Part shown: positions 1 through 44,240 of the stretch, piece by piece
Layout of the letters: every line of letters begins with the position of its first letter
How positions within the stretch are numbered: position 1 is the first letter of the stretch
Assembly (NCBI GenBank): GCA_003978465.1
Contig: QNZS01000042.1
Coordinates: forward strand, 1 to 44,240
Direction: 5' to 3'
Source: Sulfurimonas sp.
GTDB lineage: Bacteria; Campylobacterota; Campylobacteria; Campylobacterales; Sulfurimonadaceae
Length of the DNA stretch: 44,240 nucleotides
Notes under the pieces: model-generated
What the model was told of the DNA's origin: nothing
The model's input: the letters and a program-made list of their open reading frames with translations, nothing else
The model's database searches: none
Program-made: the position numbers and the translations under genes

Positions 1-57
1 ATACAAAGTATACGTAAGGGAATTAAACGTATAGAAGAGTTTGTAAAGACTCTATAA
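1..57 (+). CDS. C-terminal end of a rightward gene, possibly a PLP aminotransferase
   Basis: The first 57 bases read as 18 open codons followed by TAA. The peptide (IQSIRKGIKRIEEFVKTL) has the helical, basic ending typical of class I aspartate-type aminotransferases, whose last helix often resembles 'IKEGIKRIEEFV'. The rest of the gene lies outside the window, so the family is a guess from one helix. It converges on the 69-residue gene, with a hairpin between the two. Confidence 0.4.
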   Translation: MQSIRKGIKRIEEFVKTL

Positions 58-84
58 AGTTAGAACTTTAAGTTCTTGACTTTA
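56..84. terminator. Candidate bidirectional terminator between convergent genes
   Basis: AGAACT-TTA-AGTTCT is a perfect 6-bp hairpin, flanked by AAGT and ACTT that can extend the stem across a small bulge. It sits between two convergent stop codons, where a shared terminator is expected. There is no long T run, so efficiency is uncertain. Confidence 0.4.
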
Positions 85-99
85 TAGAAAAGACTATCT

Positions 100-309
100 T
101 TATGAATTGTCTTTTAAGTCTTGAAGTGCTTTAATAACATCCGCTAAATTATCCATTGGAATATGTACTTTCCACTCTGGACTCTCAGTATTACCACTTA
201 AAGATATACCAACACTTGCTACAGGAGCACTGTCTTCACCGTAAGGTCTTTCTACTTTTGTTACTGAAATAACACCTTTTTTTGTTGAACTTAATGGAAT
301 TGAAGTCAT
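100..309 (-). CDS. Conserved-looking 69-residue protein of unknown function
   Basis: I do not recognise the family. The protein is 69 residues, soluble, without Cys and without a signal peptide or membrane segment. It alternates short beta-like stretches (GVISVTKV, VASVGISLSG, WKVHIPM) with a C-terminal helix (LADVIKALQDLKD), suggesting a small alpha/beta or beta-sandwich fold. AAAGGA lies about 10 bases before the ATG. It is the last gene of the ilvB-ilvH-lpxD group, 18 bases after lpxD, and is probably cotranscribed. Codon use matches its neighbours, so I take it as a real gene. Confidence 0.7.
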   Translation of the reverse strand: MTSIPLSSTKKGVISVTKVERPYGEDSAPVASVGISLSGNTESPEWKVHIPMDNLADVIKALQDLKDNS

Positions 310-327
310 ATTTAAATATCCTTTGTT

Positions 328-1278
328 TTATTTAATAAGTCTAGCTAATTTACCCTGAATTTTAAGCCATGCTCTATGATCCATAAAAGGAAATCCTGCA
401 AAAACTTTACCACTCTCTTTTATAGTCTTAGTCACACCCGTACGTGCTGCAAAAGTATTAAAAGGTGCTATCTCTAAGTGTCCGGCTACACCTGACTGTG
501 CACCAAAAATGCTACTACGGCCAAGTTTTGAAGAACCAGCAAGTCCAGTTTGACCTGCTATAACACTATATTCACCAATTTCACAGTTGTGTGCAACATG
601 CACAAGGTTATCTAAACGAGCCCCTTGTTTTATGAATGTAGTAGTAAATACTGCTCTATCTATTGAAGTGTTTGAGCCAATTTCAACATCATCTTCTATA
701 ACAACATTTCCAATATGATATATTTTTTTATGCTTACCCATTTTATCAGATGCAAAACCAAATCCATCACTGCCCACAATTGTACCAGCATGAATAACAC
801 ACGAGTTACCTACCTTGCAGTCTCTATAAATCACTACATTTGGGTAAAGAGTAGTATTATCACCAATTGTAGCATTTGAGCCTATGTACACACCTGGCAT
901 AATATTACAGTTTTTACCAACTATCGCACCATTTGCAAGTTCAGCCTTAGAAGATATACTACTACCCTCACCTACTATAGCCTTGGGTGATGAAGTGTCT
1001 TCTAAAGGTGGAGCGAACCTAGCACTAAGTATAGCCATCTGCCAATATGGTGCATCAACAACTAAAGCTACACAAGATGAAGGAATTTTGTCTAAAGTTG
1101 AGGAATTACAGATGATAGCAGCTGCATTTGACGAGGGAACTTCTTTTATATATTTAACATTTGCAACAAAAGAGATTTCAGTTGCACTTGCTTCATTAAG
1201 TGTATTCATTGAAGTGATTTCTTTATCATCTCCATTGAAATCTGCACCTATAAGTTGTGCAATTTCACTAAGTTTCAT
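328..1278 (-). CDS. lpxD: UDP-3-O-acylglucosamine N-acyltransferase LpxD
   Basis: LpxD transfers a 3-hydroxyacyl chain from acyl carrier protein to the 2-amino group of UDP-3-O-acylglucosamine, the third step of lipid A synthesis. The 316-residue protein has the family layout: an N-terminal uridine-binding domain (about 1-100), a left-handed beta-helix of hexapeptide repeats (about 100-280; for example IGSNATIGDNTTL), and a C-terminal helix. The catalytic His region is present as HVAH at 227-230, followed by N. It starts six bases after the ilvH stop, so it is very likely cotranscribed with ilvBH. Length is slightly below the E. coli protein, with no missing motif. Confidence 0.95.
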   Translation of the reverse strand: MKLSEIAQLIGADFNGDDKEITSMNTLNEASATEISFVANVKYIKEVPSSNAAAIICNSSTLDKIPSSCVALVVDAPYWQMAILSARFAPPLEDTSSPKAIVGEGSSISSKAELANGAIVGKNCNIMPGVYIGSNATIGDNTTLYPNVVIYRDCKVGNSCVIHAGTIVGSDGFGFASDKMGKHKKIYHIGNVVIEDDVEIGSNTSIDRAVFTTTFIKQGARLDNLVHVAHNCEIGEYSVIAGQTGLAGSSKLGRSSIFGAQSGVAGHLEIAPFNTFAARTGVTKTIKESGKVFAGFPFMDHRAWLKIQGKLARLIK

Positions 1279-1284
1279 AGTTGT

Positions 1285-1761
1285 TTATCTCTCTAGTGCT
1301 ATAGCACCGCTTCTTACTATCTCTTTAGGGTTATAACGTTTAATCGCCTTGAGAAAATTATCAATGCGTTTTGGTTCATCTGTAACCATTGCAATGATAG
1401 TGTTCTCACCTGTGTTTATTATCTTACCATTGTAAGCTTCACAGAGGATATTTATATCACTAAGGTTTTCAGTGATAGGTACTTTAATCATAGCCATCTC
1501 TTTTTCAACCATATCTTCATGCTCATACACACGTAAAACTGGAATAAGCTTATGGAGCTGTTTGGTGATCTGCTCGATAACACGAACACTTCCTGCTGTT
1601 ACAATAGTTAAGCGTGAATACCTACTATCAGGGATAGGAGCAACTGTTAAAGATGTGATGTTATACCCACGACCTGAAAATAAGTCAGTGATACGAGATA
1701 AAACACTCGCTTCATTGATAACAATTACTGAAACTACTCTTCTTTGATTCTCTTCAGTCAT
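1285..1761 (-). CDS. ilvH: Acetolactate synthase small (regulatory) subunit
   Basis: This is the regulatory subunit of acetohydroxyacid synthase, which binds the large subunit, raises its activity and confers valine feedback inhibition. The 158 residues comprise an N-terminal ACT domain (about 8-80; SVIVINEASVLSRITDLFSGRGYNI is its start) and a C-terminal domain with PKRIDNFL and an ending (IVRSGAIAL) typical of IlvH/IlvN. The start codon overlaps the ilvB stop as TAATG, which implies translational coupling and matched subunit supply. Confidence 0.95.
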   Translation of the reverse strand: MTEENQRRVVSVIVINEASVLSRITDLFSGRGYNITSLTVAPIPDSRYSRLTIVTAGSVRVIEQITKQLHKLIPVLRVYEHEDMVEKEMAMIKVPITENLSDINILCEAYNGKIINTGENTIIAMVTDEPKRIDNFLKAIKRYNPKEIVRSGAIALER

Positions 1762-3458
1762 TACTTATCTCCTTTTTTCTCTAGTAACATCATGTTAAAT
1801 AAGCTTCCACCTGATGGAACCATAGGCATAACATTTTCCATTCTATGTACGATTACTTCTATAAAAGCAACTATGTTTTTTTCAACGGCATCTTTAAGAG
1901 CAGCATCAAATTCCTCTTTAGTCTTAACTCTGTACCCTATTCCACCAAAAGCTTCAGCAAGTTTTACAAAGTCTGGTTGTACAGAAAGATCAGTTTCCGC
2001 ATGGCGCTTATCATAAAAAAGTGTCTGCCACTGACGAACCATTCCAAGGAAGTTATTATTTAAAATAATGTTAATAACCGGTATTTTTTTTTCAACTGCA
2101 GTCATAAGCTCTTGAACATTCATAAGAATTGAGCCATCTCCTGTAAAGTTAATAGAAGTTTTCTCAGGACTTGCGGCTTTAACACCAATAGCTGCTGGAA
2201 AACCAAAACCCATAGTTCCAAGTCCTGAAGAACTTACAAACTGACGAGGACGTGTAAATGGATAAAACTGTCCAGCCCACATCTGGTGCTGTCCAACATC
2301 CGTAGAGATATTTGCATCATCACCAAGAAGTTCACCAACACGCTTTATTACCCACTGGGGTTTAAGACGCTCAGAGTCTTCATGAAAAGTTAAAGGGTGC
2401 AATTCATCAAAGTTAATGATAGTCTCTCTCCACGATTCATAGTTCTCACTATCAATTTTCCCAACTTGTTCAAGCATATCAGAGACAACATTTTTAACAT
2501 CACCGACTATTGGATAGTCTGCATTTACAAGCTTTGAGATAGATGCTGGGTCAATATCTACATGAATAACATCTGCATTTTTTGCAAATTCTGAAAGTTT
2601 ACCTGTAACACGGTCATCAAAACGCACACCAAGACCAATAACTAAATCTGTCTCACTCATTGCCATATTTGATGCATAACTTCCGTGCATACCAAGCATA
2701 CCTATAAGAAGTTTATCATCATAACTAAGAACTCCACGAGCCATAAAAGTTTCAACTGCAGGAATTCCTGTTTTTTGTATAAGCTCTCTTACTTCATAGG
2801 CTGCGTTTGCATTGATGATACCACCACCAAGATAAAAAAGTGGACGCTTAGCCTTAGCTATCGCCTCTATCGCTTTTTTAATTTGACGAGGGTTACCTTT
2901 CGTATGAGGCTTATAAGTCTCTAAATCAAGTTCAATATCATAATCAAACTCTGCAATCTGCGCTGTTATATCCTTAGGAATATCAACATGGACAGGACCT
3001 GGACGACCCGTACGAGCTATATAAAATGCTTCTTTTAAGATACGAGGTAAATCTTTTACATCGGTTACAAGGTAGTTGTGTTTTGTGCATGAACGCGAAA
3101 TACCTACAGCATCTATCTCTTGAAATGCATCTGTACCTATAAGACTCATAGGAACTTGTCCAGAGATAACAACTAAAGGAATAGAATCCATATATGCATC
3201 AGCTAAGCCAGTTACTGCATTTGTAAACCCAGGACCAGATGTAATCATAGCCACACCAACTTTTCCACTTGCTTTTGAGTAACCCTCAGCAGCATGGACT
3301 GAAGCTTGCTCGTGACGATTTAAAATATGTTTAAATTTATCTTGTTTGTAAATTTCATCATAAACATTCATAATTGCCCCACCGGGGTAACCAAAAACTG
3401 TATCTACACCTTCAGCAATAAAAGCTTCAATGACCATTTGTGCACCACTAATTTGCAT
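1761..3458 (-). CDS. ilvB: Acetolactate synthase large (catalytic) subunit
   Basis: This is the ThDP-dependent catalytic subunit that condenses pyruvate with pyruvate or 2-oxobutyrate, the first common step of Ile/Val/Leu synthesis. The 565 residues show the three ThDP-enzyme domains. The catalytic Glu is E50 in NRHEQ. The central FAD-binding domain covers about 190-330. The ThDP motif GDG followed by NNN lies at about 435-465, close to the FLGMVRQWQ segment. AGAGGAGA precedes the ATG. It leads the ilvB-ilvH-lpxD group and has its own promoter candidate. ilvA, which makes 2-oxobutyrate, lies just upstream on the same strand. Confidence 0.96.
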   Translation of the reverse strand: MQISGAQMVIEAFIAEGVDTVFGYPGGAIMNVYDEIYKQDKFKHILNRHEQASVHAAEGYSKASGKVGVAMITSGPGFTNAVTGLADAYMDSIPLVVISGQVPMSLIGTDAFQEIDAVGISRSCTKHNYLVTDVKDLPRILKEAFYIARTGRPGPVHVDIPKDITAQIAEFDYDIELDLETYKPHTKGNPRQIKKAIEAIAKAKRPLFYLGGGIINANAAYEVRELIQKTGIPAVETFMARGVLSYDDKLLIGMLGMHGSYASNMAMSETDLVIGLGVRFDDRVTGKLSEFAKNADVIHVDIDPASISKLVNADYPIVGDVKNVVSDMLEQVGKIDSENYESWRETIINFDELHPLTFHEDSERLKPQWVIKRVGELLGDDANISTDVGQHQMWAGQFYPFTRPRQFVSSSGLGTMGFGFPAAIGVKAASPEKTSINFTGDGSILMNVQELMTAVEKKIPVINIILNNNFLGMVRQWQTLFYDKRHAETDLSVQPDFVKLAEAFGGIGYRVKTKEEFDAALKDAVEKNIVAFIEVIVHRMENVMPMVPSGGSLFNMMLLEKKGDK

Positions 3459-3499
3459 GAAAAGTCTCCTCTAAAAATTATAATTTTGTATATTACATG

Positions 3500-3526
3500 A
3501 TTATACTAAAAAATAGCTATATTCAA
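3500..3526 (-). promoter_or_regulatory. Candidate promoter of ilvB-ilvH-lpxD
   Basis: On the minus strand TTGAAT (3521-3526) is followed after 14-15 bases by TATAAT (3500-3505), in a T-rich context typical of Campylobacterota sigma-70 promoters. It lies about 40 bases before the ilvB ATG. No leader peptide with repeated Ile/Val/Leu codons and no attenuator hairpin is visible in the short leader. Confidence 0.5.
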
Positions 3527-3556
3527 GGTTAAAAGAGGAGGTATTCTATAGACTCA

Positions 3557-4263
3557 CTAGTCTAGGATAGATGTCACAATCATTGATGGTCGCCACATAA
3601 ATCCAGAACCATGAGTAAGGTGTTCACATTTTAATTACCTAGAAGGATATTTACTTTGAACAAGTATAAAGTGACTTTCTGTCTGTTCTTTAAGAGCAAA
3701 ATATAACATATAGTTTTTTTACCCTTTTCAAGTGTTAATTGTAAAGCACCTTATCTGGCACTATCGTCAAGTTGAATTATATAACACCAAGCAGATTCAG
3801 CTGCTACATATGCCTTAAGTTTCCTTTTTACAATCATTGTTAGAAGTAAAAATACAGATATCTTTCTATCATAACTACAAGTTACCGCCAAGTCTGCATT
3901 TGAACTAAAGGCTATGTCGCTGGTAATATCTATATTAACTGGAAAAGTAAATACAAGCTTACCACTTTTAATATCTCTGGAAAAAGTTTTTCCATCATTC
4001 CCACATGAAAATATATAACAATTCAAAGGGTCTAATTAAGACACGAGGCTTCACCATAATGTCTATCTACATTAGCAATACATTCTTTTGTTTTAGTGTT
4101 ATAAAGACAAGGTTATTTACAATCAGTAGTTAATCTTCCAAAATAAGGCCCATCCTTACTAAAAGAAACTATATTTGTTTTATAGTATTCATGTTTTACA
4201 TTTACTTTAAATCCATCAATAAGACTTAACTCATGTGCTTTATTAATGCCTTTTCTTATAACA
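3557..4263 (-). pseudogene. Degraded WD40-repeat protein gene
   Basis: Read on the minus strand, this gap yields WD40-type blades broken by stops and frameshifts. The first part (about 4263-4040) contains NIVSFSKDG, then a stop, then LYNTKTKECIANVDRHYG. After a frame change, 4026-3751 reads FSCGNDGKTFSRDIKSGKL and DIAFSSNADLAVTCSYDRKI, the classic blade pattern in which a structural core ends in W/Y-D-like positions. A further open stretch continues past a stop to about 3637, and a last fragment in another frame ends at 3557. The 91-codon open frame at 3751-4026 begins only with a TTG inside the blade, so it is not an intact gene. Campylobacterota often carry single-copy beta-propeller proteins of this type (NapL-like); which one this was is unknown. 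Confidence 0.75.
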
Positions 4264-4275
4264 AAGTTTATAATG

Positions 4276-5481
4276 CTACAACTCCCTTAAATAACCCTCA
4301 TCTTTTAGTACTTTTTCTATAGTTTTTTGATGCTCTTTACCCTTGGTTTCCATATGTACAGTAACACTCGCATCACCATAATCAAGAGATACGGATGTTC
4401 TGTCATAAGCTATATGCACAATATTAGCATTAAGATTTTCTAAAATCTCTGTAAAACGCATAAGAGAACCAGGTTTATCAATAAGTGTAACTGTTAGTTT
4501 CATTTTTCTATGTGATTTAAGCAGTCCCTTCTCTATAATTACAGAGAGTAGAGTAACATCCATATTTCCACCACTAAGAACTACAGCAATTTTTTTGTTC
4601 TTTATGTCTGGAAGTTTATTGTGAAGGAGTGCAGCTACACCAACAGCTCCTGCACCTTCAACAACAATTTTTTGCTTTTCAAGTAAAAATAAAATTGCAC
4701 TCGCAATCTCTTCATCATCTACACTAATAATCTTATCTACATTTTTTAGTGCATAAGAGAGGGTAACATTAGATGTATCACGAACAGCAATTCCATCAGC
4801 AATAGTTCTAACATGAATACTATCTACTGCTGTTTTTTTATCATATGACTCTTTAAACGCAGGAGCACCACAAGCACTCACCCCGATGACTTCTATCTTC
4901 GGGTTAATTGCTTTAATAGCTTCACTCATACCAGCTATAAGTCCACCACCACCAACAGGAATAATAATAGCGTCTAGAGACTCACATTTTTCTAAAATCT
5001 CTAGAGCAACTGTACCTTGACCTGCTATAACTTCTGTATCTTCAAAAGGATGTATAAATGTGAGAGCATATTTATCTGCATACTCTCTTGCATATGCATA
5101 AGCTTCATCATAATTAGCACCATGTAAAATCACTTCTGCACCATAATACTTTACACCATTTACCTTAGTAAGAGGTGTTGATTCAGGCATAATAATAATA
5201 GCATTTGTATCAAACTTTGAAGCAGAAAGTGCTACACCTTGTGCATGGTTTCCAGCACTTGCAGCAATAATACCAGATGCATGTTGCTGCGGAGTTAAAG
5301 AAGCTATTTTGTTATATGCACCCCTTATTTTAAAAGCACCTGTTACCTGTAAGTTTTCTTTTTTTAAATACACCTCACACTCACACAGTTCACTGAGGTA
5401 AGGTGCTAAAGCTAAAGGTGTGTTTACAACTACATCTTTTATTCGCTCCCTTGCTTCATATATCTTATCTAAATTTAACAA
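4276..5481 (-). CDS. ilvA: Threonine ammonia-lyase
   Basis: This PLP enzyme deaminates threonine to 2-oxobutyrate and commits carbon to isoleucine. The 401 residues have the fold-type II catalytic domain (about 1-315), with the PLP Lys at K51 (GAFKIRG), the phosphate/substrate loop SAGNHAQG at 75-82, and a glycine-rich PLP-phosphate loop GGGGL. A single C-terminal ACT domain (about 325-401; KLTVTLIDKPGSLMRF) makes it the short, ACT-containing TdcB/IlvA type. It starts 11 bases after the CoA-binding protein gene and is probably cotranscribed with it. Confidence 0.94.
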   Translation of the reverse strand: MLNLDKIYEARERIKDVVVNTPLALAPYLSELCECEVYLKKENLQVTGAFKIRGAYNKIASLTPQQHASGIIAASAGNHAQGVALSASKFDTNAIIIMPESTPLTKVNGVKYYGAEVILHGANYDEAYAYAREYADKYALTFIHPFEDTEVIAGQGTVALEILEKCESLDAIIIPVGGGGLIAGMSEAIKAINPKIEVIGVSACGAPAFKESYDKKTAVDSIHVRTIADGIAVRDTSNVTLSYALKNVDKIISVDDEEIASAILFLLEKQKIVVEGAGAVGVAALLHNKLPDIKNKKIAVVLSGGNMDVTLLSVIIEKGLLKSHRKMKLTVTLIDKPGSLMRFTEILENLNANIVHIAYDRTSVSLDYGDASVTVHMETKGKEHQKTIEKVLKDEGYLREL

Positions 5482-5492
5482 TGATTACTCTC

Positions 5493-5918
5493 TTATAAAT
5501 TTCTATGTTCTACCATAGAACAGTGATTTTGCACTACTTTCATACCAGCTTTTAAAGTCATATCTGCCGCTTCGTTATTTACTATATCTTTTTGTGCCCA
5601 AAATACTTTTATATCACCACGAATGATAGATTCTTTGGCTACAGCAACAAGTGCCTTTGGTTTTCTAAATATATTTACCATATCAACATTAAATGGAATT
5701 TCTTCAAGACTTCTATAAACTTTTTCACCTAAAATCTCATCCTCTTTTGGATAAATAGGAACGATTTTATATCCTACTTCTTGTAAGTACTTAGCAACTC
5801 GGTGACTCGCTTTACTCTCATCCGGAGAAAGACCAAAAATAGCAATGGTTTTAATGCTCTCAAAAATTTCTTTTATTTCTTGTTTATTTGAATTAATAGT
5901 TGGAAACTCGCACTCCAT
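5493..5918 (-). CDS. CoA-binding domain protein (YccU-like)
   Basis: This is a small Rossmann-fold protein of the CoA_binding_2 family, related to the CoA-binding domain of succinyl-CoA synthetase. The 141 residues show the nucleotide-loop start TIAIFGLSPDESKASHRVAKY, followed by strand/turn elements IVPIYPKEDEILGEKVY and VWAQ-like KVFWAQ. The 'VxxHCxMVEH' ending (VVQNHCSMVEH) is typical of the family. Its physiological role is not established. It sits immediately upstream of ilvA on the same strand. Upstream is the dead transglutaminase-like gene. Confidence 0.85.
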   Translation of the reverse strand: MECEFPTINSNKQEIKEIFESIKTIAIFGLSPDESKASHRVAKYLQEVGYKIVPIYPKEDEILGEKVYRSLEEIPFNVDMVNIFRKPKALVAVAKESIIRGDIKVFWAQKDIVNNEAADMTLKAGMKVVQNHCSMVEHRNL

Positions 5919-5963
5919 CCTATATCCTTTTAAAATTATATTTATCTAATTATATCAAAAAAA

Positions 5964-6555
5964 TCATGAACCACAATGGATATCAGGAAAGTTTTCTACC
6001 ATCTGTGTATAGCTAGTGTATGTTTTTAATGCTCTTATTACTTGGGGCAGTAGTTCTACATATAATTCCTATAAATCAAATTCATTTTCTTCAAGTTCAA
6101 ATACTAACTGTTTATAGTGAGGATTAAACATTGCATCTACATCCTTTTTCTTTCCTCTTGCATCTATTTTGTATCAACCATATTTTTTTAAATATACTGT
6201 GCATAAACCATATAAAGAGTAACCATCCTAATGGTACTCGCTACTGGAGAGTCTTTGATAAGAAAATGCAGTAGGTATATTATTAGCATGTAAAAAAGCT
6301 GCTATAAAGTATAGACTTAGAATAACACTACCCTATTTTATGTTTTAAAACATCACTAGCCTTGTATGTAGTGGTACGATCTTTATAAGTCTTCACTATG
6401 GTGTATTTCATCTCTGATTAATATAAAACAGTTTCTTAATATCTTCTCGTTATCAGAGCATCCTTGACTCAAAGTCTGTACTGGTTTTTCCACCGCAGAA
6501 TTCAAAAATCAAGATATTCAATATTCTCTAAATACTTTGTCATATCTTCACTCAT
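5964..6555 (-). pseudogene. Degraded transglutaminase-like superfamily gene
   Basis: The minus strand starts well: AGGAG, then ATG AGT GAA at 6555, overlapping the upstream TGA as ATGAGTGA. The frame then breaks repeatedly. Pieces in order are MTKYLENIEYLDF, stop; KPVQTLSQGCSDNEKILRN and IRDEIHHSEDL; a frameshift; SDVLKHKIG, stop at 6328-6330, CYSKS (the catalytic Cys context of transglutaminase-like proteins, normally GxCYxKS); another shift; AFLHANNIPTAFSYQRL; a stop at 6228-6230; then YLKKYG with TGA (6174-6176) where Trp is expected, KIDARGKKKDVDAMF, TAG at 6069-6071, and an intact tail ending HCGS at 5964. The order matches the bacterial transglutaminase-like (Transglut_core) family throughout, so this is a dead copy of a full gene. 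Confidence 0.85.
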
Positions 6556-7294
6556 ATTTTTTCTCCTGTCCTAGACGATACAATGCAAAATCATACTTCA
6601 AAGGGTCATTTTTATCAAAACTTTTTAGCTTTTTTGTGAGCTCAATTGCAGCTTCTAAATCATAAGTCTTGCGTTTAAGTAAGCTTAGTTTATGCCCAAC
6701 TTTAAATGTATGTGTATCAAGAGGCATAATTAAATCAGCCCTATCAACACCAGTCCATAAACCCATATCAATGTTGTCATCTCTCACCATCCATCTCAAA
6801 TACATCATCCAACGCTTTAATGCACCAGCACCTTTTGTTTTTTTTGTCACCTTACCTACAAGAAAATTATACCCCTGTGTTTTATGAGTATTTAAAGAAA
6901 GTATCTTTGATATACAGGCATTTATCCCATCTACTAAATTTTTATCAACATTATAAGCCTCTTTAAAGACCGACTCTAAACTTGTCTCTGCGTTTAAACG
7001 TTTGAGAGCTATAAAAAGTGCTATAATATCCTCAGCTTTTTGAAAACGATAATAATGATTTTGAAGTCTCTCTTGGATTCTTACATCATCAGTTTTGAGT
7101 AGTTCAAAATCAAGTGAATTTAAAAACTTTACTATCTGTTTTACATTTCCATAGGAGAACAGTGCACAAATAAGAGCAATAGTGGGGTCATTATATCTAT
7201 GTGCCACCATAATGGGGTCTAAGTTGTTTTCATTTATTTCAGCTAGAGAGTTACGCTTAAGCACCTCTTCATCTAGTCTTTTTTTTATATTCAT
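6548..7294 (-). CDS. TIGR02757/DUF2400 family protein
   Basis: This 248-residue protein belongs to TIGR02757 (DUF2400), a family common in Bacteroidota and Campylobacterota and distantly related to helix-hairpin-helix DNA glycosylases. Family marks include the RYNDP box near residues 33-37, LxFxSYGN-like ALFSYGN, and the C-terminal GLWTGVDRADLIMPLDTHTFKVG block with conserved W, D and H residues. A base-excision role is suggested by fold only; no function is established. The ATG abuts the rpoN stop (TAGATG). Its TGA overlaps the start of the dead transglutaminase-like gene, so the two were once coupled. Confidence 0.87.
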   Translation of the reverse strand: MNIKKRLDEEVLKRNSLAEINENNLDPIMVAHRYNDPTIALICALFSYGNVKQIVKFLNSLDFELLKTDDVRIQERLQNHYYRFQKAEDIIALFIALKRLNAETSLESVFKEAYNVDKNLVDGINACISKILSLNTHKTQGYNFLVGKVTKKTKGAGALKRWMMYLRWMVRDDNIDMGLWTGVDRADLIMPLDTHTFKVGHKLSLLKRKTYDLEAAIELTKKLKSFDKNDPLKYDFALYRLGQEKKYE

Positions 7295-8566
7295 CTAGAC
7301 TAAAAGTTGGTAAAGTTTTTTTCGTTCACTTGAACCTGCAATATTGAGCTGTTTTCTATACTTTGCGATAGTCCGTCTAACCATCTTAACTTTAAACCTC
7401 TCTTCAATTAAAGCAAGTAGTTTCATGTCACTCAGTGGTTTTAACCTAGTCTCTTCTTTTACTAAACCAATCAGAAATTCTTTTATAGCAGCATTACTTA
7501 CATCTTCATCTATAGCCGTAGTAAAGAACTCTTTCATAGCTAAGGTTCCTCTATCACAAGCGATATACTTGTTAGCAATCGCCCTCGAAATAGTTGAAGG
7601 ATTATGTCCAAATTCATCTGCAAGTGTTTTAAGTGTAAGTGGCATTATTTGTCCACCTGTAAAAAACTCATATTGGTATTCAACTATCATCAGTCCAACT
7701 TTATATAATGTTGCTTTTCGCATATCAAGAGCATCTACAAGAGACTTTGCTTCTTTAATCTTTTGGCTTATAAACTCATGCTTAATACCATAGTTTGTAT
7801 CTATCTTTATGGTTGGATAGTAGGCATCATTTAGTTTTACTTCTATATTTTTATCATCATTAAAAAATATCATCAAGTCTGGGATTATTTGAGCAGACTC
7901 TTCTTGATACTCAATGTTAGGTGGATTTTTAAAAGTAGAGAGCACATGCATAACTTCAGAAAAATTTTTATGTTTTGCATAAGAATGAATCTCTTGCATA
8001 TTATTAACCACTGTAATTGCAAGAGAGTATGCACTATCACTTATCTCTGCACTATCAAGCTGAAAGACAAAACACTCTGCTAAATCCTTAGCCCCTATTC
8101 CAAGTGGTTCAATATGAGCAAAACGCAGTCTCGTTTTTTCAAACATCTCTAAAGAGATATGATACTTTTGACAAAAACTCTCGCTATCGCCCTCATAAAA
8201 TCCTAATTCATCCAAATTTTCTATCACATACTGTGCTATATCTTGAGAGACAGGAGTTGGAAAAAGTGGTGCCTCCAGTTGTTCATCTAAAACTTCGTAG
8301 AGTGTACGATGTTGTATTGTAAGTGCTTCAATCTGTTCTGTTCTTGAGTTACTTACAGCACGTGAGATAATCTTACGAGGAATTTTTTCTTCAAAGTTTT
8401 CTTCATAACCTGATTCAACTTCTACTAAAGGATTTGCTTCTATAAAAGGAGCCATTGCCTCGCCTAAATCAGATAAAGAGGAGTGTAAAATGGGGAGCCA
8501 ATTACGTAGTGTGTTTGAGAGTTTGTGTTTATTCTCTACTAACTGTGTTTGTCTTAATGCTCCCAT
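7295..8566 (-). CDS. rpoN: RNA polymerase sigma-54 factor
   Basis: Sigma-54 directs polymerase to -24/-12 promoters activated by enhancer-binding ATPases; in Campylobacterota it controls flagellar hook and rod genes. The 423 residues contain a short Gln-poor activator region I (about 1-50, LRNWLPILHSSLSDLGEAM), a core-binding domain (about 90-250), the HTH (LTLKTLADEFGHNPSTISRAI, about 308-328) and the RpoN box VRRTIAKYRK at 396-405 (consensus ARRTVAKYRE). It follows lptB by 15 bases, an arrangement found in many proteobacteria. fliN and fliO in this window are candidate members of the same regulatory network. Confidence 0.95.
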   Translation of the reverse strand: MGALRQTQLVENKHKLSNTLRNWLPILHSSLSDLGEAMAPFIEANPLVEVESGYEENFEEKIPRKIISRAVSNSRTEQIEALTIQHRTLYEVLDEQLEAPLFPTPVSQDIAQYVIENLDELGFYEGDSESFCQKYHISLEMFEKTRLRFAHIEPLGIGAKDLAECFVFQLDSAEISDSAYSLAITVVNNMQEIHSYAKHKNFSEVMHVLSTFKNPPNIEYQEESAQIIPDLMIFFNDDKNIEVKLNDAYYPTIKIDTNYGIKHEFISQKIKEAKSLVDALDMRKATLYKVGLMIVEYQYEFFTGGQIMPLTLKTLADEFGHNPSTISRAIANKYIACDRGTLAMKEFFTTAIDEDVSNAAIKEFLIGLVKEETRLKPLSDMKLLALIEERFKVKMVRRTIAKYRKQLNIAGSSERKKLYQLLV

Positions 8567-8581
8567 TATTTATTTCATCCC

Positions 8582-9304
8582 TTAAAGCTTAAAGTTTTCA
8601 CCAAGATAATACTTACGCACATCTTCGTTCTTTCCTATCTCGTCACTCGTACCATGTGCTAAAAGCTCACCCGATTTAATAACATAAACTCTGTCACAAA
8701 CATCTAAAGTTTCACGAACATTATGGTCTGTTATAAGAACACCAATATCATAAGATACTAGCTGCTTTATTACCTTTTGAATATCCATAACAGCAATAGG
8801 GTCAACTCCGGCAAAGGGTTCATCTAGTAAAAGAAACTTTGGTTCGCTTACAAGTGCACGTGCAATCTCAACACGACGACGCTCTCCACCAGAGAGTGAG
8901 ATACCCTTACGGTAACGAATAGGCTCAATGTTAAACATCTCTAGGAGTTCTAAGATGCGTTTTTTCTGTGCCTCTTTACCTTTTATACCAACTTCTGCTG
9001 CTATCATTAAGTTATCTTCTACACTTAAATCTTTAAAGATAGATGCCTCTTGTGGTAAATAACCTATTCCCTTAATCGCTCTCTGGTGTAAAGGCATATC
9101 TGATAAGTTCTCCCCATCAAAAAAAACCTCACCCCCACTCGCTTCGACAAGTCCACATATCATATAAAAAGTGGTAGTTTTCCCAGCACCATTGGGTCCT
9201 AAAAGTCCTACAACTTCTCCACTAGAGACTTCAAGGCTTATACCCTTTACTATTTCTAAACTTTGTATCTTTTTTCTTAAGTCTACTGCTTTAAGAGTGT
9301 GCAT
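8582..9304 (-). CDS. lptB: LPS export ABC transporter ATPase LptB
   Basis: LptB is the cytoplasmic ATPase of the LptBFGC complex, which extracts lipopolysaccharide from the inner membrane. From the chosen start the protein has 240 residues with Walker A GPNGAGKT (36-43), the signature LSGGERRRVEIAR (about 136), Walker B LLLDEPFAGVDP and the switch His in ITDHNVRETLDVCDR. The ATG at 9304 (MHTLKAV) fits the family N-terminus and has AGGTGGAG upstream. A second ATG four codons earlier (9316) is possible. The start lies inside the 3' end of tsaE, suggesting coupling. Confidence 0.95.
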   Translation of the reverse strand: MHTLKAVDLRKKIQSLEIVKGISLEVSSGEVVGLLGPNGAGKTTTFYMICGLVEASGGEVFFDGENLSDMPLHQRAIKGIGYLPQEASIFKDLSVEDNLMIAAEVGIKGKEAQKKRILELLEMFNIEPIRYRKGISLSGGERRRVEIARALVSEPKFLLLDEPFAGVDPIAVMDIQKVIKQLVSYDIGVLITDHNVRETLDVCDRVYVIKSGELLAHGTSDEIGKNEDVRKYYLGENFKL

Positions 9305-9710
9305 ACTCCACCTCATATTCTCTCTCTGTATCAGAAATTTTTTGTATTTTTATGACTGTTGTAGGTATCCCCGCACTATTTAGTAGTGCGACAAGTGCAT
9401 CATCACCCCATTCTACAAAATGCAGACCTTCCTTATCTAACTCTTCAAGCATACCAAGAGAGATAAAATGCTCGAGTCCATGGTTATACAAATCATAGTG
9501 AAAGATACTTGAACCATAGCACTGTTGCAAAGAAAAAGTTGGTGATGTAACTACATCAGCTATACCCAATGCTTTTACAACAGCCCGAACTAGTGTAGTT
9601 TTGCCAGCAGCTAAGTCACCTTGAAGTATCACTACACCCGTCTTCACATTTTTAAGTAGTTCTCTTGTCAGAGAAAATAGCCTATCTTCGCTAAGTTTAT
9701 ATGTCTTCAT
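9291..9710 (-). CDS. tsaE: tRNA threonylcarbamoyladenosine biosynthesis ATPase TsaE
   Basis: TsaE is the ATPase partner of TsaB/TsaD in making the t6A37 modification of ANN-decoding tRNAs. The 139 residues show Walker A GDLAAGKTT (31-39), the switch-like TSPTFSLQQCY, and FHYDLYN followed by GLHFVEWGD, the hallmark end of the family. It overlaps trpD by four bases (ATGA-type) and lptB by about 14 bases, so the group is one transcription unit. Confidence 0.95.
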   Translation of the reverse strand: MKTYKLSEDRLFSLTRELLKNVKTGVVILQGDLAAGKTTLVRAVVKALGIADVVTSPTFSLQQCYGSSIFHYDLYNHGLEHFISLGMLEELDKEGLHFVEWGDDALVALLNSAGIPTTVIKIQKISDTEREYEVEYAHS

Positions 9711-10693
9711 AATTTATTACTCACTTCTATTATTTGCTTAATTTTTTTATTTCCTCTTTTGTTTCTAAGAGCTTCTCTCGCCATTTCCATACCATCTTGC
9801 ATATCACGAGCAAGACCATCTACTAGTAGTGCAGCTGCTGTGTTTATAAGTACTATATCTCTTTGTGCATCAGTAGAAGTTCCATCAAAAATATGACGAA
9901 GGATATTTGCATTTTCTTTGGCTTCTCCACCCATAATTGCTTTAAGTGGCATTTTCCGTATCTTACAAGTTTCAGGGTCTATCTCAAACTCATGGACTAT
10001 GCCATTATAAAGACGCGAGGCATACGTAATATCACTAATGCTTATCTCATCCATTCCTTCCTTAGAACTCACTACCATAGCTGAAGTAGCACCATTTATT
10101 TTTAAGGCTTCAAGCATCTTAGGAACGAATGCTTTATCAAAAACTCCAAGCATTGACTTTTGAACTCCTGCCGGATTTGTAAGTGGCCCTAAAATGTTAA
10201 AAATTGTCTTATCGGGGATAGATTTACGAATAGGCATTATAAACTTCATTGCAGGATGGTGATTTTGTGCGAACATAAAGGTAAAACCTGTTTCTTCAAG
10301 TAGTCTAGCACTATTTTCTATGCTCAAATCAAGTCGTATACCAAGTGCTTCAAACATATCTGCACTACCACTTTTTGAAGTGACAGAACGACTTCCATGT
10401 TTTGCAACAGTCGCCCCACATGCAGCCACTAACAGTGCAACAGTAGAAGATATATTAAATGAACCTATCTTATCTCCACCTGTTCCCACTATATCTAATG
10501 CTGTAGCTCTTATTACTTCTTGTATAGGCAAAGGGATAGCAAAACTTCTCATCACATCTGCAGCTGCAGCAATAGTATTCACTGAGGTGTTTTTATCAAG
10601 AGTTAGTCCAATAAGAAACTCTCGCATCTGAGTGTCATCCATTTCATGGTTAAAAAGTGAGGTGAATTCTATCTTTGCTCTCTCATAAGTCAT
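9707..10693 (-). CDS. trpD: Anthranilate phosphoribosyltransferase
   Basis: TrpD transfers phosphoribosyl from PRPP to anthranilate, the second step of the tryptophan branch. The 328 residues have the small helical N-terminal domain (about 1-65) and the alpha/beta domain with the PRPP loop GTGGD at 70-74, the NISST motif, KHGSRSVTSKSGSAD for anthranilate/PRPP binding, and the metal-binding region DEIS. The gene is not next to other trp genes here. It sits with tsaE, lptB and rpoN, an arrangement I associate with Campylobacterota. The start overlaps the S4 gene by four bases. Confidence 0.93.
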   Translation of the reverse strand: MTYERAKIEFTSLFNHEMDDTQMREFLIGLTLDKNTSVNTIAAAADVMRSFAIPLPIQEVIRATALDIVGTGGDKIGSFNISSTVALLVAACGATVAKHGSRSVTSKSGSADMFEALGIRLDLSIENSARLLEETGFTFMFAQNHHPAMKFIMPIRKSIPDKTIFNILGPLTNPAGVQKSMLGVFDKAFVPKMLEALKINGATSAMVVSSKEGMDEISISDITYASRLYNGIVHEFEIDPETCKIRKMPLKAIMGGEAKENANILRHIFDGTSTDAQRDIVLINTAAALLVDGLARDMQDGMEMAREALRNKRGNKKIKQIIEVSNKL

Positions 10694-10938
10694 CCTAACT
10701 CCTTTATGTATTCATGCTGTAATGATTTCGGTGTTGACTTTGTTGTGGGAAGAGCTAGTACTTCATACTTTTTAGAACTCTCTAGGTAATTAATCGTGAT
10801 GATATTACCTATCTCGACATTTTTACTTGGTTTTACAAGCACACCATTGATCTCTACAACTTTGTTCGTCAGCATATCTTGTGCTACAGAACGACGCTTT
10901 GTAATATTCACTGAATTTAAAAACTTATCTATTCTCAT
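10690..10938 (-). CDS. S4-domain RNA-binding protein
   Basis: This is an 82-residue protein made almost entirely of an S4 RNA-binding domain: MRIDKFLNSVNITKRRSVAQ, then VVEINGVLVKPSKNVEIGNIITI. The Hsp15/RqcP-type small S4 proteins bind ribosomal RNA or stalled 50S subunits; which of these roles applies cannot be told. I start it at ATG 10938 (MRIDKF), because all family members begin close to this motif. A longer reading starts at a TTG (10953) without a better ribosome site. It heads the trpD-tsaE-lptB-rpoN group and overlaps trpD by four bases. Confidence 0.85.
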   Translation of the reverse strand: MRIDKFLNSVNITKRRSVAQDMLTNKVVEINGVLVKPSKNVEIGNIITINYLESSKKYEVLALPTTKSTPKSLQHEYIKELG

Positions 10939-11289
10939 TGTTTGACTTTTCAAATTAATTTTTATTTATTGTAGTGTGATTAAACTGAAAGAAATGTAAG
11001 ACGGTGTAAAAGTTGGAACATATTTTGCACTATTTTATTGAAGTATAGTTTTTAGGGATCTTTTAAGTGATAAAACTACTACTATTTAAGAATATAAACT
11101 TGGGTTCTCTTTAATTTGAAGTAGTTTATTTTGCATCAGTTATGGAAACAGAGTCTGTTACGAATAGATAACCTTGAATGTAACTAGACTCATTTTGAAG
11201 TAAAAATTCGAGCTGTGCCTGTTCCTTTCATCAGAAAGTTACTTTACATACTCCACTTATTTTTTGTCGAAGTATCAAAACTTGAAGTG
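10939..11289. other. Gap between the GGDEF-EAL gene and the S4-trpD operon
   Basis: The part nearer the GGDEF-EAL gene holds an EAL-domain scrap, listed separately. The part next to the S4 gene (about 10940-11060) is AT-rich and must contain the promoter of the trpD-rpoN operon. TACAAT on the minus strand about 30 bases before the start is a weak -10 candidate, without a clear -35. I see no RNA gene here. Confidence 0.4.
11126..11227 (-). pseudogene. C-terminal scrap of a second EAL domain
   Basis: The minus strand reads KEQAQLEFLLQ, then SSYIQGYLFVTDSVSITDAK and TAA at 11126-11128. This matches the end of EAL phosphodiesterase domains, where 'EQxxFLxxxGCDxxQGYLFSKP' follows the last strand. 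The canonical GC is replaced by SS and the SKP by VTD. In-frame stops lie directly upstream. No other part of the domain is readable in the 60 bases between this piece and the intact GGDEF-EAL gene. It looks like the residue of a neighbouring paralogue. Confidence 0.6.
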
Positions 11290-13146
11290 TTATGGTCTAT
11301 TATGCTGATAAAACTCTGCAAAGCCTACTTTTGTTAAAGGTTTAGAAAAAAGGAAACCTTGATACAAGTCACAACCAAGTTCTATTAAGTATTCTCTTTG
11401 ATACTCGTCTTCAACACCTTCAGCAACAGTAATAAGATTAAAGTTTTTAGCTATATCTATGATAGTTTTAACTAATGAGGCTTCTTTAGCACCTGAAATT
11501 TTAGCTACAAAAGATTGGTCAACTTTTAGCTCACAAATAGGAATTTCTCTAAGATAACTAAGAGATGAGTAACCAGTACCAAAATCATCCATAGAGAATG
11601 TAATGTTATACTTGCCTAAGGTGTTTATGACATCAATAAGGTTAGCTAAATTGTTTGCAGTGCTTGTTTCTGTTATCTCAAAAACAATACCAATTTTACA
11701 GTCATTATCAATATATTTTTCTAATAATTCAGTAATCATTTGAATAAAATCCTGATGCAGTAACTGTCGCATACTAATGTTTATAGATACTTGTTGAAGT
11801 CTTATAGATTTTTTTGACCACTCTTGTATAGTTTTAAATGACTCTTCTAAAACATATTTTCCAAGGTTTATTATACAACCAGTATTTTCAGCGATTGGAA
11901 TAAAAGTAGTTGGACTTATACTTCCTAATTCTTTATTATCCCATCTTACTAAAATTTCACATCCTAGAACTTTTTTATTTTTATCTACCTGTGGTTGATA
12001 GTTAAGTGTGATTTCATTTCTCTCAATCGCGAAGTGAAGCATTCTTTCAATATCTGACTTCTTCTCAACCACCTCACAAAGTTCTTCACTAAAAAGTATA
12101 ATTCCATTTCTACCACTATGTTTTGCTTCATACATAGCCATATCTGCTTCTTTTAAAAATGAACCTGCTTTAAGTTCCGACTTGTTCATAATACTTATTC
12201 CAATACTTGCACTAATGTAGAGGTAATTATCATCAATAATATAGGTAGCTTTGATTCTATTAAGTAGTTCTTTTGAAAAACTGTTTGCTGCCTTTAAACA
12301 CTTATCTTGAGTCTCATAAGAAGAACTTAAAATACAAAATTCATCCCCTCCTAAGCGTGCTGCTGTATTGTTGTTTATATCTGCTAGTTTTTTCATCCTT
12401 TTAGAGACCTCTACAAGTAACTCATCTCCAATATCATGTCCTAATGTATCATTAATAGTTTTAAAGTAATCAAGATCAATTAGAAGTAAATAGTTATATT
12501 TATTCTGATTCTGATTCTGATTAACAGAATTCTCCAGTAGCTCTAAAAAATAACGACGATTACCTAAACCTGTTAAATGATCATGATAGGATTGGTATCT
12601 ACTTTCGATAAGATAAGCATACATATTTTTTGCAGAATATAAAAGTATCCCAGTCAGAATAACTGTAAAACAAGCAATTAGGTAACTATAAATTTCTCCT
12701 ACTGCTAAAAGATATATTGTAATTGGTAGCATTAAAGTGATTACGGTAAGTATGACAAGTTTTTTTTGTGAGGCAAGAATACTTGAAGCTAATATTGTAC
12801 TTCCAAGCTGTGATGCAATCGCAATATAGTGAAGATGATGATTATCTTTTAAAACATAAACAAAAAATATAATGCTCCACAGAGAGAAGTAAGCGAACAT
12901 AAAAAATCGAACACGCTCAAGCCAAAAACCTTGTTCTTTTATACTTAGGGATGGAGAAAAGTCTTTATAGAGTTTATAGCCATAAAGTGAGGTCATTATC
13001 ATAAAAAGAAACCATACACTCTCTACTAAAACAGACCCATGTAGCCAACCTATCATAATATAACTAGAAGCAGTTCCTAAAAAAATTATAATGACTAATC
13101 GAATTTGCCTATGCATAAAGCTAAAAATACTTCTGTTCTCGTTCAT
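11290..13146 (-). CDS. Membrane GGDEF-EAL protein (c-di-GMP turnover)
   Basis: This 618-residue protein has an N-terminal block of six to seven membrane helices (about 16-180), followed by GGDEF and EAL domains for making and degrading cyclic di-GMP. The cyclase signature is intact (GGDEF, 266-270), but no RxxD inhibitory site precedes it (257-260 are INNN). The phosphodiesterase domain keeps EIL (397-399), NIS (456-458), FEITET (489-494), DDFGTG (520-525), KVDQSF (541-546) and EGVE (576-579), so it should be active. The membrane block probably senses a signal; it matches no sensor family I can name. AAGG lies about 10 bases before the ATG. It is divergent from the methyltransferase gene. Confidence 0.92.
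   Translation of the reverse strand: MNENRSIFSFMHRQIRLVIIIFLGTASSYIMIGWLHGSVLVESVWFLFMIMTSLYGYKLYKDFSPSLSIKEQGFWLERVRFFMFAYFSLWSIIFFVYVLKDNHHLHYIAIASQLGSTILASSILASQKKLVILTVITLMLPITIYLLAVGEIYSYLIACFTVILTGILLYSAKNMYAYLIESRYQSYHDHLTGLGNRRYFLELLENSVNQNQNQNKYNYLLLIDLDYFKTINDTLGHDIGDELLVEVSKRMKKLADINNNTAARLGGDEFCILSSSYETQDKCLKAANSFSKELLNRIKATYIIDDNYLYISASIGISIMNKSELKAGSFLKEADMAMYEAKHSGRNGIILFSEELCEVVEKKSDIERMLHFAIERNEITLNYQPQVDKNKKVLGCEILVRWDNKELGSISPTTFIPIAENTGCIINLGKYVLEESFKTIQEWSKKSIRLQQVSINISMRQLLHQDFIQMITELLEKYIDNDCKIGIVFEITETSTANNLANLIDVINTLGKYNITFSMDDFGTGYSSLSYLREIPICELKVDQSFVAKISGAKEASLVKTIIDIAKNFNLITVAEGVEDEYQREYLIELGCDLYQGFLFSKPLTKVGFAEFYQHNRP
12502..12522. repeat. Hexanucleotide repeat inside the GGDEF coding region
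   Basis: ATTCTG is repeated three and a half times, encoding the run NQNQNQNK at about 209-216 between the first helix and first strand of the GGDEF domain. Copy-number change would add or remove whole NQ pairs and keep the frame. Confidence 0.8.
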
Positions 13147-13197
13147 TTTATTTATACCTTAACCTATCCTAACAAAAATTATCAAAAATCAAGATTA

Positions 13198-13203
13198 ATT
13201 ATA
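13198..13203 (-). promoter_or_regulatory. -10 box for the GGDEF-EAL gene
   Basis: TATAAT on the minus strand, about 50 bases before the ATG at 13146. It lies 13 bases from an oppositely oriented TATAAT that would serve the methyltransferase gene, so the two promoters overlap back to back. Confidence 0.4.
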
Positions 13204-13216
13204 CATCTCTTTGTTG

Positions 13217-13222
13217 TATAAT
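13217..13222 (+). promoter_or_regulatory. -10 box for the methyltransferase gene, implying a leaderless mRNA
   Basis: TATAAT ends seven bases before the ATG at 13229, which would place the first transcribed base at or within a base of the start codon. No Shine-Dalgarno sequence lies between them. Confidence 0.45.
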
Positions 13223-13228
13223 TCATTT

Positions 13229-14179
13229 ATGTATACTTTCACCACACAAACAATGACATATATAATTTCACAACTCACTGATTTACTGAGTAAAATTCAA
13301 GCTCAAGAACTTCTAGAGTTTGAAGTGTTAAACCCTGATTTGTATTCGTCTTACAATGGTAATATTTTTACTATTAAAGGAGAAGAGTATATATTTAGAG
13401 GGTATAAGTCATGGTTAGACTTAGCTCAGCTACTTCAATGCAAGATGCTGACACCTGTACTGCTTAAAGAACATACTATTTGTATGAAATTTCAAAAACT
13501 CAATAATGATGCTAGTTTCCATAAGTCAATTATAGGCAATGAAGAAAAGTATGGAAAGGATTCTATATTTAGTCAGATTCATAAAAATGAAGAGAGTTCT
13601 TTTATCTATTATTATCTCCAAGCACTCAAGAATGTTAAACTAGACACTAGAATCAGGATTCTAAACCTTGGGATAAATAGTGGTGATGAGTTTGAAGCAA
13701 TAATTTCTCTGAGTTCAGATATTTCTAATTTGGAACTTGTAGGTATTGATTACTGTGCTTCGGCTATAAACACAGCAAAAGATACGTTTAAAGAGTATAA
13801 AAATATCTCTTTTTATACACATGACATAAATGACTTAGACTCTTTAAACCTAGGAAAATTTGACCTCATCATAAGTGTAGGGACTATGCAAAGCTCAAAC
13901 CTAGAATTTAACCCTTTACTCATGTCCATAGTACAAAACCAACTCAAACAAGATGGAGCCATGATACTCGGCTTTCCTAACTGTAGATGGATAGACGGAG
14001 AGATGATTTATGGGGCTAAAGTCAAAAACTATGCCTTCTCAGAGATGGGACTGCTCTATAAGGATGTCATCTTTTCTAAGAAGTATCTCCAACAAAAAAA
14101 ATATCGTGTAACTATCACAGGTAAAGATTATATATTTTTAACTGCAACTTCAATCAGAAGTGATACTTTACTTAGCTAA
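13229..14179 (+). CDS. Class I SAM-dependent methyltransferase, substrate unknown
   Basis: This protein of about 316 residues has a C-terminal half (about 145-260) that is a class I methyltransferase fold: RILNLGINSGDEF (SAM-binding motif I), LVGIDYCASAI (acidic residue binding the ribose), FYTHDINDL and FDLIISVGTMQ (motif IV), and LKQDGAMILGFPN. The N-terminal 140 residues, with a THICMKFQKL strand, match nothing I know and may recognise the substrate. The ATG at 13229 sits seven bases after a TATAAT. A TTG at 13211 is upstream of that -10 box and unlikely. ATG 13253 is an alternative. It ends overlapping the cytidylyltransferase gene tail to tail by eight bases. Confidence 0.8.
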   Translation: MYTFTTQTMTYIISQLTDLLSKIQAQELLEFEVLNPDLYSSYNGNIFTIKGEEYIFRGYKSWLDLAQLLQCKMLTPVLLKEHTICMKFQKLNNDASFHKSIIGNEEKYGKDSIFSQIHKNEESSFIYYYLQALKNVKLDTRIRILNLGINSGDEFEAIISLSSDISNLELVGIDYCASAINTAKDTFKEYKNISFYTHDINDLDSLNLGKFDLIISVGTMQSSNLEFNPLLMSIVQNQLKQDGAMILGFPNCRWIDGEMIYGAKVKNYAFSEMGLLYKDVIFSKKYLQQKKYRVTITGKDYIFLTATSIRSDTLLS

Positions 14180-14615
14180 TAGTATGTGCGGCATACTTTC
14201 CTTTATGAGATTGTGCAATAACATTTTGTTTTATTTTTGTGGATGAAGTCACAGGATTGTAACTGACTTGAATGATTTGTGCACCTTTTGACTTTAAATA
14301 TTTTTCTACTGCAATATTATGTGGCTTGTCTCCCCAGTCCTCTCCAATTACAAAGATGTCAACATTTAACTCTTTACAGTTACTTACATAATCTAGTTTA
14401 TTATAAGAGACTACATCATCTACACATTCTAAGGCTTTGAGCATTCTCATTCTCTGATCTAGTGGAATAACAGGTACATTTCTTTTATATGAACCTACTA
14501 CTTCATCCGAAGCAACACCCACTACAAACTTATCACCCAGAGTTTTACAATATTCTAACAAATCTAAATGACCAACATGAACCATATCAAAAGTTCCTAC
14601 AGTATATACAAGCAT
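14172..14615 (-). CDS. Cytidylyltransferase-like (nucleotidyltransferase) protein
   Basis: This 147-residue protein is of the HxGH nucleotidyltransferase superfamily. The nucleotide-binding motif GTFDMVHVGH is at 7-16. GVASDEVVGSYKRN follows as the loop after beta-2, and VTSSTKIK near residue 122 corresponds to the ISTSxI motif. Length and motifs resemble glycerol-3-phosphate cytidylyltransferase (TagD) and the HldE C-terminal domain. A CDP-glycerol or CDP-polyol product is therefore likely, but the substrate cannot be fixed. AAGGAAT precedes the ATG. The 3' end overlaps the methyltransferase gene on the other strand. Confidence 0.82.
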   Translation of the reverse strand: MLVYTVGTFDMVHVGHLDLLEYCKTLGDKFVVGVASDEVVGSYKRNVPVIPLDQRMRMLKALECVDDVVSYNKLDYVSNCKELNVDIFVIGEDWGDKPHNIAVEKYLKSKGAQIIQVSYNPVTSSTKIKQNVIAQSHKGKYAAHTIS

Positions 14616-14650
14616 TTTTCTATTCCTTACTAAAATATTTTATTTAAGGG

Positions 14651-14656
14651 TATAAT
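14651..14656 (+). promoter_or_regulatory. -10 box for the phosphatidylserine synthase-like gene
   Basis: TATAAT, preceded by AAGGG, lies about 85 bases before the chosen ATG at 14741. No clear -35. The leader is about 78 bases. Confidence 0.4.
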
Positions 14657-14740
14657 ACCTATTATTCTTATTTTTATCGTAAGATGAAAAAGTTAATTTT
14701 TATTACAAGAATGAATAATTTTTATTTACAGGATTTATCT

Positions 14741-15382
14741 ATGTCAACTTCTCATGATTCTAAACAACCAACAATTCTCTCATATGTAAGAGACATTCCT
14801 AATCTATTGTCACTTTCAGGCTTAGCTTGTACTGTCCTTGCTATTTATTTTAGTTTTACAGGTCTTTATGCGGCAGCTATGATAGGGATGGTTTGGGCCG
14901 TTGCCTTTGATTGGGCTGATGGTCTAGTTGCAAGAAGACTAAAGGGCAGAACACCTACTGATGCAAAATTTGGCGGACAACTAGATGTGGTGATAGATAT
15001 AGTGAGTTATGGTGTAACTCCTGCAATTTTACTTTTATCTTATGGAAATTTTGAGCCAGAGTTTTTAATTGGAGCCTTTATAATGATGGCGGCAGCAGCA
15101 ATAAGACTAAGCTATTTTAGTACTTATGGTTTAGCCGGTGGAACAAAATACACAGGACTTGCTCTTGATAATAATAGTTTAATTTTAGTGGCTGTATTTT
15201 TATTACATGGTGTTGTAAGCCATGAAATATTTACCATTATTTTATATATAAGTGGAGTTGGTCTTGCAATACTTAATGTATCGGAGATTAAAACACCTAA
15301 GCTTTCTGGAAATCCTCGAAATGTTTATCTACTTGGAGCCTACACACTAGGCATCACACTTTGGTATGCTATACAACTCTAA
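14741..15382 (+). CDS. pssA: CDP-alcohol phosphatidyltransferase, phosphatidylserine synthase-like
   Basis: This integral membrane enzyme of phospholipid synthesis joins CDP-diacylglycerol to an alcohol, here most likely serine. The 213 residues carry the CDP-alcohol signature: DG and AR in DWADGLVARR, then G, D and D in FGGQLDVVID, with four more residues than usual between AR and G. The VSYGVTPA segment resembles PssA-type enzymes. Five to six membrane helices follow. I start at ATG 14741, which has AGGAT at a good distance. An in-frame ATG at 14684 has no ribosome site. The gene is monocistronic, converging on ygiQ across a long hairpin. Confidence 0.82.
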   Translation: MSTSHDSKQPTILSYVRDIPNLLSLSGLACTVLAIYFSFTGLYAAAMIGMVWAVAFDWADGLVARRLKGRTPTDAKFGGQLDVVIDIVSYGVTPAILLLSYGNFEPEFLIGAFIMMAAAAIRLSYFSTYGLAGGTKYTGLALDNNSLILVAVFLLHGVVSHEIFTIILYISGVGLAILNVSEIKTPKLSGNPRNVYLLGAYTLGITLWYAIQL

Positions 15383-15395
15383 TACAGACTTCTAA

Positions 15396-15441
15396 TCATT
15401 CTGCAATTTTTTATCGGTAAAGTATAAAAAAAGCAGAATGA
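15396..15441. terminator. Long stem-loop between convergent genes, probable bidirectional terminator
   Basis: The left arm TCATTCTGCAATTTTTTAT pairs with the right arm ATAAAAAAAGCAGAATGA, with one bulged base and a nine-base loop (CGGTAAAGT). The T and A tracts inside the stem give a U run in either direction, as in bidirectional intrinsic terminators. It lies 14 bases after the pssA stop and about 90 bases from the ygiQ stop. Confidence 0.6.
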
Positions 15442-15529
15442 ATTGATACGAATAATTCCTAATAGCGATAGTGAATTAACTTAGTGGCTCACTCAAAGAA
15501 CTAAACTTTAAGCTAGAGTACTTTAAAAC

Positions 15530-17311
15530 TTAAGAAGCAAATCCACTTGCAGAAGAAAAGTGCTCTTTATTTACAACAATATTTTTTTGTCTTTCTTTAC
15601 GTTTAGTATCTTTTTCAACAAATATTTTCTTGCGTGTTTTTGGATCCATCTCTGTATAGTACATAACAGCTGAATAAGTACCTGGTGTTGGAGTAAAGAC
15701 TTGAGCCTGTTCAGGATTCATCTGTAGCTCTTCGGTAGTAAAGCGTTTTAACTCATGCATATCTTTCTCTTCACATCCAGGGTGAGCTGCAATAAGATAA
15801 TAAGTTAAAAACTGTTTTTTACCTTCTTCTGCATTTAACTTATCATATAACTTTTTAAAGTCTATAAGAGTCTGCTTACCCGGTTTACCCATAAGTTCGA
15901 GAACATGCTGTTGTGTATGTTCAGGTGCAACTTTCATCTGTCCAGATATATGGTGTTTTACCATCTCTTTTAAGTATGAGTAACCATGCTCTTTATCTGC
16001 TGTAATAAGATCATAACGAACACCAGATGCAACAAAGGCTTTACGTACCCCGGGCACTTCACGAATCTGTCTTAGTAAATTAATGTTACGAGAATGATCT
16101 GGTTTCATTGACTGACAAAGATGAGAAGCATCTACACAACGCTGATGATCACATGTTCCGAGTTTTTCTTTTTTATTACACTCGTATCCGTACATATTTG
16201 CCGTTGGTCCACCAACATCAGAGATAATTCCCTTATAGTCTTTATACTTGTTAAAATCATTTGCTTCTGCAAGTATATTTGCCTCACTACGAGTACGAAT
16301 ACTACGTCCTTGATGTACACCAATAGCGCAGAAGTTACACTCTCCCCAACAACCATGGTGTGTCATAATAGAAAACTTAATAGTCTCTAAACATTTCACT
16401 TGTCCATCTTTTGCATAGTGAGGGTGTAGTTCTCTTGTAAATGGAAGATTTGAGTTTGCATCCATCTCTTTCTCATTTAGGTGATTACACGGTGGGTTTT
16501 GGATAAGAAAACGTTTATCCACAGCCTGACATAAACCATTCGCTGCGATAGGGTCATTGTTATCATAAAAGAGGTCAAATAAGTCTATATACTTCTCTTT
16601 ATCATCTAAACAGTCTTGGTGTGAAGGCATTTGATGAAATCTTTCTACAGGTTCTTTAGAAATATAACAAATTCCCTTTACCTCTCTATAGTCGCGTTTT
16701 TCATCCATAGCTCGTGTTAACTCTTCTATAGCAGTCTCACCCATTCCATAAATAAGAACATCTGCTTTTGCATCAAAAAGGATTGGTTTTTTTAGTTTAT
16801 CTGACCAGTAGTCATAGTGTGTTACTCGTCTTAAACTTGCTTCAATTCCACCTAGAACTAAAGGAACAGTGTTTTTAAAGTGTTGACGAATAAGATTACA
16901 GTAAACACTTATAGCCCTATCTGGACGTTTAGTATTCTTTCCACCCGGAGTATAATCATCTGAGTTTCTAAACTTTTTAGTCGCAGTATAGTTACTAACC
17001 ATACTATCAACACTCCCACCACTTACACCCCAGTATAAACGCGGCTCACCTAGACGTCTTATATCATCAGGACTTTTAATATCTGGTTGACCTATCATTC
17101 CTACTTTATAACCCATTCTCTCTAGCATACGGCCGACCATTGCTACACCAATAAAAGGAGAGTCAATATAGGCATCACCACTTACTAGGATAATATCACA
17201 ATAATCCCATCCTCGTGCATCCATATCAGCACGAGTTGTAGGAAGAAAATCTTCGTTTGTAAAGTTAACAGTATCATGCTTTGGTTGATTGCTTTTGTGA
17301 CGTCTGCTCAA
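15530..17311 (-). CDS. ygiQ: YgiQ family radical SAM protein
   Basis: This 593-residue protein of the YgiQ (UPF0313) family has an N-terminal B12-binding-like Rossmann region (about 38-200; YCDIILVSGDAYIDSPFIG) and a central radical SAM domain with the cluster cysteines C321, C325 and C328 in CWGECNFC. A C-terminal extension (about 490-593) contains the family's TPTPGTYSAVMYYT. The reaction is unknown. The start codon is TTG (17309-17311), with AAGGAAAATTC directly upstream; no ATG fits. It is divergent from the acyl-CoA synthetase gene. Confidence 0.9.
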   Translation of the reverse strand: MSRRHKSNQPKHDTVNFTNEDFLPTTRADMDARGWDYCDIILVSGDAYIDSPFIGVAMVGRMLERMGYKVGMIGQPDIKSPDDIRRLGEPRLYWGVSGGSVDSMVSNYTATKKFRNSDDYTPGGKNTKRPDRAISVYCNLIRQHFKNTVPLVLGGIEASLRRVTHYDYWSDKLKKPILFDAKADVLIYGMGETAIEELTRAMDEKRDYREVKGICYISKEPVERFHQMPSHQDCLDDKEKYIDLFDLFYDNNDPIAANGLCQAVDKRFLIQNPPCNHLNEKEMDANSNLPFTRELHPHYAKDGQVKCLETIKFSIMTHHGCWGECNFCAIGVHQGRSIRTRSEANILAEANDFNKYKDYKGIISDVGGPTANMYGYECNKKEKLGTCDHQRCVDASHLCQSMKPDHSRNINLLRQIREVPGVRKAFVASGVRYDLITADKEHGYSYLKEMVKHHISGQMKVAPEHTQQHVLELMGKPGKQTLIDFKKLYDKLNAEEGKKQFLTYYLIAAHPGCEEKDMHELKRFTTEELQMNPEQAQVFTPTPGTYSAVMYYTEMDPKTRKKIFVEKDTKRKERQKNIVVNKEHFSSASGFAS

Positions 17312-17360
17312 GAATTTTCCTTTTTATGTATAAAATTAATATCTCTACACTATTTATATG

Positions 17361-17366
17361 TATAAT
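17361..17366 (+). promoter_or_regulatory. -10 box for the acyl-CoA synthetase gene
   Basis: TATAAT, preceded by TATG, lies 33 bases before the ATG at 17400. An earlier in-frame ATG (17358) overlaps this box, which rules it out as the start of this transcript. Confidence 0.45.
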
Positions 17367-17399
17367 AATACTAAATTAATACAAAAGAAGAGATTAGCT

Positions 17400-19070
17400 A
17401 TGACTTATCCTTATGATAATTTAGAAAACTTTACGTTAAAAAGCCTTATAGATCGTTCTGTTGCTTTGTACCCAAATGAGCCTGCATTGGCAAAGGTTGG
17501 TCAAGATCCAATGAGCTATGATGAATTACGTCAAACTATTCAAGAAACCATCATAATGCTTCATGATAATGGTATAAAAAAAGGTGAGAAAGTAGCTATT
17601 CTTAGTGAAAATATGCCAAATTGGGGAGTTGCTTACCTTAGTATTACATATTTTGGAGCTGTAGCTGTTCCAATTTTACCTGATTTTCATACATCTGATG
17701 TACATCATATCATTCATCATTCGGAAGCAAAGGCAATTTTTGTCTCTCATAAACACCTGTCTACTATCGAAGAACTCAATGACTCAAAGCTCCATTTTGT
17801 TATAAAACTTGATGACCTAAAAATGGTTAACCCACTGACAAACCATAGCTATATCTCAAAAACTAAACAAAACATTAGATTAGATAAAGAGTTAAGTGTA
17901 CCTGCAGAAGATGATATGGCAGCACTTCTTTACACTTCTGGTACTACAGGAAACTCAAAAGGTGTTATGCTCTCTCATAAGAACCTAACAACAAATGCCC
18001 TCTCTACTTACTCTAAGATAGAGATACACCCAAGTGATGTTTTTTTATCTATATTACCACTTGCTCACACGCTAGAATGTACTGTTGGTTTTTTAGTACC
18101 TATCCTTCATGGTGCAAGTGTAGTTTATATTGATAAGGTACCAACACCTAGTGTTTTACTTAAGGCCTTTGGTGTAGTCAAACCTACCATGATGGTTAGT
18201 GTTCCTCTTATTATTGAGAAAATATACAAAAATAAAGTATTACCCAAATTAACAGATTCATTTATAATGAGAACACTCTATAAGCTTCCTTTCTTTAGAA
18301 AAAAGCTTAATAAAATAGCAGGTAAAAAGCTAATTGATACTTTTGGTGGAAGACTACGTTTCTTTGGTATAGGTGGAGCTGGAATATCTCCTTATGTTGA
18401 GAACTTTTTAAAAGAGGCAGAGTTTCCTTATATCATTGGTTATGGATTAACGGAGACTGCCCCTCTTCTTGCAGGAACAGTTTTAGGTAGTAATGTAAAG
18501 TTAAAGTCAACAGGAACTGTTTTTCCTTATGTGGAAGTAAAAGTAAAAGATCCTGATGATGAAACGGGTTCAGGTGAACTTCTTTTCAAATCACCAAGTC
18601 TTATGATGGGTTACTATAAAGATGAAAAACTAAGTGCTGAAGTTATAGATAATGATGGTTGGTTCCACTCCGGAGACTTAGGTTATGTTGATGAGGACGG
18701 ATATATATTTATTAATGGGCGTAGTAAAAATGTTATCATCGGCAGTGGTGGAGAAAATATCTTCCCTGAACAGATAGAAGCGACAATCAACCAAAATGAA
18801 GCTGTTTTAGAATCACTAGTTATGATGAAAGGTGATAGACTCATTGCAAAAATACACTTAGATTATGAACTTATAGACAAAAGATTTGAGGCTCATAATT
18901 TACCAGATTGTGAAGTTAAAGCGAAAATTAACGATTTACTTGAAGATATGCGTCAAGATGTAAATACACAAGTGGCTGCTTATGCAAAAATACTGAAATT
19001 TATTGAACAGATAGAACCATTTATAAAAACTCCAACTAAAAAGATTAAACGCTTTTTATATGTTGAGTAG
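17400..19070 (+). CDS. AMP-forming long-chain acyl-CoA synthetase
   Basis: This is an ANL-superfamily enzyme that activates fatty acids as acyl-AMP and then acyl-CoA. From the chosen start it has 556 residues. The ATP-binding P-loop YTSGTTGNSKG is at 178-188, the A5-type motif GYGLTETAP is at about 360, and the hinge and C-terminal domain begin after GWFHSGDLGYVDEDGYIFINGR. AGAAGAG precedes the ATG at 17400. The ending (PTKKIKRFLY) carries the catalytic Lys of the thioesterification step. Membership of the FadD/long-chain branch is likely from length and motif spacing. Substrate chain length is not readable. Confidence 0.9.
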   Translation: MTYPYDNLENFTLKSLIDRSVALYPNEPALAKVGQDPMSYDELRQTIQETIIMLHDNGIKKGEKVAILSENMPNWGVAYLSITYFGAVAVPILPDFHTSDVHHIIHHSEAKAIFVSHKHLSTIEELNDSKLHFVIKLDDLKMVNPLTNHSYISKTKQNIRLDKELSVPAEDDMAALLYTSGTTGNSKGVMLSHKNLTTNALSTYSKIEIHPSDVFLSILPLAHTLECTVGFLVPILHGASVVYIDKVPTPSVLLKAFGVVKPTMMVSVPLIIEKIYKNKVLPKLTDSFIMRTLYKLPFFRKKLNKIAGKKLIDTFGGRLRFFGIGGAGISPYVENFLKEAEFPYIIGYGLTETAPLLAGTVLGSNVKLKSTGTVFPYVEVKVKDPDDETGSGELLFKSPSLMMGYYKDEKLSAEVIDNDGWFHSGDLGYVDEDGYIFINGRSKNVIIGSGGENIFPEQIEATINQNEAVLESLVMMKGDRLIAKIHLDYELIDKRFEAHNLPDCEVKAKINDLLEDMRQDVNTQVAAYAKILKFIEQIEPFIKTPTKKIKRFLYVE

Positions 19071-19471
19071 TTTATATAAACTTTACATTATAAAAAATAA
19101 ACTCTCACTTCTTAAACTTGAGAGAACTAAGCAAGCTATAGGTCATCGTCATATGACTAATACTCTATGCATCGGTCTCTCTACAGATGAACACATACTA
19201 CTTTAAGTTATTTCAGGCTTAGCTAAAACAACAGCTATAAATGTACTCTCTATGCACACAATCTAAACTTTAAACATTTTTAATTTACACTAGATCTACT
19301 GCCAACTGTAAACATAGATGTGTACATAAAAGAAGAAACTAAAATAATTAATAATAAGGATAAATAGTTTTTTATTTGGGAGGAAATTCAGAGTTAGCTA
19401 GTTTGATTTATCAGCTTGAAGATAGGAATAAACCCAAATTCAAGCTTCTTAAAAAAGAGATTATAGAAAGA
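19071..19471. other. Gap holding a MoxR remnant and an open stretch of unknown origin
   Basis: Besides the MoxR remnant (separate entry), a plus-strand frame from about 19376 reads LGGNSELASLIYQLEDRNKP and stays open into the end of ppaC on the other strand. It has no start codon or ribosome site and I cannot assign it; it may be another remnant of the same lost locus. CTCTCA and TGAGAG (about 19102-19124) could form a weak hairpin after the acyl-CoA synthetase gene. Confidence 0.35.
19093..19369 (+). pseudogene. N-terminal remnant of a MoxR-type AAA+ ATPase gene
   Basis: The plus strand reads LLKLERTKQAIGHRHMTNTL and IGLSTDEHILL, then TAA at 19204-19206, and in the same frame VISGLAKTTAINVLSMHTI before another stop. 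In MoxR ATPases this block is 'vIGQ...LLIGLLADGHLLLEGVPGLAKTrai', so the stop falls exactly where Glu of LLEG is expected and GLAKTT is the Walker A. After a frameshift, FTLDLLPTVNIDVYI (19284 on) matches the next MoxR block 'QFTPDLLPsDIiGteiy'. Only about the first 95 residues of a roughly 320-residue protein remain. MoxR proteins act as chaperones beside DUF58/von Willebrand proteins; none of these is present here. Confidence 0.8.
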
Positions 19472-20395
19472 TTAGTTAAACTGTGGTTGAACGAAAGGGA
19501 TAACTTGCTTTTTACGACTAAGAACACCCTCTAACCACATTTGATTATTGACTAGTTTTTTATCAAATGCAGCCTCAATTTTACTTGCGTCATCACTCAC
19601 ACAAAAGAGTTGAGAACCCTCTTTCATAATGTCTGTAAGAAGAACAATCATAGTATGTAAATCCTCTTCTTCTTTCATCTTTATCATATCTGCATAAATT
19701 TCATCGATTCTGTCATCAAGCGCTGATATATCTATCATCTCTAACTGATTTACACCAACTTTTTTTCCATTCATAACGAAAGGTTTATAGTCTTTAGTAT
19801 TAAGGTCTCTAGCACTTGCACCTGCAGTTGCAGATTTAACTATAAACATCTCCATTGCAAGTTCTTTATAGTTCTCAATACCTGCTATTTTTGCAAGTTC
19901 TTTTACTGCTTTAGTATCTGCTTTTGTACATGTAGGTGATTTAAAAATAACAGTATCACTTAAAATAGCCATCATCATCATACCAGCTATGTCTTTAGGA
20001 ATATCTACACCTAAAGCATCATAGACTTCTTTAACAACTGTATTTGAACATCCGATAGGGCGTATCCAGCACTCTAAAGGCGTAGAAGTCATAATATCAC
20101 CTAATTTATGGTGATCAATGATACCTAAAATAGTAGCATCATCTATATCGTCTTGAAAATGAACCTTGTCTGTTGAGTCCACAAGGTAAACTTTTTCTCC
20201 AGCTACTGATGTCTTAAGGATAGGAAGAGTACCATTAAATTTATTTAAAATAAACTTTGTTTCATCAGAAATTTCACCTTGACGACAAGCAATATATTCT
20301 TCATCTTCTAACTGGTTTTTTAAGTATGATACTGCAATAGCGCCTACAATAGAGTCACTATCAGGATTTTTGTGTCCAAAAACATAAACTGACAT
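19472..20395 (-). CDS. ppaC: Manganese-dependent inorganic pyrophosphatase (DHH family)
   Basis: This family II pyrophosphatase hydrolyses PPi to phosphate, pulling biosynthetic reactions forward. The 307 residues show the N-terminal metal motif GHKNPDSDS (H8, D12, D14), DHH at 94-96 and a metal Asp in VDSTD. The C-terminal DHHA2 domain ends in SRKKQVIPFVQP (293-304), whose Arg and Lys residues bind phosphate. It has its own promoter and no close partner gene on its strand. Confidence 0.95.
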   Translation of the reverse strand: MSVYVFGHKNPDSDSIVGAIAVSYLKNQLEDEEYIACRQGEISDETKFILNKFNGTLPILKTSVAGEKVYLVDSTDKVHFQDDIDDATILGIIDHHKLGDIMTSTPLECWIRPIGCSNTVVKEVYDALGVDIPKDIAGMMMMAILSDTVIFKSPTCTKADTKAVKELAKIAGIENYKELAMEMFIVKSATAGASARDLNTKDYKPFVMNGKKVGVNQLEMIDISALDDRIDEIYADMIKMKEEEDLHTMIVLLTDIMKEGSQLFCVSDDASKIEAAFDKKLVNNQMWLEGVLSRKKQVIPFVQPQFN

Positions 20396-20419
20396 ATATA
20401 GCCTTTAAGATTTTTTGAA

Positions 20420-20425
20420 ATTATA
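20420..20425 (-). promoter_or_regulatory. -10 box for ppaC
   Basis: TATAAT on the minus strand, 25 bases before the ATG, with AAAGG as ribosome site in a short leader. The rest of the ppaC-uvrA gap (20426-20629) is AT-rich with no gene I can support. Confidence 0.45.
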
Positions 20426-20629
20426 CTATATTTTAAAGATTTTGAAGTAGTTTTATTCTTGTACTATACTCTTACATCATAGTAGTAATAGTCTCAATAT
20501 CAAATAACTCTATTTTTTCTAATAATTCCTATGAAAATTGCACTAACAAACCTATTGTATACTCTTGTATTAGTGAAAGTAGCATTAAAATAACAGTTCC
20601 TAATACTTATCTCTCTCATAAAGTTTATA

Positions 20630-23458
20630 CTATTTATTATGTAAAGCTAACTCTTTTTTAAGATATTCTCCTGTAAAAGAACCTGTTTTTTTATGGTTAG
20701 CGGCTAATTCCTCAGGAGAGCCTTCAGCTATGATAAGACCACCACCAGCACCACCTTCAGGTCCCATGTCTATGACATAATCAGCATTCTTAATCATGTC
20801 CAAGTTATGCTCAATTATTAGCATAGAGTTACCTAACTCAACAAACTTATGCAGTACATTTGTAAGTCTGTCTACATCTGCAAAATGCAATCCTGTTGTT
20901 GGCTCATCCAAGATATAAAGTGTTTTACCTGTATCTTTGCGACTTAACTCTTTACTTAGTTTAATTCTCTGTGCTTCACCACCTGAGAGTGTCACTGCAT
21001 TTTGTCCAAGAGTAATGTAACCTAATCCAACATCTACAAGTGTTTTCATCTTTAAGTTTATCTTTGGAATTGGAGCAAAAAATTCATAGGCTTCATCCAC
21101 TGACATATTTAAAATATCAGAAATAGTTTTACCCTTGTAAAATACTTCTAATGTCTGTTGGTTATAACGTGTTCCATAACAAGTATCACATTTGACTAAG
21201 ATGTCTGGTAAAAAATGCATCTCTATCTTTATCTGTCCTTCTCCTTGACACTTCTCACAACGTCCACCTTTAACATTAAAACTAAAACGTGACGTTGTGT
21301 ACCCTCTTATCTGCGACTCTTTTGTCTGAGAAAATAGGTTACGAATCTCATCCATTACACCTGTATATGTAGCAGGATTTGAGCGAGGTGTTCGTCCTAT
21401 TGGGCTTTGATCAAGATATATAACCTTATCAACATGTTGTAAGCCTGTTATCTCAACACCAGCTACTTTATTTACTTTTCTTGCATGATTTAAAAGTTCG
21501 CGAGCTGTTGGAAGAAGTGTTTGTAGCATCAAAGAACTTTTACCACTTCCACTTACTCCTGTGATACATACAAAGTTGTTTAGTGGAATTTTCACACTTA
21601 AATTAACAATATTATTAACAGTTACATTTTTGATCTCTATATGCTTATCTTGTTTACGTCTATAAAAATATTCTATCTTTTTACGACCATAGAGATAATC
21701 AGCAGTAAGAGTTTTAGCTTTTTTGAGTTTGTCCAGTGTTCCAGCAAAAACAACATTTCCACCAAATTTTCCAGCACCCTCACCAATGTCGATGATAAAA
21801 TCTGCATTTTCAATAGTCTCTTTATCATGCTCAACTACAATAACACTATTGCCTTTTTCTTGCAGATTTCGAAGTGTTCTAATGAGTTTAAGAGTATCCC
21901 GTTCATGTAGCCCAATACTTGGCTCATCAAGAACATATAAAACACCAGTTAAACCAGAACCAATTTGAGATGCAATACGAATTCTTTGTGCTTCACCACC
22001 AGAAATAGTCCGTGCATCGCGCCCTAGAGTAATGTAGCCTAAACCAACATCAAACAAAAAGTATAATCGTTCACGAATCTCGTTAAGGATAGGAGCTGAC
22101 ACCTGTGCATCTCGTGCATTCATATGTGCAAAATGCTCTTCATTTGCAAACCACTCATAAGTCTTTTCAATAGGCATATCAAGAAGTTCTGCTATGCCTT
22201 TTTTTCCAACTCTAACCGCTAAACTCTCGAGTTTTAAACGGTTTGAATCACAGATACTACATATTTTTTCACTCATATAGTCTTGCAGTTCTTTTTCATC
22301 TTTGAACATATCGTAGGCTATACGAATGATTCCAGGGAAGAGTCGTTTTACCTCATGCTTTTTCCAAAGGAAAGTAACTTCATCAATATTTCCATGTAAA
22401 ATGGCCTTCTTCTGATGCTCTTCAAGAGATGAATATGGCACTGTTATATCTATACCATTATGAGCACAAAAGCCTTTTAAGAAAGTAAAGTAATAACCCT
22501 TATTAAAACCATAAACAATTTTAACAGCACCTTTTTCTATACTTAAATCTTGATCTATAATCTTCTCTTGGTCAAGTGCATAACGCAGACCTAAACCATC
22601 ACACTCAGAACATGCACCCTTAGGAGAGTTAAAAGAAAAAGAGAGTGGTTCAAGTGGGTCAAAGCTTATCTTACAATCAAAACAAGCGTTGTGCTCTGAG
22701 TAGTGCATATGCGCTTTACAGTCAAGTTCTTCATGGTTTAAAATTTCGATTTCAAGTTCACCATAAGACTCTTTAAGTGCTTTTTCAACATCAGCCGCAA
22801 TTCTTTCTTTGTTTTCAGGTTTAACTACAACACGATCAACTACAACTTTGATAGTATGTTTTTTTGTCTTAGATAATTCTATCTCTTCATCAAGGCGTAC
22901 CATAACACCATCTATCATTGCCCTAACATAACCTTTATGCACTAGGGATTCAAGCATATCAGCATATGAACCTTTCTTCTCTCGTACAAGTGGTGCCAAG
23001 AGTACTAACTTCGCATGTTGTGGGAGTTTATGTACTTCACCAATGATGTCTGCTGCTGACATTTGTGAGATAACCTTATGACATTTATGACAGTGCTGTA
23101 CACCAACACGTGCAAAAAGAAGTCTAAAGTAGTCATATATTTCTGTGATAGTTCCAACTGTTGAACGTGGATTTTTACTTGTAGTTTTTTGATCTATTGC
23201 AATAGCTGGAGTAAGCCCTTCAATTTTATCTACATCAGGCTTCCCTACACGGTCTAAAAACTGTCTAGCATATGATGAAAGAGACTCCATATAACGACGT
23301 TGTCCTTCAGCATAAAGTGTATCAAATGCAAGTGTAGATTTTCCACTACCACTTATACCTGTCATTACAACTAACTGATTTTTTGGAATTGTTAAATTAA
23401 TATTTTTTAAATTATTTTCTCTCGCACCCGTTATAACTATACTATCTTGTTTTTTCAA
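20630..23458 (-). CDS. uvrA: Excinuclease ABC subunit A
   Basis: UvrA is the damage-recognition ATPase of nucleotide excision repair and loads UvrB. The 942 residues hold two ABC modules: the first Walker A GISGSGKS at 34-41, and the second GVSGSGKSS at about 640, each with an inserted zinc module (Cys pairs around CSECDGLG and CEKCQGEGQ ... CDTCYGTR). There are two signature motifs (ISGGEAQRIRIA, LSGGEAQRIKL) and two Walker B motifs (LDEPSIGL, LDEPTTGL). The length is standard. It follows the permease gene by 17 bases and is probably cotranscribed with it. Confidence 0.97.
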   Translation of the reverse strand: MKKQDSIVITGARENNLKNINLTIPKNQLVVMTGISGSGKSTLAFDTLYAEGQRRYMESLSSYARQFLDRVGKPDVDKIEGLTPAIAIDQKTTSKNPRSTVGTITEIYDYFRLLFARVGVQHCHKCHKVISQMSAADIIGEVHKLPQHAKLVLLAPLVREKKGSYADMLESLVHKGYVRAMIDGVMVRLDEEIELSKTKKHTIKVVVDRVVVKPENKERIAADVEKALKESYGELEIEILNHEELDCKAHMHYSEHNACFDCKISFDPLEPLSFSFNSPKGACSECDGLGLRYALDQEKIIDQDLSIEKGAVKIVYGFNKGYYFTFLKGFCAHNGIDITVPYSSLEEHQKKAILHGNIDEVTFLWKKHEVKRLFPGIIRIAYDMFKDEKELQDYMSEKICSICDSNRLKLESLAVRVGKKGIAELLDMPIEKTYEWFANEEHFAHMNARDAQVSAPILNEIRERLYFLFDVGLGYITLGRDARTISGGEAQRIRIASQIGSGLTGVLYVLDEPSIGLHERDTLKLIRTLRNLQEKGNSVIVVEHDKETIENADFIIDIGEGAGKFGGNVVFAGTLDKLKKAKTLTADYLYGRKKIEYFYRRKQDKHIEIKNVTVNNIVNLSVKIPLNNFVCITGVSGSGKSSLMLQTLLPTARELLNHARKVNKVAGVEITGLQHVDKVIYLDQSPIGRTPRSNPATYTGVMDEIRNLFSQTKESQIRGYTTSRFSFNVKGGRCEKCQGEGQIKIEMHFLPDILVKCDTCYGTRYNQQTLEVFYKGKTISDILNMSVDEAYEFFAPIPKINLKMKTLVDVGLGYITLGQNAVTLSGGEAQRIKLSKELSRKDTGKTLYILDEPTTGLHFADVDRLTNVLHKFVELGNSMLIIEHNLDMIKNADYVIDMGPEGGAGGGLIIAEGSPEELAANHKKTGSFTGEYLKKELALHNK

Positions 23459-23475
23459 ATCATTTATCCTATAAA

Positions 23476-24207
23476 TTATATAAATATTCTCTGTATTAAA
23501 TATGCTACCACAAGGAGGTAAAATATTACTAATAGATTTTTTTGTAGTTTAACACCTACAGTATCTTTTAAATGTATACCTGCATAAACACCTACCAAAG
23601 AAGCCATACCGATGATAATTCCACTCTCATAATCTATATTTTCTTCCATAGTGTGAGCTATTAAACCAGATACTGAGGAAAAAACAACAAAAAAGAGTCC
23701 AGCTGAGACTGCTTTTTTTAATGGTACATGAAAGAAACTCACTAAAATTGGAATGAGGATGATACTTCCACCTACCCCTATAGTCATACTTAGTGCACCA
23801 AGTATAAAACCTATAAATACAAGCAGAAGTTTATGTACCTCTTTTTGCTCTTGATGTTCTTGTGTTTTAAAAAAAAGTCTTATTACTGCAAAAACAGAAA
23901 AACTTAAAAATATAAACTCTAAAGTCCTTGTATTAAATGTAGATGTAAGTACTCCACTAAAGAGTGCACCACTAAAACCACCAATTCCAATAAATAAAAC
24001 CATAGATATGTCTAAACTACCTCTTTTGTTATTAAGATAAGACCCATAAAGTGAACTAAAAGTCATCTGTATAACTGAAATACCGATTGCCCCTTTTATC
24101 TCATAGCCAAGTAGTAAGAGTAATGGTACAAGAACACTACCCCCTCCTATGCCAAAAAAACCTGACAAGACACCGACAATAATCCCTATAAAGCTCAGTT
24201 CTAGCAT
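23476..24207 (-). CDS. TauE/SafE family permease
   Basis: This 243-residue protein of the TauE/SafE (DUF81) family has seven to eight membrane helices. It has the family's twofold repeat: a GFFGIGGGSVLVPLLLLLGY half near the N-terminus and an MTIGVGGSIILIPILV half after residue 135. Members export sulfite, sulfoacetate or other organosulfur anions, or are uncharacterised. The substrate cannot be inferred from its neighbour uvrA. If the host is a sulfur oxidiser, sulfite would be a reasonable guess, but that is inference. Confidence 0.88.
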   Translation of the reverse strand: MLELSFIGIIVGVLSGFFGIGGGSVLVPLLLLLGYEIKGAIGISVIQMTFSSLYGSYLNNKRGSLDISMVLFIGIGGFSGALFSGVLTSTFNTRTLEFIFLSFSVFAVIRLFFKTQEHQEQKEVHKLLLVFIGFILGALSMTIGVGGSIILIPILVSFFHVPLKKAVSAGLFFVVFSSVSGLIAHTMEENIDYESGIIIGMASLVGVYAGIHLKDTVGVKLQKNLLVIFYLLVVAYLIQRIFI

Positions 24208-24244
24208 AAATAACCTATATTTTTCGAGAATTATAGCATTTTAT

Positions 24245-24272
24245 TTTACTTTGTGTTTTGTTAAAGTATAAT
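24245..24272 (+). promoter_or_regulatory. Candidate promoter for the fliN-fliO unit
   Basis: TTTACT (24245-24250) and TATAAT (24267-24272) are separated by 16 bases. The box lies about 30 bases before the remnant gene upstream of fliN and about 280 bases before fliN. I see no convincing sigma-54 GG-N10-GC site closer to fliN. Confidence 0.5.
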
Positions 24273-24300
24273 ATATTCGAGTCGTACAAAGGCTTCGTCA

Positions 24301-24555
24301 ATGTTAACAACTATTTAAAAAGCAATAGAATTTTTTTATACACACCAAATTAGAGAGTCTCGTAGTGTCAGTCAAGGTTTTTCCAAAAAGAGAACACTAA
24401 TTGCTTAGATTATAGATGCCGAGAATCTATACACCATAGGTACCCCTTCACTTTATAAAAGTAGGGACTTTTGACTTAGAGCAGCATAGTGTACATACAA
24501 TTACAATTACAATTAACGAAGATGAAATAACTATAGCCATTAAGGAACTACATGA
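24301..24555 (+). pseudogene. Remnant of a small gene directly upstream of fliN
   Basis: From ATG 24301 one plus-strand frame reads MLTTI, TAA, then KAIEFFYTHQIRESRSVSQG and further residues to RTLIA, TAG, then IIDAENLYTIGTPSLYK. After a one-base shift it continues VGTFDLEQHSVHTITITINE and ends ELHD TAA at 24553-24555, overlapping the fliN ATG (ATGACTAA). The stop/start overlap, promoter position and continuous protein-like reading point to a former gene of about 80 codons. I do not recognise the family. It could instead be a mis-sequenced intact gene. Confidence 0.5.
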
Positions 24556-24890
24556 CTAAACCTACAAAACAATATAAATCAGGTAAAGAAGAACTATACA
24601 ATAAAGATGAACTAGACTGGATGGACTACTCAGGTATTCTAGATATGAAAGTGGAATTTGTTTCAGATCTAGGTGAAACTGAACTCTCCGTTGCTGAAAT
24701 TCTTAAACTGGAAAAAGGTTCAATTATTGACCTTAAAAAACCAGCGGGCGAATCTATTGAATCTTATGTAAATGGTCGTATTTTATGTAAGGGTGAGGTT
24801 ATGGTATATGAAAAGAATCTTGCTATTCGCATAAATGAGATACTAGACTCTAGCTCTGTAATATACCACCTTTCAAAAGAGTGCCTTTAA
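24552..24890 (+). CDS. fliN: Flagellar motor switch protein FliN
   Basis: FliN forms the lower part of the flagellar C-ring and helps set rotation direction and export. The 112 residues include an N-terminal charged stretch and a SpoA domain (about 30-105), with DMKVEFVSDLGETELSVAEIL, the turn LKKPAGESIESYVNG and the closing strand VYEKNLAIRINEIL. It is a single-domain FliN, not FliY. The stop overlaps the next start as TAATG, so fliO is translationally coupled. Confidence 0.93.
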   Translation: MTKPTKQYKSGKEELYNKDELDWMDYSGILDMKVEFVSDLGETELSVAEILKLEKGSIIDLKKPAGESIESYVNGRILCKGEVMVYEKNLAIRINEILDSSSVIYHLSKECL

Positions 24891-25816
24891 TGAAGTACCT
24901 ACTTCTTTTTCTCCTCCCGTTTTCCCTCTATGCTTCTAAAATTTTATCTTATAATATTTATGAGAGAAGTAACCGTGCTGATGTGATGATAACATTTGAC
25001 ACACCCTTTAATGGTGTTATAAAGCAGAGTAAGAGTACAAATAAAATTATCATAAAACTAGAAAATGCTTCTATTGAATCATCACATATAAAACGAGTGA
25101 ATTCTGACTTCTTACATTCACTCACTATAACACCATTAAAGGGTCAAACACAGATAGTTGCATCTATCTCTCCAAATGTTAAACTTATTGCCTCAAAAAC
25201 ATCTGATGCTTATGGATTAAGACTTAGATTTACAGATGTCCAAGTTGTAAAAGCAAAAACTACACAAATAAGCACGATAAACAATAGTCTATCTAAGTTA
25301 CCGACTAAAAAGAGTGGGGAAATGTCTACGAGTTATTATATCGTAGTGACTATATTAATTATTGGAATTATTATCTTACTTATTTTAAAGAAAAGAATGA
25401 TACTCTCAGGTAATACAAAACAAAATAAGTCATGGTTGTTTAACTCTAATGATACTAAAGTTGTGCAAGATAGAAAAACAGATCTAGCATCTAATCCAAG
25501 TAGTTCTGACTCTCTGATCTCTATCCGTTTTCAAAAAGCAATTGACAATCAAAACAGTGTTGTAATGTTAGACTTTGGACATGAAAGTTATTTAGTTTTA
25601 ATGGGAAATAGTAATATTTTGCTTGATAAGTTTAAAGATAATAAACCTACATCACAAAGCGAGTTTGATTCTATCCTACAAGAAAGGAATAGAGAATTAG
25701 AAGATTTTTTAGGTACAAATGAGAGTAGTTCAACATACTCTAACACTCAGCGTAAAGAGCCTATTCAAGCATATAAGGAAAGAGCTGCTTCACTAGTTTA
25801 TGAAGATGAAGCTTAG
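24890..25816 (+). CDS. fliO: FliO-like flagellar export-gate assembly protein with periplasmic AMIN-like domain
   Basis: This 308-residue protein has a signal peptide (MKYLLLFLLPFSLYA), a periplasmic beta-rich domain (about 17-118) resembling AMIN (VMITFDTPFNGVIK, KIIIKLENASI), one membrane helix (149-167) and a basic then acidic cytoplasmic tail. In Campylobacterota the gene after fliN is a FliO of this extended form, whereas E. coli FliO lacks the periplasmic domain. I assign it by position and architecture, not by the short FliO core alone. The start overlaps the fliN stop. The last four bases overlap the convergent 387-residue gene. Confidence 0.78.
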   Translation: MKYLLLFLLPFSLYASKILSYNIYERSNRADVMITFDTPFNGVIKQSKSTNKIIIKLENASIESSHIKRVNSDFLHSLTITPLKGQTQIVASISPNVKLIASKTSDAYGLRLRFTDVQVVKAKTTQISTINNSLSKLPTKKSGEMSTSYYIVVTILIIGIIILLILKKRMILSGNTKQNKSWLFNSNDTKVVQDRKTDLASNPSSSDSLISIRFQKAIDNQNSVVMLDFGHESYLVLMGNSNILLDKFKDNKPTSQSEFDSILQERNRELEDFLGTNESSSTYSNTQRKEPIQAYKERAASLVYEDEA

Positions 25817-26976
25817 TCTTCTTCCTTTGTTATAGTAGAAGTAAAACGGTCTTTTAAAAGCTTCTTTACAACTCCGATATGAGTTAAATTCATCTCATAC
25901 GAGTTATCCATTTGCTTATTTATATGAAATACCTCTGTCACTGTAATACCATAGGGGTCTTTTTTCTCTTTCGTGATTTTTCCTTTCTCTATAGTATAAA
26001 GATATAACTTCTTACGGCCCGTTTGAATATAGTATGTAAGAACTATCTCATTTGAATGTTTTTTTTCTAGTGCAACCATTACACGCTGTGTATCTGTATA
26101 CTCACCTTCAAGTTTAAGAAGATTTTTTGCATTTTCTATATTTAAGTAACCGACATAAAATTTATTATAAAGGTTATGATAACGCTGTACTTTGAAGTCC
26201 ATCAAAAATGATATATCTAATATATGTTTTTTATGGCTTCTAATACTTTTAGTAATCCATGACATTGTATTGTAGTATCTAAACGGATGTAACTTCAGCT
26301 CATGAGCTTCTATCATACATCCAGTATTTATTATATCTTTAGGAATAAGTTGGCGTTTATCTTTTGCAATAATTTGATCTAAGACATCACCTGCCGAGAA
26401 CTCTTTAGTAAACCATACCTTACAGTAATCAGGAAACTGCTTAGCACCTGTTGCACCATCATTTAAGATGATCAGAGCCTTTATCTCATAGTTAGGAAAG
26501 GCAATCTCTAATAATGCCTTTTTCTTGCGCAAGCGACGTCTAAGTTTAAGCACAGACTTAACAAGTGTCATCTCCACAAAATAGAGTTCATTTTTTACAG
26601 TTACAAACATCGCATCAAACTCACTTATCTCGCGTGACTTTGTTCTGTATACTATCTGCTCTTTCTCACTAATAGAGAGAGTATTTGCGTATGCCTTGTG
26701 CTTGTTTTGATGAAAACCTTTGAGTACAAACTTATCTATATAATCATTGTTTTGTGCATAACGCAGTAACTTTTCATATACAAAGTTCTCAAATACTTCA
26801 CCTTCAAATGAACGAAATGAACTCATGTATGCCGGATCATCTACTTGTATATTTTTAGCTAAAAGTGAGAGCAGGTGTTTTGTATTGTAGTCGTAGTGAT
26901 ACAGGTTGTCTGCTATATCACCAGTTTCTAAAAGTTTTATTGATTCACTCATATCTAAAGGATGTATTTGTGACAT
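25813..26976 (-). CDS. 387-residue protein of unknown function, PD-(D/E)XK-like core
   Basis: I do not recognise a named family. The protein is soluble. Residues 58-137 have the order of a restriction-endonuclease-like core: a helix with conserved-looking acids (FEGEVFENFVYEKL, 58-71), a strand with EFDAMFV (D121), and ELYFVEMTLVKS (E135-x-T137, where a nuclease would usually have K). A basic helix KLRRRLRKKK (144-153) follows. The C-terminal half is beta-rich (VMVALEKK, IVLTYYIQTGRKKLYLYTIE). It is the last gene of the accD-to-dus unit, abutting dus with no gap. Resemblance to DUF1887/Card1-type nucleases is possible but unproven. Confidence 0.75.
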   Translation of the reverse strand: MSQIHPLDMSESIKLLETGDIADNLYHYDYNTKHLLSLLAKNIQVDDPAYMSSFRSFEGEVFENFVYEKLLRYAQNNDYIDKFVLKGFHQNKHKAYANTLSISEKEQIVYRTKSREISEFDAMFVTVKNELYFVEMTLVKSVLKLRRRLRKKKALLEIAFPNYEIKALIILNDGATGAKQFPDYCKVWFTKEFSAGDVLDQIIAKDKRQLIPKDIINTGCMIEAHELKLHPFRYYNTMSWITKSIRSHKKHILDISFLMDFKVQRYHNLYNKFYVGYLNIENAKNLLKLEGEYTDTQRVMVALEKKHSNEIVLTYYIQTGRKKLYLYTIEKGKITKEKKDPYGITVTEVFHINKQMDNSYEMNLTHIGVVKKLLKDRFTSTITKEED

Positions 26977-27927
26977 TTATGCAAACTCTCCATTTCTAAA
27001 AAAATCATCTAGTAAGTTTCTATACTCTTGTATATCAGTAATTGAATTCACATCATTTCTAAGTACTGAAGCACCCTTGTAGCCCTTTGAATATGTGTGA
27101 GTGTGTTTTCTGAACATCGATACACCATGTGCACCATAAAACTCTATCATCTTATCAAAATGTTCCATAATTATCTCATGTTTTAGGGCAAAGTCTATAT
27201 ATTCTTCACCTGAACGCAGTTGATGAAAAATCCAAGGAGCACCAACAGCACCACGTCCTATCATAATACCATCAGCACCAGTATGCTCAGTTACCCATTT
27301 TGCTTTCGAATAAGAGTCTATATCACCATTAGCAATTACAGGAATATTAATAGCCTCTTTTATCTCTCTAATTGCATCATAATCAACAGGTGCTTTAAAC
27401 TTTCCAACACGAGTACGCCCATGAACAGCTATAAAGTCTGCACCACTATCTTCAACCATTTTTGCAATATCAACATGGTTTTTTTCTTCAAAACCAAGAC
27501 GAATTTTTACAGATGTCATAGACTTGTTTGAAGTATCTTTTATAGTTCTAATAATATCGCCCATTAGTGGTAAATCTAAAAGAAGAGAACTACCACTTCC
27601 ATGTCCTACAACTTTAGGTACAGGACAACCACAGTTAAGATCTATAATATCTATACCATCCTGCTCATTAAGAACTTCAACAGCACGTCTTGCTATATCT
27701 ATTTGTGAAGCAGAAATCTGTACAGAGTAAGGATCTTCATTGATTGACTTTTCTAACATGTGTAGTGTTTTCTTAGAACCGTGAGCTAGAGCATTTGAGC
27801 TTAACATCTCACTTATAGTAAGGTCTGCTCCAAATTTTTTAACAACACTACGAAATGGAAGGTCTGTAAAACCAGCTAAGGGAGCAAGGACATATAGAGG
27901 ATTATCAAAGGAAAGCTTATTTAGCAT
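26977..27927 (-). CDS. dus: tRNA-dihydrouridine synthase
   Basis: Dus enzymes use FMN and NADPH to reduce specific uridines in tRNA D-loops. The 316 residues show the TIM-barrel start LAPLAGFTDLPFR, the catalytic Cys C101 in DLNCGCPVPK, FMN-binding VKIRLGF and HGRT, and PVIANGDI and GADGIMIGRGA for the phosphate. The C-terminal helical domain is present. It looks closest to the DusB group, but the subtype is not certain. It sits three bases after the membrane-protein gene in the accD-to-387 unit. Confidence 0.92.
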   Translation of the reverse strand: MLNKLSFDNPLYVLAPLAGFTDLPFRSVVKKFGADLTISEMLSSNALAHGSKKTLHMLEKSINEDPYSVQISASQIDIARRAVEVLNEQDGIDIIDLNCGCPVPKVVGHGSGSSLLLDLPLMGDIIRTIKDTSNKSMTSVKIRLGFEEKNHVDIAKMVEDSGADFIAVHGRTRVGKFKAPVDYDAIREIKEAINIPVIANGDIDSYSKAKWVTEHTGADGIMIGRGAVGAPWIFHQLRSGEEYIDFALKHEIIMEHFDKMIEFYGAHGVSMFRKHTHTYSKGYKGASVLRNDVNSITDIQEYRNLLDDFFRNGEFA

Positions 27928-27930
27928 AGA

Positions 27931-28950
27931 CTAGACAAATAGTTCTATACTAAAGTTTTTATTACATAATTTTAAAGCACGATATGCTTTAAAATTTTGG
28001 TACTCTTTATCTAAAGAATTATCAAGAATACTATCAACAGGAGCTAACATTTCTAAGTCAAATAGTGTATAAAGGTAAGCATCTATGGCATCTTCATTTT
28101 CATCACTTAACATTTCAAAAAGTTTTATGCGCTGCTCTGGAATCATATCACCAGTCGAAATTGCAGCCGAGAGTTTAATAAAGTCAGCTGCATTTAAATC
28201 TAAAGATTTTATAAGAGGAAGTAACTCTTCATTCTTAATTTCTAAAGTATACTCATCAGCATTTACACGTGTTAAAATTATGTATAAAGAATCTTTAGAC
28301 AACAATGCCTTGTATTTTAAAAGATTAAAGATTGAAGCAGTTTTCACATAATCAATATATGCTTCTTCTCTTAGTACATCAGCATATTTAGTCCTATTTG
28401 AAAGAATGTCTTCAGTTTTAAGAATCCCTTTTTTATATTTGTTACGCTTATTTTGGATAACAAGTTCATTATCTTTTAAAAGATTATATGGTTTTAAGTC
28501 AGCAACTTCACCATTTTTAATATCATCAATAATTTTTACAACACTATCAATCTTTTCATTTTTAGTTAGACCTATAACATTTCCTATTGGAAATATAGTA
28601 GTGTTTTCTAGTAGTTTTCCTAGAAGTGAGTATCTATCTGTTTGAAAAGTGTGACTTCTTGATTTTTCTCCTAAGTAAGCTTCAACGATAGCATCAATGA
28701 TTTTATCATAATCTTTTTCATACTTACGCAGACTCATACTTCCAAGGAAAGAGTAAAAAGACATATGTAGAACACTCGCCACATAAAGTACAAAAATAGG
28801 AACCATTACCCATATTGCTATAGATAAAGCAGGTAAAGGTATACCAAAAAGATCAATTGATCTTGTTTCCTGTGTTATATATGTATAAACAAATGCTCCT
28901 ACTGAAGCCATTAAGATGAGTGCAGATATCGTATATCTTTTGATGTACAT
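27931..28950 (-). CDS. 339-residue membrane-anchored protein of unknown function
   Basis: I do not recognise the family. Two membrane helices lie at about 8-25 and 41-62, separated by a short loop. The remaining 275 residues are soluble, helical and rich in Lys, Asp and Leu (KYEKDYDKIIDAIVEAY, KYADVLREEAYIDYVK), without Cys pairs or a nucleotide-binding loop. The topology places the large domain in the cytoplasm. It lies between dksA-like and dus genes, eight bases after the former, within a tightly packed operon, and is intact with ordinary codon use. Confidence 0.8.
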   Translation of the reverse strand: MYIKRYTISALILMASVGAFVYTYITQETRSIDLFGIPLPALSIAIWVMVPIFVLYVASVLHMSFYSFLGSMSLRKYEKDYDKIIDAIVEAYLGEKSRSHTFQTDRYSLLGKLLENTTIFPIGNVIGLTKNEKIDSVVKIIDDIKNGEVADLKPYNLLKDNELVIQNKRNKYKKGILKTEDILSNRTKYADVLREEAYIDYVKTASIFNLLKYKALLSKDSLYIILTRVNADEYTLEIKNEELLPLIKSLDLNAADFIKLSAAISTGDMIPEQRIKLFEMLSDENEDAIDAYLYTLFDLEMLAPVDSILDNSLDKEYQNFKAYRALKLCNKNFSIELFV

Positions 28951-28958
28951 TCTTTTTC

Positions 28959-29312
28959 CTATTGTCTAGTTTTTTCTATTATCTCTCTACAATCAATGCA
29001 GTATATTGCATGTGATTTTACTTTTAAACGTTCTATACCTATATCGTCTTCACACATTTCGCAAGTACCATAATCACCATGCATTATTTTACCTAAAGTA
29101 ACTTCAATCTCACGGAGTTCTTGTGTCTGTTGTATGATTATAGCACTTTCTACCATTGAGTTATTATTAGCTGCGGCATGATCACCCTCATCATTTAACT
29201 CTAGTCCGCTTAATTGGCTTAGTTCATCATTGACACCGTCAATGTTACGATTTATCTGTTTTTTACGATTTTCCAGTATCTCTCTGAAATAAATTAACTC
29301 ATTCTTTTGCAC
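28959..29312 (-). CDS. dksA: DksA/TraR-type C4 zinc-finger protein
   Basis: DksA-type proteins enter the RNA polymerase secondary channel and, with ppGpp, alter promoter opening. The 117 residues form an N-terminal coiled coil, a DEGDHA tip at 41-46 that matches the DxxDxA motif needed for DksA action, and a zinc finger C84-x2-C87-x17-C105-x2-C108. It is shorter than E. coli DksA (151), as is usual for Campylobacterota homologues. It follows rlmH by ten bases. Confidence 0.88.
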   Translation of the reverse strand: MQKNELIYFREILENRKKQINRNIDGVNDELSQLSGLELNDEGDHAAANNNSMVESAIIIQQTQELREIEVTLGKIMHGDYGTCEMCEDDIGIERLKVKSHAIYCIDCREIIEKTRQ

Positions 29313-29322
29313 TTATATCCTT

Positions 29323-29781
29323 TTACTTATGGTATGGATGGTTTGTTAAAATAGAAAAACCTCGATATATCTGCTCAAGTAAAACTACTTTGGCAATTTT
29401 ATGGCTCATCGTGATTTTTCCTAAGCTTACGATAACATCACTTTTCTTTAAAAAGTCATCTTCAAAACCGTATGCACCACCTATGAAAAATTTCACTGAC
29501 ATTTTACCATCTAAATACTTGCTAAACTCATAACTATCGATTATTTTACCATTTGGGTGCAAAACAACACTAAAAGAAGAGCTAATATGTGGTTCTAATA
29601 CTTTTGTGTATGCCGACTGTGCCGATTTTACTGAGATATTATGTGCTTTTGTTATATCTTTGTTAAAAATTTCAGTATCTTTTATATTTGCGAAGCGGGA
29701 AATCATTTTTGTGAGGTCTTTATAAAGAGGATCATAAATAGTTTTTTCTTTTTTGGCAATACTAATAATTTCTATATTCAT
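29323..29781 (-). CDS. rlmH: 23S rRNA (pseudouridine1915-N3)-methyltransferase RlmH
   Basis: RlmH is a SPOUT-class enzyme that methylates pseudouridine 1915 in helix 69 of 23S rRNA. The 152 residues show the knot region FFIGGAYGF (about 98-106), [22 protein letters not shown] and the nearly invariant end [10 protein letters not shown]...HPYHK. The start overlaps the thiE-like gene by four bases, indicating coupling. Confidence 0.95.
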
Positions 29782-30341
29782 TTAAGTATGCCGCTTCCTA
29801 TGACATTATAGGTAACATGAGTAAACTCATCATCAAGTCTAACACCACCAATAGCTCCAACCAAATGCTTAGATTCTGAAGCAATATCTTCTAAAGAGTC
29901 CCCAAGTATACCAGTAATGTCTTTTTTAGTGTCAGTACTTCTATATGCTCCTAAACCGATATAGTTTAAGTCAAGACTGTTGGCTTGTAGTACTTCTTCT
30001 TTGTTGTGCGTTGATATACCTAAAATCTTATCGCTAGTCACCACACTACGAACAAGTTCAACAGCCTTATGAATATCTTCATCAATTTTTAGAAGGTCTT
30101 CTTGTCCAAGATGTACTCCATCACAATACTCAACTAGTTCAATTGCATCATTAACAATTAAAAAACCATCATAGATTTTTCTAATCAAAATAAGTTGTTG
30201 TTTGATAAACTCCATATCAGCATTTTTATTACGGTATTGAATTATCTCAGCATTATGTTCTTTAGCTAAAGTAATATACTCTTCAATACTTACCCCTTTA
30301 GTATCAAGCATATCTTGATCACAAAGGGCATATAGTCTCAT
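29778..30341 (-). CDS. Thiamine phosphate synthase-like protein (ThiE/TenI family)
   Basis: This small TIM barrel of 187 residues has the ThiE pattern: [10 protein letters not shown] (pyrophosphate Arg/Lys), [35 protein letters not shown] and GAIGGV near the C-terminus. ThiE joins the hydroxymethylpyrimidine and thiazole moieties of thiamine. TenI homologues in the same family aromatise the thiazole instead. At 187 residues it is about 20 shorter than typical ThiE, so either role is possible. It starts three bases after accD and overlaps rlmH. Confidence 0.8.
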
Positions 30342-30344
30342 TCT

Positions 30345-31187
30345 TTATACTTTTAAAAGTGTAAAAAGATCTGAGAGTGTTTTTTTAAGCTCATTTCTAT
30401 TTACTATCATATCAATAGAACCTTTTTCAAGTAAAAATTCTGCACGCTGAAAACCGTCTGGAAGTGCTGAACCAATAGTCTGCTCGATTACACGTTGTCC
30501 AGCAAACCCAATAAGGGCACCAGGCTCAGCTATAATGACATCACCAAGTGTTGCAAATGATGCAGATACACCACCCATTGTAGGGTCAGTAAGCACCGAG
30601 ATATAAGGTAAGTTTTGTTTTGCTAATTTTGCTAAAGCAGCTGATGTTTTACTCATCTGAAGCAGTGAAAAAGTTGACTCTTGCATACGTGCTCCACCTG
30701 AAGCAGAAAGGATCACAAGACCTTCTCTATTTTCTATAGCACGGCCTACTGCACGAACTATCTTCTCACCCTCAACAGACCCTAAACTTCCACCCATAAA
30801 AGCAAAATCAAAGATAACTACCTGAACAGGGACAGTATTCATTGTGCAGCTTCCTGCTACAACAGAGGATTTACGACCTGTTTTAGCGAAGCCCTCTTCT
30901 ATTCTTTGTTTATAAGGTTTTTTATCTACAAATTCTAAAGGGTCAATAGGCTCTAATGAAGCATCAAACTCTACAAATGTTCCCTCATCAGCTAAAAGTT
31001 CGATACGCTCTTTTACACCAATACGGATATGGTATCCACACTTAGGACATACATAATTTTGGTTCTCAACTTCTTTGTAGTACATAGTTGAATTGCAAGA
31101 TTTACATGTAATCCAATGTGAAGATGCCTCTTCTTTTATAGCTGGTTTGTTATCAAAAGTTTTATGAAATAGGTCGAATAGGTTCAA
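30345..31187 (-). CDS. accD: Acetyl-CoA carboxylase carboxyltransferase beta subunit
   Basis: AccD pairs with AccA to transfer CO2 from carboxybiotin to acetyl-CoA, the committed step of fatty acid synthesis. The 280 residues carry the N-terminal zinc ribbon C28-x2-C31-x15-C47-x2-C50 and the crotonase-fold domain with SASGGARMQE, GGVSASFA and IGFAGQRVIEQT. It leads the unit that runs leftward through the 387-residue gene. The 240 bases upstream are AT-rich and contain a perfect palindrome. Confidence 0.96.
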   Translation of the reverse strand: MNLFDLFHKTFDNKPAIKEEASSHWITCKSCNSTMYYKEVENQNYVCPKCGYHIRIGVKERIELLADEGTFVEFDASLEPIDPLEFVDKKPYKQRIEEGFAKTGRKSSVVAGSCTMNTVPVQVVIFDFAFMGGSLGSVEGEKIVRAVGRAIENREGLVILSASGGARMQESTFSLLQMSKTSAALAKLAKQNLPYISVLTDPTMGGVSASFATLGDVIIAEPGALIGFAGQRVIEQTIGSALPDGFQRAEFLLEKGSIDMIVNRNELKKTLSDLFTLLKV

Positions 31188-31276
31188 AAAAAATCCTTAA
31201 AATATAAATAACTTTAATTATAACTAATTAATACTTACATTATAGGTTTTGTTTGATTTATTACAAAAGAAGTTAT

Positions 31277-31304
31277 GAGTTTACTCACAAATATGAGTAA
31301 ACTC
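31277..31304. terminator. Perfect 11-bp palindrome upstream of accD, possible gltB terminator or operator
   Basis: GAGTTTACTCA and TGAGTAAACTC are exact inverse copies around a six-base loop (CAAATA). It lies about 125 bases after the gltB stop and 90 bases before the accD ATG on the same strand. The sequence after it on the minus strand is only mildly T-rich (ATAACTTCTTTTG), so an operator or processed-RNA role is as likely as termination. Confidence 0.4.
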
Positions 31305-31410
31305 TGTAGTGTTATTTTAGTCCAAAATAATCCCACCCCATGAATTTGTCTCAAACCATTTATCTCAAAAGAATAATTAATTTAATCAAACCCAAATAAC
31401 ATTATAGCTT

Positions 31411-31426
31411 AGTTCTCAAAAGAACT
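31411..31426. terminator. Palindrome next to the gltB stop codon
   Basis: AGTTCT-CAAA-AGAACT forms a perfect 6-bp hairpin three bases after the gltB stop on the minus strand. No U run follows in the gltB direction, so it may act as a 3'-end stabiliser instead of a terminator. Confidence 0.35.
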
Positions 31427-31429
31427 TTA

Positions 31430-34400
31430 TTATTCACCTCGCTTGCTTGCTTCGAGTGATGGCCTTTCTCCCCTAGGAATAATCATCCATATTTTTCTTA
31501 TTTCACTTCTGTAGCTATGAAGAATATCTTGTGCTTTTTGACTTCCTGTTTTAGCTACAAAATCTTCTAAAAGACGTTTGAGTTCAAACATATCTACATC
31601 AAACTCATCATTATCAAGTCTAATAGCTTCTACAAGTTCTGTGTTAACTTTTTCATAGAATGTTCTGTCTTCATCATAAACAAATGCTTTACCGCCTGTC
31701 ATACCAGCACCAAAGTTATTACCCGTTTTACCTAAAATAACGACTGTACCGCCTGTCATGTATTCACATGGATTATCTCCAGTACCTTCAACAATAGTTG
31801 TAGCCCCAGAATTTCTAACAGCAAATCTTTCACCAACTTGACCATTGATGTAAAGAGAACCACCTGTTGCACCATAAAGACATGTGTTTCCACCAAGTGC
31901 AAACTCTTGTCCACTTTTTTCAGCAGTGATTACAATATTACCACCATTCATACCCTTACCTATATAATCATTTCCTGCACCATAAAGGTTAATATTTATT
32001 CCCTTTGTCATAAAAGCACCTAGGGATTGTCCTGCAACACCTTTCATATTCAGTGTAATGGTATTATCAGGTAATCCATCATTTCCATATCTTGAAGCAA
32101 TCTCTCCTGAAATTCTAGTAGCAAAACTTCTATTTAAATTAGAGATTTCTTTCTCTAATACAATCGCTTTTTCTGGGTTCTCAATCGTTGGTAATAGTTC
32201 TTGAATAAGTGCTTTTTCATACTCGTTTTGATCATAAGGCTCATTAAATGGTACTTGGCATGTGTTTACACCTTCTATCCTATAGATTAATGATTCAAAA
32301 TCAAATTTTTGTGCGAATGCATCATCAATAACATTTAATAGATGGTCTTGACCAACAATCTCTTCTATAGATTTGTAACCAAGTAATGCAAGAATCTCTC
32401 TAACATCTTCAGCTAGTAGTGTAAAATAGTTCACTACTTTATCAACATTACCATTAAATTTTTCTCTTAGTTTCTCATCTTGAGTTGCTACACCAACGGC
32501 ACATGTATTCATATGGCAAACTCTCAACATAATACAACCCACAGTTACAAGTGCACCTGTACCAAATGCATATGCTTCCGCACCCATAATAGCAGCTTTT
32601 ACAACATCTAAACCAGTTTTTAGTCCACCATCTGTCTCAAGTGTTACTTGACCTCTTAAGTTGTTTACTTTAAGTGAATTATGTGCTTCAAGTAGTCCAA
32701 GTTCCCATGGATTACCTGCAAATCTAACCGATCCAATTGGTGCAGCACCAGTTCCACCATCTCCACCAGAGATAATAATCTTATCAGCATATGCTTTAGC
32801 AACACCAGAAGCGATTGTTCCAACACCAGCAGAAGATACAAGTTTAACTGCAACTCTTGCTTTAGGATTGGCCTGCTTAAGGTCATAAATAAGCTGTGCT
32901 AAATCCTCAATAGAATAAATATCATGGTGTGGTGGTGGCGAAATTAGAGTAACACCTGGTTTTGTGTATCTAAGTGTTGCTATAAGTGGAGAAACCTTTG
33001 ATCCAGGAAGCTGCCCACCCTCACCTGGTTTAGCACCTTGAGCAACTTTAATCTGTAACTCCTCAGCAGATTGTAAATACTCTGGGGTTACACCAAATCT
33101 ACCAGATGCTATCTGTTTAATTTTAGAGTTTCTGTTACTATTAAGTCTCTCTTTTGCTTCACCACCCTCACCTGAGTTAGATTTAGCACCAATCTTATTC
33201 ATAGCTGTGGCTAATGTCTCATGAGCTTCTTGCGAAATAGATCCCATAGACATAGCTGCTGTTGAAAATCTTTTAAAAATTTCAGAGAGTGGCTCCACTT
33301 CATCTACTGAAATTGCCTCTCTATCGCTTTTTAAATCAAAGAAATCTCTAATAAATTTCTTATCCCTACCATCAACTAACTCTTTTAATTTATTCCAATC
33401 CTCTTTTTTTCCAGATGTTGCAGCATCTTGGATAGCAGCGATTGTTGAACGTGAAAGATCATGAAACTCTTCACCTTTTCTATACTTGTAGTATCCACCT
33501 TTATATAATGCTTTCTCTTTTCCATCAAACATGTCTGTATATGCACGAGCATGATTAGAGTTTAATCTTTCGTCAATATCCGAATATGAAAGACCTGCAA
33601 GTAGAGACTCACTACCTACAAAGCAATCATTAACAATCTCATCACTTAATCCAATAACATCAAAGAGTCTAGAATTTCTATATGAAGATAATGTCGCAAT
33701 ACCCATCTTGGACATAATTTTTGAAAGTCCAGCACCCATAGCTCTTCTAAATCTTCTCATATTAAAAGAGATGTCTTGGGCATACTCTGTACCCTCAGCT
33801 AACTCCTCTACGGTAAAGTAAAGGAGGTATGGGAAAATTGCTGTAGCACCATAGGACAACATACAAGCTGCTGAATGTGGATCAAAGACTTCACCAGAAA
33901 CCGCAACGATACTTACAAGATGTCTTAATTTAACATCCAATAGTTTTTGACTCAGAGCACCAATAGCCATAAGCATCGGTATTACTTTATTATCAGTATC
34001 TAATTCTCTATCGTCGAGAATAATAGTTCGAACGCCATTATCTCTTACATCAACAATAATTTTTTCAATCAAAGTATCTAATGATGCTTTTAAGTTGTCT
34101 GTGTATGCAGTTGAATATTTACCCGACTTGTATGCTAAGTCATACCTTGAAGAGTTTTCATCTCCAAACTCTTGTAAGATTGAGAACTTTTCAGCTGACA
34201 TAATCGGAAGTACAGTTTTTAGTCTTTTTCCATGCTCTGGATCATCAGAAAGAACATTTCTTATCTCACCAAAACCTGTGTTTAGGCTCATAACTGTTTT
34301 TTCTCTAATAGAATCCATTGGTGGATTTGTTACTTGGGCAAACTTTTGCTTGAAAAAATCTGTAAAGTTTCTCTGCTGAGTTGAGAATGCTGCAATAGGA

Positions 34401-35863
34401 GTATCATCACCCATAGCACCTGTTGTCTCTTTACCTTCTTTAAGCATTGGAAAAATAACCAGCTTACTTAACTCTTGTGTATAGTTAAAGTATCTCTGCT
34501 TTGCCTGCATCTCAGTTTTTGAAAATTTACACTTTTCAACCTCTGCAGTTATAGCATGCTCTTGAAGATAGGACATATTTTTAGACAACCACTTATCATA
34601 GTTGTGCATAGTTTTAAGATGATCATTAATATCTTCATTTTTAAGCACTTTACCATACTTAAGATCGATTCCTATCATCTCACCAGATTGTAGCCTGCCT
34701 CTCTCAACGATTTCTTCCTCTGGCAACTCAAGCACACCATACTCTGAAGATATAAGCATTCTGTTATCAGTTGTACGAATATACTTAGCTGGTCTGAGTC
34801 CATTTCTATCTATAACACAGCCTATATATCTTCCATTTGTCATACTAACAGCTGCTGGTCCATCCCATGGTTCAAAACAAGTACTTGCATACTCATAAAA
34901 TGCTCTTAGTTTAGAATCCATTGCATGGTCATTATGCCAAGCTGCAGGAATCATTGAGCGTGCAGCTTTAAAGAAATCTACACCATTTACATGTAGGAAC
35001 TCCATAAAGTTATCCAGACTAGCAGAGTCACTCATACCATCTTGAATAATATCCATTAGTTTATTCATCTCGTCTTTGCTGAAAACACTAGACTCTACTG
35101 CAGCCATTTTAGCTTTTACATTAAATCTATTTGCTGTTACTGAATTTATCTCACCATTATGTGCAATAGTTCTAAAAGGTTGTGCTAGTTTCCACTGAGG
35201 CAAGGTATTTGTCGAGAATCTTTGATGGAAAAGACAAAAAGAGATTTTAAAACTTTCAGATGCTAAATCTTTATAAAACTTTTTAATGTGTGTTGGCATT
35301 ACAAGACCTTTGTAGGAGACTACGGTCGTTGAAAATGACGGAATATAAAATGTTTGATCATCTTTAAGTTTTGCTTCAATCTCTTTTCTAGAGAGATAGA
35401 TTAAAGCATCGAGCCTTTCGTTGGCAACAGGAGAAGCAGGTACAACAAAAAGCTGTTTAATCATTGGTAACATACTCAATGCTTGTTCACCAAGTGCACC
35501 TTTATCAATAGGTACTTCTCTTGTGTAGATGATTTTCAAATCATTATTTTCGCACACAGAGTTAATAACAGAAAAGTCATCCTCATTTGTAGAAAAGACC
35601 ATTGCTACAGCAAATTGTTCTGGTATCTCTATATCACTTTTAGCAAGCTCTTCTTCAAAAAAAGACTTTGGCATAGAGAGTAGTAAACCTGAACCGTCTC
35701 CAGTTATCCCATCTGCTGCTACCGCTCCCCTATGCATCATTCTTGACAATGATGTGATTGCATCCTCTAAGTTTTTATGTGTAGGCTTATTATCTATCGA
35801 AGCTAATAACCCAAATCCACAGTTATCTTTAAAAGAAGATAGTATATCTAAATTACATCCCAT
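31430..35863 (-). CDS. gltB: Glutamate synthase large subunit
   Basis: GltB makes glutamate from glutamine and 2-oxoglutarate. The 1477-residue protein begins with a class II glutaminase domain whose nucleophile Cys is C15 (DNCGFG), so 14 residues are removed by processing. The central domain is at about 470-780. The FMN/synthase domain at about 830-1200 contains GGEGG and the 3Fe-4S cysteines in CIMLRVCHMNTC, and the GXGXG beta-helix domain (about 1230-1460) closes the protein. The ATG at 35863 has AGAAGGA at the right distance. A 26-codon upstream extension would overlap the promoter and is rejected. No gltD lies next to it. Confidence 0.95.
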   Translation of the reverse strand: MGCNLDILSSFKDNCGFGLLASIDNKPTHKNLEDAITSLSRMMHRGAVAADGITGDGSGLLLSMPKSFFEEELAKSDIEIPEQFAVAMVFSTNEDDFSVINSVCENNDLKIIYTREVPIDKGALGEQALSMLPMIKQLFVVPASPVANERLDALIYLSRKEIEAKLKDDQTFYIPSFSTTVVSYKGLVMPTHIKKFYKDLASESFKISFCLFHQRFSTNTLPQWKLAQPFRTIAHNGEINSVTANRFNVKAKMAAVESSVFSKDEMNKLMDIIQDGMSDSASLDNFMEFLHVNGVDFFKAARSMIPAAWHNDHAMDSKLRAFYEYASTCFEPWDGPAAVSMTNGRYIGCVIDRNGLRPAKYIRTTDNRMLISSEYGVLELPEEEIVERGRLQSGEMIGIDLKYGKVLKNEDINDHLKTMHNYDKWLSKNMSYLQEHAITAEVEKCKFSKTEMQAKQRYFNYTQELSKLVIFPMLKEGKETTGAMGDDTPIAAFSTQQRNFTDFFKQKFAQVTNPPMDSIREKTVMSLNTGFGEIRNVLSDDPEHGKRLKTVLPIMSAEKFSILQEFGDENSSRYDLAYKSGKYSTAYTDNLKASLDTLIEKIIVDVRDNGVRTIILDDRELDTDNKVIPMLMAIGALSQKLLDVKLRHLVSIVAVSGEVFDPHSAACMLSYGATAIFPYLLYFTVEELAEGTEYAQDISFNMRRFRRAMGAGLSKIMSKMGIATLSSYRNSRLFDVIGLSDEIVNDCFVGSESLLAGLSYSDIDERLNSNHARAYTDMFDGKEKALYKGGYYKYRKGEEFHDLSRSTIAAIQDAATSGKKEDWNKLKELVDGRDKKFIRDFFDLKSDREAISVDEVEPLSEIFKRFSTAAMSMGSISQEAHETLATAMNKIGAKSNSGEGGEAKERLNSNRNSKIKQIASGRFGVTPEYLQSAEELQIKVAQGAKPGEGGQLPGSKVSPLIATLRYTKPGVTLISPPPHHDIYSIEDLAQLIYDLKQANPKARVAVKLVSSAGVGTIASGVAKAYADKIIISGGDGGTGAAPIGSVRFAGNPWELGLLEAHNSLKVNNLRGQVTLETDGGLKTGLDVVKAAIMGAEAYAFGTGALVTVGCIMLRVCHMNTCAVGVATQDEKLREKFNGNVDKVVNYFTLLAEDVREILALLGYKSIEEIVGQDHLLNVIDDAFAQKFDFESLIYRIEGVNTCQVPFNEPYDQNEYEKALIQELLPTIENPEKAIVLEKEISNLNRSFATRISGEIASRYGNDGLPDNTITLNMKGVAGQSLGAFMTKGININLYGAGNDYIGKGMNGGNIVITAEKSGQEFALGGNTCLYGATGGSLYINGQVGERFAVRNSGATTIVEGTGDNPCEYMTGGTVVILGKTGNNFGAGMTGGKAFVYDEDRTFYEKVNTELVEAIRLDNDEFDVDMFELKRLLEDFVAKTGSQKAQDILHSYRSEIRKIWMIIPRGERPSLEASKRGE

Positions 35864-35905
35864 TGTATTCCTTCTTGATTTCATAGATAAGTATTTCCTA
35901 TCTAG

Positions 35906-35934
35906 AGTATAATAATTACAGAAGGATATCTCAA
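35906..35934 (-). promoter_or_regulatory. gltB promoter
   Basis: On the minus strand TTGAGA (35929-35934) and TATACT (35906-35911) are separated by 17 bases, the best sigma-70 match in the window. The leader to the ATG at 35863 would be about 35 bases. Confidence 0.62.
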
Positions 35935-35961
35935 AAAGCATTAAAAAAAGGTTAATTTTCT

Positions 35962-36275
35962 ATGTAGGGCTATATCATCAATCTTAAAAAGTCAAAGGTG
36001 GGGACTGAATAGTAACTATATTGTCTCATCATAGATTAAAAACTCTTTATAGGTTCTATGGTGCTAGACATGGAACTATCAACATAAAATCCAAGATAGA
36101 CTATGAGGTAGAACCAAGTGCTAAAAGTACTATTGGTAGACTTAAAGATGTCGTTCATATAGGTTTTTCATGTATAAATGATTTTAAACTTCTAAGACTT
36201 TGGCAAGACTTTATAGTATGTAAACAAACTATGGGATTGCACAACTTAAATGTCATGATGATTACCTCTGATTAA
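35962..36275 (+). pseudogene. Dead partial duplicate of recO
   Basis: This stretch copies the first 85 codons of the intact recO about 440 bases downstream. It begins ATG TAG GGC TAT ATC ATC AAT, against ATG CAA GGC TAT ATA ATC AAT in the intact gene, so codon 2 is now a stop; codons 10-27 hold more stops. From LYRFYGARHGTINI through DYEVEPSAK, RLKDVVHIGFS and LLRLWQDFI the reading frame is nearly identical in protein but differs at many third positions. After DFI the similarity ends. The open frame starting at 36021 is this remnant, not a gene. Confidence 0.85.
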
Positions 36276-36403
36276 CTGAAGAATGAAAATAAAGATACAA
36301 ATACAATTACAACTAATAATACTAATACTAATTCGATAAAATTTACAACTTTCCTCTATACTAAAAAGCATACTCATAACTCTAATAATGTTATAATGAT
36401 ACT
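36276..36403. repeat. AT-rich spacer with short triplet-like repeats before recO
   Basis: Between the dead and intact recO copies, 36294-36340 is low-complexity: ACAAATACAATTACAACTAATAATACTAATACTAATT. It could be leftover coding sequence rich in Thr and Asn codons or simple-sequence expansion. A similar ACAATT triplet run occurs in the remnant before fliN. Confidence 0.45.
36392..36397 (+). promoter_or_regulatory. -10 box for recO, implying a leaderless mRNA
   Basis: TATAAT ends seven bases before the recO ATG at 36404, so transcription would begin at the start codon. No Shine-Dalgarno sequence fits in GATACT. Confidence 0.5.
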
Positions 36404-37021
36404 ATGCAAGGCTATATAATCAATATTAACAAAGTTAAAGAAGAAGACCTTATTGTTACAATCCTCTCTGATGGAAGTTTAGAGACTCTATACCGCTTTT
36501 ATGGGGCACGTCATGGCACTATAAATATCGGTTTTAAAATAGATTATGAGATAGAGCCATCCGCAAAGACTACAATTCATAGACTTAAAGATGTTATTCA
36601 CATCGGTTATTCGTGGATAAATGATTATAAACTACTAAGATGTTGGCAAGACTTTATAGGACTTTTTTATAAACACCTCAAAGATGCCGAAGAACTTGGC
36701 TCTTTTTACTTTGAACTTTTTGAGAATGCTCAAGCACAATGGAATAAACAAAATCCTAAAAGAGTAGCTATAGAAGCTTATGTAAAACTCTTAGAATATG
36801 AAGGGCGTCTACATAAAGAGCATTACTGTTTTTTATGTTCTAAAGAGATAGAGGGTGATATCTCAATTATACGAGCCTTTTTACCTACACACTATAACTG
36901 TACACATACTTACGGTATCAAACGCTCTGCCTTAGATGAACTATATACGAATAAATCAAGCCTTTTTTTAAGTGATAAAGAGGTCGATAGACTTTGGAGT
37001 GTTTTGCTCGATGGTCTATAA
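36404..37021 (+). CDS. recO: Recombination mediator RecO, short epsilon type
   Basis: RecO loads RecA onto SSB-coated single strands together with RecR. The 205-residue protein matches the short RecO of Campylobacterota: an N-terminal OB-like part (MQGYIININKVKEEDLIVTI), the LYRFYGARHG turn, a helical middle, and a degenerate zinc site with C142-x2-C145 and C166. It is about 40 residues shorter than E. coli RecO. The stop overlaps the next start as TAATG. A broken copy of its 5' half lies upstream. Confidence 0.88.
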   Translation: MQGYIININKVKEEDLIVTILSDGSLETLYRFYGARHGTINIGFKIDYEIEPSAKTTIHRLKDVIHIGYSWINDYKLLRCWQDFIGLFYKHLKDAEELGSFYFELFENAQAQWNKQNPKRVAIEAYVKLLEYEGRLHKEHYCFLCSKEIEGDISIIRAFLPTHYNCTHTYGIKRSALDELYTNKSSLFLSDKEVDRLWSVLLDGL

Positions 37022-38103
37022 TGGTTCTACTTTTAAAAGACTTATATAACGAGAAGTACATAGAACTTCTTTGTCAAAAGATAAGTCATGTATACCCAGA
37101 TTTTAAATCTATAGCATTTAAAAAAGCTATTTTTAATACACAATGGAGAGAGTATGAACTAAAGGAGAGGATGCATCATATAAGTACTACTCTTGGGGAG
37201 TACCTACCCAAGTTTTACTCTGAAGTTATTAATATTCTTTGTTTAATTTTTACTAATATGAACACAAATCATAGGATTGAAAATATGATATTTCAGGATT
37301 TTGTTGAAGTTTACGGTTTAAACTCGTTTGATACTTCGATGAAAGCACTTGAAGTATTTACAGTTAACTCTTCTTCTGAATTTGCGATTAGACAGTTTCT
37401 CCTAAAGTATGAAAAGAAAACTATGCGACAGATGCTTCTGTGGACTATTTGTGAAAATGAGTATGTCAGACGTCTAGCCTCTGAAGGATGTCGTCCTCGT
37501 CTCCCATGGGCAATTTCACTTCCTGCATTTAAGAGTAATCCTGCATCTGTTTTAAAGCTCTTAGATCTATTAAAGGACGATAGCAGTGCTTATGTCCGCA
37601 AAAGTGTAGCGAATAACCTCAATGACATCTCAAAAGATAATCCCCAACTAATAAAAGAGCTTACAAAAAAATGGTTAGGCTTTAGTAAAGAGAGAGATAC
37701 ACTTTTAAAACATGCATGCAGAACACTGCTTAAATCGAGTGACAGTGAAGTTTTAGCACTCTTTGGTTTTACTCAACCTACAAACATCTTTTTAGAGAAC
37801 TTTATCCATACTACAAGTCTGAGAATGGGTAAAGAGTTAGAGTTTTCTTTTGATATTGTAAGTCCAGTTGCACTTGGTAAACTTCGAATAGAATTTGTGA
37901 TAGGGTTTTTACGAAAAAATGACAAGCATAATAAAAAAGTATTTAAAATTGCAGAAGGTACCTATTGTAAAATGAATAAAACAGTCTCTAAAACTTACTC
38001 ATTTAGACCTATTAGTACTAGAGCTTATTACAGGGGAGAACAAAAGCTCTCTATCCTTATAAATGGTGTAGTCTTTAAAGAGGTTTCTTTTACACTAGAC
38101 TAG
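37021..38103 (+). CDS. AlkC-like DNA alkylation repair protein
   Basis: This 360-residue protein has HEAT-like repeats of the AlkC/AlkD glycosylase superfamily. Residues 155-164 (EGCRPRLPWA) and SSAYVRKSVANNLNDISKD are hallmark AlkC segments. AlkC removes 3-methyladenine and related cationic bases without flipping the base. After about residue 262 a beta-rich domain (LEFSFDIVSP, LRIEFVIGFLRK, LSILINGVVFK) fits the immunoglobulin-like extension of the longer AlkC group. The start overlaps the recO stop (TAATG), so the glycosylase is translationally coupled to a recombination protein. The stop directly abuts that of selO on the other strand. Confidence 0.85.
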   Translation: MVLLLKDLYNEKYIELLCQKISHVYPDFKSIAFKKAIFNTQWREYELKERMHHISTTLGEYLPKFYSEVINILCLIFTNMNTNHRIENMIFQDFVEVYGLNSFDTSMKALEVFTVNSSSEFAIRQFLLKYEKKTMRQMLLWTICENEYVRRLASEGCRPRLPWAISLPAFKSNPASVLKLLDLLKDDSSAYVRKSVANNLNDISKDNPQLIKELTKKWLGFSKERDTLLKHACRTLLKSSDSEVLALFGFTQPTNIFLENFIHTTSLRMGKELEFSFDIVSPVALGKLRIEFVIGFLRKNDKHNKKVFKIAEGTYCKMNKTVSKTYSFRPISTRAYYRGEQKLSILINGVVFKEVSFTLD

Positions 38104-39543
38104 TTAAGAGGAGCAAGAAAGCCCTATGTTTTTATACTCTTCTGGTGTATCACCCGCAAAGTGTTCAAACTCTGGTAATTCATCATAAGGGTGTGCTGCC
38201 AGATATAAGAGCTGTTCTACCCTTGAAAAGTCACCATCTTCAGCCAAGACTATAGCCTCTTGAATCATATAATTTTTTAAGACATATTTTGGGTTTTCTT
38301 GTAACATCATCTGTGTACGTATGTTATGTGTAATCTCTTCAAACTCAAGTCTTTTATCATAAAGTGATAACCACTTGTCTATCACTACAGGGTCCATAGC
38401 AATGTCATATAAATCTTCTCTATTTCCATCGTAATGACTTAAAGTTCTAAAGAAAAGAGTATGATCAACAAAGGCATCATGTAGAGCTACAATAAGATCC
38501 TCTACAAGTTGAGCATCACTATCTAATTTTTGAGTGAGACCTAATTTAGTACGCATAACATCTATGTAAGCATTTGGATACAAAGTAGCACCGTATTCTT
38601 CTAGTTTTTTATCCATCTTATCTTTTGGAATGATTGGTGAAAGTGCTTTGGCAAGCATTGTAAGGTTCCAGTATGCAACATTAGGCTGTTCTGAATAACT
38701 ATAACGACCAACTGTGTCTGAGCAATTACAGATATAACCAAAATTAAAGTCATCCATCATAGCAAAAGGACCATAGTCAATTGTAAGACCAGCAATAGAC
38801 ATGTTATCTGTGTTCATCACACCATGGTTAAAACCTATTCCCTGCCACTGTGCTATAAGTATTGCAGTTTTATCAACAACTTCACAAAACATCTTTAAGA
38901 GACGATCTTCATCACCTTGTAAATGTGCAAAAGACTCTTCTATTACATATTCTGCAAGTGCATGTAGCTTGTCATATGCCCGGTTATAGTAAAAGTACTC
39001 AAATGTTCCAAAACGCACCCAACTTGTAGACATACGCATTACAATAGCTGCATTTTCTATATTGTTACGAATTATTTTTGTTTTAGAACCGATGATGCCA
39101 AGTGCTCTTGTTGTGGCGATGCCAAGATGGAACATCGACTCACTCATTAGGTACTCACGAATTGATGAGCGAATAGCAGCTCTTCCATCAGCTGAGCGAG
39201 AGTAAAGTGTTTCCCCTGCCCCTTTGGTCTGTAAGTTCCAACCATTAAGAGTTCCAAGGTTATTTACTCTTCCATCACCTAACCATGGGTTATAGTGTCC
39301 AAACTGGTGTCCAGCATAACACATAGCAAAAGGAGATGCACCAGTAGGGATAAAAGTACCATTAAGCAGTGAAACTAAAAGAGGATCAGAAGCACTTCCT
39401 TCATCAAGTTCTAGCAGGCTTGCTGCCGCTGGATTAAAGCTTATAAGGTAAGGTTCTTCAAGTGGATCACTCTTAGTTAAGTTGTAAAACTCCTCATCAA
39501 GTGTTAGATAAGGAGTTTGTAATATCATATTCTCTATATTCAT
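38104..39543 (-). CDS. selO: SelO/YdiU protein AMPylase
   Basis: SelO is a pseudokinase-fold enzyme that transfers AMP to Ser/Thr/Tyr of redox proteins. The 479 residues carry the signature GHQFGHYNPWLGDGR (78-92), NLQTKGAGETLYSR with the ATP-binding Lys, HGVMNTDN (240-247, catalytic loop) and IDYGPFAMMD (metal site). The C-terminal LSCSS ends with Cys in the place where eukaryotic SelO has selenocysteine. Many bacterial SelO proteins have this Cys. The gene is alone on its strand apart from the methyltransferase upstream. Confidence 0.93.
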   Translation of the reverse strand: MNIENMILQTPYLTLDEEFYNLTKSDPLEEPYLISFNPAAASLLELDEGSASDPLLVSLLNGTFIPTGASPFAMCYAGHQFGHYNPWLGDGRVNNLGTLNGWNLQTKGAGETLYSRSADGRAAIRSSIREYLMSESMFHLGIATTRALGIIGSKTKIIRNNIENAAIVMRMSTSWVRFGTFEYFYYNRAYDKLHALAEYVIEESFAHLQGDEDRLLKMFCEVVDKTAILIAQWQGIGFNHGVMNTDNMSIAGLTIDYGPFAMMDDFNFGYICNCSDTVGRYSYSEQPNVAYWNLTMLAKALSPIIPKDKMDKKLEEYGATLYPNAYIDVMRTKLGLTQKLDSDAQLVEDLIVALHDAFVDHTLFFRTLSHYDGNREDLYDIAMDPVVIDKWLSLYDKRLEFEEITHNIRTQMMLQENPKYVLKNYMIQEAIVLAEDGDFSRVEQLLYLAAHPYDELPEFEHFAGDTPEEYKNIGLSCSS

Positions 39544-39614
39544 AACAAAATTTTACATTGATACTTTTAAATCATAGCTTGTTTTATCTAGTAGTTTTTA
39601 CTTCTTTGAAAAGA

Positions 39615-40169
39615 CTAAGAAGATTTCCTCCCTACAAGTGAAGCCACCATTGTATATTCACCACTTAAGTTTATATCTCTTCGTTCTTCATAGTATATAA
39701 TATCAAGTCCTATAAAGGAGTGTAGAAGCTCATTCTTTCTCAAAAGAAACTCAGGGTTTACAGGCTGAATGAAATCACCATGTGCTATGATAAATGTCTC
39801 AAAAATCACAAGACCACCTTCACGAAGTGCCTCTTTTATCTGAGGCATTAAGCGCCGTGAGAGAAAATTGATGTTGACGATAAGGTCATACTTGTTTATC
39901 TCTAAGTTATATGTATCTAAATCAACCTCAAACTTCTTGATACTTTTTGTATCTTTAATCTCTGAGAGTGCATAATCACTAATGTCAACAGCATCAACTA
40001 AAAATCCATTTTCTGCTATAAAGTGAGTGTTTCGTCCTGTTCCACATGCGATATCTAAAGCTTCACCAACTTGAGCCTCATTAATATACTTTTGTAGTAG
40101 TGGCTCTACATTATGTCGCATTGGTTTTTCAACATGGCGTTTGTTCCAACGTTCTTTATCTTCTATCAT
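39615..40169 (-). CDS. TehB-like class I SAM-dependent methyltransferase
   Basis: This 184-residue methyltransferase has motif I ALDIACGTGRNTHFIAE (about 37-53), an acidic motif II (VDAVDIS), YDLIVNINFLSRRL (motif IV) and GGLVIFETFI. The order and length resemble TehB and other small-molecule thiol or chalcogen methyltransferases. The substrate is not identifiable. It starts 15 codons before the first helix with no partner gene. About 70 bases separate its stop from the selO start. Confidence 0.83.
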   Translation of the reverse strand: MIEDKERWNKRHVEKPMRHNVEPLLQKYINEAQVGEALDIACGTGRNTHFIAENGFLVDAVDISDYALSEIKDTKSIKKFEVDLDTYNLEINKYDLIVNINFLSRRLMPQIKEALREGGLVIFETFIIAHGDFIQPVNPEFLLRKNELLHSFIGLDIIYYEERRDINLSGEYTMVASLVGRKSS

Positions 40170-40634
40170 TGTTTATCCTCTTGCTTTCTAAGGTAATGCT
40201 TATTTTCTTCCTTAATTATATAACAATCTCCCTCATTTCCTATTATTTTTCATAGAATTAGCATTTTGAGCTAAATTTTTTTATATAAAACACCTAGGAA
40301 AATATGTAAATATAACACACTTAGTTTATGCAAATTTAAGACTTAATTAAAAACAAAAAGCTAACCATTAAAAATGATATTCAAACAAATATTAGAAACA
40401 TCCTACAAAAAATATCTCTACAAAAGAAAACATTGTACTTGCAGGTGAGGAAATAGACTTACCAAGACAACTTGAAAGGACTGATAGGAGAAGGTACTTG
40501 GTTATTTACTTTTTATCAATCCACACGAAATTTTGACACTACAAGCAAAACAAAAATTACTGTGTTATTACTTTGAAGTTCAAAATTTTCAACTTCAACT
40601 AAAGTATGAACTAGGAATACTCTTAAACAAAGGG
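40170..40634. other. Gap with no assignable gene, possibly decayed coding sequence
   Basis: The plus strand has short protein-like stretches in different frames, all broken by stops: NDIQTNIRNILQKISLQ (about 40370-40430), NIVLAGEEIDLPRQLERTDR (about 40429-40490) and INPHEILTLQAKQK (from about 40518). Together they look like a decayed gene, but I cannot name a family. The part next to the methyltransferase gene (40170-40320) is AT-rich and should hold its promoter. Confidence 0.35.
40573..40598. terminator. Palindrome after nspC, possible terminator
   Basis: TTGAAGTT and AACTTCAA pair perfectly around a C-AAAATTTT-C centre. It lies about 37 bases after the nspC stop on the minus strand. The A/T core gives some U content, but there is no long U run. 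Confidence 0.35.
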
Positions 40635-41774
40635 TTAACTCAACCTACTTCTATATGTTTCATATTCAAACTCTTTAACAACTTCTATAGTGCCATCTAA
40701 TCGTTTTAGAACTAAGGATGGAAGTTTTATACCATTAAATGTAGTATTTTTCACAAATGTATAATGTATTTGATCTTCAAAGATTAGCTTATCCCCTACT
40801 TTTAAAGGTTCATCAAAAGAATAATCTCCCATAATGTCACCGGCGAGACAAGTGTTTCCACCTAAGCGATAGGTGTATTTTTTCTCGTTTGTAACTCCAG
40901 CATTTCTTACTTCTGCTCGATAAGGCATAGCTAAAGTATCTGGCATATGTGCTTCTGCTGAAGTATCAAGAATGGCGATATTCATTCCATTCTCAAAAAT
41001 ATCTAAAACAGTAGATACTAAATAGCCACTTTCCCAGCCAACTGCTTCACCTGGTTCTAAATAGATATCTATTTGGTATTTCAAATGAAACTCTTTGATT
41101 ATACAAACTAATCTCTCTATATCATAACCTTTTTTAGTTATGTGATGCCCCCCACCAAAATTTATATATTTTAAATTTTTAAAATATATACTAAAATCTC
41201 TTTCAAAAGCAAATAATACTTCTTCTAAGGCATCAACACCTTGTTCACATAAGGCATGAAAGTTAAGTCCATCTAAGCTACTTAAGGTACTTTCATCGAT
41301 ATTTTTGAGTGTTGTACCTAAACGAGAGTAGAGTCCACAAGGGTTGTAAATATCTTTTGGAGAGGCTGACACTTCAGGGTTTATCCGTAAAGAAGTATGA
41401 ATATTTGGATTAATTTTTTTGGCTTTTAAAAGAAATTTGTTTAATTGGTTCGGAGAATTAAATACTATATGATTTGAGATTTTCGCTATCTCCTCAATCT
41501 CTTCTTCTTTAAATGCAGGTGAATATGTGTGGATTTCTGCTTGTGCATTATGGCAATTAAACTCTTCTTTTGCGAGTCTGGCCTCATATAAACCACTTGC
41601 CGTACAACCCTTAAGATACTTAGAAACTAAAGAAAATGTAGAAAACATTGCAAAACCCTTTAGTGCTAAAATTATTTTAGCACCACTGCGTTTTTGGATA
41701 TCATCAAGTATTTTAAGGTTATTTTCTAATAATCTCTCATCACAAAGATAATATGGTGTTCTTATATTTTCCAT
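40635..41774 (-). CDS. nspC: Carboxynorspermidine/carboxyspermidine decarboxylase
   Basis: NspC is a PLP enzyme of the alanine-racemase fold that decarboxylates carboxynorspermidine or carboxyspermidine, the last step of the alternative polyamine route used by Campylobacterota and vibrios. The 379 residues show the PLP Lys K39 in ALKGFAMFS, the glycine loop FGGGHHITKKGYD, EPGEAVGW and the second active-site element C309 in NTCLAGD. It is the last of three genes in the operon with the dehydrogenase and an HDOD gene. Confidence 0.94.
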   Translation of the reverse strand: MENIRTPYYLCDERLLENNLKILDDIQKRSGAKIILALKGFAMFSTFSLVSKYLKGCTASGLYEARLAKEEFNCHNAQAEIHTYSPAFKEEEIEEIAKISNHIVFNSPNQLNKFLLKAKKINPNIHTSLRINPEVSASPKDIYNPCGLYSRLGTTLKNIDESTLSSLDGLNFHALCEQGVDALEEVLFAFERDFSIYFKNLKYINFGGGHHITKKGYDIERLVCIIKEFHLKYQIDIYLEPGEAVGWESGYLVSTVLDIFENGMNIAILDTSAEAHMPDTLAMPYRAEVRNAGVTNEKKYTYRLGGNTCLAGDIMGDYSFDEPLKVGDKLIFEDQIHYTFVKNTTFNGIKLPSLVLKRLDGTIEVVKEFEYETYRSRLS

Positions 41775-41777
41775 GAC

Positions 41778-42611
41778 TCAGGAGTGGTTCTTTAGATAAG
41801 TTTCTTTTATACTTATACAAACACTTTTAAAGTGTACAACATCTAGACCTATCTCAGAGACTATTTCAGCAGCTTCATTGATAGAGTCTTCTGTGAAAAT
41901 ACTTGATACATTTACTGCCGTTCGTACAGCATCAAGAATATCTATATAGTGACTTATTATTGGTGATACACCATGTTCGAAGTCTAAACCCTTAAGTATA
42001 TCAACATACAGTTGATCTAAATGCCAGTGTTCAAATAAAAGACCACTTATATAGTATGAAGATGTACCAAAAAGAGAGTTTTCATATACTGAAATATTTA
42101 CTGCATTTTTAATTCCATTAATAAACTCTTTTATAGTCGTCTCATGTACTACTTCTTGTGCGACTACAAGTTTTCCAGACTCCATTATTAACGCAAGTGG
42201 AGTTAAAATCTGGGCATCGTGTAAATCAACTTTTGAATACCATTTATTCATAAGAATACACTGCATATGAGATATATCGTTAAACTTAGTATTCGAGAGT
42301 CTATATGGTCTTAAATTTGCTACTATCGAGAATTCTATTGAATAATACACTATGAAACCATACATTGCATGTATCCCACAAAGATTAATCGCTTGAGAAA
42401 TAGAAGTAATTTGTTCGGGAAAACAATACAAGGGAGAATTAATCATCTTGAGTATATTTAGAGAGAGCACAGCATCTCTCTCTATAGCTTCTACTAATAT
42501 GATGATATTCACATTTTCAGCTCCATCTTCGAACATTTTTCTAATCATCTGTGTAGTATCTAGAAGTGGTGCTAAAGCATTTATATGGTTAACTATACTT
42601 CTAGAATTCAT
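41778..42611 (-). CDS. HDOD-domain protein
   Basis: This 277-residue protein has an HDOD domain (about 15-200), a helical relative of HD phosphohydrolases that lacks the metal-binding HD pair. Typical segments are VEAIERDAVLSLNILKMINSP and ITSISQAINLCGIHAMYGFI. HDOD proteins act in signalling, often linked to c-di-GMP or chemotaxis, without known enzymatic activity. It lies between the two norspermidine genes with gaps of one and three bases, so it is cotranscribed with them. There is no receiver or GGDEF/EAL domain attached. Confidence 0.85.
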   Translation of the reverse strand: MNSRSIVNHINALAPLLDTTQMIRKMFEDGAENVNIIILVEAIERDAVLSLNILKMINSPLYCFPEQITSISQAINLCGIHAMYGFIVYYSIEFSIVANLRPYRLSNTKFNDISHMQCILMNKWYSKVDLHDAQILTPLALIMESGKLVVAQEVVHETTIKEFINGIKNAVNISVYENSLFGTSSYYISGLLFEHWHLDQLYVDILKGLDFEHGVSPIISHYIDILDAVRTAVNVSSIFTEDSINEAAEIVSEIGLDVVHFKSVCISIKETYLKNHS

Positions 42612-42612
42612 A

Positions 42613-43797
42613 TTAAACCTCTAACTCTTTTAATTTCCAAGGTAAACCTTGACTCACTAACTCTTGCATAAATGGATCAGGGTCAAACTCTTCCATATTA
42701 AAGACACCCAAACCGCTCCACTTACCTTCTAACATGAGTTTTGCACCTATCATTGCCGGAACTCCTGTTGTGTATGATATTGCTTGAGAGTTGACTTCTT
42801 TATAACATTTTTGATGATCACTTACTTGGTAGATATAAATGCGCTTGCGTTTACCATTTTTCATCCCAGTTACTACTACACCAATATTTGTCTTACCCTT
42901 AGTACGTTTACCAAGAGTTGATGGATTTGGAAGCAGTGTTTTAAGTAGTTCAATAGGTATAATCTTCTGTCCCTTATGCTCTACCTCTTTAATACCAAGC
43001 ATTCCAATATTTTTAAGTACATGCATATGGTCTAGGTATGCTTTTGTAAAAGTCATATAAAACTTAATCTGCTTTAAGCCTTTGATATTTTTAGTAAGTG
43101 ATTCCATCTCTTCATGGTACATGAGATATGAATCTCTCTTCCCTATCTCAGGATAGTCCCAAACTTTTTTCATCTGTAAAGGTTCTGTTTCAAACCAACG
43201 TCCACCATCCCAGTAACGCCCTTTTGCTGAAACCTCACGTAAGTTTATCTCAGGATTAAAGTTTGTTGCGAAAATATAACCATTATTTCCATCATTACAA
43301 TCATAAATATCTATGGTATCAATGGTATCAAAGTAATGTTTTTGAGCAAATGCACAAAACACATTTGTAACACCAGGATCAAATCCAGAGCCTAAGAGTC
43401 CCATTATTCCGGCTTCTTTGAACTTCTCATCCCTAGCCCACTGTAATTTATACTCAAACTTTGCCTCATCCGGATGCTCATAGTTTGCAGTGTCAAGATA
43501 CGGTGTTTTAGTAGCTATACATGCATCCATAATAGTTAAATCCTGATATGGGAGTGCTACATTGATAACGATATCAGCATCTATTTTCTCTATAAGTTTA
43601 ATAACATCACCTGTAATATCAGCATCAAGTTGTGTAACAAATATCTCTGCATCAGGTAGTTCTTTTTTTATGTTTATACAAGATTCAATATTTCTACTTG
43701 CTAAAACTATTCTACCAAATACTCCTGCATTTTGAACACATTTATGTACTACAACACGACCAACTCCACCTGCACCAATTATTAATGTTGTTTTCAT
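42613..43797 (-). CDS. Carboxynorspermidine/carboxyspermidine dehydrogenase
   Basis: This is a saccharopine-dehydrogenase-like enzyme (CANSDH/CASDH) that couples aspartate semialdehyde with diaminopropane or putrescine using NADPH. From the chosen start the protein has 394 residues: the Rossmann motif IIGAGGVGR (6-14), DADIVINVALPYQDL, LDTANYEHPDE and the GSGFDPGVTNVF block shared with the Lys1/LYS9 family. AGGTG lies 11 bases before the ATG at 43797. An in-frame ATG at 43869 would add 24 atypical residues. It is first in the operon that ends with nspC. Confidence 0.92.
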   Translation of the reverse strand: MKTTLIIGAGGVGRVVVHKCVQNAGVFGRIVLASRNIESCINIKKELPDAEIFVTQLDADITGDVIKLIEKIDADIVINVALPYQDLTIMDACIATKTPYLDTANYEHPDEAKFEYKLQWARDEKFKEAGIMGLLGSGFDPGVTNVFCAFAQKHYFDTIDTIDIYDCNDGNNGYIFATNFNPEINLREVSAKGRYWDGGRWFETEPLQMKKVWDYPEIGKRDSYLMYHEEMESLTKNIKGLKQIKFYMTFTKAYLDHMHVLKNIGMLGIKEVEHKGQKIIPIELLKTLLPNPSTLGKRTKGKTNIGVVVTGMKNGKRKRIYIYQVSDHQKCYKEVNSQAISYTTGVPAMIGAKLMLEGKWSGLGVFNMEEFDPDPFMQELVSQGLPWKLKELEV

Positions 43798-43929
43798 ATT
43801 AAAAATTTCACCTATGTATAAATATGCACTAATTTCTCCACTTAAATAAGAAATTTGTTTTAGATACAAAAATCGAACAATGTATCTTCTGTTAGGTAAA
43901 TTGTAGCAGAATTTTTCATTATTTTATAG

Positions 43930-44240
43930 TTTATATTATTGTCTGCACCCCATATGTTCCTTCCTGAGAAGAAAACTCTGTATGTAAAGGTGCATTGGGT
44001 GTAGCAAAAAAGCACAATCTTCTATTTTGTAAGTGTATCGCAAAACAGCTAATACAAAATTATCACCAACAAATGATTATGGTGCATAATCTGAGAGATT
44101 AAACAAACCACCTAAATAATATGTTCTTGCTTACCTTGTAGCATTATCTAGTTTATATGTATTTCCATATTTTCCGTAAAATGTAATGTTCTTTGCATAA
44201 CTAAGAGATGAAAGTAAAACAATAGCTAAATTCTATAGGT
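43930..44240 (-). pseudogene. Degraded outer-membrane-protein-like gene, running off the window
   Basis: Entering from the window end, the minus strand reads NLAIVLLSSLSYAKNITFYG, which looks like a signal peptide with a YA-K cleavage site, then KYGNTYKLDNATR, TAA, ARTYYLGGLFNLSDYAP, TAA, and SFVGDNFVLAVLRYTYK. After a frameshift it reads FFATPNAPLHTEFSSQEGTY before stops. The alternating aromatic and polar residues fit an outer-membrane beta-barrel or secreted protein. At least two stops and one shift make it non-functional. The family is not identified and the true 5' end may lie beyond base 44240. Confidence 0.6.

Follow-up and report, generated by a model that had tools for sequence, protein, structure and literature searches.

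An HDOD gene of the Cj0248 kind between the carboxy(nor)spermidine dehydrogenase and decarboxylase genes of Sulfurimonas: possibly an accessory gene within a mixed operon

HDOD domains are known as non-enzymatic domains. In Vibrio, norspermidine is connected to c-di-GMP through the NspS/MbaA circuit. According to passages from two papers, motility is changed in mutants of Campylobacter jejuni Cj0248, flagellar genes are under the control of the HDOD protein GsmR, and SadB, which combines a YbaK with an HDOD domain, binds c-di-GMP and regulates flagella (PMC11004494, PMC6543031). A transcript table from a third paper lists Cj0248 among the flagellar genes bound by CsrA (PMC4894983). The pathway of C. 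jejuni that runs via carboxy(nor)spermidine dehydrogenase (CASDH) and decarboxylase (CASDC) is cited, in an excerpt of a fourth, as a route to spermidine (PMC10413350). The open-licence literature yielded no publication linking HDOD proteins to carboxynorspermidine or to Sulfurimonas, and nothing relevant on HDOD and polyamines as far as titles and abstracts tell.

The locus described here lies in a 44,240-nucleotide stretch of Sulfurimonas sp. DNA (GCA_003978465.1, contig QNZS01000042.1), which was analysed as a whole and is called the window. On its minus strand, the CASDH gene (43797..42613, 394 aa, ATG at 43797) is followed after one base by an HDOD gene (42611..41778, 277 aa) and, after another three bases, by nspC, encoding carboxy(nor)spermidine decarboxylase (41774..40635, 379 aa). 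CASDH carries the saccharopine-dehydrogenase domains PF16653 and PF03435 and scores 388.5 bits against NCBIfam NF043000 (carboxynorspermidine synthase), under the curated cut-off of 800; NspC matches TIGR01047 with 520.2 bits (cut-off 409). A gene for a TehB-like SAM-dependent methyltransferase (39615..40169, minus strand, PF03848) is of a kind that recurs downstream in the corresponding blocks of relatives. The first-pass annotation had placed an HDOD gene between two biosynthesis genes with gaps of one and three bases, and this description stands: the 277-aa frame, its PF08668 match and the CASDH and nspC neighbours were all confirmed. The annotation was also right that the window encodes a GGDEF-EAL protein, which was found at 11290-13146 and has several short hydrophobic stretches within its first 180 residues. 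The link drawn from it to the HDOD gene fared worse, as the two lie about 27 kb apart and nothing was found that connects them. A scan of both strands for promoters, by a sigma-70 consensus that may not suit this group, and for terminators gave 12 promoter-like sites against 19.6 in shuffled sequence, none above chance, and a single terminator-like site against 1.6, likewise not above chance. Elsewhere in the window, a second copy of the start of recO, truncated and broken by a stop (35988-36216), stands just upstream of the intact gene and is 72% identical to it over 229 bases (36431-36659).

The HDOD gene product matches PF08668 over residues 15-205 (66.8 bits, cut-off 22.9), which is its sole Pfam match; the NCBIfam scan assigned it to no family. 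An AlphaFold2 model built with 45 sequences reaches a mean pLDDT of 92 and has the helical fold of the HD superfamily, the first 12 Foldseek hits representing eight solved structures, most of which are named as HDOD or signal-transduction proteins. The best solved structural match is C. jejuni Cj0248 (PDB 1vqr, Z 25.0), whose overlay spans residues 1-271 and covers 267 of the 277 residues with an rmsd of 3.3; MmoQ (Z 21.4) and SadB (9qzk, Z 13.6) score lower. Cj0248 is also the best match by sequence in the PDB, with a profile E-value of 7e-35. All 47 aligned HDOD sequences from the position between CASDH and nspC, hereafter the slot, read ME at residues 143-144, which we take, on our own reading, to be the positions where HD enzymes carry His-Asp. 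The earlier statement that the protein has no enzyme activity agrees with known HDOD domains, and its support from the ME residues depends on that assumed equivalence. The predicted product would be a signalling or scaffold protein that is wholly helical and lacks enzyme activity.

The designation of the locus as a norspermidine operon could not be upheld. Diaminobutyrate aminotransferase (TIGR00709) was found above the cut-off of 401.6 bits in none of 41 genomes of the window's genus, the window's own genome being 82% complete; the best score was 159.6, 40 of the 41 have weak matches only, and one of 14 control genomes exceeded the cut-off. Arginine decarboxylase (speA) passes its cut-off in 35 of the 41, including the window genome, which therefore holds both an nspC-type decarboxylase and the putrescine route. 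Because the aminotransferase is absent above the cut-off and arginine decarboxylase is widespread, spermidine is the likely product, and the conversion of putrescine to spermidine is the probable use of CASDH and NspC here, judged from gene content. Norspermidine signalling was set aside on the same two counts.

CASDH and nspC are common in the family to which the window belongs: of 131 genomes, 121 have CASDH, 125 have nspC and 111 have an HDOD match among the matches listed. When the match tables were compared by place, an orthologous HDOD gene occupied the slot in 21 of the 40 window-genus genomes and in at least 28 of the 131 family genomes, the others being four of genus g2 and three of genus g4; in the latter three, further genes stand between HDOD and nspC. 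CASDH directly adjoins nspC, with no HDOD gene in the block, in 14 of the 40 genus genomes. Three more have an odd gap, holding a DUF6629-like gene (G333), an HDOD remnant (G345) or a gene on the opposite strand (G347), and two are undecided, one lacking a CASDH match (G063) and one being split over contigs (G353). Genome G063 is 1.3 Mb in size, is listed as 99% complete and has nspC. In the wider order, HDOD matches occur in 184 and CASDH matches in 230 of 248 genomes. None of the 107 HDOD matches listed from outside the family lies within 10 kb of a listed CASDH; 75 of these have a listed CASDH in the same genome and 22 on the same contig.

The content of the slot was read at 20 loci, which cover part of the other genera. 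In genus g77 (L093-L096) it is a Methyltransf_23 protein, and in G333 and genus g4 (L084, L087-L089, L091, L092) a DUF6629 membrane protein; in each case one protein was scanned and the rest were assigned by likeness. In genus g5, a convergent gene adjoins CASDH (L097 1710-2942 and L098 1757-2983, with CASDH read forward), which from its sequence we presume to encode an EAL-HDOD-like protein.

A search of named genomes returned 58 loci: 51 that look like Campylobacterota (L104-L154) and seven weak matches in other bacteria. Both CASDH and nspC are present at 43 of the 51, one of them at four and neither at four (L119, L147, L148, L152); as these loci were picked for their resemblance to slot HDODs and overlap in part with the genomes of the first set, 43 of 51 is a biased rate. 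The closest named relatives are the Sulfurimonas SAG-AH-194 genomes, with CASDH 94-95%, nspC 84-85% and HDOD 69-70% identical to those of the window. The gaps between CASDH and HDOD in relatives are mostly -1 to 15 bases and are short across divergent species. The layout is more than chance, because this arrangement, short gaps included, is found repeatedly within the genus, and at genus level the synteny is genuine. The expectation that an HDOD gene would be conserved between CASDH and nspC thus holds for about half of the window genus and finds no counterpart near CASDH among the listed HDODs outside the family. Absence of the gene from the operon in most relatives, which the first-pass annotation had regarded as decisive against its proposal, is what the family presents, with the gene found in the slot in at least 28 of 131 genomes, while within the genus presence and absence are about even.

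The HDOD gene and the two enzymes part in both directions. In genome G345, whose CASDH is 95% identical to that of the window, the slot holds only an open frame of 76 aa (L085 1732-1962; also L188). It consists of the first 34 or so and the last 44 residues of the HDOD protein, joined by an in-frame internal deletion, with the spacing to both neighbours kept; translation through the slot perhaps matters for nspC. Conversely, Sulfurimonas AH-709-D16 (L119) carries two HDOD genes between the MFS-PlsC (transporter/acyltransferase) gene and the methyltransferase gene, at the position of CASDH and nspC. Neither enzyme was found in this genome at E 1e-30; the assembly may be incomplete, and the locus is continuous. 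AH-709-D16 has FlhA. In G335, an HDOD gene of the slot clade, belonging to its alpha sub-clade, is found outside the slot, where it follows a GGDEF gene with a single base between them (L207 3077-5465); this pair stands between lptE and an M23 peptidase/bactofilin group. A suspected decay of the slot HDOD in UBA6014 (L149) was discarded, since its frame breaks beside an ambiguous base and is as likely an assembly matter. The occurrence of a GGDEF gene next to the block was also dropped, the motif being seen at three of the 51 loci (L109, L113, L135), a frequency judged to be near chance. With enzymes lacking HDOD in many genomes and HDODs lacking enzymes in AH-709-D16, the proposed polyamine-linked HDOD regulator loses ground. 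The case warns that a tidy operon can mislead as to function: across a genus, a gene can lie a single base away from that of a biosynthetic enzyme and yet be separable from it both ways.

The surroundings of the slot are mixed. Of the 51 loci, many of which end too early to show the flanking genes, 35 include MFS-PlsC, 24 diacylglycerol kinase, 16 patatin and 36 the methyltransferase. All 14 genus genomes without a slot HDOD have the same MFS-PlsC gene upstream. From this and the varied content it follows that the HDOD gene is one component among several in a mixed block and that its absence is specific. Other HDOD genes of the genus adjoin unrelated housekeeping genes (rnr-holA, polA), so neighbours of this sort are usual for them.

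A phylogeny of 97 HDODs places the slot genes in one clade of 50 rows with a support of 100, comprising 47 slot genes, the two of AH-709-D16 and the off-slot copy of G335; a careful tree of 54 rows recovers the slot clade with a support of 100/99. Within it, alpha unites 19 slot rows and the G335 copy (97/89). The window gene is not part of alpha. A clade of the 19 slot rows without the G335 copy was rejected (p-AU 0.018), the copy falling inside, and a sister clade "beta" was abandoned, as the non-alpha genes form no clade. Three tandem loci combine the two kinds (G125, L120, L119), each with an alpha gene in front and a non-alpha gene behind it; L136 carries a tandem of two alpha genes. On a tree of CASDH and NspC with 75 rows (44 with HDOD, 30 without, one remnant), the presence of HDOD requires 18 changes, at least 12 of them forced by well supported branches, in which loss, gain and exchange are not separable. 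The alpha genes of genus g4 nest among those of the window genus, which may reflect exchange. In our reading, a tandem pair of long standing has suffered many losses, so that genomes keep one, both or neither, and the counts are also compatible with gain or exchange. If so, species with one, two or no copies offer natural comparisons. Horizontal insertion into the window genome alone was discounted, since HDODs from the slots of many species group in a single clade, and a plasmid origin likewise, given just three weak matches to plasmids of the Arcobacter group at 27% identity.

Selection on the gene is purifying. Comparing the window HDOD pairwise with four relatives gives dN/dS (NG86) values of 0.12-0.17, and comparing the relatives with one another gives 0.07-0.12, with dS of about 1 or above and hence near saturation; with dS again near saturation, CASDH gives 0.04-0.07 and nspC 0.08-0.17. 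Among 49 slot sequences, the window HDOD shows the most deviations at conserved columns (six of 59), and its branch measures 0.29 against 0.08-0.13 in its sisters. The protein is constrained, perhaps less so than in relatives.

HDODs of the Cj0248 kind keep company with flagella. Among the matches listed for the 131 family genomes, HDOD and FlhA occur together in 105, HDOD alone in six, FlhA alone in one and neither in 19 (Fisher p 1e-16, a value inflated by kinship); put the other way, 19 of the 20 genomes without an HDOD match also lack FlhA. The 99 genomes that are at least 90% complete divide in the same way (85 with both, two with HDOD only, one with FlhA only, 11 with neither). On a tree of 54 chosen genomes, all four supported independent contrasts agree in pairing HDOD with FlhA (p 0.125). 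FlhA is present in 28 of 28 family genomes with a slot HDOD, compared with 78 of the 103 others, uncorrected for kinship, and in all 17 further named slot-HDOD records tested. As 39 of the 40 genus genomes have FlhA, a comparison of the slot copy with FlhA has no power within the genus, and the correlation concerns the HDOD class. FlhA without any listed HDOD match occurs in a single family genome, G049, in which CASDH directly adjoins nspC. The co-occurrence, with only seven mixed cases among the 131 genomes, is a testable lead.

The preferred reading, given a probability of roughly 0.52, is that the gene encodes a motility or signalling HDOD of the Cj0248 type that has long been a dispensable part of a mixed operon and is not a controller of polyamine synthesis. 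By analogy, HDODs of this kind in Campylobacterota would most likely serve flagella or motility control, perhaps as c-di-GMP-linked effectors. In Sulfurimonas, a copy of it, at some stage doubled in tandem, may have been taken as an accessory gene into a mixed housekeeping block, ordered as lysophospholipid transporter/acyltransferase, diacylglycerol kinase, sometimes patatin lipase, CASDH, HDOD, nspC and methyltransferase. It would be made with the spermidine enzymes through a shared message, not as their controller, and would have been lost, kept singly or kept paired many times. Against this reading, the short CASDH-HDOD gaps across divergent species could reflect selection to be expressed together with the polyamine enzymes; moreover, the motility roles come from other species, and no flagellar gene was found in the neighbourhoods examined. 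The same gaps, the position between the enzymes, the presence of both at most of the relatives' loci (43 of 51) and the rise of tandem copies inside the slot would suit a dedicated regulator that binds CASDH, NspC or a polyamine or nucleotide, and either tunes spermidine synthesis or reports spermidine to motility or biofilm. Such a role is nevertheless considered improbable. It is weakened by the separability both ways, the mixed block with flanking genes that are not polyamine genes, and the lack of a precursor route to norspermidine: in 14 of the 40 genomes of the genus the enzymes and the block are kept without HDOD, AH-709-D16 keeps HDODs without either enzyme, a clade member stands elsewhere behind a GGDEF gene (G335), and the open-licence literature offers no HDOD-polyamine link.

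A somewhat unlikely alternative is that the protein is a pure passenger, or acts in c-di-GMP or other signalling unrelated to motility, and shares with its neighbours the message alone. The unrelated genes beside other HDODs of the genus, the GGDEF gene one base ahead of a slot-clade member and the acceptance of other genes by the slot (DUF6629, methyltransferase) are as this would predict, whereas the co-occurrence with FlhA and the excerpted literature on Cj0248, GsmR and SadB favour a part in motility. In the window lineage, the gene might also be on its way out, still open and under weakened constraint, as in the neighbour G345, where only the ends of the gene are left. The conserved-column changes, the raised dN/dS and the long branch point in this direction; a dN/dS far below 1, albeit with dS near saturation, and the confident model do not, and as the only HDOD found in a flagellated genome that is 82% complete, it may be the one in use. 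We regard such an exit as quite improbable. An equally distant prospect is that an early HDOD pair, alpha first and the other second, did joint flagellar or c-di-GMP work and was translated between CASDH and NspC, tying swimming to the capacity for spermidine. If this were true, the operon would be a motility-polyamine switch, taken apart in different ways from species to species.

Among known systems, the Vibrio NspS/MbaA circuit shares with the locus an NspC-type enzyme and, elsewhere in the window, a GGDEF-EAL protein; that protein is 27 kb away, and none of the 41 genus genomes has diaminobutyrate aminotransferase above the cut-off. The spermidine pathway of CASDH and CASDC (NspC) is represented by both enzymes, which are adjacent or nearly so, but here the slot holds an extra HDOD gene and the block includes lipid and methyltransferase genes. 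SadB of Pseudomonas is likewise a non-catalytic signalling protein with the HDOD fold; it differs in an additional N-terminal YbaK-like domain, and its c-di-GMP binding is not established for the HDOD domain itself. Cj0248 has the same single HDOD domain and C-terminal helices over the whole length, though with about 20% identity to the window HDOD in the structural alignment. A Cj0248-type HDOD beside CASDH or nspC has been seen only in the Sulfurimonas family.
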